Origin: Thermicanus aegyptius DSM 12793
GTDB taxonomy: Bacteria; Bacillota; Bacilli; Thermicanales; Thermicanaceae
NCBI RefSeq assembly: GCF_000510645.1
Contig: NZ_KI783301.1
Coordinates: forward strand, 3,528,236-3,586,001
DNA: 57,766 nucleotides
Direction: 5' to 3'
Made by a program: the position numbers and the translations under genes. Shown one piece after another: positions 1-57,766 of this stretch. Within the stretch, counting starts at the first letter, position 1. The number at the start of each line of letters is the position of its first letter. The notes under the pieces were generated by a model. It was not told where the DNA came from. It saw only the letters and a list, made by a program, of their open reading frames with translations, and made no database searches.

Positions 1-37
1 GAAAGTTCCCGAAAGAAGCCGAAAGGCGAAAGAGAGA

Positions 38-157
38 AGTCTGGTGACGATGGCGAAGAGGACACACCCGTACCCATCCCGAACACGGAAGTTAAGCTCT
101 TCAGCGCCGAGGGTACTTGGGGGGCGACCCCCTGGGAGAGTAGGACGTTGCCAGGCC
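38..157 (+). rRNA. rrf: 5S ribosomal RNA (end of an upstream rRNA operon)
   Basis: The sequence has the 5S core (CCGAACACGGAAGTTAAGC). The closing helix pairs AGTCTGG at the 5' end with CCAGGC at the 3' end. It is followed at once by a strong terminator and no further rRNA or tRNA, so it is the last gene of an operon whose 16S/23S lie left of the window. It differs from the second 5S copy (57081-57200) by one base within the gene (T at 141 against C at 57184). Confidence 0.97.
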
Positions 158-165
158 AATGGGAG

Positions 166-213
166 AAAACCGACGGTCAGCTTGTAAAAACGAGCGAACC
201 CGTCGGTTTTTTA
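166..213 (+). terminator. rRNA operon terminator
   Basis: An 11-bp perfect inverted repeat, AAAACCGACGG (166-176) with CCGTCGGTTTT (200-210), is followed by T residues. It ends the rRNA operon to the left. Confidence 0.92.
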
Positions 214-224
214 TATGGGAAAGA

Positions 225-253
225 ACATGCACCTTCTCTTTTTTATCATAATA
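225..253 (+). promoter_or_regulatory. candidate sigma-G-type promoter of csfB
   Basis: CATAATA at 247-253 fits the sigma-G -10 pattern CATnnTA. ACATG at 225-229, 17 bp upstream, matches four of five positions of the -35 pattern gHATR. In B. subtilis csfB is transcribed in the forespore. The call is by eye only; a sigma-F site could overlap, but none is convincing. Confidence 0.35.
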
Positions 254-311
254 TATGTATAAAGCAAGTAGAAACCGTCAAGGCTGGTAAAAAAAGAAGG
301 ATGTGAATAGA

Positions 312-482
312 ATGCCTCGATGTATCATCTGTGACACGGAGAAAGAAGAAGGAATAGATATTTGGAAGAGTTTTATCTGCAACGAATGTGAACAGGAGAT
401 GGTAAGGACGGAAGTAAGCGATCACCGGTATAACGACTTTATCCACAAATTAAAGAAAATTTGGTTAAAGCAAGATGCGTAA
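312..482 (+). CDS. csfB: anti-sigma-G factor Gin (CsfB)
   Basis: A 56-residue protein beginning MPRCIICDTE, with two CxxC pairs (CIIC near residue 4, CNEC near residue 23). This is the zinc-binding signature of the Gin/CsfB family, which inhibits sigma-G (and sigma-E) until the right stage of sporulation. The ATG follows a GAAGGA ribosome binding site about 10 nt upstream. Position also supports the call: in B. subtilis csfB lies directly after an rRNA operon and shortly before yaaO, as here. The intervening xpaC and yaaN genes are absent. Family membership is judged from motif, size and context. Confidence 0.88.
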   Translation: MPRCIICDTEKEEGIDIWKSFICNECEQEMVRTEVSDHRYNDFIHKLKKIWLKQDA

Positions 483-483
483 A

Positions 484-511
484 AGAGGCAAAAAAAAAGG
501 CCTCTTTTTTT
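484..511 (+). terminator. terminator after csfB
   Basis: AGAGGC (484-489) pairs with GCCTCT (500-505) across an A-rich loop and is followed by seven T residues. This isolates csfB as a single-gene unit. Confidence 0.75.
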
Positions 512-559
512 AAATTTCTGTTATACTAAATACAATATAGATTTTATTCAGGAGTTGTT

Positions 560-1951
560 ATGATCTCTCAGAGTCGTGCACCTCTATATGAAGCGTTGCT
601 TAAAATGAAAGAACAGATATCCTTCCATGTTCCAGGCCATAAGCAAGGAAATTTCTTTGATCGCGAGGGGATAAAGGATTTCGGCGGGATCCTCTACTTA
701 GATCAAACGGAATTACCTGGGCTCGATGATCTCCATCATGCGGAGTCCGTCATTAAGGAAGCGGAGGAACTGGCTCGGGATGCCTTTGGTGCGGGTGGGA
801 CGAAATTCCTCGTCGGAGGGACCACCGCAGGAATCCTCGCTTTACTCCTCGGGGTAAAAGCTGAAACGATCGGGGTCCAAAGGGATTCACACAAATCCGT
901 CTTTAACGGGCTAAAATTGGCTAGGAAAAAAGGGCTGCTCCTACCACCGGTTATCGATGATTTATCCCTATTACCCAAAGGAGTGAACATAAAAATACTT
1001 CTTTCACTTCTAGCAGATCATAAGATGAATGCCCTTTTTCTTACAAGCCCGAATTATTACGGCTATGCGACCTCCCTTCATGAAGTTGTCTTTGCAGCCC
1101 ATAAAGAGGGGATCCCCCTCATGGTGGATGAGGCCCATGGTGCTCACTTCAAGTTTCATTCTTCTTTTCCGCCTACCGCACTGCAACAAGGGGCCGATGC
1201 GGTGGTTCAGTCGATTCATAAGACCTTGCCGGCGATGACGATGGCCTCTATGATTCATTGGCAGGGTAAGAGAATCGGCTGGAAAGGGGTAAAAGAATGG
1301 CTTTCCGCTATTCAATCAAGCAGTCCTTCCTATCCTCTCCTAGCCTCTCTGGATCTGGCACGGAGGCACTTGGTCCTCTACGGAGAGGAAGCATTCGAAA
1401 GAGCCATGAAAGAGATGAGGAGACTTAGGGAGCGGTTAAAAAGTCTCCCATGGCTACAGGTTGTGGAAAACGATGACCCTCTCCGGCTGGTTCTCCTCCT
1501 CCCTGAAGGTTGGGGTCAGCGACTGAAGGAACATTTGGAATCGCTCCGAATCTTTCTGGAAATGGTTACTCCTTATCATCTGGTTTTTGTCTTTACCCCA
1601 GGAAATACCGCAGAAGATTACGATAAGTTGTGGAGAGCGTTAACCTCTTTCTCCCTACCTAGCCTGAAAGCTCGTTTTCCCAAGCAGATCCCCTACCCCA
1701 TGGAGATCTGGGGGAAAGAAAAAGTGATCGCCTTTGACTCCCTGCCCAGGGAGAAAAGAAAAATATCACTAGAGGAAGCCGTCGGGAAAAGAGCTGGAGA
1801 GATGATTATTCCATATCCGCCGGGAATTCCCCTTCTTCTTGAAGGGGAAACGGTAGAGAAAGAAGCGATGGAGTGGCTTTTCGCATGGAGAAGAGAAGGG
1901 AATTCCGTCTATGGGGTTTATGATGACCAAATTTACATTTATGATGAATAG
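560..1951 (+). CDS. yaaO: PLP-dependent Orn/Lys/Arg decarboxylase family protein (YaaO-like)
   Basis: 463 residues of the group III basic-amino-acid decarboxylase fold (aspartate aminotransferase type). The N-terminal HVPGHKQG motif (about residues 23-30), the DEAHGAH motif (about 190) that contacts PLP, and SIHKTLPA with the Schiff-base lysine near residue 221 are all present. The family decarboxylates arginine, lysine or ornithine in polyamine synthesis; the substrate of this paralogue cannot be read from sequence. CAGGAG sits just upstream of the ATG. It leads a close-packed run with darA and holB. In B. subtilis tmk would follow, but here darA begins 12 nt after the stop. Confidence 0.9.
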   Translation: MISQSRAPLYEALLKMKEQISFHVPGHKQGNFFDREGIKDFGGILYLDQTELPGLDDLHHAESVIKEAEELARDAFGAGGTKFLVGGTTAGILALLLGVKAETIGVQRDSHKSVFNGLKLARKKGLLLPPVIDDLSLLPKGVNIKILLSLLADHKMNALFLTSPNYYGYATSLHEVVFAAHKEGIPLMVDEAHGAHFKFHSSFPPTALQQGADAVVQSIHKTLPAMTMASMIHWQGKRIGWKGVKEWLSAIQSSSPSYPLLASLDLARRHLVLYGEEAFERAMKEMRRLRERLKSLPWLQVVENDDPLRLVLLLPEGWGQRLKEHLESLRIFLEMVTPYHLVFVFTPGNTAEDYDKLWRALTSFSLPSLKARFPKQIPYPMEIWGKEKVIAFDSLPREKRKISLEEAVGKRAGEMIIPYPPGIPLLLEGETVEKEAMEWLFAWRREGNSVYGVYDDQIYIYDE

Positions 1952-2293
<342 letters not shown>

Positions 2294-2310
2294 AGGAAGA
2301 AGAAGGAATT

Positions 2311-3279
2311 ATGTGGAAAGATCTCATCTATCAAAAGAAAATAGCGGGGATTTTACAAAAAGCTGTTGCAGGGGGGAGGATTTCCCACTCCTACCTATTC
2401 ATGGGATCCAAGGGATCTGGGAAAGGGGAGCTGGCTCTTCAATTGGCGAAATCCCTTCTTTGTCTTCAAGGCGGAAACGGGGATAGCTGTGATACGTGCA
2501 GATCATGTAAAAGAATTGAATCAGGGAATCATTCGGATGTTTACCAGGTTCTGCCGGATGGCGGTTCCATCAAGTTGGAACAAATCCGTCTCCTTCAGGA
2601 GGAATTTAGCCGAAAAACAGTGGAATCCCCCCGAAAGATCTATATCATTCACCAAGCAGAAAGCATGACCAAGGAAGCGCAGAATCGTCTTTTAAAATTT
2701 TTAGAAGAGCCGACAGGAAGCATCGTAGCCATCCTTCTAACAGAAAGACCTCAGCAGCTCCTTCCCACCATTCATTCCAGGTGCCAAACCTTCCATTTGT
2801 TGGACAAACCCTGGAAGGAGATCGCCATGCAGGTGGAGAAAGAAGGAGTAGGAGTGGGGGAAGCCCGGGTTGCCGCCCTTATCGCAGGAAATCAGGAAGA
2901 AGCTTTAAATCTTTGTCACAAGGAATCATTTGCAGAACTTCGTCAAAGAGTGATAAAATTTTATCAAAGGAATTGGGAGGACCGTGGAAAAGTCCTTACC
3001 TCATTTCATGAAGAATTCCTCCTTAGTGAATTATTAAAAGATGAAATTCCTATATTTTTTGACTTAACTTTAATATGGCACAGGGATGCGCTTCAGCTCG
3101 CGTTGGGAAGGACGGATGAAGTGGCTAACCTGGATTGTTTAACTCAATTGAATGATTGGGTTAAATCCTTCAGTTTGATGGACTTGGAACGTCGAATCAT
3201 GAATATATTAAATGGGAGATGGGCGTATGAATCATCCCATTCCCTCTTTGCATTGGAACAGATGATCCTGCAGATGTAG
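2311..3279 (+). CDS. holB: DNA polymerase III delta' subunit
   Basis: 322 residues. An AAA+ clamp-loader subunit with a P-loop-like GSKGSGKG (about 32-39) and the four-cysteine zinc module (C51, C60, C63, C66) typical of delta'/tau subunits. HQAESMTKEAQNRLLKFLEEP and the SRCQ arginine-finger motif follow. It works in the cytoplasm loading the beta clamp onto primed DNA. The full GxxxxGKG-type loop is kept, although delta' subunits are often ATPase-inactive. The stop is 10 nt from ricT, whose ribosome binding site overlaps the holB end. Confidence 0.95.
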   Translation: MWKDLIYQKKIAGILQKAVAGGRISHSYLFMGSKGSGKGELALQLAKSLLCLQGGNGDSCDTCRSCKRIESGNHSDVYQVLPDGGSIKLEQIRLLQEEFSRKTVESPRKIYIIHQAESMTKEAQNRLLKFLEEPTGSIVAILLTERPQQLLPTIHSRCQTFHLLDKPWKEIAMQVEKEGVGVGEARVAALIAGNQEEALNLCHKESFAELRQRVIKFYQRNWEDRGKVLTSFHEEFLLSELLKDEIPIFFDLTLIWHRDALQLALGRTDEVANLDCLTQLNDWVKSFSLMDLERRIMNILNGRWAYESSHSLFALEQMILQM

Positions 3280-3289
3280 GAGGAGAAGG

Positions 3290-4108
3290 ATGTACGAAGT
3301 AATCGGTGTTCGCTTTAAAAAAGCGGGTAAAATATATTATTTTGATCCGGGTGAATGGCCCGTCGAAAAAGAAGACGGAGTCATCGTTGAAACCGCTCGG
3401 GGAATTGAGTATGGCAAAGTGGTTATTGGAAGAAAAATGGTGGGGGAAGAAGATGTCGTTCTTCCGTTAAAACCGGTGATTCGTATCGCCAATGAAGAGG
3501 ATATCCAGGTGGTCGAGAAGAATCAGGAATTGGCGAAAGAAGCTTTTACGATTTGTCAAGAGAAGATAAAAGCCCATCAATTGCCTATGAAACTGATTGA
3601 TGTAGAATATACCTATGATCGGAATAAAATTATCTTTTATTTTACCGCTGACGGAAGAGTAGATTTTCGGGAACTGGTAAAGGATCTGGCAGCGGTTTTT
3701 CGTACCAGGATCGAACTTAGACAGATTGGTGTTAGGGATCAGGCAAAAATGCTAAGCGGCATCGGCCCTTGTGGCCGAGTCCTCTGCTGCTCCTCTTTCT
3801 TAGGCGATTTTGAACCGGTATCGATAAAAATGGCAAAGGATCAAAATTTATCTTTAAACCCAGCAAAGATCTCAGGACTTTGCGGTAGATTGATGTGTTG
3901 CCTGAAGTATGAGAACGACAATTATGAATCGGCCAAAGAATCACTCCCCGATATCGGCGAAGAAGTGATCACCCCCTCGGGAACGGGGAGGGTGGTAGCA
4001 CTGAACCTGTTAGATAAATGGGTACAAGTAGAGATTTATGATTTAAACCGGGTGTTGCAATTCTCTCTGGATGAAGTCCTCGATTTTATGGCGAAAAATT
4101 TGCAGTAA
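3290..4108 (+). CDS. ricT: RicT (YaaT), PSP1-domain protein of the RicAFT complex
   Basis: 272 residues with the PSP1 domain. The six conserved cysteines appear as CGRVLCC (C161, C166, C167) and CGRLMCC (C198, C203, C204), which supply ligands for the iron-sulfur cluster. RicT with RicA and RicF supports RNase Y-dependent mRNA maturation and entry into sporulation, competence and biofilm states in B. subtilis. The AGGAGG site lies on the holB stop, implying coupled translation. yabA follows after 41 nt, matching the B. subtilis order. Confidence 0.95.
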   Translation: MYEVIGVRFKKAGKIYYFDPGEWPVEKEDGVIVETARGIEYGKVVIGRKMVGEEDVVLPLKPVIRIANEEDIQVVEKNQELAKEAFTICQEKIKAHQLPMKLIDVEYTYDRNKIIFYFTADGRVDFRELVKDLAAVFRTRIELRQIGVRDQAKMLSGIGPCGRVLCCSSFLGDFEPVSIKMAKDQNLSLNPAKISGLCGRLMCCLKYENDNYESAKESLPDIGEEVITPSGTGRVVALNLLDKWVQVEIYDLNRVLQFSLDEVLDFMAKNLQ

Positions 4109-4149
4109 AAGAGATCAATTATGATCCGTATGGGGATTGAGGTGAAAAA

Positions 4150-4497
4150 GTGGAGAGGAAGGATCTTTTTGCTGAAGTAGAATCCATGGAGGAAAATATT
4201 GGCCGTTTATATGAACAATTGGGCCAATTAAAAAGACAGCTTAAAACACTCCTAGAAGATCATTATAAACTCTCACTGGAAAATCACAATCTCAGGGAAA
4301 GGTTACAAGAACGTGGGGAGAAAGGGGATCTTAAGGAGGGAAAAACCAATCCGATCGGAGAAGGGGTGGATAACTTGGGCCGCCTTTATTACGAAGGCTT
4401 CCATATTTGCAACCAATATTATGGAAGTATGCGGCAAGAGGGGGATTGCCTGTTCTGCCTCTCTTTTTTGAATAAACGGTTAGGGGGTAAGGAGTAA
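4150..4497 (+). CDS. yabA: replication initiation control protein YabA
   Basis: 115 residues. The N-terminal 60 residues are a heptad-rich coiled coil (tetramerisation), followed by a charged linker. The C-terminal zinc module has H85, C87, C100 and C103, the pattern used by YabA to bind DnaA and the DnaN clamp. It restrains re-initiation at oriC. The start is GTG, preceded by GAGGTG at a suitable distance; no in-frame ATG is nearby. It lies 16 nt before trmN6. Confidence 0.93.
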
Positions 4498-4513
4498 AGG
4501 AGGAAAGAGGTTT

Positions 4514-5287
4514 ATGGAGATTCACCCAGGGGAGCGGCTTGACCTTATCTCCAAATCGGGGCTAAAAATCATTCAGAGCAAAGAGGTTTTTTCCTTTTCT
4601 ATCGACGCAATACTATTGGCTCATTTTGCCAATGTTCCCAAGAAAGGGCGGATCATTGACTTGTGCACTGGGACAGGAGTGATTCCTCTTCTCATCAGCC
4701 AAAAGACGGAGGGCGAAATCTACGGCGTAGAGATTCAAGAACGCCTGTGGGATATGGCGGAACGAAGCAGAAAGATTAACCAACTGGAGAAGAGGGTTTC
4801 CTTTATCCTGGGGGATATTAGAGATATGCCGGCTCGTTTCGGAGATGGGAGGTTTGATTACCTCACTTGTAATCCACCCTACATTCCAAAGGGAACGGCT
4901 GATCAGAATGTGAATCTCCATGTTGCCATTGCGAGGCATGAACTTCTCAGCACCTTAGAGGATGTGATCCGTACCTCTAGTCGGCTTGTCCGATCCGGGG
5001 GAAGAGTAGCTTATGTCTTTCGTTCCTCTCGTCTCGTAGATCTTCTCGCCCTTATGCGTACCTACCGCATTGAGCCGAAGCTTCTCCGCCTTGTCCATCC
5101 GAGACCGGGGAGAGAGGCGAATCTGGTTTTGGTTGAGGGAATCCGGGATGGGGGAAAGGAGATGAAGATTCTGCCTCCGTTATTCGTGCATGATGAGAAG
5201 GGGGAATATACGGAGGAAATGAGAAGAATTTACGAAGGGATTCCTCCTGCCACGGGGATAGCCGAGAATAAGGAGCAAGCAAAGTGA
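4514..5287 (+). CDS. trmN6: tRNA1(Val) A37 N6-methyltransferase family protein (YabB)
   Basis: 257 residues of a class I SAM-dependent methyltransferase. The SAM-binding motif reads LCTGTGVIPLL (about 50-60), and the N6-adenine catalytic motif NPPY is at 120-123. This combination and the locus identify the TrmN6/YabB family, which methylates A37 of tRNA(Val) in E. coli; the substrate here is inferred. AGGAGG lies 10 nt before the ATG. The stop overlaps the rsmI GTG start (GTGA). The small GIY-YIG gene yazA that follows in B. subtilis is missing. Confidence 0.88.
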   Translation: MEIHPGERLDLISKSGLKIIQSKEVFSFSIDAILLAHFANVPKKGRIIDLCTGTGVIPLLISQKTEGEIYGVEIQERLWDMAERSRKINQLEKRVSFILGDIRDMPARFGDGRFDYLTCNPPYIPKGTADQNVNLHVAIARHELLSTLEDVIRTSSRLVRSGGRVAYVFRSSRLVDLLALMRTYRIEPKLLRLVHPRPGREANLVLVEGIRDGGKEMKILPPLFVHDEKGEYTEEMRRIYEGIPPATGIAENKEQAK

Positions 5288-6153
5288 AGAGAGTTAAAAG
5301 TTTTGCGACGGAACAGGGGGGCGTCCTCTATCTGGTTGGAACCCCCATCGGTAATCTTCAGGATATGACCGAACGGGCGATTCATACATTAAAAGAGGTT
5401 GATTTCATCGCAGCGGAGGATACGCGTGTCACACGAAAACTCCTTTCTCATTTCGATATACATACTCCCCTCATCAGTTACCATCAACACAGCAGCAAAG
5501 GAAGAATGGAAGAGCTGATCAAACAACTTAAGGAAGGAAAGCAGATCGCCTTGGTAAGTGACGCCGGTTTACCCGGCATCTCCGATCCAGGCCAAGAGCT
5601 GGTGGAGGCGGCTGTGCGGGAGGAGATTCGGGTCATTCCAATCCCGGGAGTAAACGCAGCCATCAGTGCCCTCATCGCCTCCGGTCTTCCCACCCAGCCC
5701 TTTTTGTTCATCGGATTTCTCCCAAGAAACAGAAAAGAAAGGATAGAGGAACTGGAACGATGGAAGGAGGCAAAGGCCACCCTCCTCTTCTACGAATCTC
5801 CCCACCGTGTTAAGAGTACTCTTAAAGATATGACAGAGATTTTAGGAGACCGGAAGGCCGTTTTAGCCAGGGAGCTGACAAAAAGGCATGAGGAGTGGAT
5901 CCGGGGTAGCCTGACTCAAATATCTTCTTGGTTGGATGGGGAGGAAATCAAAGGGGAGATCACCCTGGTGGTGGAAGGGTCGGCCGAGGAAGAATCCTCG
6001 GAGAAAATAAACTGGTGGGATGGGATAAGTATTAAGGAACATGTGGAAATCTGGGTGCAAAGGGGGATGGATCGTAAGCAAGCCATCCTCACCGTGGCGA
6101 AGGAGAGAAAGATCTCAAAAAGAGAAGTATATCAAGCGATTCATGTGAAATAA
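5284..6153 (+). CDS. rsmI: 16S rRNA (cytidine-1402-2'-O)-methyltransferase
   Basis: 289 residues of the tetrapyrrole-methylase-like fold. LVGTPIGNLQDMTERA and the AAEDTRVTRKLL helix near the N-terminus are diagnostic of RsmI. ALVSDAGLPGISDPG forms the SAM pocket, and the C-terminal HTH-like tail is complete. The enzyme methylates the ribose of C1402 in the decoding centre. The GTG start shares bases with the trmN6 TGA (1-nt re-initiation type overlap). It is the last gene of the csfB-side run; a hairpin separates it from convergent abrB. Confidence 0.95.
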   Translation: MKRVKSFATEQGGVLYLVGTPIGNLQDMTERAIHTLKEVDFIAAEDTRVTRKLLSHFDIHTPLISYHQHSSKGRMEELIKQLKEGKQIALVSDAGLPGISDPGQELVEAAVREEIRVIPIPGVNAAISALIASGLPTQPFLFIGFLPRNRKERIEELERWKEAKATLLFYESPHRVKSTLKDMTEILGDRKAVLARELTKRHEEWIRGSLTQISSWLDGEEIKGEITLVVEGSAEEESSEKINWWDGISIKEHVEIWVQRGMDRKQAILTVAKERKISKREVYQAIHVK

Positions 6154-6180
6154 TCCCACCTGCCCGAAGACAGGTGGGAT
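6153..6180. terminator. hairpin between convergent rsmI and abrB
   Basis: A perfect 10-bp inverted repeat ATCCCACCTG (6153-6162) with CAGGTGGGAT (6171-6180) and an 8-nt loop sits between the two stop codons. There is no clear T-run on either strand, so it may be a weak bidirectional terminator or a 3'-end stabiliser. Confidence 0.6.
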
Positions 6181-6185
6181 GTTCA

Positions 6186-6452
6186 TTAGCGGGTAACCGC
6201 TTTTTTATCTTCTTCTACCAATGCTTCAATGCAGTGGTGGCAGATCACTTTGCCGTGGTAGTAAGTCAGCTGTTCTGCATTACCGCAGAAGATACAAGCA
6301 GGCTCATACTTTTTAAGGATGATCTTTTCTCCGTCAACATAGATCTCTAAAGCATCCTTTTCTGCGATACCCAAGGTACGGCGCAACTCAATCGGGATCA
6401 CAACGCGGCCCAGTTCATCTACTTTACGAACAATCCCCGTAGATTTAATCAT
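6186..6452 (-). CDS. abrB: transition-state regulator AbrB (zinc-ribbon type)
   Basis: 88 residues. Residues 1-50 are the SpoVT/AbrB swapped-hairpin DNA-binding domain (MKSTGIVRK-type start, VDELGRVVIPIELRR). The C-terminal half is not like the B. subtilis protein: it holds two cysteine pairs, CIFC and CHHC, suggesting a small zinc ribbon. AbrB represses many post-exponential genes until Spo0A~P lowers its level. AAGGAGAGG lies 9 nt upstream of the ATG. It is the only protein-coding gene on this strand in the window, with its own promoter at 6513-6541. Confidence 0.93.
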   Translation of the reverse strand: MIKSTGIVRKVDELGRVVIPIELRRTLGIAEKDALEIYVDGEKIILKKYEPACIFCGNAEQLTYYHGKVICHHCIEALVEEDKKAVTR

Positions 6453-6512
6453 AAATGTACCCTCTCCTTACGTTCTCTTTGTATCAATTTTCGACAACCT
6501 TGTACATTTTGT

Positions 6513-6541
6513 ATGATACCAAGCATTCCCATAAAAGTCAA
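6513..6541 (-). promoter_or_regulatory. sigma-A promoter of abrB
   Basis: On the minus strand, TTGACT (6536-6541) is separated by exactly 17 bp from TATCAT (6513-6518). The resulting leader of about 50 nt carries the abrB ribosome binding site. Confidence 0.75.
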
Positions 6542-6700
6542 TAACATTTGCAGGAAAAAAATTGTAAATATTGCAGGAACTTTAATAACACGTACACCTT
6601 CGAGGCTTCTCTTCACGTGCAAATTGGGAATGATAAAAATTTCCACTTCGCCTTTATTCTCTCTTTTTTGAGGAAATAGGGGGAGAGAAAAATGGATATA

Positions 6701-6721
6701 ATTTCCTTAAATTAAGGAAAT
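6701..6721. repeat. AT-rich perfect palindrome upstream of the metG promoter
   Basis: ATTTCCTTAA (6701-6710) and TTAAGGAAAT (6712-6721) are perfect reverse complements around a single A. The site ends 25 bp before the metG -35 box and could be an operator or a hairpin. The rest of 6542-6746 shows no gene. Confidence 0.6.
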
Positions 6722-6746
6722 ACAGAGAACGAATGGAAGAATACTC

Positions 6747-6775
6747 TTGACACATGGGACTCTTTTTTGTATAAT
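6747..6775 (+). promoter_or_regulatory. sigma-A promoter of the metG leader
   Basis: Exact consensus TTGACA (6747-6752), a 17-bp spacer, and exact TATAAT (6770-6775). Transcription would start near 6782 and run into the T-box leader. Confidence 0.9.
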
Positions 6776-6782
6776 TTTAACA

Positions 6783-7045
6783 ATCTAGTGCAAAGAAGAA
6801 AAACGATGAAGGGAAGAGTAGCCATGATCTTGCTTTCAAAGAGAGCCGGGAGGGTGGAAACCGGCAAAGCCGTCATGGTGAAAATGGCCCCAGATGTTGC
6901 TCCCACGAAGAGGAGAGTAGGGGGAGACGTATCCGGCGTTATCGGACGGCATGAAGAGGAATGAAGTCCCTTTGCCCATGGGGAAAGGGAGAAGTTGGGT
7001 GGTACCGCGGGATCGAACTCGCCCCAAGCAAGGGGTGGGTTTTTT
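6783..7045 (+). promoter_or_regulatory. methionine T-box riboswitch leader
   Basis: A T-box leader: the distal Stem I motif AGAGAGCCGGG (about 6839-6850), then the specifier loop GTGAAAATGG with a candidate AUG specifier at 6884-6886. The T-box core GGGTGGTACCGCGG is at 6997-7010 and an intrinsic terminator follows. Uncharged tRNA(Met) would pair with the specifier and the T-box bulge and favour the antiterminator, allowing metG transcription. The AUG specifier agrees with the gene downstream. Stem boundaries are approximate. Confidence 0.93.
7018..7045 (+). terminator. T-box attenuator terminator
   Basis: CTCGCCCC (7018-7025) pairs with GGGGTGGG (7032-7039), using two G-T wobbles, followed by TTTTTT. 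It lies just 3' of the T-box core, as expected for the OFF state. Confidence 0.85.
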
Positions 7046-7140
7046 CTTTTGTTGTTTTTAAGATTAGGATTTCCCCGGTTGGTAAAAGAATTTCAGGGGA
7101 TTCGATTACAAGCAAGATGATCCAAGAGGAGGAAGATGAA

Positions 7141-9222
7141 ATGAAACCTGCTTTTTACATCACATCGCCGATTTATTATCCCAGTTCAACCCTTCACATC
7201 GGCAATGCTTACACGACGATCGCCGCCGATGCCATGGCCCGTTACAAGCGGCTGAAGGGGTTTGATGTGTTTTATCTAACAGGGACGGACGAACATGGCC
7301 AGAAACTGCAGCGGAAAGCGGAAGGAGCCGGAAAAAAACCGCTGGAGTACATTGATCCGATCGTGGATTGGATTAAAGATCTTTGGAGGCAGCTAGATAT
7401 CAGCTATGACGATTTTATCCGAACCTCTGAAGAAAGGCATGAAGAGGTCGTTCAGGAGATTTTTCGGAAATTAATGGATCAAGGAGATATCTACCTGGGG
7501 GAATATGAGGGCTACTACTGCGTGGAATGTGAAGCCTTTTGGACCCCTTTCCAGGCGAAGAAGGGGGATGAGTATCTCTGCCCGGATTGTGGACGTCCCG
7601 TCTCTTTGGTAAAAGAAGAGAGTTATTTCTTCCGACTTTCCAAATATCAGGATCAACTTCTTCATTACATTGAAACACATCCGGAATTTATCCAGCCGGA
7701 ATCGAGAAGAAACGAGATGATTCAAAATTTCCTAAAACCGGGTTTAGAAGATCTCTCCGTATCCCGTACCAGTTTCGATTGGGGGATTCCGGTTCCGGGC
7801 AATCCGAATCATGTCATTTATGTCTGGATTGATGCCCTCTCCAATTACATTACCGCCATCGGATACGGCAGGGATGAGGAGAAATTCTCCCGCTATTGGC
7901 CTGCGGATATTCATTTAATCGGAAAGGATATTCTCCGTTTCCACACCATCTACTGGCCCATCTTGCTGATGGCGTTAGGCCTTCCCCTTCCGAAAAGGGT
8001 ATTTGGCCATGGTTGGCTGCTGATGCCGGATGGGAAGATGTCCAAATCGAAGGGGAATGCGATTGACCCTAAATTTTTAATTGGCCGCTACGGTTCCGAT
8101 GCGATCCGTTATTACCTGTTGCGGGAAATCGCATTTGGTCAAGATGGGATATTTACACCGGAAGCCTTTATCCAGCGTTGCAATTATGACTTGGCCAACG
8201 ACTTGGGGAATCTGGTCAGCAGAACGTTGGCGATGATTGAGAAATATTTCGACGGGAAGATTCCCCATGCCCGCCAGCGGGAGGAAGGAGACGAAAAGCT
8301 GATCTCATTGGCCATGGCCACCAAAGGGAAAGTGGAGGACCATATGGAAAAGCTTTTATTTGGTCAAGCGTTGGCGGAGATCTGGGCATTGATTCGGCAA
8401 ACGAATCGCTATATTGACGATAATGCACCTTGGGCTTTGGCCCGGGAGGAAAAGAACCATCCAAGGCTCGGCACCGTTCTCTACCATTTAGCGGAGAGCA
8501 TCCGCATTATTTCCATTCTGATTCAGCCTTTTCTGACGAAGACTCCCGCCAAGATCTGGGAACAGCTGGGGTTTAGGTCGGGAGAGGAAGGTTTATCCTG
8601 GGAGGATGCGGGCCGGTGGGGCTTGCTTCCCGAAGGGCAAAGGGTGTATAAAGGAGAAGCCCTCTTTCCCCGCCTCGACATAACGGCTGAAATTGCTGCG
8701 ATTGACGAATACACCGCCGAAGCAAAACGAAAAGCGGAGGAAAACAAAAGACTTCAGGAGGCACGGGAAGGAAAAGAGAAAATCGAGTTGCGAGATGGCA
8801 AAGAACCGGTTGGGAAGGAACCGAGAAGTAGGATGGACGAAGAAAAGAAAGCCACGGAGGATAAGGGGATTGAAGCGAAAAAAATGAAAAAAGAAAATGG
8901 TTTGATCAATATTGATGAATTTGCAAAAGTGGAACTGCGGGTGGCGGAAGTGATAGAAGCAGATCGAATTCCGGGGGCCGATCGATTATTAAAGTTAATC
9001 CTTGATCTTGGCACGGAAAAAAGGCAAGTGGTCTCCGGCATTGCCGAGTATTACAAACCGGAGGAGCTGATCGGATTGAAGCTGATTCTCGTGGCAAACT
9101 TAAAGCCGGTCAAGCTAAGGGGGGTCGACTCTTACGGAATGATCTTGGCGGCTAAAGAAGGGGATACGCTGAAGGTGGCCACCCTTCCGAAGGAAATACC
9201 CAACGGCACCCTTGTGAAATGA
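7141..9222 (+). CDS. metG: methionyl-tRNA synthetase
   Basis: 693 residues from the ATG at 7141, which has AGAGGAGG 9-10 nt upstream; longer in-frame translation back to 6961 would run through the T-box terminator. A class I enzyme: HIGN (19-22), two CxxC zinc knuckles (CVEC, CPDC), and KMSKS near 299-303. The C-terminal 110 residues are a Trbp111-like tRNA-binding domain (DEFAKVELRVAEV). Between catalytic and tRNA-binding parts lies a roughly 60-residue, highly charged Lys/Glu-rich linker, longer than usual. It charges tRNA(Met) for initiation and elongation and is controlled by the T-box. Confidence 0.97.
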   Translation: MKPAFYITSPIYYPSSTLHIGNAYTTIAADAMARYKRLKGFDVFYLTGTDEHGQKLQRKAEGAGKKPLEYIDPIVDWIKDLWRQLDISYDDFIRTSEERHEEVVQEIFRKLMDQGDIYLGEYEGYYCVECEAFWTPFQAKKGDEYLCPDCGRPVSLVKEESYFFRLSKYQDQLLHYIETHPEFIQPESRRNEMIQNFLKPGLEDLSVSRTSFDWGIPVPGNPNHVIYVWIDALSNYITAIGYGRDEEKFSRYWPADIHLIGKDILRFHTIYWPILLMALGLPLPKRVFGHGWLLMPDGKMSKSKGNAIDPKFLIGRYGSDAIRYYLLREIAFGQDGIFTPEAFIQRCNYDLANDLGNLVSRTLAMIEKYFDGKIPHARQREEGDEKLISLAMATKGKVEDHMEKLLFGQALAEIWALIRQTNRYIDDNAPWALAREEKNHPRLGTVLYHLAESIRIISILIQPFLTKTPAKIWEQLGFRSGEEGLSWEDAGRWGLLPEGQRVYKGEALFPRLDITAEIAAIDEYTAEAKRKAEENKRLQEAREGKEKIELRDGKEPVGKEPRSRMDEEKKATEDKGIEAKKMKKENGLINIDEFAKVELRVAEVIEADRIPGADRLLKLILDLGTEKRQVVSGIAEYYKPEELIGLKLILVANLKPVKLRGVDSYGMILAAKEGDTLKVATLPKEIPNGTLVK

Positions 9223-9295
9223 AGGATGGATTGGACAGTTTTATTCAATGGTCAACGATGCCAATTCATTAAAAACGGAGGGAAACGATCCCGAA

Positions 9296-10066
9296 ATGCT
9301 ATTTGATACCCATGCCCACTTAAATGCGGAAGAATTCGACCAGGACCGGGAAGAAGTGCTGAGGAAAGCGAAAGAAGCAGGGGTAGATCGAATTTTGAAT
9401 ATCGGTTATAACCGTGATTCGATTCCTTCTTCCTTGCAATTAGCGGAGAAATATGATTATATTTATTCTACGGTCGGTTGGCATCCCCAAGATGCCCATG
9501 ATTTTGCAGAGAGAGATTTGGCATGGCTCGGGGAACTTACGCAACACCCTAAAGTTGTGGCGATCGGAGAGATTGGCCTCGATTATTACTGGGATACCTC
9601 ACCCCGCGAGGTCCAGCAAAAGGTCTTTCGCGCTCAGATCGCCTTGGCGAAGGAGAGAAAACTCCCCATCGTCATTCATGACCGGGATGCACATGAGGAT
9701 CTTTTGCGCATCCTGAAAGAGGAAAAGGCAGATGAAGTTGGTGGAATTATGCACGCCTTTTCCGGCAGCATTGAGATGGCTAAAGAATGCATTCGCTTAG
9801 GATTTTATATCTCCTTCGGTGGCCCTATTACCTTTAAAAATGCCGTCCGACCGAAAGAAGTGGCGAAAATGATCCCCTTAGAATGGATCTTAATCGAAAC
9901 CGATTCGCCCTACTTAACTCCCCATCCCTACCGGGGAAAACGCAATGAGTCGGGCTATGTCCGACTCGTTGCGGAGAAATTGGCGGAATTAAGAGGTTTA
10001 ACGGTGGAGGAGATCGAGGAGATCACCTATCGCAATGCCGTTAATGCATTACATCTAAAGGAGTGA
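9296..10066 (+). CDS. tatD: TatD-family metal-dependent deoxyribonuclease (YabD)
   Basis: 256 residues. A metallo-dependent hydrolase (TIM-barrel) with DTHAHL at residues 4-9, EIGLDYYW in the middle and ETDSPYLTPHP near the end, all metal ligands of the TatD group. These enzymes are 3'-5' DNA exonucleases implicated in repair; the physiological role here is inferred. Frame remains open 16 codons upstream, but family length (about 255) and a GGAGGG site 12 nt before this ATG favour the shorter start. It follows metG as in B. subtilis. Confidence 0.93.
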   Translation: MLFDTHAHLNAEEFDQDREEVLRKAKEAGVDRILNIGYNRDSIPSSLQLAEKYDYIYSTVGWHPQDAHDFAERDLAWLGELTQHPKVVAIGEIGLDYYWDTSPREVQQKVFRAQIALAKERKLPIVIHDRDAHEDLLRILKEEKADEVGGIMHAFSGSIEMAKECIRLGFYISFGGPITFKNAVRPKEVAKMIPLEWILIETDSPYLTPHPYRGKRNESGYVRLVAEKLAELRGLTVEEIEEITYRNAVNALHLKE

Positions 10067-10092
10067 GACACCAAGAGAAGAGTCTCTTTTTT
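10065..10092 (+). terminator. terminator after tatD
   Basis: GAGAC (10065-10069, overlapping the stop codon) pairs with GTCTC (10082-10086) and runs into TTTTTT. The alternative pairing AAGAGA/TCTCTT gives the same endpoint. Confidence 0.55.
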
Positions 10093-10095
10093 CCG

Positions 10096-10138
10096 TCATA
10101 CCATGGTTTTTAAAAACGAACGGGTCACCGTGGTATGA
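10096..10138. repeat. inverted repeat upstream of yabE
   Basis: TCATACCATGGT (10096-10107) and ACCGTGGTATGA (10127-10138) form a 12-bp stem with one G-T wobble and a 19-nt loop, just before the yabE ribosome binding region. No T-run follows, so it looks like an operator or a leader structure rather than a terminator. Confidence 0.6.
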
Positions 10139-10150
10139 TGAGGTGAATCA

Positions 10151-11173
10151 ATGAAAAAAATTATTTTGCCAACCCTTTTTTTCTTCAGCTTGTCCAGCAC
10201 CCTCTCTTTTGGGGTGAGCCTCGATCGCTCCAAACCGGTTACACTCTACACCGAGACTCAGGTGCGGAAAGTGGTAACCACCGCGAGTACGGTGGGGGAA
10301 CTTCTTCGGCAGGAAGGGATTACGATACATCCCGAGGATTTCGTGTTTCCCACACCGGACACGCCGGTCCGTAAAAACCTGAAAGTGATGGTGCGGAAAG
10401 CGAAACAGGTAATGGTGAAATTACCTGGAGTGGGGGAGAGAAAGGTTTGGACCACCGCCCAAACGGTGGGAGGGCTCTTAGAAATCATGGGGGTTCATCC
10501 AGATGAAGAGGATCAGGTAACTCCCCGGAGAAATACTCCGATCATCCCAGGCTTAAAGGTGGAGGTCGTGGATGTTTCTTTCCGGACCATCGCAGCGACA
10601 GAGAGGATGATGTTCCAGACGAAAGTAAAAGAGACCGCCGCTTTAGCAAAGGGAGAGAAGAGAGTGTCCATCGCCGGAATCCCAGGAGAGGCGAAAGTGA
10701 CCTATAAAGCGAGGTATCACGACGGGAAACTCGTGGATCTTATCCCTATGCAAAAGGAAGTGGTACGAGAGCCGAAGGACCAAGTGGTCCTCTCCGGGAC
10801 GGCGCAACCGGTTTCTCTAGGAGGATATGCTTTTAGCCCGAGGAAAATCTTAACCAATGTGAAGCTAACCGCTTACGGTCCGGGGGAAGAGCATACAGGT
10901 AAAAATCCGGGGGATCCGGGGTATGGCATCACCCGTTCAGGCTTGCCTGCCAGGGAAGGGAGAACCGTAGCCGTAGACCCCGATCTGATTCCGCTTGGGT
11001 GGTGGATTTACATTGAAGGATTTGGCCTGTACCGTGCGGAAGACACGGGGAGTGCCGTGAAAGGAAAGAAGATCGATATCTTCTTTGCCGATGATCAAAA
11101 GGCTGAAGGCTTTGGTTTGAAGCGGGGATATACGGTTTATGTCATTGGACCGGAAAAACCAACGGCCAGATAG
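10151..11173 (+). CDS. yabE: YabE: secreted cell-wall protein with DUF348, G5 and 3D domains
   Basis: 340 residues with a Sec signal peptide (residues 1-22). Two ubiquitin-like DUF348 repeats (about 30-140, each with a TTASTVGELL / TTAQTVGGLL core) are followed by a G5-like domain (about 145-225). The C-terminal 3D domain (about 230-335) has conserved aspartates in AVDPDLIPLG, RAEDTGSAV and KIDIFF. The architecture matches YabE/YocH-type muralytic proteins related to resuscitation-promoting factors, acting outside the membrane on peptidoglycan. It is a single gene between tatD and rnmV, with a 12-bp inverted repeat upstream and a terminator downstream. Confidence 0.9.
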   Translation: MKKIILPTLFFFSLSSTLSFGVSLDRSKPVTLYTETQVRKVVTTASTVGELLRQEGITIHPEDFVFPTPDTPVRKNLKVMVRKAKQVMVKLPGVGERKVWTTAQTVGGLLEIMGVHPDEEDQVTPRRNTPIIPGLKVEVVDVSFRTIAATERMMFQTKVKETAALAKGEKRVSIAGIPGEAKVTYKARYHDGKLVDLIPMQKEVVREPKDQVVLSGTAQPVSLGGYAFSPRKILTNVKLTAYGPGEEHTGKNPGDPGYGITRSGLPAREGRTVAVDPDLIPLGWWIYIEGFGLYRAEDTGSAVKGKKIDIFFADDQKAEGFGLKRGYTVYVIGPEKPTAR

Positions 11174-11197
11174 GGGAACTTCAGGTTCCCTTTTTTC
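11173..11197 (+). terminator. terminator after yabE
   Basis: GGGAAC (11174-11179) pairs with GTTCCC (11185-11190) across a 5-nt loop, then TTTTTT. Confidence 0.75.
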
Positions 11198-11291
11198 TTT
11201 ATCAAACGGAAGCAATATGTAAAATGGTTGTAAAAAATCAAAGAGAATCATGTAAAATCATGTATAATAAGAGATTGGAGAAGGCGTAAGC

Positions 11292-11864
11292 ATGGCGGAA
11301 GAGAAAGAAATGATTCAGGAAATGATCGTGGTGGAAGGGAAAAATGATACGGCCGCAGTGAAAAGAGCCGTAAACGCGGATACGATCGAAACGGGAGGGG
11401 CTTTCGTTTCGGAATCCGTTCTATTGCGAATCCGACGTGCGCAGAAAGTAAGGGGGGTGATTCTCCTCACCGACCCCGATCATGCTGGGGAAACGATTCG
11501 GAAACGAATCAGCCGGGAAATCCCGGGGGTAAAGCATGCCTTCATATCCAAGGAAGAGGGATGGAAAGAAGGAGACATCGGCGTAGAAAATGCATCTCCT
11601 GAAACGATCCGTAAAGCACTTTCTCATCTCCGCACAGAACAGGAGGGGGGGATAGAACCCGTTTCCTGGGAAGAACTGATTGATTTAGGCTTGGTTGGAA
11701 GCAAGCGCTCCTCTATGCTTAGAGGAAAAGTGGGGGAGATCCTGGGGATTGGGTATGCGAATGGCAAGCAGTTTCATATGCGCCTCCGCGTTTTCTCCAT
11801 TTCCCGGGAGGAGTTTCTCGACGCATATGAGAAGGCGCTGAGGGGGGAGCGGGATGGGAAATGA
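11292..11864 (+). CDS. rnmV: ribonuclease M5 (5S rRNA maturation)
   Basis: 190 residues. A TOPRIM nuclease: IVVEGKNDTAAV (catalytic glutamate) at residues 13-24, followed by LLTDPDHAGE carrying the DxD metal site. It trims both ends of precursor 5S rRNA with ribosomal protein uL18. GGAGAAGG lies before the ATG. The end overlaps the rsmA start by 11 nt, so both are coupled. It is of local interest because one 5S gene in this window sits inside its operon. Confidence 0.94.
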   Translation: MAEEKEMIQEMIVVEGKNDTAAVKRAVNADTIETGGAFVSESVLLRIRRAQKVRGVILLTDPDHAGETIRKRISREIPGVKHAFISKEEGWKEGDIGVENASPETIRKALSHLRTEQEGGIEPVSWEELIDLGLVGSKRSSMLRGKVGEILGIGYANGKQFHMRLRVFSISREEFLDAYEKALRGERDGK

Positions 11865-12753
11865 GGAAAGGATAACCTGGAAAACCGGCGAGATTTTAAA
11901 AAAATATGGGGTCTCCCTAAGAAAGAGCTTAGGACAAAACTTTCTCATCGATCCGAATATGGTGAAAAAAATCGCCGAATCCGCCCATTTGGAGTCAGAG
12001 GATGGAGTGATTGAGATCGGACCGGGGGTGGGCGTACTAACGGCGGAACTCGCGAAGAGGGCAAAAAAGGTCGTCGCTGTGGAGATCGATGGTCGGCTCA
12101 TTCCGATTCTGTCGGATATCTTTAGAGACTGGAAAAGCATCCGGATCATCCATGGGGACATCTTAAAAATAAATCTCCATGAAATCACCTCTTTCCTTCT
12201 TCAGGAGACGAAGAGGGTGCATGTAGTTGCAAATCTTCCTTATTATGTAACAACGCCTATCTTGATGCGCCTTCTCGAAGATAAACTTCCTCTTACCTCC
12301 ATCGTGGTGATGGTACAAAGGGAGGTAGCCGACCGTATCGCAGCCGAACCTGGTGGAAAGGAGTATGGAGCCCTCTCCATTGCATGCCAATATTTTGCCA
12401 AGGTGGAAAAGGTGCTGCAGGTTCCTAAAGAAGTGTTCTATCCGAAACCGGAGGTGGACTCCACGGTGATTCGCCTAATGCTCTACGCGTTCCCTCCCGT
12501 TCGCGTGGAGGAAGAAAACCTTTTCTTCCAAGTGGTTAGGGCCTCTTTTGCTAACCGCCGTAAAACCCTCTTCAATAATTTGCGCAGCGCCTTTCCCGAA
12601 TTGGAACAAAATCTCTCATCTCTCCTCTCAGAAGGAGGGATAGACCCCAAGCGTCGGGGTGAGACTCTTACCATCCAAGAATTTTCCACACTTTCCAATT
12701 TAATTTGGAGAGAAAGGGTTAAAAAAAGGGGTGAAAAACTCCTTTACGAATAG
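11854..12753 (+). CDS. rsmA: 16S rRNA dimethyladenosine transferase (KsgA)
   Basis: 299 residues. KsgA/Dim1 family: SLGQNFLIDPN at the N-terminus, EIGPGVGVLT (SAM motif I), and the catalytic NLPYYVTTPI motif. It dimethylates A1518 and A1519 of 16S rRNA late in small-subunit assembly. The ATG lies inside the rnmV 3' end with AGGGGGGAG upstream, so the pair is a two-gene rRNA-processing unit. The length is normal for Bacilli. Confidence 0.96.
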   Translation: MGNEERITWKTGEILKKYGVSLRKSLGQNFLIDPNMVKKIAESAHLESEDGVIEIGPGVGVLTAELAKRAKKVVAVEIDGRLIPILSDIFRDWKSIRIIHGDILKINLHEITSFLLQETKRVHVVANLPYYVTTPILMRLLEDKLPLTSIVVMVQREVADRIAAEPGGKEYGALSIACQYFAKVEKVLQVPKEVFYPKPEVDSTVIRLMLYAFPPVRVEEENLFFQVVRASFANRRKTLFNNLRSAFPELEQNLSSLLSEGGIDPKRRGETLTIQEFSTLSNLIWRERVKKRGEKLLYE

Positions 12754-12820
12754 ATCATATGATAAAGTATAAGAGACGGCTTCAATTGTAACAACCCCAT
12801 TTATAAAAGGAGGAAGAAAG

Positions 12821-13306
12821 ATGTATTTTATTAGCCCCACATACGGCAGGCTTACGTTTCAAGAAGTGATATCTTTCACGGAATCCTTTATTCATGAAGA
12901 TCCGAATAGCTCATATAAATTGGTGATCGGTACCGATTCCCAGACGACGGCGAAGGAAACGATTTTGGTTACCGCACTGATCATACATCGCATTGGGAAA
13001 GGAGCCCGATTTTTCTTCAACCGAAAAAGGGAAAAACCGATTTTCGACTTAAGGAACCGGATATATCATGAGACTGCCCGCAGCTTGGCGGTGATCCAAC
13101 AAATTGAAAAAGATAATTTGTTGAAACAATTGGTAGATCTTCCGGTAGAAATCCATATTGATATCGGTCAAAGGGGAGAGACCCGGGCAATGATTCAAGA
13201 AGTGGTAGGGTGGGTAACTTCCGTAGGGTATGTGGTGAAAATTAAACCTTATTCCTATGGAGCAAGTTCCGTCGCCGACCGCCTCACCAAATCATCCCAT
13301 CGGTAG
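12821..13306 (+). CDS. YkuK-like RNase H-fold protein (DUF458)
   Basis: 161 residues beginning MYFISPTYGRLT. VIGTDSQTT near residue 40 and EIHIDIGQRGETRAM near 117 supply acidic residues placed as in RNase H-like folds. This resembles the YkuK/DUF458 family, of unknown function but sporulation-associated in Bacilli. AGGAGG precedes the ATG. CATATGATA at 12756-12764 resembles a sigma-E/sigma-K -10 (CATAnnnTA), but the -35 is poor. It sits between rsmA and yabG, where B. subtilis has no such gene. Family assignment is from memory of the motif pattern. Confidence 0.75.
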   Translation: MYFISPTYGRLTFQEVISFTESFIHEDPNSSYKLVIGTDSQTTAKETILVTALIIHRIGKGARFFFNRKREKPIFDLRNRIYHETARSLAVIQQIEKDNLLKQLVDLPVEIHIDIGQRGETRAMIQEVVGWVTSVGYVVKIKPYSYGASSVADRLTKSSHR

Positions 13307-13359
13307 CTCCCTTTTTTCTTCCCTTCTCATTCCACCATGCCTCATCCCCTTCTCCCGTT

Positions 13360-13388
13360 CACCATCCGGTCTATGCCTACATAGGATA
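13360..13388 (+). promoter_or_regulatory. candidate sigma-K promoter of yabG
   Basis: CACC (13360-13363) fits the -35 pattern mACm; 16 bp later CATAGGATA (13380-13388) fits the -10 pattern CATAnnnTA. yabG is a known sigma-K gene in B. subtilis, which agrees with this site. Confidence 0.6.
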
Positions 13389-13411
13389 GAGGATAGATGG
13401 GAGGGAGATCC

Positions 13412-14236
13412 ATGAAGAAAGGGATCAAAGTAGGGAATGTGGTTGTCCGAAAATCGTATGGAAAGGATATCCTCTTTCGCGTCATTTTTATCCAACACGA
13501 GGATAATATGGCTGTACTAAAGGGAATCGATTGGAGGCTGATCGCAGACTCCCCTTTAGACGACCTGGAAGTAGTCAAAGAGGAAGAAGACTCCGTACCT
13601 TACAGGGATGCGAATCGGAACGGAGGGCAAATCAAACCGGTTCAGTATATGAAACCCCCGAATCGACCGGGGCAAGCTTATCATGCATATCCCGGAAAAG
13701 TTCTGCACATGGACGGGGATGCCCGATATTTAGCCCTCTGCATGGGAGAATATGAACGGCTGGGGATTCCTGCTGTGGGAGTTCATATGGAAGAGCGGGA
13801 GATCCCACGGGCGGTTTTATCTCTGCTGACAAAATATCAACCCGATATATTGGTCATTACCGGACATGATTCCTACCGCAATCGGGAGAGGGGGGAAAAG
13901 GATCTTAAATCTTACCGTAACTCCCATCACTTCATGGAGGCAGTGAGACGAGCCCGGACGGAATATGAACGGCATAAGGATAATCTCATCATTTTCGCCG
14001 GGGCCTGTCAATCTTATTATGAAGGGATGATGGATTCCGGTGCCAATTTCGCCAGTTCTCCGGGAAGGGTAAATATTCATGCGTTAGATCCGGTACGGGT
14101 GGTGGAGAAGATTTCCTATACATCAATTCGTGAGACGGTCCCATTGCTGGATGCCATTCAGTTTACAAAGGCGGGAAATGAAGGGATCGGGGGGATTGAA
14201 ACAAGGGGCACGATGAGGCTGGCGATGCCGGATTAA
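13412..14236 (+). CDS. yabG: sporulation-specific protease YabG
   Basis: 274 residues from the ATG at 13412, which has GGGAGGGAG a few nt upstream; an ATG 5 codons earlier lacks a site. The VLHMDGD, VITGHDSYRN and FAGACQSYYE segments are typical of YabG. YabG is a mother-cell cysteine-type protease that processes coat proteins such as SafA and SpoIVA; the cysteine in GACQSYYE is the likely nucleophile (inference). A candidate sigma-K promoter lies just upstream. Length is close to the B. subtilis protein. Confidence 0.93.
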   Translation: MKKGIKVGNVVVRKSYGKDILFRVIFIQHEDNMAVLKGIDWRLIADSPLDDLEVVKEEEDSVPYRDANRNGGQIKPVQYMKPPNRPGQAYHAYPGKVLHMDGDARYLALCMGEYERLGIPAVGVHMEEREIPRAVLSLLTKYQPDILVITGHDSYRNRERGEKDLKSYRNSHHFMEAVRRARTEYERHKDNLIIFAGACQSYYEGMMDSGANFASSPGRVNIHALDPVRVVEKISYTSIRETVPLLDAIQFTKAGNEGIGGIETRGTMRLAMPD

Positions 14237-14287
14237 TATTTTTTAATTGACAGAGGAGATTTTATCCTGCTATAATTATCATTTTAT

Positions 14288-14316
14288 TTGACATACTATA
14301 TATCACGTGATATAAT
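14288..14316 (+). promoter_or_regulatory. strong sigma-A promoter of veg
   Basis: Exact TTGACA (14288-14293), 17-bp spacer, exact TATAAT (14311-14316). The veg promoter of B. subtilis is likewise one of the strongest vegetative promoters. Confidence 0.92.
14299..14314. repeat. 16-bp palindrome inside the veg promoter
   Basis: TATATCACGTGATATA is self-complementary over all 16 positions, centred between 14306 and 14307. It covers the 3' spacer and most of the -10 box, a classic repressor-operator position. No protein is assigned. Confidence 0.7.
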
Positions 14317-14340
14317 ACATAATGTGAGGTGATACATCCG

Positions 14341-14610
14341 ATGGGAAGAAATGCCTTAACGGATATTAAACATCTGTTAGAAGGGTACGTCGGACAGCGG
14401 ATCATGCTAAAGGCGAACGGGGGCCGTCGAAAAACCATTGAGCGGTCGGGTGTTTTAGAGGAGACATATCCTTCTGTTTTTATTGTTAAATTGGACGAGC
14501 AAGAGCCTTTTAAGCGAGTTTCCTACAGTTATGCCGATATCCTAACGGAGACCGTAGAACTCACGGTGCTAACGGGTAAGGAATCGGTCAGAATCACCTA
14601 CGCACCATAG
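14341..14610 (+). CDS. veg: Veg protein
   Basis: 89 residues starting [19 protein letters not shown], the conserved Veg start. The rest ([28 protein letters not shown] in two segments) is the compact Veg beta-fold. The family is universal in spore-forming Bacilli and some Clostridia; a role in biofilm regulation is reported, but the molecular mechanism is not established. GAGGTGAT upstream selects this ATG over a GTG four codons earlier. It is flanked by a strong promoter and a strong terminator, so it is monocistronic. Confidence 0.94.
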
Positions 14611-14628
14611 CGCAAAAGTACTTCCTTT

Positions 14629-14659
14629 AAAACAGTAAGACAATGTCTTACTGTTTTTT
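14629..14659 (+). terminator. terminator after veg
   Basis: A 13-bp perfect stem AAAACAGTAAGAC (14629-14641) with GTCTTACTGTTTT (14645-14657), 3-nt loop and trailing T residues. Confidence 0.9.
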
Positions 14660-14696
14660 AACTTCTCTCCGAAAAGGGATGGGATTACCCGAGAAC

Positions 14697-14729
14697 CCCC
14701 CACCTCTAAGCGTGAGCGTAGGTGGTGGG
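14697..14729. other. imperfect hairpin upstream of sspF
   Basis: CCCCCACCT pairs with AGGTGGTGGG around an inner CTAAGCGTGAGCGT, with one bulged T. The shape resembles the subterminal hairpins of IS200/IS605-type elements, but no transposase gene or second end is visible. It may be a solo remnant or just a leader structure. Confidence 0.35.
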
Positions 14730-14730
14730 A

Positions 14731-14760
14731 GAATGTCACTGTTTCTTCTGAGCCATACTA
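14731..14760 (+). promoter_or_regulatory. candidate sigma-G promoter of sspF
   Basis: GAATG (14731-14735) fits gHATR; after 18 bp comes CATACTA (14754-14760), an exact CATnnTA. sspF is transcribed by sigma-G in the forespore of B. subtilis. Confidence 0.7.
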
Positions 14761-14805
14761 TAGGCAGATGCCCGATCAGCGGGCATTGGAAAGGAGGGAG
14801 GAAAC

Positions 14806-14985
14806 ATGGGACGAAGAAGGGGAATGATGTCCCGGGCATTGAAGGAGGAATTAGCCAAAGACCTCGGGTTTTATGATACCGTAAAGGATAAGGGGTGGGG
14901 GGGAATTACCACCCGGGATGCCGGAAATATGGTAAAACGGGCCATTCAAATTGCGGAGGAAAATTTACGAAAACAAGGGAACTGA
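14806..14985 (+). CDS. sspF: small acid-soluble spore protein SspF
   Basis: 59 residues starting [19 protein letters not shown]. The family signature [17 protein letters not shown] is complete. These alpha/beta-type small proteins coat spore DNA and are degraded during germination. GGAGGGAGG lies 5 nt before the ATG. A sigma-G-type promoter precedes it and a terminator follows, as expected for a forespore-only gene. Order veg-sspF-ispE is as in B. subtilis. Confidence 0.95.
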
Positions 14986-15017
14986 GAGCCGGGGTGGTCC
15001 ACCTGGCTCTTTTTTTG
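14985..15017 (+). terminator. terminator after sspF
   Basis: AGAGCC (14985-14990) pairs with GGCTCT (15005-15010), with further GGTGG/CCACC pairing inside, followed by T residues. Confidence 0.85.
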
Positions 15018-15070
15018 CGAAGATAAAAGTGGTAAAATAGGGAAACCTAAGCGTCTAGGAGGATACGGAT

Positions 15071-15949
15071 TTGGAAGAAGTGATGGTGACAGCACCGGCA
15101 AAAATTAACCTTACGCTCGATGTGCTCGGGAAAAGAGAGGATGGATATCATGAGGTAAAGATGGTCATGACCACCATTGATCTTTCGGACCGGTTAACCT
15201 TAATGAAAGCTAGGGATGGGGGAATTTACGTAGCCTCTTCCGCAGGTGCCATCCCCACCGATGAGCGAAACTTGGCACACCAGGCGGCCCTTCTTCTGAA
15301 AAGGGAGTTTCAAGTAAAAGAAGGGGTACGAATATACATCGAAAAGAACATTCCGGTAGCGGCAGGCCTGGCCGGGGGGTCCAGCGATGCGGCCGCTGCC
15401 CTGAAAGGGCTGAACCAACTTTGGAATTTAGGTCTAAATTTTGAACAATTAGCTCAAGTAGGAGCCCGTCTCGGCTCCGATGTCCCTTTTGTCCTTTATG
15501 GCGGGACTTCGCTGGCCACCGGCAGAGGTGAGGTGCTGACGCCGCTCCCTTCGCCACCTCCTTCCTGGGTGGTGTTGGCCAAGCCTCCGATCGGTGTATC
15601 CACCTCGGAGGTCTATGGAAAACTTCGTTTGGATCAGATTAAAGAGCGGCCGGATCATGAGAGAATGCTTAGGGCCCTCGCCGAGAAGGATTTTTCAGGG
15701 GTGGTCGCCTCGATGGGAAATGTATTGGAGACGGTCACCTTCACCCTTTATCCGGAAGTAAAAAAACTAAAAGAAAGGATGATTCGTTTCGGCGGAGAAG
15801 GGGTTCTCATGTCGGGGAGCGGCCCTACGATCTATACCCTTGTTCGGCACGAATCGAGGGCTTTTAGGGTGTATAATGCCCTTCGAGGCTTTTGCAAAGA
15901 GGTTTATATGGTGCGCCTAACAGGAAGAAGAGAAATAGGTGTTGCGTAA
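15071..15949 (+). CDS. ispE: 4-diphosphocytidyl-2-C-methyl-D-erythritol kinase
   Basis: 292 residues of the GHMP kinase superfamily. [11 protein letters not shown] near the N-terminus and the phosphate loop [16 protein letters not shown] (about 97-112) identify IspE, with MSGSGPT near the C-terminus. It phosphorylates CDP-ME in the MEP pathway of isoprenoid synthesis. The start is read as TTG because AGGAGG lies 8 nt upstream; the ATG four codons later would have a 20-nt spacing. purR follows after 59 nt. Confidence 0.94.
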
Positions 15950-16008
15950 ACACGTATATTCTGATATATTTCTCTGTGAATATTCGGTTTTTATAGGGAG
16001 CAGGGCGA

Positions 16009-16839
16009 ATGATGAAGAGAAAGAGAAGTGCCCGCATGGTAGATATGACCAGAAGGCTTCTGGAGAATCCTCATCGACTTTTCTCATTGACGGAATTTGT
16101 AGGGGAATATGGAGCGGCCAAATCTTCCATCAGTGAAGATTTGAGCATCATTAAAGAAGTTCTGGAGGAGGAAGGGGCAGGTTTACTTCAATCCCGGGCG
16201 GGGGCGGCAGGTGGAGTCCTCTATATCCCTTACATGCCTGTTGCAGAAGCGAGGAAGAAAATCAACGCATTACTTGAGAAACTGCAAGATCCGGGGAGGA
16301 TCTTGCCGGGTGGGTATCTCTACATCTCCGATCTGTTGGGAAATCCGAGACTGATCCATGAATTAGGGAAAATGATCGCCTCTTATTACCGGAATGAACC
16401 CATTGATGTGGTGATGACCGTGGAAACGAAGGGAATCCCCCTGGCTTACGCCTGTGCCCATCATTTAAATGTCCCGGTCGTGATCGTTCGCAGGGATTCA
16501 CAAATTACGGAGGGTTCCCTCGTAACACTTAACTATGTTTCCGGCTCAACCAAAAGGATCCAGACTATGTCGTTAAGCCGCAGAATGTTGCCGGAGAAAT
16601 CAAGAGTCCTTATCGTCGATGATTTTATGAGGGCAGGGGGAACCGTTCGGGGAATGAAAGAGCTGTTGCAGGAATTTAAAGCGGAATTGGTGGGAGTAAG
16701 CATATTTGTGGAGGGAATGGCAGAAGGAGAGAAAGTGGTAGACCGGTATCTTTCCCTCATCCGCTTGGTTCGCATCGATGATAAAACAAAGAAGATCGAA
16801 GTTGAGCTGGGTAACTATTTCCAAACGAAGGAGTGGTAA
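16009..16839 (+). CDS. purR: purine operon repressor PurR
   Basis: 276 residues. An N-terminal winged helix (residues 1-75: [32 protein letters not shown]) is joined to a phosphoribosyltransferase-like domain. The PRPP motif [13 protein letters not shown] is near residue 202. In Bacilli PurR represses purine genes and is released by PRPP. Two adjacent ATG codons (16009, 16012) are equally plausible starts. The ridA ribosome binding site overlaps the stop, so the pair is coupled. Confidence 0.95.
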
Positions 16840-16841
16840 AT

Positions 16842-17216
16842 ATGGAAATCATTTTTACGGACGCAGCGCCGAAAGCGATCGGTCCATACTCCCAAGCCGT
16901 ACTGGCCGAAGGGATGCTCTTTACCTCCGGACAGATTCCTCTAAATGAAAAAGGGGAGATCGTCCAGGGAGGGATTGAAGCGCAGACGAGACAGGTGTTG
17001 GAAAATCTGACGGCGATTCTTAAAGCGGCGGGATTTTCACTTGAAAATGTGGTGAAAACAACCCTCTATTTAAAAAATATGGAGGACTTCGGCAAAGTGA
17101 ATCAGGTTTATGCTTCATACTTTTCCGAACATAAGCCGGCCCGGACTACGATAGAAGTCTCCCGCTTACCAAAGGATGCCCTCATCGAGATCGATCTGAT
17201 CGCCACAAAAAAATAA
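16842..17216 (+). CDS. ridA: RidA-family 2-iminobutanoate/2-iminopropanoate deaminase (YabJ)
   Basis: 124 residues of the YjgF/YER057c/UK114 fold. IGPYSQAV at the N-terminus, the conserved arginine in [11 protein letters not shown] and the C-terminal EIDLIA motif are present. The enzyme hydrolyses reactive enamine/imine intermediates from PLP enzymes. AAGGAG overlaps the purR stop. It lies between purR and spoVG, exactly as yabJ in B. subtilis. Confidence 0.95.
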
Positions 17217-17238
17217 AATAGGAATTTTGCGCCATAAA

Positions 17239-17268
17239 GAAGGATTTTCAGAATTTCATGTGGAATTA
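17239..17268 (+). promoter_or_regulatory. sigma-H promoter of spoVG
   Basis: GAAGGATTT (17239-17247) matches the -35 pattern RnAGGAwww. After 12 bp, GTGGAATTA (17260-17268) matches the -10 pattern RnnGAATww. spoVG is the classical sigma-H gene in B. subtilis. Confidence 0.8.
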
Positions 17269-17309
17269 AAAAAAAGGCGTAAATGTGCAGGTAAGGTGGT
17301 GAGAATTCA

Positions 17310-17594
17310 ATGGAGATTACTGACGTCAGACTCCGACCTGTCCAAAGCGAGGGTCGCATGAAGGCGATTGCCTCAATTACCATTGATAACGAATTCGTTG
17401 TTCATGATATTCGCGTCATCGATGGGAATAATGGACTTTTTGTTGCGATGCCGAGCAAAAGGACGCCGGATGGTGAATTTCGTGATATTGCCCATCCGAT
17501 CTCATCAGCAACCCGTGAAAAAATTCAAAATGCCGTACTGAAGGTGTATGAGCAGGCGGTAGAACAACAATCGTTTGTAGAAGAGGGAGCATAA
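17310..17594 (+). CDS. spoVG: septation/regulatory protein SpoVG
   Basis: 94 residues starting [11 protein letters not shown]. The conserved [20 protein letters not shown] and [22 protein letters not shown] regions are split but complete. SpoVG is a small nucleic-acid-binding regulator affecting septation, capsule and sporulation genes. GGTGGTGA lies upstream of the ATG. A near-perfect sigma-H promoter precedes it and a terminator follows. AbrB control, known in B. subtilis, cannot be confirmed from sequence. Confidence 0.97.
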
Positions 17595-17602
17595 AAGGGA
17601 GT

Positions 17603-17629
17603 GGGGGCGCAGGACGTCCCCTTTTTTTT
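17603..17629 (+). terminator. terminator after spoVG
   Basis: GGGGGCG (17603-17609) pairs with CGTCCCC (17615-17621), one G-T wobble, then eight T residues. Confidence 0.9.
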
Positions 17630-17658
17630 GTTGATCTTAAGTTCTATCGTCCCACTGC

Positions 17659-17687
17659 TTGAAAAAAAGGTTCGCTTTCGTTATAGT
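17659..17687 (+). promoter_or_regulatory. sigma-A promoter of glmU-prs
   Basis: TTGAAA (17659-17664), 17-bp spacer, TATAGT (17682-17687), about 33 bp before the glmU start. Confidence 0.6.
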
Positions 17688-17719
17688 CAATGTGGTATTC
17701 TTGATAGGGGGGGCGAATC

Positions 17720-19105
17720 ATGAACGGAGAGCGGTATGCCATCGTATTGGCAGCAGGGAAGGGGACGCGGATGAAGTCTTCTCTGCACAAAGTGCTGCAT
17801 CCCATCGGAGGAAAGCCGATGGTTGAACATATTTTTTCAACGTTAGAACAAGTGGGTGTGAATCAGATTTATTTGGTGGTAGGTCATGATGCCGATGCGG
17901 TGGTTGAGAGGGTAGGGGGCAGGGCGATTCCCGTGCTTCAAGGGGAGCAATTGGGGACCGCCCATGCGGTGTTGCAGACGGAGTCCTTTTTAAGGGAAAA
18001 GGAAGGAATTACCTTGGTCATTAACGGAGATACTCCACTTGTTACGGCGGAGACGATGAAAGGGCTTCTCTCCCGTCACCAAGAGACGGGGGCCGCAGCC
18101 ACCCTTCTGACGACAAAACTAGATCGGCCAACCGGGTATGGACGGATCCTCTACGATGAGATGGGAAATGTTGCGAAGATTGTCGAGGAGAAAGAGGCAA
18201 CCCCTGCGGAGAAGATGATTCAGGAAGTAAATGTCGGCCTTTATACCTTTCATACGAAGTTTTTATTCGATGCCGTCAAAAAAATTGGAAACAAGAATCA
18301 GCAAGGGGAGTATTACCTGACCGATATTTTCCCCATCCTTCAGGAAATGGGACAAAAGATTTCGGCATATCGGACGGAAAATCAACAAGAAACGATAAGC
18401 ATTAATGACCGCATCGCATTAAGCGAAGCGGAGAGAATCTTGAGAAAGAGGATTAATGAAACACACATGAAGGAAGGGGTAACTCTCCAGGATCCGGAGA
18501 GAACCTATATTGATGCGGATGTAAGGATCGGAAGGGATACGGTGATCTTGGCAGGTACTCATCTGCGGGGCAATACCAGGATCGGCGAAGGCTGTATCAT
18601 TGGTCCGGATGTTGAGATCACCGATTCCATCATCGGAGACGAGGTAACCATTTCCCATTCCGTTCTCATAGAGAGTAGAGTAGAGGAAAAGACGACCATC
18701 GGCCCTTTTGCCTATCTGAGGCCCAACTCTAAGATCGGGAAGAAGGTAAAAATTGGAGATTTTGTGGAAATTAAAAACTCCAGCGTTGGAGATGGAGCGA
18801 AGGTTCCCCATCTTACGTATGTAGGAGATGCAGAGATCGGTGCCCGAGTAAACATGAGCTGTGGGAGCATCACGGTCAATTATGATGGGGTTCATAAGCA
18901 TAAAACGGTGGTCGAAGAGGATGCATTCATCGGATGCAATGTGAACCTTGTTGCCCCTGTCACCGTGGGGAAAGGAGCTTTTATCGCAGCCGGTTCAACC
19001 ATCACCGATCCTGTTCCCCCTGGAGCGTTGGCGGTTGCTCGGCAAAGGCAAGTAAATAAAGAAAATTACGTGGCAAAGCTCATGGCTAAAAAGAAGGGCG
19101 AATGA
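17720..19105 (+). CDS. glmU: bifunctional GlcNAc-1-phosphate uridylyltransferase / glucosamine-1-phosphate acetyltransferase
   Basis: 461 residues. The N-terminal nucleotidyltransferase begins [19 protein letters not shown]. From about residue 250 a left-handed beta-helix of hexapeptide repeats carries the acetyltransferase site ([11 protein letters not shown], then NYDG). It makes UDP-GlcNAc for peptidoglycan. AGGGGGGGC precedes the ATG. prs follows after 16 nt, and the pair shares the promoter at 17659. Order spoVG-glmU-prs is conserved. Confidence 0.97.
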
Positions 19106-19121
19106 CTGGAGGAAATATGCG

Positions 19122-20072
19122 ATGCCGAATTACCGCGATTCAAAGTTAAAGGTTTTTTCCGGGAACTCCAACCCCGCTCTGGCGAAAGAGATTGTCGAAC
19201 ATATCGGGCTTCCTTTAGGAAATGCAGAAATCACCAGCTTTAGCGATGGGGAGATTCAGGTAAAATTAAATGAGAGCGTCCGGGGAGCCGATGTCTTTGT
19301 TATTCAATCGACCTGCCATCCGGTGAACGACAACCTGATGGAAATCCTCATTATCTTGGATGCTCTGAAACGGGCTTCGGCCAAAAGCATCAACGTAGTG
19401 ATCCCATATTACGGGTATGCTCGCCAAGATCGAAAGGCACGAGCCAGGGATCCGATCACTGCGAAACTGGTGGCCAACCTAATCGAAACGGCCGGAGCAA
19501 ACCGTATCATCGTGATGGATCTCCATGCGACACAAATCCAGGGTTTCTTCGATATCCCTGTGGATCATCTGCTGGGTATTCCCATCCTAGCCAAATACTT
19601 TATCGAGAAGGGACTTAAGGATGTGGTGGTGGTATCTCCTGATCATGGTGGAGTAACCCGGGCGCGGAAATTGGCGGAACGATTGCAAGCACCGATTGCC
19701 ATTATCGATAAACGGCGTCCTGAACCAAATGTAGCGCAAGTGATGAATATTGTAGGGAATATCGAGGGGAAAACCTGTATTCTGGTCGACGACATCATCG
19801 ACACCGCAGGGACCCTAACCCTTGGCGCCGAGGCATTGATGAAGAACGGAGCCAAGGAGGTATATGCTTCCTGCACCCATCCCGTCCTATCCGGCCCTGC
19901 GATAGAGAGAATTCGGAATTCCAAGATCAAAGAGGTTATCGTCACCAATACCATCCCCATTCCCGCGGAAAGGATGCTGCCGAATCTTAAGGTACTCTCC
20001 GTTGCCCCACTTATCGCCGAAGCGATTATTCGGGTGCACGAGGAATTGTCCGTAAGCAAACTTTTCGATTAA
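19122..20072 (+). CDS. prs: ribose-phosphate pyrophosphokinase
   Basis: 316 residues. Class I PRPP synthetase: [13 protein letters not shown] start, the flexible-loop and ATP residues in [29 protein letters not shown], and the PRPP motif [13 protein letters not shown] near residue 220. It supplies PRPP for purine, pyrimidine, histidine and NAD synthesis, and PRPP is also the PurR effector encoded nearby. GGAGG lies 12 nt upstream. The ctc gene that follows in many Bacillus is absent. Confidence 0.97.
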
Positions 20073-20161
20073 CAGGGTGAAGATGCGTTCCTCTTTTTTG
20101 TATCCAAAAAAAAACAAAGCGAAAAGCCTTTAGGTGCGATGATGGAAAGGACTCATGGTTT

Positions 20162-20731
20162 ATGAAATGGATCGTTGGCTTAGGGAATCCAGGAGAGGAA
20201 TATGAGAAGACGCGGCATAATATTGGCTTTCAGGTAGTGGATCTGCTGGCTAAGGAGTGGTCCATTCCCATGCGAGCCTCTAAATGGCAAGCGCTCATCG
20301 GTGAGGCGAAGAAAGAGGGTGAACGGATTCTCCTTACGAAGCCGTTAACCTACATGAACCGATCAGGGGATGCGGTCCGGAAGATTATGGATTGGTATAA
20401 ACTCTCTTGTGATGATCTCCTTGTCATCTATGATGATTTGGATCTGCCTGTGGGGAATTTACGCCTTCGGGAGAAGGGAAGTGCAGGGGGCCATAACGGC
20501 ATGAAGTCCATTATTCAACAATTGGGAACCGAACAATTTAAACGGATTCGCGTCGGAATTGGTCACCCCCCCGCCGGAGCTTCGGTGCCGGAGTACGTTC
20601 TCTCTCCTTTTGAAAAAGAGGAGAAGGAAAAGGTGGATGCGGGGATAAAGCTTGCCGCTCAGGCGGCAAATGCTTGGCTTAGTCTCCCTTTTCCCCAAGT
20701 GATGAATCGGTTTAACCGAAAAAGTGAATAA
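20162..20731 (+). CDS. pth: peptidyl-tRNA hydrolase
   Basis: 189 residues. VGLGNPGEEYEKTRHNIGF at the N-terminus with the catalytic histidine near 20, then TYMNRSGDAV and DDLDLPVGNLRLREKGSAGGHNG. It recycles stalled peptidyl-tRNA. AAAGGA is about 9 nt before the ATG. The last bases carry the probable -35 of the fin promoter. The order prs-pth-fin-mfd is as in B. subtilis minus ctc. Confidence 0.96.
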   Translation: MKWIVGLGNPGEEYEKTRHNIGFQVVDLLAKEWSIPMRASKWQALIGEAKKEGERILLTKPLTYMNRSGDAVRKIMDWYKLSCDDLLVIYDDLDLPVGNLRLREKGSAGGHNGMKSIIQQLGTEQFKRIRVGIGHPPAGASVPEYVLSPFEKEEKEKVDAGIKLAAQAANAWLSLPFPQVMNRFNRKSE

Positions 20732-20755
20732 TTGTTTTTCCTCCTGGAGAGAATA
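20726..20755 (+). promoter_or_regulatory. candidate sigma-F promoter of fin, overlapping a hairpin
   Basis: GGAGAGAATA (20746-20755) matches the sigma-F -10 pattern GGnnAnAnTA at every fixed position; GAATA (20726-20730) is a near match to the -35, with a 15-bp spacer. An 8-bp perfect inverted repeat (20747-20754 with 20763-20770) overlaps the -10. fin is a known sigma-F gene. Confidence 0.5.
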
Positions 20756-20787
20756 AAAAGAGATTCTCTCACAATGGGGGGGCATGA

Positions 20788-21015
20788 ATGACCGTCCGGT
20801 ACAAATGCAGAAGCTGTAAAACCGTCATGGCGGAGTTTCCTGAGGAGAGTTTAGAAATATCCCTTCATTTGGGGGCCTTAAGCCCTGAGGAGAGGGCCGA
20901 AAAGGTTATCGAGGATGAGGAAGGGAACAAAACCGTATATCTATTATGCGAGTATTGCCAAGAGGCTATCTTAAACCATCCGGAACTCTCCCTCTTATCC
21001 AGCCCGCTTCAATAA
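20788..21015 (+). CDS. fin: anti-sigma-F factor Fin (YabK)
   Basis: 75 residues with two zinc-binding pairs, CRSC near residue 7 and CEYC near residue 54, separated by a helical stretch containing LSPEERAEKVI. This is the Fin (DUF2757) pattern. In B. subtilis Fin binds and shuts down sigma-F to permit the switch to sigma-G. Its place between pth and mfd and the sigma-F-like promoter support the call. GGGGGG lies just before the ATG. Confidence 0.9.
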   Translation: MTVRYKCRSCKTVMAEFPEESLEISLHLGALSPEERAEKVIEDEEGNKTVYLLCEYCQEAILNHPELSLLSSPLQ

Positions 21016-21063
21016 GATCGATGCAAGGATGAAAACCTTCTTTAGGCAAAGGGATGGGAAGTA

Positions 21064-24000
21064 ATGTTAAGAAGTTTCACAGAATTATTAAGGATGAATG
21101 CAGAGTTCCAGACGCTATGGGACGGGATGAAGCGGGGAATGAAGGAGCAATTGGTAACCGGGCTCTCAGGCTCGTCCCGTCAGGTTTTTGCAGGGGCGTT
21201 GGTTACACTTTTAGACAGAAAAGCGGTTTTCATTACGCATAATAATTATCAGGCGCAGAAAGTTTACGAGGATTTAGCCGAACTGCTCGGAGAGGAGCAG
21301 GTTCTATTTTTTCCGGCAGAGGAGATTCATCTAATCGACTATAGAGCGGCCAGCCCCGAGATCCGAAGTGCCCGTATAAGGGCTTTAAATCTATTATGTA
21401 GCGAAAATTCTATTAAGTTGGTGGTTACCCCGTACTTGGGGTTAACGTCGTTTCTTACCCCCCCTGCGATTTGGAAGGAGGGGCTATTAACCGTTAGAAG
21501 GGGAGATCAACTTCCCCTTGAAACGGTCATTAAATCATTGCTTCTTTTTGGCTATGAAAGAGTAGAGGAGATTGAAAATCGAGGCCAATTTGCGCAAAGG
21601 GGAGGGATTGTCGATCTATTTCCTTTGGATGCGGCGGAGCCGATTCGTATCGAGTGGTTTGATGAAGAGGTGGATTCGATCCGCTATTTTCGCCTGGAAG
21701 ATCAACGATCGACCCGAATGGCAACGGAGGTGAGGATCAGTCCTGCCTATGAAACTTACCTTCCTGAGAATAAATATCGGGAAACCTACCTTAGAGTGGA
21801 AGAAAAATTGAACGCAGAATTAGAGAAACTTCATGATAAGGAGAGGAAAGAAGCTCTTTCCTCCAGGGTATTGGAGGATTTGTCTCACTTTAGGGAGGGA
21901 AGCTATTTTAAGGGGATAGAGCGGTATCTCGCCCTCATTTATGATAAGCCGGCCACGCTCTTGGATTATTTGGGTGAAGATGCTTTTCTCCTCTTTGATG
22001 AGCCTTCCAGGATCACGGAAGTGGCTGAACAGTATGAGCATGAAGAGGCAGAGTGGGTCACAGGGGAAATAGAAAAGGGACGGCTCATCCCCGGCGTTCC
22101 CCTTTCGTATTCCTATGAGGAGGCGATGGGCGGAGCCAGGCAGAAGATTTATCTCTCTCTTTTTATCCGGCAGGTGAAAAAAGGGAAACCTCAGAATATT
22201 GTAAGTTTCCTCTCCCGCAGCATGCAGGAGTTCCACGGTCAGCTTCACCTCCTAAAATCGGAGCTATCCCGTTGGCTTAAACAGGGATATCCTATTCTCT
22301 TCCTTGCTGCGGATGAAGAAAGGGCGGAGCGGTTGGCGCGAGTTCTTAAGGATTACAAGATGGAGGTCGATCTCTATCGGGAGCTTCCCTTTCCCTTACC
22401 GGTTCGTCCGATGATTTACATTTCCTCCCTGCAGAGCGGTTTTGAATGGATTACCCTTAAAATCGCGGTGGTGACGGAAAAAGAGGTGTTCCACCAGCGG
22501 GCAGCCAAAAAGAGAAAAGGCGAGAAGATGGAAGATGCGGAACGAATCCGTTCCTATCTCGATCTAAAGGTGGGCGATTATGTGGTTCATGTGAATCACG
22601 GAATCGGTCGCTTCATGGGGGTAGAGACGCTTACCATCGACGGGATTCATAAGGATTATCTTCACATCAAGTATGCAGGAAACGATAAACTCTTTGTCCC
22701 TGTGGAACAACTTGACCTCATCCAAAAATATCTCGCTTCGGATGAGCATGAACCGAAGATTTACAGCCTCGGAGGAAACGAGTGGAAGAGGGTCAAAAAC
22801 AAGGTAAAAAGCTCCGTCAAAGACATCGCCGAGGACCTTTTAAAACTCTATGCGAAAAGAGAAGCGGCAAAAGGATACGCCTTCAGCCCGGATACCCCGT
22901 ACCAACGGGAATTTGAAGCCATGTTCCCTTATCAGGAGACGGAAGATCAACTTAAAGCGATTCAGGAAATTAAGCGGGATATGGAGAAGCCTAGACCGAT
23001 GGACCGCCTCCTGTGCGGGGATGTGGGTTACGGCAAGACCGAAGTAGCCATACGGGCCGCATTTAAAGCCGTATTGGACGGGAAACAAGTGGCCGTGCTC
23101 GTACCAACGACCATATTGGCCCAGCAACACTATGAAACCTTTAAAGAGCGTTTCGCCGATTTTGCGGTAAAGATTGGCGTGTTAAGCCGCTTTCGCACCC
23201 GAAGTGAACAAAACGAGATCATAAAGGAGTTAAGAAACGGCACATTGGATATCGTGATCGGCACGCACCGCCTCTTATCGAAAGATGTGACCTTTAAAGA
23301 TCTGGGACTCCTGATCGTAGATGAAGAGCAACGGTTTGGGGTGACCCATAAAGAGCGAATCAAGCAATTGAAAGAGAATGTAGATGTTCTAACCTTAACG
23401 GCCACCCCCATACCCCGAACCCTGCATATGTCGCTCATCGGGGTCAGGGACCTTAGTCTGATCGAAACGCCTCCTGAGAACCGTTTTCCTGTCCAGACCT
23501 ATGTGCTGGAATATTCCCCTAGTGTTGTGAAAGAAGCCATCGAACGGGAGCTGGCCAGGGATGGGCAGGTCTTCTTCCTGTATAACTATGTGCAGGGAAT
23601 TTATAAGATGGCGGAACAGATCTCAGCCCTTGTCCCGGATGCCCGGGTCGCTGTTGCCCACGGTCAAATGCCTGAACATGAGCTGGAGACGGTGATGCTC
23701 GACTTTTTAGATCGGAACTACGATGTCCTCGTTTCTACATCGATCATTGAGACGGGGGTCGATATTCCCAATGTAAATACCCTGATCATTTATGACGCGG
23801 ACCACATGGGGCTTTCCCAACTCTACCAATTGCGGGGAAGGGTGGGCCGGTCAAACCGCATTGCTTATGCATATTTTACCTATCAAAAAGGGAAGGTACT
23901 CAATGAGGCGGCGGAGAAACGTTTAGAGGCCATCAAAGAATTTACCGAATTGGGTTCCGGATTTAAAATCGCCATGCGGGATCTGGCGATTCGAGGCGCA

Positions 24001-24597
24001 GGCAACCTCCTCGGAGCGGAACAACATGGGTTTATCAATTCGGTCGGTTTTGACCTGTATAATCAAATGTTGAAAGAAGCGATCTCCGAACTGAAGGGAG
24101 AGGTGGTGGAGGAACATTTCGAGCCGGAAATTGTATTACCCCTAGATGCTTATCTTCCCGAAGCATATATTGGCAACGTAAACCAGAAAATTGCCGTTTA
24201 TAAACGCTTTAGCGGTGTACGAACCTTAAAAGAATGGGAAGATCTTCGGGACGAACTCATCGATCGATTTGGTGACCCGCCCGCCCCTGTAGAGCGGCTC
24301 CTCCTTCTCACGAAAGTTAAAACGTATGCCTATTCTTTCCGGATCAAAAGGATCTACTATGAAAATGGTCAGATTAAAGTAGAATTTAATCCCGAGGGAT
24401 TCCTTCCTGATGTGAAACTCCTCTATCAAGTTACAACAGGTTTTAAAGAACGGATTGGATTCTCCTCTGGACAAGGAATAGGAATAACTGTTAAAGTAAA
24501 AGAATCAGCGATCGAAGAAGGGCTCCGCATCGTTGAGCAAATTTTAACAAAGCTTGCAGAAGCTGAAGACTTGAAAGGAGTAAGCTCCCATGCCTAA
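21064..24597 (+). CDS. mfd: transcription-repair coupling factor Mfd
   Basis: 1177 residues, full length. Order: UvrB-homology region (about 20-350), RNA polymerase interaction domain (starting about VGDYVVHVNHGIGRF near 505), translocase motor with Walker A GDVGYGKT at 652-659, DEEQ box and RGRVGRS motif VI, and the C-terminal TRCF domain. It displaces RNA polymerase stalled at lesions and recruits UvrA. GGGATGGG lies upstream of the ATG. Its 3' end overlaps the foldase gene by 8 nt. Confidence 0.97.
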   Translation: MLRSFTELLRMNAEFQTLWDGMKRGMKEQLVTGLSGSSRQVFAGALVTLLDRKAVFITHNNYQAQKVYEDLAELLGEEQVLFFPAEEIHLIDYRAASPEIRSARIRALNLLCSENSIKLVVTPYLGLTSFLTPPAIWKEGLLTVRRGDQLPLETVIKSLLLFGYERVEEIENRGQFAQRGGIVDLFPLDAAEPIRIEWFDEEVDSIRYFRLEDQRSTRMATEVRISPAYETYLPENKYRETYLRVEEKLNAELEKLHDKERKEALSSRVLEDLSHFREGSYFKGIERYLALIYDKPATLLDYLGEDAFLLFDEPSRITEVAEQYEHEEAEWVTGEIEKGRLIPGVPLSYSYEEAMGGARQKIYLSLFIRQVKKGKPQNIVSFLSRSMQEFHGQLHLLKSELSRWLKQGYPILFLAADEERAERLARVLKDYKMEVDLYRELPFPLPVRPMIYISSLQSGFEWITLKIAVVTEKEVFHQRAAKKRKGEKMEDAERIRSYLDLKVGDYVVHVNHGIGRFMGVETLTIDGIHKDYLHIKYAGNDKLFVPVEQLDLIQKYLASDEHEPKIYSLGGNEWKRVKNKVKSSVKDIAEDLLKLYAKREAAKGYAFSPDTPYQREFEAMFPYQETEDQLKAIQEIKRDMEKPRPMDRLLCGDVGYGKTEVAIRAAFKAVLDGKQVAVLVPTTILAQQHYETFKERFADFAVKIGVLSRFRTRSEQNEIIKELRNGTLDIVIGTHRLLSKDVTFKDLGLLIVDEEQRFGVTHKERIKQLKENVDVLTLTATPIPRTLHMSLIGVRDLSLIETPPENRFPVQTYVLEYSPSVVKEAIERELARDGQVFFLYNYVQGIYKMAEQISALVPDARVAVAHGQMPEHELETVMLDFLDRNYDVLVSTSIIETGVDIPNVNTLIIYDADHMGLSQLYQLRGRVGRSNRIAYAYFTYQKGKVLNEAAEKRLEAIKEFTELGSGFKIAMRDLAIRGAGNLLGAEQHGFINSVGFDLYNQMLKEAISELKGEVVEEHFEPEIVLPLDAYLPEAYIGNVNQKIAVYKRFSGVRTLKEWEDLRDELIDRFGDPPAPVERLLLLTKVKTYAYSFRIKRIYYENGQIKVEFNPEGFLPDVKLLYQVTTGFKERIGFSSGQGIGITVKVKESAIEEGLRIVEQILTKLAEAEDLKGVSSHA

Positions 24598-25600
24598 ATT
24601 CATGAAGCAGCGCTTGATTCTGATTTTACTTTTGGCGGTTACAATAGGGATCCTGGCTGGATGCGGAGGGGGTCAAGCCAATAAAGACCAAAATAACCAA
24701 AATAAAGGAAGTTTCGATTTGGGAATGAAATCCGACGATATCGTGGCAACCTATAAAGGAGGAAGCGTTACAGCCGGGGAATTTGAACAATATCTTTCCT
24801 TTTTAGGCGTGATGAATCCACAGGATACGACACTGAAAGATCCTACCACCTGGCCTGACATCCTAGATGCCTACGTAGGCCAAAAAATCTTGGCTGCCCG
24901 GGCCACGGAGAAGGGGATAAAACCTAACCAGACGGAGATCGATCAATACCTTTCGCAACAGAAAGGGGCGATAACGCAGAACTTAAAGGGAGAAGATTAC
25001 AACCAGTACCTAGCTAGGCAGGGGCTGAACGAAGGGAAAATGAAGGAATTCCTCACCCAATTTAACCTGATTGATCAGTACCTCCTCACCTCCAAAAGTG
25101 ATGAAGAACTTAAAAAGATTTATGATCAGGACAAAGATTCCTACACCATCGCTTCTGTCCGCCATATTCTCATTACCACCGAAAAGAGGAAGGATGACGA
25201 GGCCAAAAAATTGGCCCAGGATTTGGCGGACCGGATTCGGAAGGGGGAAGATTTTGCCGCTCTGGCGAACCAGTACTCTGAGGATCCCGGAAATACCAAT
25301 CAGGATGGGACCAAGAATGGGGGGTTATACGAGAATACCCCTGTGGCAAATTGGGTAGAACCTTTTAAGAAGGCCGCCTTGGAACTCCCCTTGAATCAGG
25401 TGAGCGATCCGGTCAAGACCGATTATGGCTACCATGTGATGCGGGTAGAAAAAAGAGAAGTACAACCCTTTGATCAGGTGAAGCAGGAGATTGCAGGTCA
25501 ACAGGCCTATCTTGCGTACATGAACTTTATGTCCCAGGAACTGCCCAAACTAATCGAAAAGAAGAATTTACCTGCGAAAACGGAAAGCCAGAAAAAGTGA
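24590..25600 (+). CDS. PrsA/SurA-like peptidyl-prolyl isomerase lipoprotein
   Basis: 336 residues. A lipoprotein signal with lipobox LAGC (acylated Cys25), an N-terminal SurA-type chaperone region, and a parvulin (PpiC) domain at about 185-285 (SVRHILITTEKR, GGLYENTP, GYHVMRVEKR). It would be anchored on the outer face of the membrane and assist folding of secreted proteins. The ATG at 24590 has AAAGGAG at 9 nt; a second ATG at 24602 is possible. It overlaps mfd by 8 nt, so the two are co-translated, although their functions seem unrelated. Confidence 0.88.
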   Translation: MPKFMKQRLILILLLAVTIGILAGCGGGQANKDQNNQNKGSFDLGMKSDDIVATYKGGSVTAGEFEQYLSFLGVMNPQDTTLKDPTTWPDILDAYVGQKILAARATEKGIKPNQTEIDQYLSQQKGAITQNLKGEDYNQYLARQGLNEGKMKEFLTQFNLIDQYLLTSKSDEELKKIYDQDKDSYTIASVRHILITTEKRKDDEAKKLAQDLADRIRKGEDFAALANQYSEDPGNTNQDGTKNGGLYENTPVANWVEPFKKAALELPLNQVSDPVKTDYGYHVMRVEKREVQPFDQVKQEIAGQQAYLAYMNFMSQELPKLIEKKNLPAKTESQKK

Positions 25601-25604
25601 CGGA

Positions 25605-25633
25605 GAATAGGAACGCCTCTTCCGCAAATACTA
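25605..25633 (+). promoter_or_regulatory. candidate sigma-G promoter of spoVT
   Basis: GAATA (25605-25609) is an exact gHATR; after 17 bp, AATACTA (25627-25633) misses CATnnTA only at the first base. spoVT is a sigma-G gene in B. subtilis. The leader would be about 85 nt. Confidence 0.5.
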
Positions 25634-25725
25634 TGACCAAGAATTCCTCTCACTCCCGTTTTGCGGTGTAAACCGATAAACCAGGTGCAACAAGAGTGAA
25701 ACTTCGAAGAAAGAGAGGTATAGGA

Positions 25726-26268
25726 ATGAAAGCAACAGGAATCGTGAGGCGTATTGATGATTTGGGGCGAGTTGTTATTCCTAAAGAGATCCGTAGAACA
25801 CTTCGCATCCGAGAGGGTGATCCTCTAGAAATTTTCGTGGATCGGGACGGTGAAGTAATCCTGAAAAAATACTCTCCCATTGGAGAGTTGGGTGATTTTG
25901 CCAAGGAATATGCCGATTCCCTTTATGAGAGCCTAAATCACATCACGCTGATCTCGGACAGGGATCATATGATTGCGGTTGCAGGTGGATCTAAAAAAGA
26001 TTATTTGGAGAAGGGCATCGGCCCCTTAATAGAGAGCGCCATGGAAGAGAGGAAGACGATAAAAGAGGTTAACGGCGGAGAATTTGAGTTGGTTCGGGAT
26101 ATGAAGGAGAAGTATAGTTCCTTTGTGATCGCTCCCATCATCGCAGGAGGAGACCCCATTGGATCGGTTATCCTGATTAGCAAAAATGATATGGCAAAGA
26201 TGGGCGAATTGGAAGTGAAAATGGCGGAAACCGCAGCGGGCTTTTTAGGAAAGCAGATGGAACAGTAA
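25726..26268 (+). CDS. spoVT: stage V sporulation regulator SpoVT
   Basis: 180 residues. The N-terminal AbrB-like DNA-binding domain (MKATGIVRRIDDLGRVVIPKE) is almost identical to the B. subtilis protein. From about residue 55 a GAF-like domain follows. It modulates sigma-G genes in the forespore. The ATG at 25726 has AAAGAGGT upstream; ten codons of open frame before it are not used. A second SpoVT/AbrB-domain gene (abrB) lies in the same window. A terminator follows. Confidence 0.97.
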   Translation: MKATGIVRRIDDLGRVVIPKEIRRTLRIREGDPLEIFVDRDGEVILKKYSPIGELGDFAKEYADSLYESLNHITLISDRDHMIAVAGGSKKDYLEKGIGPLIESAMEERKTIKEVNGGEFELVRDMKEKYSSFVIAPIIAGGDPIGSVILISKNDMAKMGELEVKMAETAAGFLGKQMEQ

Positions 26269-26269
26269 T

Positions 26270-26300
26270 AAAAAGCAGGTTGTTATACCTGCTTTTTTTT
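26270..26300 (+). terminator. terminator after spoVT
   Basis: AAAAGCAGGT (26271-26280) with ACCTGCTTTT (26287-26296), 6-nt loop, and a T-run. Confidence 0.92.
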
Positions 26301-26362
26301 CGCTTGTTGGGAGGGTATAATAAAAAGTTGGAGCTTAAAGCGTTCAGGGGAGGAAGAGGCGC

Positions 26363-27985
26363 GTGAGCCAACGGTCAAAGAGTTTTATTCAGGGGGCATT
26401 TATTTTAGGTTCGGCCGCCCTCATTTCCAAGTTATTGGGAGCGATTTACCGGATCCCATATCAGAACATTACCGGGGATATAGGTCTTTATGTGTATAAC
26501 CAGGTATACCCCCTCTATACGATCTTGCTCTTCCTTTCCACGTCAGGTTTCCCCAAAGCGATCTCAAAGATGATTGCCGAAAAGACGGTGTTGGGGGATG
26601 AGGAGGGAGCCTTTCGAATTTTCCGCATCGCCTCGACGGTTCTATTTATGACCGGATTTTTTTTCTTTTTCATCCTTTATGCAGGTGCCCCTTATCTCGC
26701 TAAATGGTCCGGAGATGAGAACCTAACATTACCGTTCCGAAGCATTTCCTATGCTCTACTCATTGTTCCTTTTTTGGCCTCGATCCGCGGGTTTTTCCAG
26801 GGAAATCAGAATATGCTCCCAACCGCCATCTCGCAGATTGCCGAACAGGTGGTTCGGGTACTTACAATCCTCATCCTCTCCTACTGGTTTATCGCTCATG
26901 GGTATTCCGCTTATTATGCCGGTGCAGGGGCGGTATTCGGCGCGTTTACGGGGGCTCTCGCCTCGGCCGCCGTTTTATTTACTTATTTATATCGTTTTCG
27001 CAGACAAAAGGGGAATCCTCCTGCCCGTTTAATCATGAGGAAAAAAGAGCCTGCGTTTCAGGTCATGAAGGAAATCATGAAATATTCCATTCCCATCTCC
27101 CTCGCCTCCCTTTTGGTCCCTCTCTTACAACTGGTTGACTCCTTCACCGTAAAAAACCTCTTAGACTTAAGGGGTTTTCCAGAACTTACCTCCATGAATC
27201 TAAAAGGAGTGTACGACCGGGGGATGCCTCTCGTCCAATTTGCAGCATTCTTGGCAGCTCCCCTCACCATTGCTCTTCTTCCGGCCATCTCCGAAGCGGC
27301 TGCGAAGGGGCGGAGAAGACAGATCGCTAGACAAACAGATTTGGCTTTAAGGGTCACGCTTCTTTTTTCATTGCCTGCCTCGATCGGTTTAATGGTGATT
27401 GCAGAGCCTGTAAATATTTTCATCTACATGGATAACAAAGGGAGCGACGCCCTGGCCATTCTCGCCTTTACCACTCTTTTTTCTACACTCAACATGACAA
27501 CGGCAGGCATCTTACAGGGAATAGGGCTTATGATGCTCCCCGCCCGAAACCTCTTCGTCGGCATCGTGGTAAAACTATTTCTCAATTTAACCCTGATTCC
27601 TCTTTGGGATATTCGGGGAGCCGCCTTCTCTACCGTTATTGCGTATGGGATAGCAACATTCCTTAATCTGCGGCAGATTCTTAAGTTTACAGATTTTAGA
27701 CCGAATTATAAACTTTATATTACCCGTCCCCTTCTCTCCGTGCTTATGATGGCATTATCCGCTTGGACCGCGGGAGTTCTCTCCGGGAGAATCCTTCTTC
27801 TTTTCCATCTGCCGGAACGTTTATATAATGGAGGGATTGTTCTTTTCTCCATCCTCAGCGCTCTTTTTGTATATTCCTACATGCTTTTAAAGATCGGTGC
27901 GATCAGAGCGAGCGAACTGGAAATGGTTCCAAAATTAAACCGGTTCGTACCTCTCTTTAAGAAATGGAATCTATTCAGAGAGTAA
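26363..27985 (+). CDS. yabM: MurJ/SpoVB-family lipid flippase homologue (YabM)
   Basis: 540 residues with about 14 predicted membrane helices and the MOP-superfamily start (FIQGAFILGSAALISKLLGA, then IYRIPYQNI). A homologue of SpoVB/MurJ exporters that move lipid-linked precursors across the membrane; the substrate is unknown here. The start is GTG, with GGGGAGGAAG upstream. It follows spoVT and precedes mazG, as yabM does in B. subtilis. Codon use and composition look like the neighbours. Confidence 0.88.
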   Translation: MSQRSKSFIQGAFILGSAALISKLLGAIYRIPYQNITGDIGLYVYNQVYPLYTILLFLSTSGFPKAISKMIAEKTVLGDEEGAFRIFRIASTVLFMTGFFFFFILYAGAPYLAKWSGDENLTLPFRSISYALLIVPFLASIRGFFQGNQNMLPTAISQIAEQVVRVLTILILSYWFIAHGYSAYYAGAGAVFGAFTGALASAAVLFTYLYRFRRQKGNPPARLIMRKKEPAFQVMKEIMKYSIPISLASLLVPLLQLVDSFTVKNLLDLRGFPELTSMNLKGVYDRGMPLVQFAAFLAAPLTIALLPAISEAAAKGRRRQIARQTDLALRVTLLFSLPASIGLMVIAEPVNIFIYMDNKGSDALAILAFTTLFSTLNMTTAGILQGIGLMMLPARNLFVGIVVKLFLNLTLIPLWDIRGAAFSTVIAYGIATFLNLRQILKFTDFRPNYKLYITRPLLSVLMMALSAWTAGVLSGRILLLFHLPERLYNGGIVLFSILSALFVYSYMLLKIGAIRASELEMVPKLNRFVPLFKKWNLFRE

Positions 27986-28064
27986 GGGCTAGGAAACAAG
28001 CCGTAGAGCAAAAAAGGTTTTGATGCACGATGTGTGGATAAATGAAGAAGAAGGGGTGGAAAAG

Positions 28065-29561
28065 GTGAAACCGGTCATTTATATTTTAGGTCTAGGTCCA
28101 GGCGGCGCTGAGGAGTTGACGCAGGATCAAGCGGATCTTCTGCGTAGGCTGGGGAAGATGTATCTGCGTACGATGGATATGCTTGATACCCGTTGGCTTA
28201 CCGAGTGGGGGATTACCCTTCATTCCTTCGATGCCCTCTATGAGCGAGAGAAGACCTATGAAGGAGTTTACCTGGAATTAGTAAAGGCCCTTATCCAAGT
28301 GGCAAAGGAGGAGGGTGAGGTGGTGTATGGAATCCCCGGACACCCGCGGGTTGCGGAACGAAGTGTTTCTTTATTGGAGGAGTTAGGGGAGAAGGAGGGA
28401 ATTGAGATCAAAATTTTGGGAGGACGAAGTTTTTTTGATGATCTGTTTCATTCCTTGCGGTTTGATCCTGTAGAAGGTTTTCTCCTCTTAGACGCATATA
28501 CCTTGACCCGGGAACGGTTAAATTCCCGAATGCATACGGTGATCCTTCAATTGGCAGATGCCATGACCGCCTCCGACGTAAAGCTTACGTTGATGGAGAG
28601 ATATCCCGATGATTATGAGGTCACCTTAGCCTCCAGGCTAGGATCCGATCGGGAGAAGAAGCTCATTCTTCCTCTTTACCGGCTTGACCAGGAGAGGGAT
28701 TGGGAATGGGATAATTATACCCTTCTCTATCTCCCTCCCTTAGGGGAAGAGGAATGGTATATGAACCAATTTGAGACCGTCCGGCAAATTGTCGCTACGC
28801 TGAGAAGCCCAGGGGGATGCCCATGGGATCGGGAACAGACCCATAGGAGCCTCCGCCCGTATCTGATTGAGGAAGCTTATGAGGTGATCGAAGCCATCGA
28901 TACGGAGGATCTGGATGCCTTGCAGGAAGAACTGGGAGATCTCCTTCTTCAAATTTTGCTACATAGCCGGATCGCCGAGGAAGAGGGCTTCTTTCATGTG
29001 GAGGATGTGATTAAGGGATTAAGCGAGAAGCTGATCCGTCGCCATCCCCATGTTTTTGGAGAGAAGAAAGCGAAAAATGTGAATGAGGCATGGGCAAATT
29101 GGAAAGAAATGAAGGAAGAGGAGAAAAAGGCGAAAGGAGAAGGAGGAAAGGAGGTTTCCATCCTAGACGAGGTAAAAGTAGGACTTCCGCCCCTCATCGC
29201 TGCCGTAAAGTTGCAAAAGAGGGCAAGCAAGGCGGGATTTGATTGGGAGAAAGAAGAGGATGTTGCGCGAAAGGTGGAAGAGGAATGGAGGGAGTTTCAG
29301 GAAGCTCTATCCGTTGAAGAGAAGGAGGAAGAATTGGGCGATCTGCTCTTTGCTATCGTTAATTTGGCTCGTTTTGAACGCCTCGATCCGGAAAAGGCGC
29401 TTTCTAACGCCAATCGTAAATTCCGCCGCCGTTTCCGTTACATTGAGGAGAGGTTAAGGGAGAGAGGCATCCCCCTAAACGAAGCTACCCTTGAAGAAAT
29501 GGATAAACTGTGGCAAGAGGAAAAAATTCATCCCGCATCGTCCGAAAAAAAGCAGGAATGA
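28065..29561 (+). CDS. mazG: MazG-family nucleoside triphosphate pyrophosphohydrolase with N-terminal methylase-like domain (YabN)
   Basis: 498 residues from GTG at 28065. The N-terminal 215 residues are a tetrapyrrole-methylase-like domain (IYILGLGPGG). Two MazG repeats follow, with EExxE metal motifs: LRSPGGCPWDREQTH and EEAYEVIEAI in the first, EEEWREFQEAL and EELGDLLFA in the second. It clears non-canonical NTPs. The start is uncertain: an ATG at 28023 gives 14 extra residues, but AAGGGG sits 8 nt before 28065 and the domain begins there. Confidence 0.9.
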   Translation: MKPVIYILGLGPGGAEELTQDQADLLRRLGKMYLRTMDMLDTRWLTEWGITLHSFDALYEREKTYEGVYLELVKALIQVAKEEGEVVYGIPGHPRVAERSVSLLEELGEKEGIEIKILGGRSFFDDLFHSLRFDPVEGFLLLDAYTLTRERLNSRMHTVILQLADAMTASDVKLTLMERYPDDYEVTLASRLGSDREKKLILPLYRLDQERDWEWDNYTLLYLPPLGEEEWYMNQFETVRQIVATLRSPGGCPWDREQTHRSLRPYLIEEAYEVIEAIDTEDLDALQEELGDLLLQILLHSRIAEEEGFFHVEDVIKGLSEKLIRRHPHVFGEKKAKNVNEAWANWKEMKEEEKKAKGEGGKEVSILDEVKVGLPPLIAAVKLQKRASKAGFDWEKEEDVARKVEEEWREFQEALSVEEKEEELGDLLFAIVNLARFERLDPEKALSNANRKFRRRFRYIEERLRERGIPLNEATLEEMDKLWQEEKIHPASSEKKQE

Positions 29562-29620
29562 TGAAACGATTGTAGAATAAGTACGAAGAAGAGTAGAGTT
29601 ACTAGAATGGAGGTTTTTCC

Positions 29621-29893
29621 ATGAATAAGCAGGAATTCGTTACCGCTTTGGCGGAAAAGACGGGATTTAAGAAGAAGGACGTAGAGACGGTATTAAACGC
29701 TCTTCTCGACGAAGTAACAGAGGCCTTAAAGAAAGGGGAGAAAGTTCAGTTCGTCGGATTCGGCACGTTTGAAACGCGGAGAAGGGCAGGACGAACCGGC
29801 CGCAACCCTCAAACCGGAGAAAGCATTACCATCGCAGAAGCGACGGTTCCCGTTTTCAAGCCAGGAAATAAATTGAAAGAAGCGGTGAAATAA
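29621..29893 (+). CDS. hup: HU DNA-binding protein
   Basis: 90 residues of the HU/IHF family: MNKQEFVTALAEKTG, VQFVGFGTFETRRRAGRTGRNP (split across the beta-arm), ending FKPGNKLKEAV. It is a nucleoid protein that bends and compacts DNA. GGAGGTTT lies before the ATG. A weak sigma-A-like pair (TTGTAG, 18 bp, TAGAGT) starts at 29570. It ends with a terminator, which separates it from the accessory cluster. Confidence 0.97.
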   Translation: MNKQEFVTALAEKTGFKKKDVETVLNALLDEVTEALKKGEKVQFVGFGTFETRRRAGRTGRNPQTGESITIAEATVPVFKPGNKLKEAVK

Positions 29894-29940
29894 GCGGAAG
29901 GGATTAAGAAATATCAAGGATGGCCAGCGTGGAAAAAAGA

Positions 29941-29973
29941 AACCTGCGTTCACAAAGGACGCGGGTTTTTTTT
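29941..29973 (+). terminator. terminator after hup
   Basis: AACCTGCGT (29941-29949) pairs with ACGCGGGTT (29959-29967), one T-G wobble, then T residues. Confidence 0.88.
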
Positions 29974-29989
29974 CTCATCCCCTCTTTTT

Positions 29990-30044
29990 TTCACAAATGA
30001 TTCACATATTCTTGCGTAATTTGTTCACATCTTTGTGGTACATT
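29990..30044 (+). promoter_or_regulatory. putative activator-dependent promoter with TTCACA direct repeats
   Basis: TTCACA occurs at 29990, 30001 and 30024, so repeat spacings are 11 and 23 bp. Downstream, TGGTACATT (30036-30044) looks like an extended -10, but there is no good -35. OmpR/PhoB-type regulators usually bind direct repeats 11 bp apart, and such a regulator is encoded in this cluster. Sites resemble the remembered ResD box (reverse complement ATTCACAAA) in part. Confidence 0.45.
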
Positions 30045-30080
30045 CGATACATCATGAAAGGAAAATAAGGAGTGATGTAT

Positions 30081-30521
30081 GTGAAAGCGTTTTTATCATC
30101 TATGGTTTTAACGTTTTTTATGATGTTCGCAGTAGCGTGCGGACAAACTGGGGAGATTTCTTCTTCTTTAAATGGGATTACGGTGGAACTGCAGAAGGAA
30201 AAAGAGCCGATTCCTACCGGAGAGATGAAGGTCTATACGGTGAAGCTGACTGAAAACGGCTCCCCTGTCGACGTGGATAAGGTTTATTTTTACATGAACA
30301 TGAAAGGAATGCATCATCCTGCCGAAGGGACCATGAAAAGAGTGGATCAAGGGGTGTATCAGTTGGCGTTGCCCCTCGCCATGCCTGGGGAATGGTATGG
30401 GGAGGTTACCCTTTATAAAGGGAATGAAGAGAGAAAGGTAGAAGGATTTACGATTCAGGGAGAAGGGAAAAAATTTATGCAATATATGAAGGGATATAAT
30501 GCGGATACCCAGGGGAAATAG
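30081..30521 (+). CDS. YtkA/FixH-like domain lipoprotein with Met/His cluster
   Basis: 146 residues. The start is GTG at 30081, 8 nt after AAGGAG; an ATG two codons earlier is too close to that site. A lipoprotein signal ends at AVAC (Cys20). The rest is one Ig-like YtkA-type domain ending near 130. A short strand loop, MNMKGMHH (M72, M74, M77, H78, H79), with M85 and M101 nearby, could bind copper or another soft metal (inference). It is the first gene of the accessory cluster; the permease begins 24 nt downstream. Exact function unknown. Confidence 0.75.
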   Translation: MKAFLSSMVLTFFMMFAVACGQTGEISSSLNGITVELQKEKEPIPTGEMKVYTVKLTENGSPVDVDKVYFYMNMKGMHHPAEGTMKRVDQGVYQLALPLAMPGEWYGEVTLYKGNEERKVEGFTIQGEGKKFMQYMKGYNADTQGK

Positions 30522-30545
30522 GAGGGTAAACGAGGGGGGATATGT

Positions 30546-31742
30546 TTGATTGATCTCATCATTCGTTCTATGTTGAGGCGGAGAAAACATCTATTTCTTA
30601 CCACCGGGATTGTGGCAGGCATCTTCGCCTCCCTTTTCATCCTTTCCCTTCTCTTCTTAGGATTTCAGAATGGTGTAAACGTAAGCAATGAGAGACTTGG
30701 AGCAGATGTGGTGATTCTTCCCAAGGAGGTTCCTGTAGAGGGAAACATGGTGCTCCTCTCCGGTGAACCAGTCAATGTTTATTTTGATGAGAAGAAGACG
30801 GAAGAAGCTCTAAAAAAAATCCCGGGGGTTGGGGCGTGGACGCCACAGTTCTTCACCCAAACCTTAAATGCCGATTGTTGTTCCGTAGGCGGAGAAAATC
30901 GTCTGGTGGGGATCGATTGGAAGAGCGATTTTTTGGTGAAGCCGTGGCTAACAACGGGGAAGATTGACCATTTTGAGGGGAATATGGCTATTTTCGGAGG
31001 AAAAGTTCCTTTTTATGAGGATCGCGTACAGATCTTGGGAGAAAATTTCCGCATTGTTGGCGTTCTTGCCCCTACGGGGACGGCGATGGATTATACCATC
31101 TACATTCCCCTTGCTGAGGCTCGCCGTCTCACGGCCCATTCCGACACGGTTGTTCAATATTGGGAACAGGATGATCCATTTACCTCCTTGTCGGCCCTCT
31201 TTATCAAAGCGGAGGAAGGATATAATCCGGATTTATTGGCTTACACCCTGAACCGCATACCGGATGTGCAAGTGGTTCAGTCCAGTGAAGTTTTAAATGC
31301 AACACGAAACAGTTTCTCGTTCATGGAAAAATTGCTTTGGTTTTTTTATCTTGCATTGCTCTTTTTAGGGGCCATCGGTTTGATCGGCCGTTACAGCGGG
31401 TATGTGATGGAGCGGAAGAAGGAATTTGGTTTGATGATGGCCTTAGGGATGTCGGGGAGGAAACTTCGGGATTGGATCATAAAGGAGACCCTTCTCTATG
31501 GGATGATAGGTGCTATCCTGGGCCTTATACTCACTTTTGTTTTCTATCCGGTCATGGTGGGGTGGATTGAAAAGAATCCGCTGCAGCCTTATGTGCCTCC
31601 AAGTCTTATGGAATGGGTGGGATTAGGATTCTTCACGTTTCTCGTGACTCAAGGATTGCTCATCCTGTCTGCCCTCCTGCCCGGCAGAGGCATCTCCCTC
31701 CTATGGGCAGGCAAGGCAATGGCAGAGGGGGAATTGGAATGA
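30546..31742 (+). CDS. FtsX/MacB-type ABC transporter permease with Cys-Cys-Ser motif
   Basis: 398 residues. One N-terminal membrane helix (about 15-38), a large extracytoplasmic domain (about 40-255), then three helices (about 260-282, 310-335, 350-375): MacB-type topology. The external domain has DCCSVGG (C111, C112) followed by VGIDWKSDFLVKPWL. This CCS...DF..PWL pattern recalls permeases found beside Ftr1/P19 iron-uptake genes (recall, not a search). The start is TTG, 7 nt after GAGGGGGG; the nearest ATG runs into a stop. It overlaps the ATPase gene by 4 nt (ATGA). No HlyD-type adaptor is encoded nearby. Confidence 0.82.
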   Translation: MIDLIIRSMLRRRKHLFLTTGIVAGIFASLFILSLLFLGFQNGVNVSNERLGADVVILPKEVPVEGNMVLLSGEPVNVYFDEKKTEEALKKIPGVGAWTPQFFTQTLNADCCSVGGENRLVGIDWKSDFLVKPWLTTGKIDHFEGNMAIFGGKVPFYEDRVQILGENFRIVGVLAPTGTAMDYTIYIPLAEARRLTAHSDTVVQYWEQDDPFTSLSALFIKAEEGYNPDLLAYTLNRIPDVQVVQSSEVLNATRNSFSFMEKLLWFFYLALLFLGAIGLIGRYSGYVMERKKEFGLMMALGMSGRKLRDWIIKETLLYGMIGAILGLILTFVFYPVMVGWIEKNPLQPYVPPSLMEWVGLGFFTFLVTQGLLILSALLPGRGISLLWAGKAMAEGELE

Positions 31743-32422
31743 CCGAGCCTATGGTAAGCATAGAGAACCTCTCCCTTTCTTACCGGGAGAGGAGAAAAAA
31801 ACATCAGGTTTTAAATGGGATCACTCTTACGGTGCAAAAAGGAGAATGGGTGATGATTACCGGGGAATCGGGTGCCGGGAAATCAACCCTCCTTCATGTC
31901 ATCGCCGGGCTGCTCCCCCCCTCCGCAGGGAAGATCAGGATCGACGGACGGGAATATACCACGGAGAACGAGAGGGCGCAATTTCGGAATAAACAGATTG
32001 GGGTGATGTTTCAGGGCTCTCCGCTTCTTCCCACGTTTTTGGTTTGGGAGAACGTAGCTTTGCCTAGCCGAATCTCGGCAGGAAACAGATCCCGTTTTAC
32101 TCCTGAGGAAAGAATGAGGGCGATCGAGCTGCTGGATCAACTCGGGATGAGAGAGCATAGCGAACGTTATCCCCACCAACTAAGCCTGGGGCAGAAAAGG
32201 AGAGTGGCCATCGCCAGGGCGCTTATGAATCGCCCGACCCTTCTTCTGGCCGACGAGCCCACGAATGACCTGGATCCGATACGGGTGGAAAGCCTTCTAT
32301 CCTATTTCCAAAAAATCCATCAACAGGGAATGACCATCATCATGGTGACCCACCAGGAACGGCCTCTTCAATATGGAGATCGAAGGATTCGGTTAGAGAA
32401 CGGAACCCTAAAGGAGGAGTAA
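31739..32422 (+). CDS. ABC transporter ATP-binding protein (MacB/LolD type)
   Basis: 227 residues. Walker A GESGAGKST (42-50), Q-loop near VMFQGSP, signature LSLGQKRR, Walker B LLLADEPTNDLD, and switch histidine in VTHQ. The signature is LSLGQ rather than LSGGQ. The ATG overlaps the permease stop (ATGA), with AGGGGG just upstream, so the two form one transporter (probable 2:2 dimer). These systems typically act by mechanotransmission on periplasmic or exported substrates rather than by classic import. Confidence 0.9.
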   Translation: MTEPMVSIENLSLSYRERRKKHQVLNGITLTVQKGEWVMITGESGAGKSTLLHVIAGLLPPSAGKIRIDGREYTTENERAQFRNKQIGVMFQGSPLLPTFLVWENVALPSRISAGNRSRFTPEERMRAIELLDQLGMREHSERYPHQLSLGQKRRVAIARALMNRPTLLLADEPTNDLDPIRVESLLSYFQKIHQQGMTIIMVTHQERPLQYGDRRIRLENGTLKEE

Positions 32423-32440
32423 GGGCAGGTCCGGAAAGAG

Positions 32441-33556
32441 ATGGAGCAGAGTTTAGCCTGCAAAGAGAAATTTTCGTCGGATCGAAGGTGGAACTTAGTG
32501 AGGGATCAAAGCAATTATGGTCAAGCAGGAGAATGGGGGGGAGAGAAGAATAAAAGGAGTGGAAAAAGCGGGTGGATCGGAGGGGTGCTTTTTATCCTGC
32601 TCATTTTCATGGCGGGATGTACTCAGATATCAGGGACATTACTCCCCAGGGAGAAGGAGGTTCTTCTCGTAGGCGATGTGGTGAGGCAGGAAGTTCGCTT
32701 CTACGATTTGGATTCCTTTAAGTCCATGGGCAGTCTCCATGTAAAAAATTACCGCTTCTCCGGTTTTGAGCTCCTTGATCCGAATCGCCTATTCTTCTAC
32801 GGTACCAATGAAAAAAAGATCCTGCTCTACGATCTCGTTAAAGGTTCTGTCACAGAGGAGATCTTGGTAGATGAAGGCGTTAAAGATATAATGAAGGTAG
32901 ACAGGAACTTTTTCCGCCTTTTATTAAGTGACGGGAAAAAAGTAGCCAACCTCAGCTTCCCGGAAGGGAGAGTGGAAGTGATAAAAACTCTTCCTTTTAC
33001 CGCTCGGAAATTCATACCCTCGGAAGATCATAGGGTGCTTTATTTCCTCCATGAGGGAAAAGATCTTCTCAGCAAGGTGAATATGGAAAGCGGGAAGGTG
33101 CTCTTTACTCAGGAAGTGGTGGCGAACGCCGCCGCAGGGTGGGAGAACCCCTCTACTCATGAATTGTGGATCGGAGGGCATGGGACGGTTCAGGAGATGG
33201 TAACCTCAATTGCCCGCTATGATGCGGAAACAGGCCGCTTTCTCGGGACGTTAACCGGAGGAATCATGCCCATCCGATTTTATGCGGATAAAGAGCACGA
33301 GAGGGTTTATGTGATTAGCCATGGTTCCAACCTGGTTCAGTCCTATCGTTTTTCCGGCGAGAAACTGAACGAAGCGGATACAGGATTAAACCCGTACGGG
33401 ATTGATGCTGACAAAGAGAGGCTTTATATTGCCAATTATGACAGCAATACCGTTGATATCTTCTCAAAGGATACATTAAAAGAAGAAGGAGAATTTTATG
33501 TCGGGGATGACCCGCTTCTTATTCGGTATAGAGGAAAGGGTGGGACAGATGAATGA
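32441..33556 (+). CDS. YVTN-type beta-propeller lipoprotein
   Basis: 371 residues. A hydrophobic helix ends with MAGC (Cys60 from this start). The rest is a string of about seven four-stranded blades; RLYIANYDSNTVDIF near the end is a clear YVTN-type repeat. Such propellers bind proteins or ligands; the role is unknown. The N-terminus before the helix is about 45 residues, long for a lipoprotein. A GTG at 32498, preceded by GAAGGTGG, would place Cys at 41 and is a real alternative. The gene ends 8 nt inside the response-regulator start. Confidence 0.75.
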   Translation: MEQSLACKEKFSSDRRWNLVRDQSNYGQAGEWGGEKNKRSGKSGWIGGVLFILLIFMAGCTQISGTLLPREKEVLLVGDVVRQEVRFYDLDSFKSMGSLHVKNYRFSGFELLDPNRLFFYGTNEKKILLYDLVKGSVTEEILVDEGVKDIMKVDRNFFRLLLSDGKKVANLSFPEGRVEVIKTLPFTARKFIPSEDHRVLYFLHEGKDLLSKVNMESGKVLFTQEVVANAAAGWENPSTHELWIGGHGTVQEMVTSIARYDAETGRFLGTLTGGIMPIRFYADKEHERVYVISHGSNLVQSYRFSGEKLNEADTGLNPYGIDADKERLYIANYDSNTVDIFSKDTLKEEGEFYVGDDPLLIRYRGKGGTDE

Positions 33557-34238
33557 GCAAAAAAGCATCTTGGTCGCCGATGATGAGCAGGAGATGCGCG
33601 AATTGATCAGGGCCTATCTGGAACGGGAGAATTACCTGGTCGATGAGGCGAATGACGGTTATGAGGTGCTGGATAAGGTTCAGAAGAACTCCTATGACCT
33701 CCTTCTTCTCGACATCATGATGCCGGAATTGGACGGATTGTCCACCTGTGTCCAGATTCGCCGCTTCTCCAACGTACCGATCATCTTTTTAAGCGCATTG
33801 GGTGAAGAACTCGATCGGGTCCAGGGGCTTCGCATCGGCGGCGATGACTATATTGTGAAACCCTTCTCTCCCCGAGAATTAATGGCACGCATCGAAGCGA
33901 TCCTTCGCCGCAGTCAACCGCCCGTTTCCCACCCCCAACAGGAGGAAATGATGTTTGGGAAACTGCGCATTGATGTGAAAGGAAGAAGCGTCTATGTGGA
34001 TGAACATGAGGTGACGTTAACCCCAAAGGAATTTGAACTTCTTCATTATCTTGCCCAGCATGAAGGACAAGTCTTTTCCAGGGAACAACTCCTTAACCAA
34101 GTATGGGGTTTTGATTACTCAGGACAGGAGAGAACGGTCGATACCCATGTGAAGACGATACGGATCAAGCTGGGTGAGGAAGGAGAACGGATCAAAACCG
34201 TTTGGGGAGTGGGATACAAGTTTGAGGGAGAACCATGA
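33549..34238 (+). CDS. OmpR/PhoB-family response regulator
   Basis: 229 residues from ATG 33549, with AAAGGGTGG upstream; longer frame into the previous gene is not needed. Receiver domain: acidic pair DD at 11-12, phospho-acceptor D55 in LLLLDIMMPE, and lysine in VKPFSPRE. The C-terminal winged-helix DNA-binding domain has LTPKEFELLHYLAQHEG and the recognition region ERTVDTHVKTIRIKL. It overlaps both neighbours, so it belongs to the transporter operon and likely controls it. Confidence 0.93.
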   Translation: MNEQKSILVADDEQEMRELIRAYLERENYLVDEANDGYEVLDKVQKNSYDLLLLDIMMPELDGLSTCVQIRRFSNVPIIFLSALGEELDRVQGLRIGGDDYIVKPFSPRELMARIEAILRRSQPPVSHPQQEEMMFGKLRIDVKGRSVYVDEHEVTLTPKEFELLHYLAQHEGQVFSREQLLNQVWGFDYSGQERTVDTHVKTIRIKLGEEGERIKTVWGVGYKFEGEP

Positions 34239-35647
34239 AATTTAAAGATTGGTCGATCCAAACCAAGCTGACCCTTACCTACATTTCCATCGCCTTGATT
34301 ACCCTTTTGTTTGCCCTCTGGTTTGGAAGAATGGTTTATGAGAGCATATATGTAGGCCAATTGAAAAAAACCCTCATGGATGAGGGGAATTCTCTCCTTC
34401 AAGAATATGACCCGGCCAAGCCGGAGGATTTCCCTAAGTTGGTCGACCTGGCAAGTCGTCTCTCTAAAACCATGATCCTTTATACGAATAATCCGAGGGA
34501 GTTGGGAGCTTGTATTCCCTTTGAAGGGGAAAATGAGGAATCGATCATCAATCTGACTCAGCGCAAAGCATTGCTGAGGGGGGAGACCGTCGTCTCCATG
34601 GGGTATAATCGCGGGGTAAACCGGAGCATATTGGCCGTTGCGATCCCACATCTCGATGAAAAACGGAAACTGCTTGGGATTCTTTTTTTATATATTCCCC
34701 TTGCCACCATTAGCGAAACTTTTGCAGAGATGAAATGGTTCTGGTTTCTCTATGGGGTCGCATTCTACCTCCTTGCCATTCTTCTTTCTTGGTGGATTAG
34801 CCGCCGCATCTCTTCACCCATTCGCTCCATGGATGAAGTCGCCCAGGCCATGGCGGAAGGGAACTATGGGAAGAGAGTAGAAGTGACAAGCCATGATGAG
34901 ATCGGTCACTTGGGGGAAGTATTAAATCGGCTCTCCACCAATCTTGAAGAGGTGGAAAATAAAAGGAGGGAATTTACTGCCAATCTATCCCATGAATTGC
35001 GCACCCCGCTGAGTTATATCTCCGGTTATAGTGAAGCCCTTTTAGAGGGAAAAACCCCTCCCGAGAAGGAAAGGGAATACCTGGAGATTGTCCATCGTGA
35101 AAGTCTACGGTTGAAGCGATTGGTGAACGACATGCTAGACTTAGCCCAATTAGAAGGGGAGAATTACCCGCTGAAAAAAGACCTCTTTCCCTTTGCTCAA
35201 CTGGTAGAGGAGGCGGTACAACCCTTTCGGGCCGCCGTGGAGAAGAAAAGGCAGACGTTATCTTTAAACCTGGATCCTTCCGTCATTTTAGAGGGGGATC
35301 GGGATCGTTTAAACCAGGTAATACAGAACCTGGTGGATAACGCCGTGAAATATACACCGGAGGGGGGAGAAATCGCGATTTCCTTAAGGGAGGAGGGAGA
35401 GTGGGTTATACTGGAAATCTCCGATTCGGGCATCGGGATCCCGCCGGAGTCTCTCCCTCGCATCGGAGAGCGTTTCTACCGTGTTGATCGTTCGCGTTCC
35501 AGGCGACAGGGGGGGACCGGTATCGGAGTGGCGATTGTGAAGCGAATCTTGAATAATCATGGGGGAATGCTTCAATACGAAAGCCGCCTGGGGGAAGGGA
35601 CGAAAGCGACCGTGAAACTGCCCCGTTGGCGAGAAAAAGGGGAATAA
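34235..35647 (+). CDS. HAMP-domain sensor histidine kinase
   Basis: 470 residues. TM1 at about 11-31, an extracytoplasmic sensor of about 135 residues containing a single cysteine (C93), TM2 at about 168-188, and HAMP at 190-240. The phospho-acceptor H253 lies in LSHELRTPLS. The ATPase has the N box (NLVDNAVKYTPEGG), DSGIGIP, and a slightly unusual G2 box GTGIGVAIVK (normally GLGLAIVK). The ATG overlaps the regulator stop. Together they form a two-component pair; the signal is unknown. Confidence 0.93.
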   Translation: MKFKDWSIQTKLTLTYISIALITLLFALWFGRMVYESIYVGQLKKTLMDEGNSLLQEYDPAKPEDFPKLVDLASRLSKTMILYTNNPRELGACIPFEGENEESIINLTQRKALLRGETVVSMGYNRGVNRSILAVAIPHLDEKRKLLGILFLYIPLATISETFAEMKWFWFLYGVAFYLLAILLSWWISRRISSPIRSMDEVAQAMAEGNYGKRVEVTSHDEIGHLGEVLNRLSTNLEEVENKRREFTANLSHELRTPLSYISGYSEALLEGKTPPEKEREYLEIVHRESLRLKRLVNDMLDLAQLEGENYPLKKDLFPFAQLVEEAVQPFRAAVEKKRQTLSLNLDPSVILEGDRDRLNQVIQNLVDNAVKYTPEGGEIAISLREEGEWVILEISDSGIGIPPESLPRIGERFYRVDRSRSRRQGGTGIGVAIVKRILNNHGGMLQYESRLGEGTKATVKLPRWREKGE

Positions 35648-35667
35648 GACGGAAAGGGAGATGGAGG

Positions 35668-35937
35668 ATGAGGGTGGATCAATTTTTAAAAGCATCCAGA
35701 TTGGTTAAGCGCCGGACTGTGGCGAAGGAACTGGCGGATCAGGGAAGAGTTCTGATCAACGGCCGTACGGCAAAAGCCGGGACTACGGTATCGGTTGGAG
35801 ATAAACTGACGCTGCTTTTCGGACAGAAAGAAGTAACGGTAGAAGTCCTTGATCTAAAGGAGAATCCGAAAAAAGAGGAGGCCGATTCCTTATATCGTAT
35901 GATCGAGGAGAAAAAAAGAGAGAGTGATGAAGGGTAA
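35668..35937 (+). CDS. rqcP: ribosome quality control protein RqcP (YabO), S4 domain
   Basis: 89 residues starting MRVDQFLKASRLVKRR, an S4 RNA-binding domain (Hsp15-like). RqcP binds stalled 50S subunits and supports alanine tailing by RqcH. GGAGATGGAGG selects this ATG. It lies 20 nt after the sensor kinase with no terminator or promoter between, so it is probably read from the accessory operon. A terminator after it separates it from yabP. Confidence 0.93.
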   Translation: MRVDQFLKASRLVKRRTVAKELADQGRVLINGRTAKAGTTVSVGDKLTLLFGQKEVTVEVLDLKENPKKEEADSLYRMIEEKKRESDEG

Positions 35938-35964
35938 GATTTGTCCAATGGAAAAATCTTTTTT
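35936..35964 (+). terminator. terminator after rqcP
   Basis: AAGATTT (35936-35942) with AAATCTT (35954-35960), followed by T residues. Confidence 0.65.
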
Positions 35965-36025
35965 GTTCTAGGCAGGAGGAACATCCCATAGGATAAACTA
36001 GGAACTGATTGGGGAGGAAGGAAAA

Positions 36026-36304
36026 ATGGCCGAGAAGACGGTCCGGCACGAAATAAACCTTTTTAACCGAAAATCCTTAAGTTTATCCGGCGTGAAGAAA
36101 GTGGAGAGCTTTGACAGCGAGGAGTTTTTGTTGGAAACCGAGATGGGGTATCTCCTGGTGAAGGGAGAGAATCTCCATTTGCGCAATCTCAGTGTAGAAG
36201 CAGGGGAAGTAGCCATTGAGGGGAAGATCAAAGAGTTGGGATACCTGGACCAGTATGAACCCGGGGTTAAAGTAAAAGGCTTTTTCGGGAAGTTATTTAA
36301 ATGA
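36026..36304 (+). CDS. yabP: sporulation protein YabP
   Basis: 92 residues. The conserved core HEINLFNRKSLSLSGVKKVESFD and GEVAIEGKIKELGYLDQ (in parts) matches YabP. It is needed with YabQ for spore formation in Bacilli (spore coat/cortex stage). CATAGGATA at 35987 resembles the sigma-E/sigma-K -10 pattern, but no -35 is convincing. GGGGAGG precedes the ATG. The yabQ start overlaps its stop (ATGA). Confidence 0.92.
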   Translation: MAEKTVRHEINLFNRKSLSLSGVKKVESFDSEEFLLETEMGYLLVKGENLHLRNLSVEAGEVAIEGKIKELGYLDQYEPGVKVKGFFGKLFK

Positions 36305-36846
36305 GCCTGGCGGAACAGATCGCAACACTTTTAGCCGTGACAGGCACAGGGATGGGGATGGCCCTCACCTATGATTGGTACGGCTGGTTTCGGAGGCGCC
36401 TTCATCTGCGTGGAGCAATACTTGCTTTCCTTGATCTCCTCTATTGGTTTCTCTTTGCCCTTCTTTTCCTGTTCATTTTAATTCGGGTGAACGGCGGACA
36501 ATTCCGTATTCTTCTCTTCTTTCTCCTCGGTTTTGGAGGCATCATCTATTTTCGTTTTTTTTCGGCGCCTTTTCTTCAAGGGTGGGATAAGGCAGCGATT
36601 CTTCTTCTCCGAATCAGCAGATGGATGGAGGAGCTTCTCTTTGCCGTTTGGAGAGGGGTGTACCTCCTGATACTTCGGCCGCTTCAAGTTCTTATAAGAG
36701 CCCTGGTGAGTTTTACTCTTTTTATCCTTATGGGTTTTGGTCAAATTTTTGGCGCCTTTTTGCGCAAAACTGGGAAAAGCCTCTATGCACTTTCCCTCAT
36801 CCCTGTTAAAATGATCTTAAAGATGTTTGGCAAGTCAGGGGAGTGA
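36301..36846 (+). CDS. yabQ: sporulation membrane protein YabQ
   Basis: 181 residues with about four to five membrane helices (around 3-22, 40-62, 68-88, 130-150), joined by short arginine-rich loops such as WFRRRLHLRG. It matches YabQ in position and character, required for cortex formation in B. subtilis. The ATG overlaps the yabP stop, and divIC starts within a few nt of the stop. Confidence 0.88.
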   Translation: MSLAEQIATLLAVTGTGMGMALTYDWYGWFRRRLHLRGAILAFLDLLYWFLFALLFLFILIRVNGGQFRILLFFLLGFGGIIYFRFFSAPFLQGWDKAAILLLRISRWMEELLFAVWRGVYLLILRPLQVLIRALVSFTLFILMGFGQIFGAFLRKTGKSLYALSLIPVKMILKMFGKSGE

Positions 36847-36851
36847 TGGGG

Positions 36852-37154
36852 ATGTGGAGGAAGGAGCAAGGAGTTAAGCGAAGGATGCGGCTTGCTCTTT
36901 TTGTCGTCGGGTTACTCCTGATTTGGGCTCTTTATATCGGCTGGCAGCAGGAAAGACTCATCAAATCCCAGGAGGAAGTTAAAAGTAGCATCACAAAAGA
37001 ACTGGAGCAGAAAAAGGCGGAAAAAAAGGATCTGGAGTACCAGGTGGAACGTTTGAAGGATCCGGACTACATCGCCAATCTTGCTCGCAGCAAATATTAT
37101 ATGTCCAAAGAAGGGGAAGTGATTTTTGAAATTATTCCATCGGATGGCAATTGA
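36852..37154 (+). CDS. divIC: cell division protein DivIC
   Basis: 100 residues. A bitopic membrane protein: Arg/Lys-rich N-terminus, one helix (about 16-33), then an extracytoplasmic coiled coil (KSSITKELEQKKAEKK, then YQVERLKDP) and the conserved DPDYIANLARSKYYMSKEGE motif. It forms the FtsL-DivIC-DivIB complex of the divisome. GTG 36843 and ATG 36846 are in frame, but AGGGGAG favours ATG 36852. The stop codon region carries the -35 of yabR. Confidence 0.92.
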   Translation: MWRKEQGVKRRMRLALFVVGLLLIWALYIGWQQERLIKSQEEVKSSITKELEQKKAEKKDLEYQVERLKDPDYIANLARSKYYMSKEGEVIFEIIPSDGN

Positions 37155-37180
37155 CAAAGAAATCCTTTCCTGACTATAAT
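37151..37180 (+). promoter_or_regulatory. sigma-A promoter of yabR
   Basis: Exact TTGACA (37151-37156), 18-bp spacer, exact TATAAT (37175-37180). The -35 box contains the divIC stop codon. Confidence 0.85.
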
Positions 37181-37222
37181 CTATAGTGGAAGTCTATATA
37201 TTTAAGGAGGATTTTGATTTGG

Positions 37223-37612
37223 ATGTCCATTGAAGTTGGCAGCAAATTGTCTGGAAAGGTTACAGGAATTACCCATTTTGGGGCTTTTGTTGAGCTGCCA
37301 GGAGGGGTCACAGGACTTGTCCACATTTCCGAGGTGGACGATCAGTATGTGAAAGATATTCACGAATTCCTCAAGATTAATGATGTGGTAACCGTGAAAG
37401 TGTTAAATGTTGAACCCAACGGAAAGATCGGATTATCGATTCGCCAAGCGAAGCCCAAATCGGCTCCTGATCCTGTGACTCGACGGGCAATGGACCGAAA
37501 TTTTGAGGATAAGTTGAGTCGTTTCTTAAAAGATAGCGAAGAAAGACTCACCACACTCCGCCGTTCCACGGAATCAAAGCGGGGTGGACGTGGTTCCCGT
37601 AGAAGTTATTAG
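37223..37612 (+). CDS. yabR: S1-domain RNA-binding protein YabR
   Basis: 129 residues. One S1 domain (residues 1-72: MSIEVGSKLSGKVTGITHFG start, GLVHISEV, GKIGLSIRQAK) and an arginine/serine-rich basic tail. It is the general-stress-protein-13 type S1 protein. Function uncertain; ribosome association is likely. The start agrees with B. subtilis YabR; AAGGAGG lies 12 nt upstream. It has its own strong promoter and a terminator. Confidence 0.92.
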   Translation: MSIEVGSKLSGKVTGITHFGAFVELPGGVTGLVHISEVDDQYVKDIHEFLKINDVVTVKVLNVEPNGKIGLSIRQAKPKSAPDPVTRRAMDRNFEDKLSRFLKDSEERLTTLRRSTESKRGGRGSRRSY

Positions 37613-37636
37613 ATCCTTTTATGAATAGATGGAATC

Positions 37637-37668
37637 TACACTCCCTTTACAAAGGGAGTGTATTTCGT
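37637..37668 (+). terminator. terminator after yabR
   Basis: TACACTCCCTTT (37637-37648) and AAAGGGAGTGTA (37651-37662) form a long perfect stem; the trailing T-run is short. Confidence 0.75.
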
Positions 37669-37707
37669 TATCCTTAAGAACAAGGAATTGAGATGGGAGC
37701 GTGTCAG

Positions 37708-38724
37708 ATGAGTGGAAAGCGGATCTTTTCGGGGGTGCAGCCCTCGGGAAATCTAACGATTGGGAATTATCTAGGAGCTATACAACAATTTGTTCGCCTT
37801 CAGGAGGATGGGGAAGAGGCGTTTTATTGTGTCGTGGACCTGCATGCCGTGACGGTTCCTCAAAACCCCGAGGAGTTGAGGGAGAAGACGGTGGAGGTAG
37901 CGGCGCTCTATATGGCCTGTGGACTTAATCCGAAGAAATCCACCTTATTCGTCCAATCCCATGTGCCCGCCCATGCGGAGCTGGGCTGGTTACTCCAATG
38001 TGTGGCGAGAATTGGTGAACTAAATCGGATGACCCAATATAAGGAAAAAGGGGGAGGGAAGGATACGGTAAACGTCGGATTATATACCTATCCCGTGCTG
38101 ATGGCAGCCGACATCCTTCTCTACCAAGCGACGCATGTACCGGTAGGAGAGGATCAGAAACAACATCTAGAGCTTACCCGTGATATTGCCGAGCGGTTTA
38201 ACAAGCAATTTGGAGAGTTGTTTACCTTGCCGGAACCCATGATCGGTGAAGTGGGGGCACGAATCATGGCCCTTGATGAACCGCAAAAAAAGATGTCCAA
38301 ATCGGCAAAAAATGAGATGAGTCGAATCATTCTCCTCGATTCTCCAGAGATGATCCTTAAGAAGATAAAAAGGGCAGTCACCGATACGGAGAATGAAATC
38401 CGTTATGATCCCGTAAGAAAGCCGGGCATCTCAAATCTCTTAAGTATCTATAGCCTTTTCTCCGGAGAATCTATAGACGCCCTCGAGAGAAAGTATGCAG
38501 GAGTTCAATATGGCCCCTTTAAAAACGATCTGGCGGAGGTGATCACCGACTCCCTTTCCGAGATCCAGAGGAGGTACAGGGAATTAAGCCGGGAAGAGGT
38601 GATCGCTTCTCTCCAGGAGGGAGCGGAAAAAGCATCCGAAGTAGCTGAACAAACGCTCCGAAAGGCAAGGGAATTGTTCGGATTCCTGCCCAAAACGAAT
38701 CAGCTATTATCAGAAAAGCTTTGA
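37708..38724 (+). CDS. trpS: tryptophanyl-tRNA synthetase
   Basis: 338 residues. A class I enzyme: PSGNLTIGNYLGA (HIGH-like TIGN at 17-20), active-site PVGEDQKQHLELTRDIAERFN, and KMSKS at 195-199. It charges tRNA(Trp). GGGAG lies 8 nt before this ATG; a shorter ATG at 37693 has no site. Unlike metG there is no T-box leader: only about 45 nt separate it from the previous terminator. Its place between yabR and spoIIE is unusual; in B. subtilis trpS is elsewhere. Confidence 0.97.
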   Translation: MSGKRIFSGVQPSGNLTIGNYLGAIQQFVRLQEDGEEAFYCVVDLHAVTVPQNPEELREKTVEVAALYMACGLNPKKSTLFVQSHVPAHAELGWLLQCVARIGELNRMTQYKEKGGGKDTVNVGLYTYPVLMAADILLYQATHVPVGEDQKQHLELTRDIAERFNKQFGELFTLPEPMIGEVGARIMALDEPQKKMSKSAKNEMSRIILLDSPEMILKKIKRAVTDTENEIRYDPVRKPGISNLLSIYSLFSGESIDALERKYAGVQYGPFKNDLAEVITDSLSEIQRRYRELSREEVIASLQEGAEKASEVAEQTLRKARELFGFLPKTNQLLSEKL

Positions 38725-38753
38725 AGGAAAGTTCATGCACATGAGGAAGGAGC

Positions 38754-38784
38754 AAATCCCCCTGAGAAGTGGGGGATTTTTCTT
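38754..38784 (+). terminator. terminator after trpS
   Basis: AAATCCCCC (38754-38762) with GGGGGATTT (38771-38779), 8-nt loop, T-rich tail. Confidence 0.9.
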
Positions 38785-38818
38785 TTGATCCCATCCCCTC
38801 AGGTATTTTTGTAAGGAA

Positions 38819-38923
38819 TGTTGAAGAATGGCATCTTACTTTTGTCCAGGGAAGGAACTGTCGGAAAAAAATTTATGACGCATCCTCTTTTTGACAGACT
38901 TTTATTCATAAGATTCATATAAT
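38819..38923 (+). promoter_or_regulatory. Spo0A-type promoter of spoIIE
   Basis: TTGACA (38891-38896) and TATAAT (38918-38923) are both exact but lie 21 bp apart. The same unusual spacing is known for B. subtilis spoIIE, where Spo0A~P activates sigma-A RNA polymerase. Three near matches to the 0A box (TTCGACA or reverse TGTCGAA) occur at 38819 (TGTTGAA), 38859 (TGTCGGA) and 38890 (TTTGACA). Confidence 0.72.
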
Positions 38924-38956
38924 GGAGACTAACCTCTATCCCAAGGTGGTGTCTCC

Positions 38957-41386
38957 ATGTATAGGAAAGTCCTTCTTTGGTTTCATCCAATAAAAGAGCT
39001 CGCTATTCGCTTGCTTTTACATCCCTTTTTTATTCTCTTTTTCCTTGGTTTTCTTTTAGGACGAGCCGTCATCCTTTCTGAGATTGCGCCGTTTCCGCTG
39101 GCTTACTATGCCATTGTTTACCATATGCAGAGGGAGAGGGCTAACTTCGCTTTTTTAGGCGTGGTGGCAGGCTCTCTCTTTTCCATCTCCCCCCATTTGT
39201 TGGAGACGATCATTCCCATCCTTCTTTTCTTAGGACTTCAGCAAATACTCCGGCGCTTAAACAAGGAGGATATTACCTATGCCCCTTTCTTCGTTCTTTT
39301 CTCCTCCTTGATTGGGGGAGGTATGATTCGTTTACCCCATCAACCCTTGGATGGGCATGTCTGGTTGCTCCTTGGTGTAGAAGCTTTGTTGGCGATGGTT
39401 CTTACCTTTATTTTTCATCAGGCATTTCCCATTCTCTTGCATCGCCAACTCTCAACACCTATGAAACAGGAAGAGCTGATCTCCCTCCTGATTCTTTTTG
39501 CCTCGATCATGACGGGGACGGTGGGTTGGTTCATCGAAGAGTATTCTCTGGAACATATCTTTTCCCGCTACCTGATCCTCCTTCTCTCTCTGGCCGGAGG
39601 GGGAACCATAGGAGCCACCGTAGGGGTCTTAACCGGGCTCATCTTAAGCTTGGCTCATGTACAAGCCCTGGCACAGATGAGCCTTCTCGGTTTTTCCGGG
39701 TTGTTGGCCGGTCTGTTCCGGGAAGGGAAGAAGGCAGGCGTAAGCCTTGGCCTTCTCCTCGGTACTTCCATTCTTATCGTTTATACCGGTGAACGGGAAG
39801 CCATGTGGAGTTCATCGGTGGAGACCATCGTCTCGATTCTTCTCTTTCTCATCACGCCGAAAGCCCTCATTGAGGAGATGGCGAAATGGCTGCCGGGAAC
39901 GAAGGAATATGTGAAAGAACAGCAGGAGCGGTTAGGTCGCTTCCGGGAACTTACTTCGGAACGGGTGATGCAATTCGCCGATCTTTTCCGCCAGCTTTCC
40001 AAAAGCTTTGCCCAAACTTCTGCAGTGGCTCCTGAGAATCTGGAGGAGGTAAAGATCGATTACTTCTTAAGTGCGGTGACGGACCAAACGTGTCAACGGT
40101 GTTGGAAAAAAGAGCAATGTTGGACAAGGCAATTTGACTTTACCTATGAACATTTAAAAGGAATGGTATCGCTTGTAAAGGAAGACCAACTGATCCACAA
40201 GGTAAAGCTTCCGATGAAATGGCGAAATACCTGTGTGCGGATCGATCAGATGATCCAGGTGATGGAAGGGGAGTATGAAAAGAGATTGCGGGAAGAAAGG
40301 TTAAATCGCCGGATTAAGGAGGCACGTCTTCTCGTAGCCGACCAGTTGCAAGGGGTCGCATCGGTCATGCGGGATTTCGCATTCGAGGTAAAGAGGGAGG
40401 GGAAGGATCATTCCTTCCAGGAGAAGCGGATCGTTCAAGCCTTGGAGAGCTTGGGGCTTAAAATTCAGAAGGTGGATGTGATCAGCTTAGAGAAGGGAAA
40501 TGTGGAGATTGAGATTCTTCATCCCACCTGTGGAGGAAGAAGGGAGTGTGAGAAACTGATCGCCCCTCTTCTTACCGATGTATTAAAAGAACATATCGTG
40601 GTAAAGGAAGGAGGGTGTTCCGTATGGGAGGGAGGTTGTCTCATGCGCCTTGTTTCAGGGAAAAAATATAGGGTGGAGGTGGGGATGGCGCAGGCAGCCA
40701 AAGACGGGGGCATTCTCTCTGGGGATAGCTACATTTCCCTTGACTTGGGTAATGGAAACTATGCCATCGCTTTAAGTGACGGAATGGGAAACGGCCAGCG
40801 TGCATTTACCGAGTCGAGTGCTACGGTCGATCTGTTGAAGCGCATTCTCCAATCCGGATTAGATGAGGGTCTGGCGGTTAAGACGGTTAATTCCATTCTT
40901 AGCCTTCGTTCCACCGACGAAGTTTTCGCGACGGTCGATTTGGCCTTAATTGATCTCCGTGATGCCTCCGCAAAATTTTTAAAGATTGGGTCGGCCCCTA
41001 GTTTTATAAAAAGGGGGGAGAAGGTAAAGCTTATCTCTGCCAACAATCTCCCGGTCGGAATTCTGGAGGAGATTGAGGTGGATGTGGTGAGAGACACGCT
41101 TATGCCAGGGGATTTATTAATCATGATCACCGATGGAATTTATGAGGCAAACAGGAACGTGGAAAATAGAGATCAATGGTTCAAAAGAATGATTAGAGAT
41201 ATGGAGACGGAAAACCCTCAGGAGGTCGCCGATCTTCTGTTGGAAAATATGATTCGGGTGATGAACTATGAAATCTCCGATGATATGACGGTGGTGGTCG
41301 CCCGTGTCGACCATTTCCGGCCAAAATGGTCTACCATACCCATTCCGGATCTTCTCAAGATGGAAAGGGGTTCTTTTGTGCAATAA
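38957..41386 (+). CDS. spoIIE: stage II sporulation protein E (PP2C phosphatase)
   Basis: 809 residues. About ten N-terminal membrane helices (residues 15-330), a central coiled region with CxxC pairs (TCQRCWKKEQCW) and a C-terminal PP2C phosphatase domain (about 580-795: LSDGMGNGQRA, then MITDGIYEANR). It dephosphorylates SpoIIAA-P, releasing sigma-F in the forespore, and helps place the polar septum. It matches SpoIIE in length. Promoter: Spo0A-type at 38819-38923. Downstream, yabS and yabT are absent. Confidence 0.97.
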   Translation: MYRKVLLWFHPIKELAIRLLLHPFFILFFLGFLLGRAVILSEIAPFPLAYYAIVYHMQRERANFAFLGVVAGSLFSISPHLLETIIPILLFLGLQQILRRLNKEDITYAPFFVLFSSLIGGGMIRLPHQPLDGHVWLLLGVEALLAMVLTFIFHQAFPILLHRQLSTPMKQEELISLLILFASIMTGTVGWFIEEYSLEHIFSRYLILLLSLAGGGTIGATVGVLTGLILSLAHVQALAQMSLLGFSGLLAGLFREGKKAGVSLGLLLGTSILIVYTGEREAMWSSSVETIVSILLFLITPKALIEEMAKWLPGTKEYVKEQQERLGRFRELTSERVMQFADLFRQLSKSFAQTSAVAPENLEEVKIDYFLSAVTDQTCQRCWKKEQCWTRQFDFTYEHLKGMVSLVKEDQLIHKVKLPMKWRNTCVRIDQMIQVMEGEYEKRLREERLNRRIKEARLLVADQLQGVASVMRDFAFEVKREGKDHSFQEKRIVQALESLGLKIQKVDVISLEKGNVEIEILHPTCGGRRECEKLIAPLLTDVLKEHIVVKEGGCSVWEGGCLMRLVSGKKYRVEVGMAQAAKDGGILSGDSYISLDLGNGNYAIALSDGMGNGQRAFTESSATVDLLKRILQSGLDEGLAVKTVNSILSLRSTDEVFATVDLALIDLRDASAKFLKIGSAPSFIKRGEKVKLISANNLPVGILEEIEVDVVRDTLMPGDLLIMITDGIYEANRNVENRDQWFKRMIRDMETENPQEVADLLLENMIRVMNYEISDDMTVVVARVDHFRPKWSTIPIPDLLKMERGSFVQ

Positions 41387-41439
41387 AAGTGGAGATTTTC
41401 CATTCGTTTGTCTATAATAAAGAAGATATGGCCAGCTAG

Positions 41440-41463
41440 ACCCAAGGGAGTCCTTGGGTTTTC
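41440..41463 (+). terminator. terminator between spoIIE and tilS
   Basis: ACCCAAGG (41440-41447) with CCTTGGGT (41452-41459), 4-nt loop, then T residues. Confidence 0.8.
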
Positions 41464-41499
41464 CCTTTGTGATCTTTTAAGGAAATGGAGGGCATCACG

Positions 41500-42888
41500 T
41501 TGGAGAAGACCCTCGGGGAGACGGTGAGAAAACATCATATGATAAAACGGGGGGATAGGGTCCTCGTCGGCATCTCCGGAGGCCCCGATTCGGTAGCGTT
41601 GGCCCATTGGCTTTATCGTCATCGTGAGGAATATGGGATCGAAGTAGCTTTAGCCCATTACCATCACGGACTTCGGGGGAAAGAGGCAGACGAGGATGAA
41701 GCCTTTGTGCGTCATTTGGCGAAGGAATGGAACCTGCCGTATTATGTAGGGAAGGCTCCTCTGAAAGAGATCCATGAGGAGGAACTGGGGAACCTTCAGG
41801 ATTTGGCTAGGGAATACCGCTATCGTTTCTTTCGGGAAACAGGAGAAAAGATCGGAGCGAATAAGATTGCGATTGCTCACCATTTGGACGACCAAGTGGA
41901 AACGATGTTGATGCGCTTCGTGCGGGGGACAGGTCCCGGGGGATTGGTGGGGATTCCGTATACCCGCCCCCTTACCCCGACGATCACGGTGATTCGCCCT
42001 TTTTTGGAGATTACCAGAAAACAGATCGAGGATTACCTGAAACGGAACCTGCTCTGCTTTCGTATAGATAGTAGCAATAAAAAGACCGATTATTTGAGGA
42101 ATCGCTTGCGGATTGAAACGATCCCCCAACTTCAAGCCATCAATCCTAATCTTTCCTCCGTTCTCCTTCATCTGTCGGAAATGCTCAGGGAAGACGAAGA
42201 TTATCTGGCAAGTGAAGCGGAGGATGTATTCTCTTCCCTCACCACCTACAAAGAGCCTGAAGAAATTAGGATCTCCCTCGCAAAATGGAGGGAAACCCCC
42301 TTTCCTTTACAAAGACGGGCAATTAAACTAATATGTAATTACTTGGTTCATGTAGAAGAAGAGGTTCCTTATTTTCATGTTGAGGCGATCCGGAAAATCT
42401 TCGCAGAAGATCATCCGAAGGAATGGAATCTCCCTTGGGGGATTACCGTGATTGCTCGATATGGAGAGGGGATCTTCCGCATGAAAAGGGAATCAAGAGG
42501 GAGGGGATTTCATTATCCGGTTCAAATTCCCGGTTCCATATGGATTGCAGAAATGAACAAGAGACTTATCTGTTCCGTCCTTCATGAGATTCCCCGGATC
42601 GATGGCGAACATGCTCTCTTTGATTATGAAGAGGTTATGAAATTAGGCCCTCTCTCTCTCCGCTCAAGAAGAGCAGGAGATTATCTCTACCTGAAGGGAT
42701 TAGCCGGACATAGAAAAGTAAAAGATATATTTATTGATGAGAAGATACCTAAAGAAAAGAGGGATCAAATTCCTCTCCTTTGTGCAGGAAAAGAGGTGCT
42801 TTGGATCCCTGGACTCAGGAAATCGGGTAAAGCGGAGGTCCTGCCTGGGACTCGCCTGATTCTTTCCTGCAAACTTGAAGAGAAGTGA
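41500..42888 (+). CDS. tilS: tRNA(Ile)-lysidine synthase
   Basis: 462 residues. PP-loop ATPase motif SGGPDS (26-31), ATP-binding HHLDDQ near 127, DSSN in the middle, and the C-terminal TilS domain (about 370-455). It changes C34 to lysidine in tRNA(Ile)(CAT), essential for AUA decoding. The TTG start at 41500 follows GGAGG by 8 nt; the ATG at 41485 overlaps that site and has none of its own. hpt follows closely. Confidence 0.93.
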   Translation: MEKTLGETVRKHHMIKRGDRVLVGISGGPDSVALAHWLYRHREEYGIEVALAHYHHGLRGKEADEDEAFVRHLAKEWNLPYYVGKAPLKEIHEEELGNLQDLAREYRYRFFRETGEKIGANKIAIAHHLDDQVETMLMRFVRGTGPGGLVGIPYTRPLTPTITVIRPFLEITRKQIEDYLKRNLLCFRIDSSNKKTDYLRNRLRIETIPQLQAINPNLSSVLLHLSEMLREDEDYLASEAEDVFSSLTTYKEPEEIRISLAKWRETPFPLQRRAIKLICNYLVHVEEEVPYFHVEAIRKIFAEDHPKEWNLPWGITVIARYGEGIFRMKRESRGRGFHYPVQIPGSIWIAEMNKRLICSVLHEIPRIDGEHALFDYEEVMKLGPLSLRSRRAGDYLYLKGLAGHRKVKDIFIDEKIPKEKRDQIPLLCAGKEVLWIPGLRKSGKAEVLPGTRLILSCKLEEK

Positions 42889-42918
42889 TTTAGCGTTATG
42901 AGGAGGAAGAATGGTTAT

Positions 42919-43470
42919 ATGAGCGGAATTTTTGAGGACATCAAGGAAATCCTAATCCCGGAGGAGGCGATTGACAAGCGAATACGGGAACTGGGTGAAA
43001 TCTTGAGCGAAGAATATCGGGATAAAAACCCCCTGGTTATTGCCATTTTGAAGGGGGCGGCCCCCTTTATGTCTGATCTGACGAAGAGGATGGATGTTTA
43101 TCTGGAAATGGATTACATGGTGGTATCGAGTTACGGACTTTCCACCCGCTCTTCGGGTGTGGTAAAGATTATTAAGGATTTAGATTATGATATATCGGGA
43201 AGACACCTTCTCATCGTGGAAGACGTGATCGACAGTGGACTTACTTTAAATTATATCGTAGATTTGTTAAAAAGAAGAAATCCCCGCTCCTTAAAGGTGG
43301 TTACTCTCCTTGATAAGCCGAAACGCCGCCACGTGGACCTTAAACCGGACTATATCGGTTTCGAAGTACCCGATGAGTTTGTGGTCGGGTATGGATTGGA
43401 TTACGCCGAACAGTACCGGAATCTCCCATTCATTGGCATATTAAAACCGGAAGTATACGCCGAGAAATGA
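42919..43470 (+). CDS. hpt: hypoxanthine(-guanine) phosphoribosyltransferase
   Basis: 183 residues. The type I PRT fold: [27 protein letters not shown], and the PRPP motif [14 protein letters not shown] near 100-113. It salvages purine bases using PRPP. AGGAGGAAG precedes the ATG at 42919; an upstream in-frame ATG at 42898 overlaps this site. tilS-hpt-ftsH order is standard for Bacilli. In B. subtilis TilS and HprT also regulate ftsH. Confidence 0.94.
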
Positions 43471-43475
43471 AGGGA

Positions 43476-43505
43476 TTGCCTTATTTCTCCACGTTATGCT
43501 AGAAT
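43476..43505 (+). promoter_or_regulatory. candidate sigma-A promoter of ftsH
   Basis: TTGCCT (43476-43481), 18-bp spacer, TAGAAT (43500-43505), in the short gap between hpt and ftsH. Confidence 0.45.
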
Positions 43506-43541
43506 AAAATATGTGTCTTTTGACCTGAGAGGAGGTAAGAA

Positions 43542-45455
43542 ATGAACAAGATGTTCCGCAACACCGCTTTTTATCTGATCATCATCCTTGTTGTGGTGGG
43601 AATCGTCCAACTCGTCGCAGGACAGGGAAAACCGACGGCGGAGATCCCCTACAGCGAATTTAGAAAATACTTAATCGAGGATCAGATCCAATCCTTAAGG
43701 ATGAGACAGGATAGCGGAACGCTCTATATAGAAGGTCAATTGAAGTCTGCTCCGGGGAAAGAGGAGATGTTCATCACACGGGCACCTCTTTATACCGAAC
43801 AAGTCTTTAATTTGATCGATCAAAAAATTGACCAGAACCATCTTGTCGTGTACAACGACAGGGCAAAAGAGGGTTCACTCTGGCTCACTTTCCTCACGTC
43901 CATCATCCCATTCATTCTTATGGCCGTTCTCTTCTTTTTCTTGCTGAACCAGGCGCAAGGCGGCGGCAGCAAGGTAATGAACTTTGGCAAAAGCCGGGCC
44001 CGTCTCTATAATGATGAGAAGAAGAAAGTAACGTTTAAGGATGTCGCGGGGGCTGATGAGGAGAAAGAGGAATTGGTAGAAATTGTGGAATTTCTGAAAG
44101 ATCCCCGCAAATTTGCGGCGCTCGGAGCACGAATTCCGAAGGGTGTTCTCTTAAACGGACCGCCCGGTACCGGGAAAACGCTCCTCGCCCGGGCGGTAGC
44201 AGGGGAAGCGGGCGTTCCCTTCTTCTCGATCAGCGGCTCCGATTTCGTGGAGATGTTCGTTGGGGTGGGCGCCTCCAGGGTTCGGGATCTGTTCGAGACT
44301 GCGAAGAAAAATGCCCCTTGCATCATCTTTATCGATGAGATTGATGCGGTAGGTCGCCAACGTGGGGCAGGTCTCGGGGGAGGACATGATGAACGGGAAC
44401 AGACATTAAACCAACTCCTCGTAGAAATGGACGGCTTCAGTGCCCATGAAGGGATTATCATTATCGCCGCCACCAACCGTCCGGACATCCTCGATCCGGC
44501 TCTTCTCCGCCCAGGACGCTTTGACCGTCAGATTACGGTTGATCGACCGGATGTGAGGGGCAGGGAAGAGGTGCTTAAAGTTCATGCCCGCAATAAACCG
44601 CTGGGGCCTGACGTCGATTTGAAGACCATCGCGCGCCGCACGCCCGGATTCACGGGGGCAGATCTGGAGAACCTCCTAAACGAGGCGGCTCTTCTTGCAG
44701 CCCGTCGCAATAAAAAAATGATCGAGATGGCGGAAATCGATGAAGCCATTGATCGGGTTATTGCCGGACCGGCAAAGACAAGCCGAATCATCAGCGAAAA
44801 GGAGAAAACCCGGGTAGCTTATCATGAATCGGGTCACGTGATCGCCGGATTTTATGTTGAACACGGGGATGAGGTGCATAAAGTAACCGTGGTTCCCCGA
44901 GGAGCGGCGGGGGGATATACCGTTCCTCTGCCGAAGGAAGATTCCGCTTTCCCTACGAAAAATTATCTTCTGGATCGTATCACAACCCTTTTGGGAGGAC
45001 GTGTTGCGGAGGAGATCGTCTTTGGGGATGTGAGTACCGGAGCCTATAATGATTTTCAGCAGGCGACAACTATTGCCCGCCGTATGGTGATGGAGTTTGG
45101 GATGAGCGAGAAGTTAGGCCCCCTCCAATTTGGTCGCAGGCAGGGGGAGGTTTTTTTAGGCAGAGATATTGGACATGAACAGAACTACAGCGATGCCATC
45201 GCGTATGAGATCGATTTGGAGATTCAACGGATCATTCGGGAACAATATGATCGCTGCAAAGTACTGATGAACGAAAAACGGATAAAATTGGAGACGATTG
45301 CCCAAACTCTGCTGAAGGTAGAGACTTTAACGAGTGCACAGATCCGTAGCCTTTTGGAAAAGGGGCGAACGGAAAACGATGATATCATCGTGGAAGAGGT
45401 ATCCCCGACGAATGTACGGGTGATTCTAAAAGGAGAAGCAGAAGGGATGGCGTAG
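43542..45455 (+). CDS. ftsH: ATP-dependent zinc metalloprotease FtsH
   Basis: 637 residues. Two N-terminal membrane helices (about 6-26, 110-130) flank an extracytoplasmic domain. AAA+ domain: Walker A GPPGTGKT (206-213), Walker [12 protein letters not shown] region [17 protein letters not shown]. The zinc protease site HESGH is at 428-432. It degrades membrane and regulatory proteins. GGAGG precedes the ATG. It ends in a strong hairpin. Position after hpt is conserved. Confidence 0.97.
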
Positions 45456-45465
45456 CCATCCCTTC
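45441..45465 (+). terminator. hairpin at the ftsH stop
   Basis: GAAGGGATGGC (45441-45451) pairs perfectly with GCCATCCCTTC (45455-45465); the stop codon lies in the loop. The T-tail is weak (TTCCCTCTTT), so it may terminate or stabilise the mRNA end. Confidence 0.65.
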
Positions 45466-45592
45466 TTCCCTCTTTATCTCGAAGGATCGATCTCCGGAAA
45501 AAGAAATCCCCGTGGGGAAACCTTTTTATGAATCGGATCAATGAACCGGGTTACCCCTGTGAAATTCATTTTTTGAGAGAGAGGGTCGATGC

Positions 45593-47284
45593 ATGAGTGC
45601 CATAACGGAAAAGATCCCCACAGATATCGAGATTGCCAGAAGCGCGAAAATGAAACCGATTACAGAAATCGCTTCGGGATGGGGGATTAATGAAGACGAG
45701 ATAGAACTTTACGGAAAATATAAAGCGAAGATCCACCTTTCACTTTTAAAGAGACTTCAGGATAGGCCGGATGGACATCTCGTTCTCGTTACCTCCATCA
45801 ATCCAACCCCGGCTGGAGAGGGAAAGACAACCGTAACGGTAGGATTAGGTCAGGCGATGAACCGAATTGGAAAAAAAGCGGTGATCGCGCTGAGGGAGCC
45901 TTCATTGGGCCCTGTTTTTGGGTTAAAGGGTGGGGCGGCCGGAGGAGGGTACTCACAGGTGGTTCCCATGGAGGAGATCAATCTTCATTTTACCGGGGAT
46001 TTTCATGCCGTTACTACCGCCCATAATTTATTAGCGGCCTTGATGGATAATCATCTTCACCAAGGGAACGAACTTCATCTCGACCCCCGGCGTATCCTCT
46101 GGAGGAGGGTTATGGATATGAATGACCGCTCCTTAAGAGAGATCGTCATCGGTCTCGGGGGAAAGAAAAACGGAGTGCCTCGGGAAGACGGATTTGATAT
46201 CTCCGTTGCCTCCGAAGTGATGGCCATCCTTACTCTCTCCGAAAACATCGAGGATTTGAAAGAATCGTTGGGGAAAATGCTTATTGGTTACACCTATGAG
46301 AATCAGCCTGTATTCGCAAGGGATCTTAAAGCGGAAGGAGCCATGGCCCTTTTGTTAAAGGATGCCCTCATGCCGAATCTGGTTCAGACCATGGAGAATA
46401 CACCGGCCTTTATTCACGGAGGACCATTCGCCAATATTGCCCACGGAACCAACAGCATCTTGGCTACGAAAATGGCCCTCAAACTAGGGGAATACGCCGT
46501 AACGGAGGCGGGGTTTGGAGCAGATCTTGGCGCGGAGAAATTCTTTCACATCACTTCCCGAAAGGGGAACTTTACCCCGGCTGCCGTGGTCGTCGTGGCT
46601 ACACTGCGAGCCCTTAAGATGCATGGAGGGGTGCCTAAAGAGCGATTGGGGGAAGAAAATCGGCTTGCTGTAAAGATCGGGTTTGAAAATTTAAAGAAAC
46701 ATGTAGGTACAATCCGGCGTGTCGGCCTTCCTCCCGTCGTGGCGATCAATCGCTTCATTCACGATCATGAGGGGGAGATCGAAGAGCTATTTGATCTATG
46801 CAGAAGGGAGCATCTCCCGGTCGCCCTAACCGAGGTATGGGAGAAGGGAGGGGAGGGGGGTGCAGAATTGGCCCGCCTCGTGGTGGAGACGGTGGAAAAA
46901 GGGAAGCATTCCTTTCGTCCGCTCTATTCGGTGGATCAAGGGATTGAAGAGAAGATTGGGTCCATCGCCAGGGAGGCTTACGGTGCAGACGGGGTGGAGT
47001 TTACCGATGAAGCCAAAAAGCAGATCCGCTTTTTTAAAGAGCAGGGATGGGATAAACTGCCGATCTGCATGGCTAAAACCCAATACTCCCTTTCCGATCG
47101 CCCGAAGTTACTGGGGAGGCCGAAAGGCTTTACCATCACGGTACGGGAGTTGAAGGCCTCCTTGGGGGCGGGATTCCTCGTGGCTTTTACCGGAGATATC
47201 TTAACCATGCCCGGCCTGCCCAAGGAACCGGCCGCCATTCATATGAATGTGGACGGAGACGGGAATGTGTATGGCCTTTTCTAG
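45593..47284 (+). CDS. fhs: formate-tetrahydrofolate ligase
   Basis: 563 residues. P-loop [17 protein letters not shown] (residues about 71-87), [24 protein letters not shown] (in parts), HFTGDFHAV and the C-terminal [10 protein letters not shown] motif. It makes 10-formyl-THF from formate, ATP and THF. B. subtilis lacks this enzyme. Between ftsH and coaX it is an inserted or rearranged gene, upstream of the folate genes. No riboswitch or clear promoter is seen in 45466-45592. Confidence 0.97.
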
Positions 47285-47336
47285 ATGATATAATAAAAAA
47301 GATCAGGCATGGAATTTGGAAAGAGGGGGAGCTCAC

Positions 47337-48119
47337 ATGCTCTTAGTGATGGATGTGGGAAATACCAATATTGTGATCGGCATTTTTAAAGAAGATCAAT
47401 TGATTCACCAATGGAGAATGGCTACCGATCGGCATAAGACGGAAGATGAGCTGGGCATGCACCTTAAGATGTTCTTTGATAGCGTAGGGATTGGATTTCA
47501 TCAAATTGACGGATTGATGATCTCCAGCGTCGTCCCCCCCCTAAGGTTCGCTCTGGAGCAACTGGGGAAGAAATATTTCCATCACCCTCCCCTTTTCGTC
47601 GGCCAGGGAGTGGACATAGGCCTTACGATACGGCAGGATCATCCTCAAGAGGTGGGGGCGGACAGGATCGTCAATGCGGTTGCGGCCATTAAAGAATATG
47701 GCCCCCCGCTCATTATCGTTGACTTTGGAACAGCCACCACATTCTGTCTGGTTAATGATGAAGGAATCTATCTTGGGGGAGCCATTACTCCGGGGATTCA
47801 CATCTCGATGGAGGCCCTTTATCAAAATGCCTCTAAGCTGCCTAAGATTGAGTTCGCCAAGCCGGCGTCGGTCGTTGGAAGAAATACGGTGATGGCGATG
47901 CAGTCCGGGGTTTATTATGGGTATGTGGGGCTGGTAGATGGGATTGTTAACCGCCTAAAGAAAGAAGTAAAGAAAGATCCCAAGGTCATCGCAACCGGCG
48001 GACTGGCAGAATTAATTCGCTCCGATTCGGAGACGATTGATGTGGTTGATTCCACATTAACCCTTAAAGGATTAAAGATCATTTATGATCGAAATCGCTC
48101 TCTGAGTGGAAAGATATAA
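47337..48119 (+). CDS. coaX: type III pantothenate kinase
   Basis: 260 residues of the ASKHA-like fold: [15 protein letters not shown] at the N-terminus, [11 protein letters not shown], and [13 protein letters not shown] (catalytic aspartate). It phosphorylates pantothenate, the first step of CoA synthesis; this type is not feedback-inhibited. AGAGGGGGAG lies 6-8 nt before ATG 47337; an upstream TTG frame start at 47316 overlaps nothing useful. TATAAT-like bases at 47289 lack a -35. Confidence 0.95.
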
Positions 48120-48244
48120 TGAGGTGATCATCATCGAGTTATTTCAGATGGAGAAGATGAGAAGGGGAAGAAATCCTTCTCTTTTTGAATGGATGCATGG
48201 GATATTCGCTTTTTTAGCGAAAAGCAAAAGGAAAGGAGTAAAAC

Positions 48245-49144
48245 ATGGCGTTACAAGGAGATTACTTGGTGCGGGCGACGGCATTTGATGGGCAGATCCG
48301 GGCTTTTGCCGTCCGGACCACGGAAACGCTTCAGGAGATAACGAATCGTTTGGATTTATGGGCAACGGCTAGCGCGGCCGTCGGTAGAACGATTAGTGCC
48401 GGTGCCATGATGGGAGCCATGTTAAAAGGGAAAGAGAGGTTGACCATTTCGATCCACGGCAATGGCCCAATCGGGCGAATCGTCGTCGATGCCAACGCCA
48501 AGGGAGAAGTGAGGGGGTATGCTACCAACCCTCATGTTCATTTTCCACTCAATGAGCAAGGGAAACTGGACGTGGCGAGAGCGGTGGGTAAGGAAGGAAC
48601 CCTTTATGTAGTTAAGGATTTAGGCCTTCAGGAACCTTATCGCGGCAGCTCACCCATCATCTCCGGCGAGATTGCCGAGGATTTTACCTACTATTTCGCC
48701 ACCTCCGAGCAGACTCCTTCTGCCGTAGGATTAGGGGTACTGGTGAATCCCGATCATTCCATTCTTGCTTCAGGCGGATTTATCCTTCAAGTGATGCCGG
48801 AAGCAGAGGAGGAGGCGATAAACACCTTAGAAGAGCGTCTAAAGATCATCCCCTCCGTTTCCGGGATGGTGGAAAAGGGGCTAACCCCCGAGGAGATGTT
48901 AAAAGAGGTGGTCGGGCGAGAGGTCCGTATCCTTCATGAGCAACCGATTCGCTTCCATTGTGGTTGCTCCTATGAAAAATCCCTCGCCGCTCTCAGCAGT
49001 TTAGGGACAGAAGTGCTAAAGGAATACGTAGAAAAAGGAGAAGAACCGGAAATCCTCTGTCATTTTTGCCGTGAGCGTTATGTGATTCCTGTCGCCAAGG
49101 TGGAAGAGGTGATAAAAAGCCGAGAATGGAACGAGACCTCTTGA
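48245..49144 (+). CDS. hslO: Hsp33 redox-regulated chaperone
   Basis: 299 residues. The Hsp33 core ([19 protein letters not shown] at the start, split) with [12 protein letters not shown] and [16 protein letters not shown] (in parts). The C-terminal switch has cysteines C239, C241 (CGC) and C272, C275 (CHFC), which hold zinc when reduced and form disulfides under oxidation. GGAAAGGAG precedes the ATG. The next genes of B. subtilis (yacD, cysK, pabB) are absent here. Confidence 0.96.
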
Positions 49145-49212
49145 CGAATTCTCCATTTATTATAAAATGGCGGAAAGATATAAATTGAGCTGAGCAGAGA
49201 GGAGAAGAGCAG

Positions 49213-49785
49213 ATGATTTTCGTGATTGATAATTATGACTCCTTCACGTTTAATTTGGTGCAATATTTGGGTGAGTTGGGCAAACAGGTGGAAGTGGCCA
49301 GGAATGACCGGATCACTATCGCAGAGATTAAGGAGAGAAATCCCGAGGCGATCCTGATCTCCCCGGGACCTTGTACGCCGAATGAAGCAGGAATCAGCCT
49401 TGAAGTGGTTCTTCATTTGGGGAAGGAGTATCCCATTTTGGGGGTTTGTTTAGGGCATCAGGCGATCATACAAGCGTTTGGAGGGAGAATCATCCCTGCA
49501 CCCCGCCTCATGCATGGAAAAACATCGGAGATCTATCATCATGGAAAGGGGATTTATGAAGGGCTTCCGTCTCCCTTTCCGGCCGCCCGCTATCACTCCC
49601 TCATTGGAGAAGAGCAGAGCCTTCCTGATGTTTTGGAGGTAACCGCATGGACCGACCGGGGTGAAATTATGGGTGTGAGGCATAAGCAACTGCCTATTGA
49701 AGGGGTTCAATTCCACCCTGAATCGATTCTGACTCAATACGGCAAAAAGATATTGCATCAGTGGATAAATAAAATTAGCGCATAA
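49213..49785 (+). CDS. pabA: class I glutamine amidotransferase (PabA/TrpG type)
   Basis: 190 residues. NYDSFTFNLVQYLG start, nucleophile C79 in GVCLGHQ, and the His/Glu pair in GVQFHPES near 168-172. PabA gives ammonia to PabB for 4-amino-4-deoxychorismate; TrpG does so for anthranilate. In B. subtilis pabA sits between pabB and pabC, but neither neighbour is present here. The folP-folB-folK genes follow at once, supporting a folate role. GAGAGGAG lies upstream. Partner unknown within the window. Confidence 0.92.
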   Translation: MIFVIDNYDSFTFNLVQYLGELGKQVEVARNDRITIAEIKERNPEAILISPGPCTPNEAGISLEVVLHLGKEYPILGVCLGHQAIIQAFGGRIIPAPRLMHGKTSEIYHHGKGIYEGLPSPFPAARYHSLIGEEQSLPDVLEVTAWTDRGEIMGVRHKQLPIEGVQFHPESILTQYGKKILHQWINKISA

Positions 49786-49798
49786 AGGGGGGGATCAG

Positions 49799-51010
49799 GT
49801 GAACCGATATAATCTCATTCATCTTTACCCGAAGAACAGGGAGGAGATCGGTGAGATCTTTGCCCGCTTTGGGGAGGGAGAAGCAGAACGAGAAAATTTG
49901 CTACAAAAAGGGCAATTCTTCTTCCTTTTCGTACAAGATTTGCCGTGGAAAGCGGCCATAAAGTTAAAGGAGGAATTCCGATCTTGCGGCGGAGAGGTCC
50001 TGTTGGAGAATAAAGGGGAGGATTCCCTTTCTCCCCATACCAATGCTTTACTGATGGGGAGAAATGGCGAATATATGGAGCTGGTTCAAAAATTAAAGAA
50101 TCAACCGTTTGGCTTGAAGAGGTTAAGTGTGGAGGTGATGGAACTTTTACAAAAAGAGAAGGAGTATGGCCGGATCCTGGAGATGCCGCTTCCCCATGGG
50201 GCTTCTCCCCTCATCATCGGGGAAAAAACCCTTATTATGGGAATTCTTAATGTAACCCCCGATTCCTTTTCCGACGGAGGGCGTTACAACACGTTGGAAA
50301 AAGCAATCGCCCATGCCGAGGAGTTGGTGGAGGCAGGCGCGGATATTATCGATGTCGGCGGAGAATCGACACGCCCAGGCTATGAAAAGGTAGCGGAAGA
50401 AGAGGAATTAAAGAGGGTTATCCCTGTGATCGAAGAACTGAGCAAGCGAATTTCCCTGCCGATTTCCATCGATACATATAAAGCGGCCGTAGCCAAGAAG
50501 GCCATCGAGGCGGGTGCCCACATCATCAACGATGTATGGGGAGCGAAGGGAGACCCCCATATGCCTGTGGTGGTCGCTGAATCAAAAGCACCGGTCATCC
50601 TCATGCATAACCGTAAAGCGAGAAATTATCGGGATCTTATTCCGGATATGCTGAACGATCTCCGCGTTTCCATCGACTTGATTTTAGCGGCAGGGGGGAA
50701 AGAGGAACAGATCATCATTGACCCGGGTATCGGATTTGCCAAGGATTATGAAGAAAATTTAACGGTGATGCATCATCTTCGGGAATTTTCCTCCCTGGGA
50801 TATCCCATTCTCCTGGGTACTTCAAGGAAATCGATGATCGGTAAAACCCTTGATCTTCCGGTAGAGGAGAGGATCGAGGGGACGATTGCCACTGTCGTCT
50901 ATGGCATCGAACAAGGTGCAGAGATCGTACGGGTACACGATGTAAAGGAAGTGGCCAGGGCTGTAAGGATGACAGATGCGATGGTGAGAAGAGGGTGGAG
51001 GCATGGATAA
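49799..51010 (+). CDS. folP: dihydropteroate synthase with N-terminal extension
   Basis: 403 residues, about 120-130 more than the usual DHPS. Residues 1 to about 135 form an unassigned domain (NRYNLIHLYPKNREEI start). The synthase begins near residue 143: MGILNVTPDSFSDGG, GAEIVR-type end, GESTRPG, and LLGTSRKS. It condenses pABA with the pterin pyrophosphate; the sulfonamide target. GTG start with GGGGGGGAT upstream. It overlaps folB by 8 nt. The function of the extension is unknown. Confidence 0.94.
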   Translation: MNRYNLIHLYPKNREEIGEIFARFGEGEAERENLLQKGQFFFLFVQDLPWKAAIKLKEEFRSCGGEVLLENKGEDSLSPHTNALLMGRNGEYMELVQKLKNQPFGLKRLSVEVMELLQKEKEYGRILEMPLPHGASPLIIGEKTLIMGILNVTPDSFSDGGRYNTLEKAIAHAEELVEAGADIIDVGGESTRPGYEKVAEEEELKRVIPVIEELSKRISLPISIDTYKAAVAKKAIEAGAHIINDVWGAKGDPHMPVVVAESKAPVILMHNRKARNYRDLIPDMLNDLRVSIDLILAAGGKEEQIIIDPGIGFAKDYEENLTVMHHLREFSSLGYPILLGTSRKSMIGKTLDLPVEERIEGTIATVVYGIEQGAEIVRVHDVKEVARAVRMTDAMVRRGWRHG

Positions 51011-51368
51011 GCTCTTCATTCGGGGTATGCAATTTTATGGTTACCATGGCGTTTTTCCGGAAGAAAACAAGTTGGGCCAGCTTTTTATCGTCGATGTGGA
51101 GTGCACGTTGTCCTTGAGGGAGGCAGGGCTTACCGACCGTCTGGAAAATACGGTAGATTATGCCGAACTTTATAAAGATGTGAAAGAGGTGATGGAAGGG
51201 AAGCCTTGTAAGCTTCTTGAAACCCTGGCAGAGAGGATTTGCGACCGAATCTTTGGGCGAAACGAAAGGATCGATGAAGTCCGATTGGAGATAAGAAAGC
51301 CCAATCCTCCCATCCCAGGCCACTATCGGGAGGTAGGGATCGTGATGGAGCGGCGTCGTCATGGATGA
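51003..51368 (+). CDS. folB: dihydroneopterin aldolase
   Basis: 121 residues. DHNA fold: MDKLFIRGMQFYGYHGVFPEE, NTVDYAELY, the active-site tail PNPPIPGHYREVGI. It cleaves dihydroneopterin to 6-hydroxymethyl-dihydropterin. It overlaps folP by 8 nt and folK by 8 nt, so the three folate genes are translated together. Confidence 0.96.
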   Translation: MDKLFIRGMQFYGYHGVFPEENKLGQLFIVDVECTLSLREAGLTDRLENTVDYAELYKDVKEVMEGKPCKLLETLAERICDRIFGRNERIDEVRLEIRKPNPPIPGHYREVGIVMERRRHG

Positions 51369-51870
51369 AGCTGGAGAAAAGGTGTATATTTCTTTTGGTT
51401 CAAATCAAGGAGATCGTTTAGGCTTCCTCGGGAAAGGGCTCCTCCTACTTAGCCTTCATAGGGAGATTTCCATCTCCAGGATCTCATCGGTGTACGAAAC
51501 GGATCCTGTGGGATACTTAGAACAACCCTTGTTTTATAATATGGTGGCTGAAGCCAGGAGCACACTTTCTCCCTATGCTCTCCTCTCTTTTCTTCTCGAG
51601 GTGGAAAGGAAATTGGGGAGAGTGAGGATCATGAAGAACGGTCCCCGTACTTTAGATTTAGATCTTTTGCTTTATGGAGATCGGTTGATCTGCGAAGAGA
51701 ATCTTATCGTTCCCCACCCTCGTTTACACGAAAGGGCCTTTGTCATCGTTCCCCTCTGGGAACTTGAACCTACACTTCTTCTCCCCCATTTGGGGAAGAG
51801 CATTGATGAGATAAAAAACGAGATTGGTGAGGAAGGGGTAAGGAGAGTTTCCCTCCTACCCAATCCATGA
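51361..51870 (+). CDS. folK: HPPK (2-amino-4-hydroxy-6-hydroxymethyldihydropteridine pyrophosphokinase)
   Basis: 169 residues. HPPK motifs FGSNQGDR near residue 12, GPRTLDLDLLLYGD, and PHPRLHERAFVIVPLWE (metal and ATP sites). It transfers pyrophosphate to 6-hydroxymethyl-dihydropterin, the substrate of FolP. Overlaps folB. After it, a 7-bp GGGGCGT/ACGCCCC pairing (51871/51914) is visible but has no T-run. Confidence 0.96.
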   Translation: MDEAGEKVYISFGSNQGDRLGFLGKGLLLLSLHREISISRISSVYETDPVGYLEQPLFYNMVAEARSTLSPYALLSFLLEVERKLGRVRIMKNGPRTLDLDLLLYGDRLICEENLIVPHPRLHERAFVIVPLWELEPTLLLPHLGKSIDEIKNEIGEEGVRRVSLLPNP

Positions 51871-51977
51871 GGGGCGTGAAAAATACTCTTTCGGTTTTTT
51901 AATCATTTCAGGAACGCCCCGATCGTTCAAGCGTATTTCGTTTTTGATGCCGAGGTTACGAGAGAAAGGAGGAAAGC

Positions 51978-52973
51978 ATGTTTACCATAGGAAATGTAAC
52001 AATCCATAATCAAGTGGTTTTGGCTCCCATGGCGGGCGTGAGCAACCCTGCTTTTCGTGTGATCGCCAAGCGCTTTGGCGCCGGATTGGTCTGTGCGGAA
52101 ATGGTAAGCGATAAAGCGATCCTCCATGGAAATGAAAAAACCTTGTCCATGCTGCATGTAGAGGAGGAGGAACATCCATTAAGCCTGCAAATTTTCGGCG
52201 GTGACAAGGAAACTTTGGTAAAAGCGGCTCAATACGTGGATCGATACACCGACGCGGATATTATTGACATAAACATGGGATGCCCTGCTCCGAAGATTAA
52301 TAAAATCGACGCTGGGGCCGTATGGCTTCTAAGCCCGCCGAAGATCGAGGAACTGGTGGCGGCTGTAGTGAAAGCGGTCAAAAAACCTGTTACGGTAAAA
52401 ATGAGGACCGGATGGGACGAGGATCATCTCTACGCCGTGGAGAATGCCCAAGCGGTGGAAAGGGCAGGCGGACAAGCTGTGACGGTACACGGACGTACCA
52501 GAATGCAAAAGTATGAAGGGCAGGCGGACTGGGAGACGATTCGTCGAGTAAAAGAGGCGGTCGCCATTCCGGTGATCGGGAACGGTGACGTCTTTACCCC
52601 GGAAGATGCCAGGCGGATGATTGATGAGACAGGCGTAGATGGAGTCATGATCGGCAGGGGGGCTTTAGGGAACCCCTGGATGCTGTATCGGACGGTTCAT
52701 TATCTGGAGACCGGAGAGCTGTTGCCTGAACCTTCTCCCCGGGAAAAAATCGAGGTAGCCCTTCTTCATTTAGATCGCCTCGTCGCATGGAAGGGAGAGA
52801 GGGTAGGAGTAGCGGAGATGAGAAAACATGCGGCTTGGTATATAAAAGGTCTAAAAAAATCGGCGGAAGTGAAAGAGGAAATAAACAAAGAGAGCACAGT
52901 GGCCGGGATGAAAGAAATTCTCCTTCGCTATGTAAAACAGTTGGAAGAAATGGAAGAGATGATAAAAATCTGA
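51978..52973 (+). CDS. dusB: tRNA dihydrouridine synthase B
   Basis: 331 residues. FMN TIM-barrel: [22 protein letters not shown] with the catalytic cysteine near 100, VTVHGRTR, and [13 protein letters not shown]. It reduces uridines in tRNA D-loops. The segment after the catalytic cysteine reads [13 protein letters not shown] where DusB usually has a KNDAG..LL.DP pattern; a small divergence. AAAGGAGG precedes the ATG. yazB, between folK and dusB in B. subtilis, is absent. Confidence 0.95.
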
Positions 52974-53002
52974 TTGACAAGAGGGACCTAATTCCATATA
53001 AT
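52974..53002 (+). promoter_or_regulatory. sigma-A promoter of greA-lysS
   Basis: Exact TTGACA (52974-52979), 17-bp spacer, exact TATAAT (52997-53002), starting on the base after the dusB stop. The leader to greA would be about 120 nt. Confidence 0.9.
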
Positions 53003-53013
53003 AACGTTTAATT

Positions 53014-53032
53014 GCCAGTACTTGTGACTGGC
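53014..53032 (+). other. 5' hairpin in the greA leader
   Basis: GCCAGT (53014-53019) pairs with ACTGGC (53027-53032), 7-nt loop, followed by CTTTCTCT. It lies just after the probable transcription start. It may attenuate greA, or serve dusB as a terminator. Confidence 0.5.
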
Positions 53033-53128
53033 CTTTCTCTATTCTTTGTCGTTTGTTCTCATCATCGTGAAATCGCCTACATATACATGTAAAACACAGC
53101 CAAATCAACGCATATGGGGGAATTGAGG

Positions 53129-53614
53129 ATGTCGGAAAAAGAAGTGATCTTAACACCATCCGGTTTAAAAAAGCTTGAAGAAGAACTGGAGTATTTGAAG
53201 ACCGTTAAACGGAAAGAGGTGGCGGAACGAATCAAGATTGCGATTGGTTACGGCGACCTAAGCGAGAATTCCGAATATGAAGATGCGAAGAATGAACAGG
53301 CCTTCATTGAAGGTAGGATCATTACCCTGGAGAAAATGCTTCGCAATGTGAAAGTCATCTCGGACAACGATGTTCAAACCGATACGGTCTCCATCGGCTC
53401 CACTGTCCGAGTGAAGGATTTGGAATTTAACGAAGAGATAGAGTACACGATCGTGGGATCGGCCGAATCGGATCCGTTATCCAATAAGATCTCCAACGAA
53501 TCCCCCGTAGGGGAGGCGCTTCTCGGACAGAAGAAAGGAGCGATCGTTGAAGTTATAGTTCCGGCAGGAACGATTCGCTATGAAATTTTAGATATTCAGA
53601 AGAACAACGAATGA
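53129..53614 (+). CDS. greA: transcription elongation factor GreA
   Basis: 161 residues. N-terminal coiled coil with acidic tip [18 protein letters not shown], then the FKBP-like C-terminal domain ([24 protein letters not shown]). It reactivates backtracked RNA polymerase by stimulating transcript cleavage. GGGGG lies 7 nt before ATG 53129; a 5-codon extension upstream is less likely. lysS follows after 29 nt. Confidence 0.96.
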
Positions 53615-53631
53615 TGAAAGAGAGCAATTGA

Positions 53632-55134
<1,503 letters not shown>

Positions 55135-55205
55135 GTCTCTTTGTCTACCGGGTGTCCATGCTTCTATGCTCTTTAAAAGGGGAGAGGAAAGACACAAATT
55201 ACCAC

Positions 55206-55235
55206 TTTACTTTCCTCTGTCGCATGTGTTATAGT
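55206..55235 (+). promoter_or_regulatory. rRNA operon promoter P1 (candidate)
   Basis: TTTACT (55206-55211), 18-bp spacer, TATAGT (55230-55235). It lies upstream of a stronger site, as in tandem rrn promoters of Bacilli. Confidence 0.5.
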
Positions 55236-55315
55236 ACTACCTGTCGCCAATCGCGACGAAGAAGGAATCTCACAAACTGCTTAAAGTGGAACTGCGGGTT
55301 GGAGAAAAATAGTGA

Positions 55316-55344
55316 TTGACGATAATAGGAGATTATGATATACT
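55316..55344 (+). promoter_or_regulatory. rRNA operon promoter P2
   Basis: TTGACG (55316-55321), 17-bp spacer, TATACT (55339-55344), about 140 bp before the 16S gene. Confidence 0.8.
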
Positions 55345-55373
55345 ACTCTTCGTCGCCGCGATAAAAGGCGATG

Positions 55374-55386
55374 GTTCCTTGAAAAC
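55374..55386 (+). repeat. rrn leader motif, repeated before the 23S
   Basis: GTTCCTTGAAAAC occurs here and again at 57412-57424, before 16S and 23S respectively. It is a common rrn leader/spacer sequence in Bacilli, probably linked to antitermination or processing. Confidence 0.6.
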
Positions 55387-55407
55387 TGAACAGAAACGCC
55401 TGTGAGG
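55385..55407 (+). other. 5' arm of the 16S precursor processing stem
   Basis: This arm pairs with 57025-57050: a 13-bp helix (with one wobble) joined by a small internal loop to a 9-bp helix (CCTGTGAGG with CCTCACAGG). Such flanking helices are RNase III substrates for 16S release. Confidence 0.75.
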
Positions 55408-55483
55408 AATAAAAGCAAGAAGAATTGAGAGTCGAGGAAGAAGACTCGAGCAGGGGGGAAGGAAGGGAACTTCCGGAACCCTC

Positions 55484-57014
<1,531 letters not shown>

Positions 57015-57024
57015 ATGGAGAACG

Positions 57025-57050
57025 CCTCACAGGGGAAGTTTCTGTTCGGT
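57025..57050 (+). other. 3' arm of the 16S precursor processing stem
   Basis: Complementary to 55385-55407 (CCTCACAGG, then GTTTCTGTTCGGT). It lies between the 16S end and the 5S gene. Confidence 0.75.
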
Positions 57051-57080
57051 TTTGAGGGAAACCCCCTTACAAAAAAACGA

Positions 57081-57200
57081 AGTCTGGTGACGATGGCGAA
57101 GAGGACACACCCGTACCCATCCCGAACACGGAAGTTAAGCTCTTCAGCGCCGAGGGTACTTGGGGGGCGACCCCCTGGGAGAGCAGGACGTTGCCAGGCT
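57081..57200 (+). rRNA. rrf: 5S ribosomal RNA located between 16S and 23S
   Basis: A full 5S gene with closing helix AGTCTGG/CCAGGCT. It is identical to the copy at 38-157 over the gene core except C at 57184. It sits 67 nt after 16S and before the two tRNAs and the 23S, instead of after the 23S. No promoter or terminator separates it from 16S. Confidence 0.97.
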
Positions 57201-57205
57201 TAAAC

Positions 57206-57282
<77 letters not shown>

Positions 57283-57289
57283 TCTATAT

Positions 57290-57365
57290 GGGGCTATAGC
57301 TCAGCTGGGAGAGCACCTGCCTTGCAAGCAGGGGGTCAGCGGTTCGAATCCGCTTAGCTCCACCA
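57290..57365 (+). tRNA. tRNA-Ala (TGC)
   Basis: 76 nt with encoded CCA. Acceptor GGGGCTA pairs with TAGCTCC (one wobble); anticodon TGC at 57323-57325; T-loop GGTTCGAATCC. Third gene after the 16S in this operon. Confidence 0.98.
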
Positions 57366-57624
57366 TACCCCATGGGAAAGGGGAAGAAATTTTCTTGAGG
57401 GAAACCTCAGCGTTCCTTGAAAACCGGATACAGGCAAGAAGCGAAGAAATCGGTGAAGGTTTGTGAAGCGGGAGGAATCCTGAGAACACAAGCCGGAAGA
57501 AGGCTTGTCCGATGCGAGAAGATCGAGGAAGCGAAGAAGGAGGCGCCGGAGCGTACTGGTTTCGTACGTGAGGACGGCGACGACGGAGCTGACGAAGAGA
57601 TTCGACGCAGATCACAAGCCAGAA
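57366..57624 (+). other. spacer between tRNA-Ala and 23S
   Basis: 259 nt with no coding potential of note. It contains GTTCCTTGAAAAC at 57412 and purine-rich sequence likely to form part of the 23S processing stem. Confidence 0.6.
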
Positions 57625-57766
57625 GGTTAAGGTAGGAAGGGCGCACGGTGGATGCCTAGGCACTAGGAGCCGAAGAAGGACGGGACGAACACCGAAATGC
57701 CTCGGGGAGCGGTAAGTACGCGACGATCCGGGGATCTCCGAATGGGGCAACCCACCGCCCGTCATG
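57625..57766 (+). rRNA. rrl: 23S ribosomal RNA, 5' end (cut by window)
   Basis: Begins GGTTAAGGTAGGAAGGGCGC and continues with GGTGGATGCCTAGGCACTAG and GACGAACACCGAAATGC, conserved 23S 5' sequence. Only the first 142 nt lie inside the window. Confidence 0.97.

Follow-up and report, generated by a model that had tools for sequence, protein, structure and literature searches.

Six co-oriented genes between hup and rqcP in Thermicanus aegyptius DSM 12793 probably form an autoregulated extracytoplasmic copper-supply operon, chiefly for heme-copper oxidases, a reading held with moderate confidence. Judged from sequence, they are two pre-existing modules joined together, each found separately in other bacteria, and not a chance grouping, which is disfavored because the two halves recurrently pair with copper genes. 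Module A consists of a YtkA-type lipoprotein, a permease with a CysCys signature and an ATPase; module B consists of a beta-propeller lipoprotein, an OmpR-type regulator and a sensor kinase. Among the sampled genomes the complete set was found in this one only, so that the six-gene order proposed in an initial annotation of this DNA did not recur as a whole, although both of its halves did. That annotation also held that no named system has exactly these six genes, and this still stands.

Gene layout and domain content

The six plus-strand ORFs occupy positions 30081–35647 of the window (the whole stretch of DNA analyzed, 57,766 nt), flanked by hup (29621–29893) and rqcP (35668–35937). The features are:

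29936–29972, plus strand: terminator-like hairpin and T run 3' of hup; −20.7 kcal/mol (z −6.65), a stability reached by none of 200 shuffled sequences
29990–30044, plus strand: proposed operator/promoter; TTCACA at 29990, 30001 and 30024, the last followed after 9 bases by a −10 TACATT (30039–30044)
30081–30521, plus strand: YtkA-domain lipoprotein; GTG start, lipobox Cys20, motifs MNMxGMHH and LAMPGEW, PF13115 at 1.1e-9
30546–31742, plus strand: FtsX/MacB-fold permease; FtsX (PF02687) and MacB_PCD, with ectodomain Cys111-Cys112, Asp124 and Asp128
31739–32422, plus strand: ABC ATPase of LolD/FtsE type; ABC_tran, ATGA overlap with the permease
32441–33556, plus strand: beta-propeller lipoprotein with lipobox MAGC; its start may be 32441 or, alternatively, a GTG inside the ORF near 32500; GGHG (His207), MP (Met236) and HG (His254) are invariant, numbered from 32561
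33549–34238, plus strand: OmpR/PhoB-type response regulator, from Pfam; 45–62% identical to module-B regulators
34235–35647, plus strand: sensor histidine kinase; HAMP/HisKA/HATPase, ectodomain motif NPRELGACIPF with invariant Cys93

ORFs and Pfam domains agree with the content first described. Overlaps had been claimed at four junctions; just three were counted, of 4 nt (permease/ATPase), 8 nt (propeller/regulator) and 4 nt (regulator/kinase). The remaining gaps are 24 nt between ytkA and the permease gene, at least 18 nt between the ATPase and propeller genes, and 20 nt between the kinase gene and rqcP. Because a strong hairpin and T run close hup, the cluster is predicted to be its own transcription unit at the 5' end.

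The cluster ytkA is the only PF13115 match in the source genome (39.3 bits, against a curated cut-off of 25.9). The propeller scores weakly alone, whereas a profile built from its family finds solved YVTN/YncE propeller structures (1l0q, E 1.5e-45); a single-sequence AlphaFold model was too poor for use (pLDDT 46). The permease is about 400 aa long with one MacB-type ectodomain, its residues 111–113 forming a CCS stretch, and the usual MacB adaptor is missing from the cluster, as had been noted.

Adjacent regulator, kinase, permease and ATPase genes recall the sensing and detoxification of antibiotics or peptides by BceRS-BceAB-type systems. This is highly improbable here, and the reading was rejected on architecture: there is just one ectodomain, of MacB type, in a permease of about 400 aa, compared with a BceB chain of 646 residues, the kinase ectodomain is 130 residues long rather than a short loop of the BceS type, and the neighbors of the relatives are copper genes.

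The CysCys permease family and heme-copper oxidases

The permease belongs to a family defined here by an ectodomain motif, CC-x11-D-x3-D, together with a full-length profile match; it has both. Cys111-Cys112, Asp124 and Asp128 are common to all eleven of the first members. At the class level, 30 of 300 genomes have a member, in single copy each and with E below 1e-140, and CC is present in all 30, having played no part in finding them; two weaker phylum or plasmid members (above 200 bits) are without it. The rows of the permease tree were preselected for CC, which in part accounts for its constancy there. When genome contigs were scanned with the permease, no true relative came up.

Co-occurrence with cytochrome or copper genes, a check suggested in the initial annotation, was seen for cbb3 oxidase in clade I of this tree. 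A profile made from linked ccoN genes identified ccoN in 27 of the same 300 genomes: all 25 with a clade-I permease, and 2 of the 275 others (G095 and G255; Fisher 2e-34, a value inflated by kinship among the genomes). In families f12 and f27, sampled genomes without either the clade-I permease or ccoN are also without the other. The two genes adjoin in 13 of the 25 genomes, usually as ccoNOP-permease-ATPase-valS, and are apart in 12, so physical linkage alone cannot explain their co-occurrence. A relative on the clade-I side from another class adjoins ccoNOP and a FixG-like gene.

The order of the source genome falls in clade II, whose neighbors elsewhere include DUF4418 (15 of 20 loci), cytochrome bc genes, PCuAC (in G022) and propellers. 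Three distant genomes (G022, G340 and G671) pair a propeller with the permease family; GGHG, MP and the final His are conserved in the G022 and G340 propellers but not in that of G671. Some clade-II loci, Clostridial relatives among them, adjoin sulfur-metabolism or nitrogenase-like genes. Many clade-II hosts, including the propeller- and PCuAC-linked G022, are without a heme-copper oxidase, so the general task of the family is wider than oxidase loading. Literature searches on CcoNOP with MacB, or YtkA with a propeller and ABC genes, found nothing on point; the one paper found on DUF4418 was unrelated.

Within the order itself, a permease search of 60 relatives showed that three of the other five genomes carry hup-ytkA-permease-ATPase-rqcP-yabP at this site, and that none of these three has propeller or two-component genes there. 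The four genomes with module A have 2–5 PF00115 heme-copper oxidase genes or fragments each. The other two (G001 and G003) lack all three of a permease of this kind, a PF13115 match and a PF00115 oxidase, so that module A and oxidase correspond on an all-or-none basis, in a small sample (4 vs. 2 genomes). The ABC pair's companion in the order is the YtkA lipoprotein only. An earlier proposal, that the two lipoproteins replace the missing adaptor, does not quite fit: YtkA does travel with the ABC pair, whereas the propeller is found mostly with a regulator and kinase.

Module B in other Bacilli

Class-wide searches found module B in 34 of 300 sampled genomes, with synteny in 33 Bacilli besides this one; propeller and kinase matches adjoin in 34 of 37 propeller-positive genomes, the source genome included. 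Taken with the conserved site of module A in three genomes, this upholds the view that the genes belong together. In the 20 loci read, a regulator 45–62% identical to this one lies between propeller and kinase, and the propeller residues GGHG, MP and HG are kept in all 20 as well as in this cluster. The kinase motif NP-x2-L-x-AC-x-P is conserved in module B, and the cluster has the same gene order and both the propeller (GGHG..MP..HG) and the kinase motifs. Since its usual companions are the regulator and kinase, the propeller is more likely, on these comparisons, to be a sensor partner than an adaptor.

A YtkA gene (PF13115) adjoins module B in 25 of 33 loci (12 of the first 20 and all 13 held-out ones), where a rough expectation would be about 0.5% per locus; in three further loci, NosL with NosD or NosFY takes its place. 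The YtkA of this cluster is just 16–20% identical to those beside module B, so a different YtkA occupies the same place here and the pairing would not be simple inheritance. By sequence reading, in some genomes hemE-hemH-hemY precede module B.

A candidate operator upstream of ytkA

The TTCACA repeats upstream of this ytkA were seen first and motivated a scan of module-B upstream regions. Allowing at most one mismatch per half, TTCACA-N5-TTCACA occurs in about half of 20 such regions, with 0.66 sites expected overall. The longer pattern TTCACA-N5-TTCACA-N9-TATAAT scores at least 14 in 12 of 13 held-out module-B loci, compared with 3 of 315 controls (sequences preceding other ORFs of these held-out loci); one of the three control matches is nosL of G016. 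Motif scans found no operator upstream of ccoN or of clade-I permease genes.

In this cluster, the pair at 29990/30001 is the sole exact TTCACA-N5-TTCACA in the 3.66 Mb genome, and 29990–30044 is the sole plus-strand site in the window scoring 14 or more. A degenerate fourth repeat would sit at about 30013. The 9-base spacing to the −10 holds for the third repeat (30024) only; the spacing of the perfect pair from the −10 differs from that in module B. Overall, the layout of the repeats fits a single operon under the module-B regulator, with these repeats as its candidate operator. Another regulator could also read sites of this type, because G002, of the same order and without module B, has a near-match upstream of its ytkA. 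A genome-wide regulon marked by tandem TTCACA in G000 was also considered (24 one-mismatch sites, vs. 4 for a control pattern) and rejected, as none of 14 other sites read had the right −10 spacing upstream of an obvious copper gene.

It is distinctly unlikely that the two modules are merely side by side, with module A loading copper and module B regulating something else. They do occur separately elsewhere, and are unlinked in f12 genomes even though both are present. Against this, the operator-like repeats lie upstream of module A, with no TTCACA-type site found by motif scan upstream of the propeller gene; the ATPase and propeller genes are 18 nt apart; the same type of propeller pairs with the permease family in G022 and G340; and module B is repeatedly found with copper ABC or YtkA genes.

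Copper as the probable ligand

The initial annotation suggested copper, iron or an oxidant as the substrate; copper appears to be the best of these and is the predicted ligand of the cluster. The model of the YtkA lipoprotein (pLDDT 67.6) has as its best fold match the copper-binding protein CrdA, with Z 11.7 across 103 residues, as against about 8–10 for other folds. Its Met74, Met77 and Met101 align at a constant offset with CrdA Met72, Met75 and Met99, which are among the probable Cu ligands of that protein (PMC9182242), but at the sequence level there is no homology between the two (E 0.83). YtkA (CtaK) of B. subtilis is reported to have an apparent part in supplying the CuA center of its oxidase with copper, and in a Geobacillus nos cluster a YtkA protein replaces NosL (PMC13068155).

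Another ligand, such as iron (as for P19/FtrA), a thiol or heme, is quite unlikely. P19/FtrA systems do combine MacB-like permeases with a copper-binding protein of Ig fold, and P19/FetP/FtrA are further matches of the YtkA model, at Z 8–9; the Clostridial permease relatives near sulfur-metabolism and nitrogenase-like genes, the thiol chemistry that a CysCys could serve, and the module-B loci that follow heme genes point the same way. CrdA is however clearly the better match, the nameable neighbors are copper proteins, and no Ftr1, TlpA or DUF2318 was recognized by eye at the loci read.

Copper could instead be removed. If the system were for copper or silver export and detoxification, excess would be sensed at the surface, the ABC pair would remove it and YtkA would act as a sponge. 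That the nearest solved fold, CrdA, is a copper-resistance protein would fit this, as would G022, which has the permease, a PCuAC lipoprotein and a propeller yet no heme-copper oxidase. Export is nonetheless considered unlikely: the cbb3 link, the all-or-none oxidase match in the order and the NosL/NosD neighbors argue for supply, and the CopA, CopZ and CsoR expected for export were not recognized beside the loci, as read by eye.

For the favored supply operon, a possible mechanism is as follows. The YtkA lipoprotein, on the external side of the membrane, would hold Cu(I) through Met and His residues; the CysCys permease and ATPase would move or hand over copper, or drive its hand-over mechanically like MacB-type transporters; and YtkA would then load the copper sites of the oxidase. 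The propeller lipoprotein would signal copper status to the kinase through its His/Met/His site, and the regulator would bind the TTCACA repeats upstream of ytkA and activate all six genes. The direction of transport, the contact between propeller and kinase and the binding of the regulator to the TTCACA motif are predictions of this scheme.

The copper loading of cbb3 and other oxidases in Gram-positive bacteria without all of the proteobacterial factors is only partly understood, and the near-perfect co-occurrence of permease and cbb3 names a specific candidate for it. Module B likewise gains candidates for its ligand, its operator and its targets (ytkA and nosL). A broader proposal, offered tentatively as possible but somewhat short of probable, is that the CysCys permease and ATPase are an unnamed copper machine for Bacillota heme-copper oxidases, a MacB-fold counterpart of NosFY, and that propeller, regulator and kinase are a widespread three-component copper sensor with the propeller as metal receptor.

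Comparison with known systems

Several described systems resemble parts of the cluster. The propeller lipoprotein and two-component genes of the "three-component" locus AOT13_14255-14265 of Parageobacillus, likely an operon, match by description and are probably a module-B locus, although the published description proposes neither a ligand nor an operator for it, and neither a link to copper nor an ABC pair (PMC13068155). The B. subtilis oxidase biogenesis factor YtkA (CtaK) shares the Pfam domain and is likewise a lipoprotein, a likeness at the domain level; it is described as a single factor, whereas the YtkA here has an ABC pair attached. CrdA/CrdRS of Helicobacter pylori offers the best fold match, matching Met positions and two-component regulation, but its partner is an RND efflux pump. 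With P19/Ftr1 iron uptake there is the difference that Pfam shows no Ftr1 permease among the six ORFs. The permease and ATPase folds are those of mechanotransmission transporters of the MacAB/LolCDE type; unlike MacAB, the cluster has no MacA adaptor or outer-membrane partner, its ATPase is separate and not fused, and it has the CysCys signature.

The closest parallel in organization is NosDFY-NosL, in which a copper lipoprotein and an ABC permease/ATPase act outside the membrane, and whose genes directly adjoin module B in three Bacilli. The permease here is of FtsX/MacB type, while NosY is of ABC-2 type (the NosY neighbors of module B are ABC2_membrane), and by Pfam the six genes include no NosD beta-helix or NosZ, with a YtkA lipoprotein in NosL's place. 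By analogy, the best reading is that this operon works like NosDFYL while standing outside that system's membership.

Module B and its promoter motif

In G016, one of the genomes hosting module B (propeller lipoprotein, OmpR-type regulator and sensor kinase), nosL (L237:2431-2958) carries the module-B promoter motif with a score of 15, where 14 or more counts as a match; the motif suggests that the module-B regulator also drives a copper-loading nos operon there. Upstream of module B in some Bacillaceae-like genomes (L227, L236, L238) is hemY or hemE-hemH-hemY, suggesting a heme/copper oxidase supply context. The module-B kinase of a further host, G051 (L239:3925-5691), exceeds the other module-B kinases in length by about 120 residues and may have an added PAS domain.

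Sequence records

A cytochrome oxidase subunit I match in G002, another genome of the same taxonomic order, is in two overlapping pieces in different frames (G002:C34:56472-57730), a frameshift or assembly error. Two PLSDB plasmid entries of 2.1-2.6 Mb (L161, NZ_CP084075.1; L162, NZ_CP154629.1) look like whole chromosomes rather than plasmids.

Neighbourhoods of the CysCys permease

As read from the sequence, the permease, ATPase and DUF4418 genes at L145, L146 and L147 stand in that order, with genes for cytochrome c, a Rieske protein and cytochrome b coming next. DUF4418 proteins also adjoin CysCys permease/ATPase pairs in Clostridia-type genomes (L142, L143, L148, L151, L154, L156), where SBP-type ABC genes are found nearby at the same loci, their binding protein having a Cys close to its N-terminal start (GGTCEAP, SRKDCTLAP); at L142 a nitrogenase component-1-like gene is also beside the pair. 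These Clostridia-type CysCys/DUF4418/SBP loci may serve to take up a metal or a sulfur compound.
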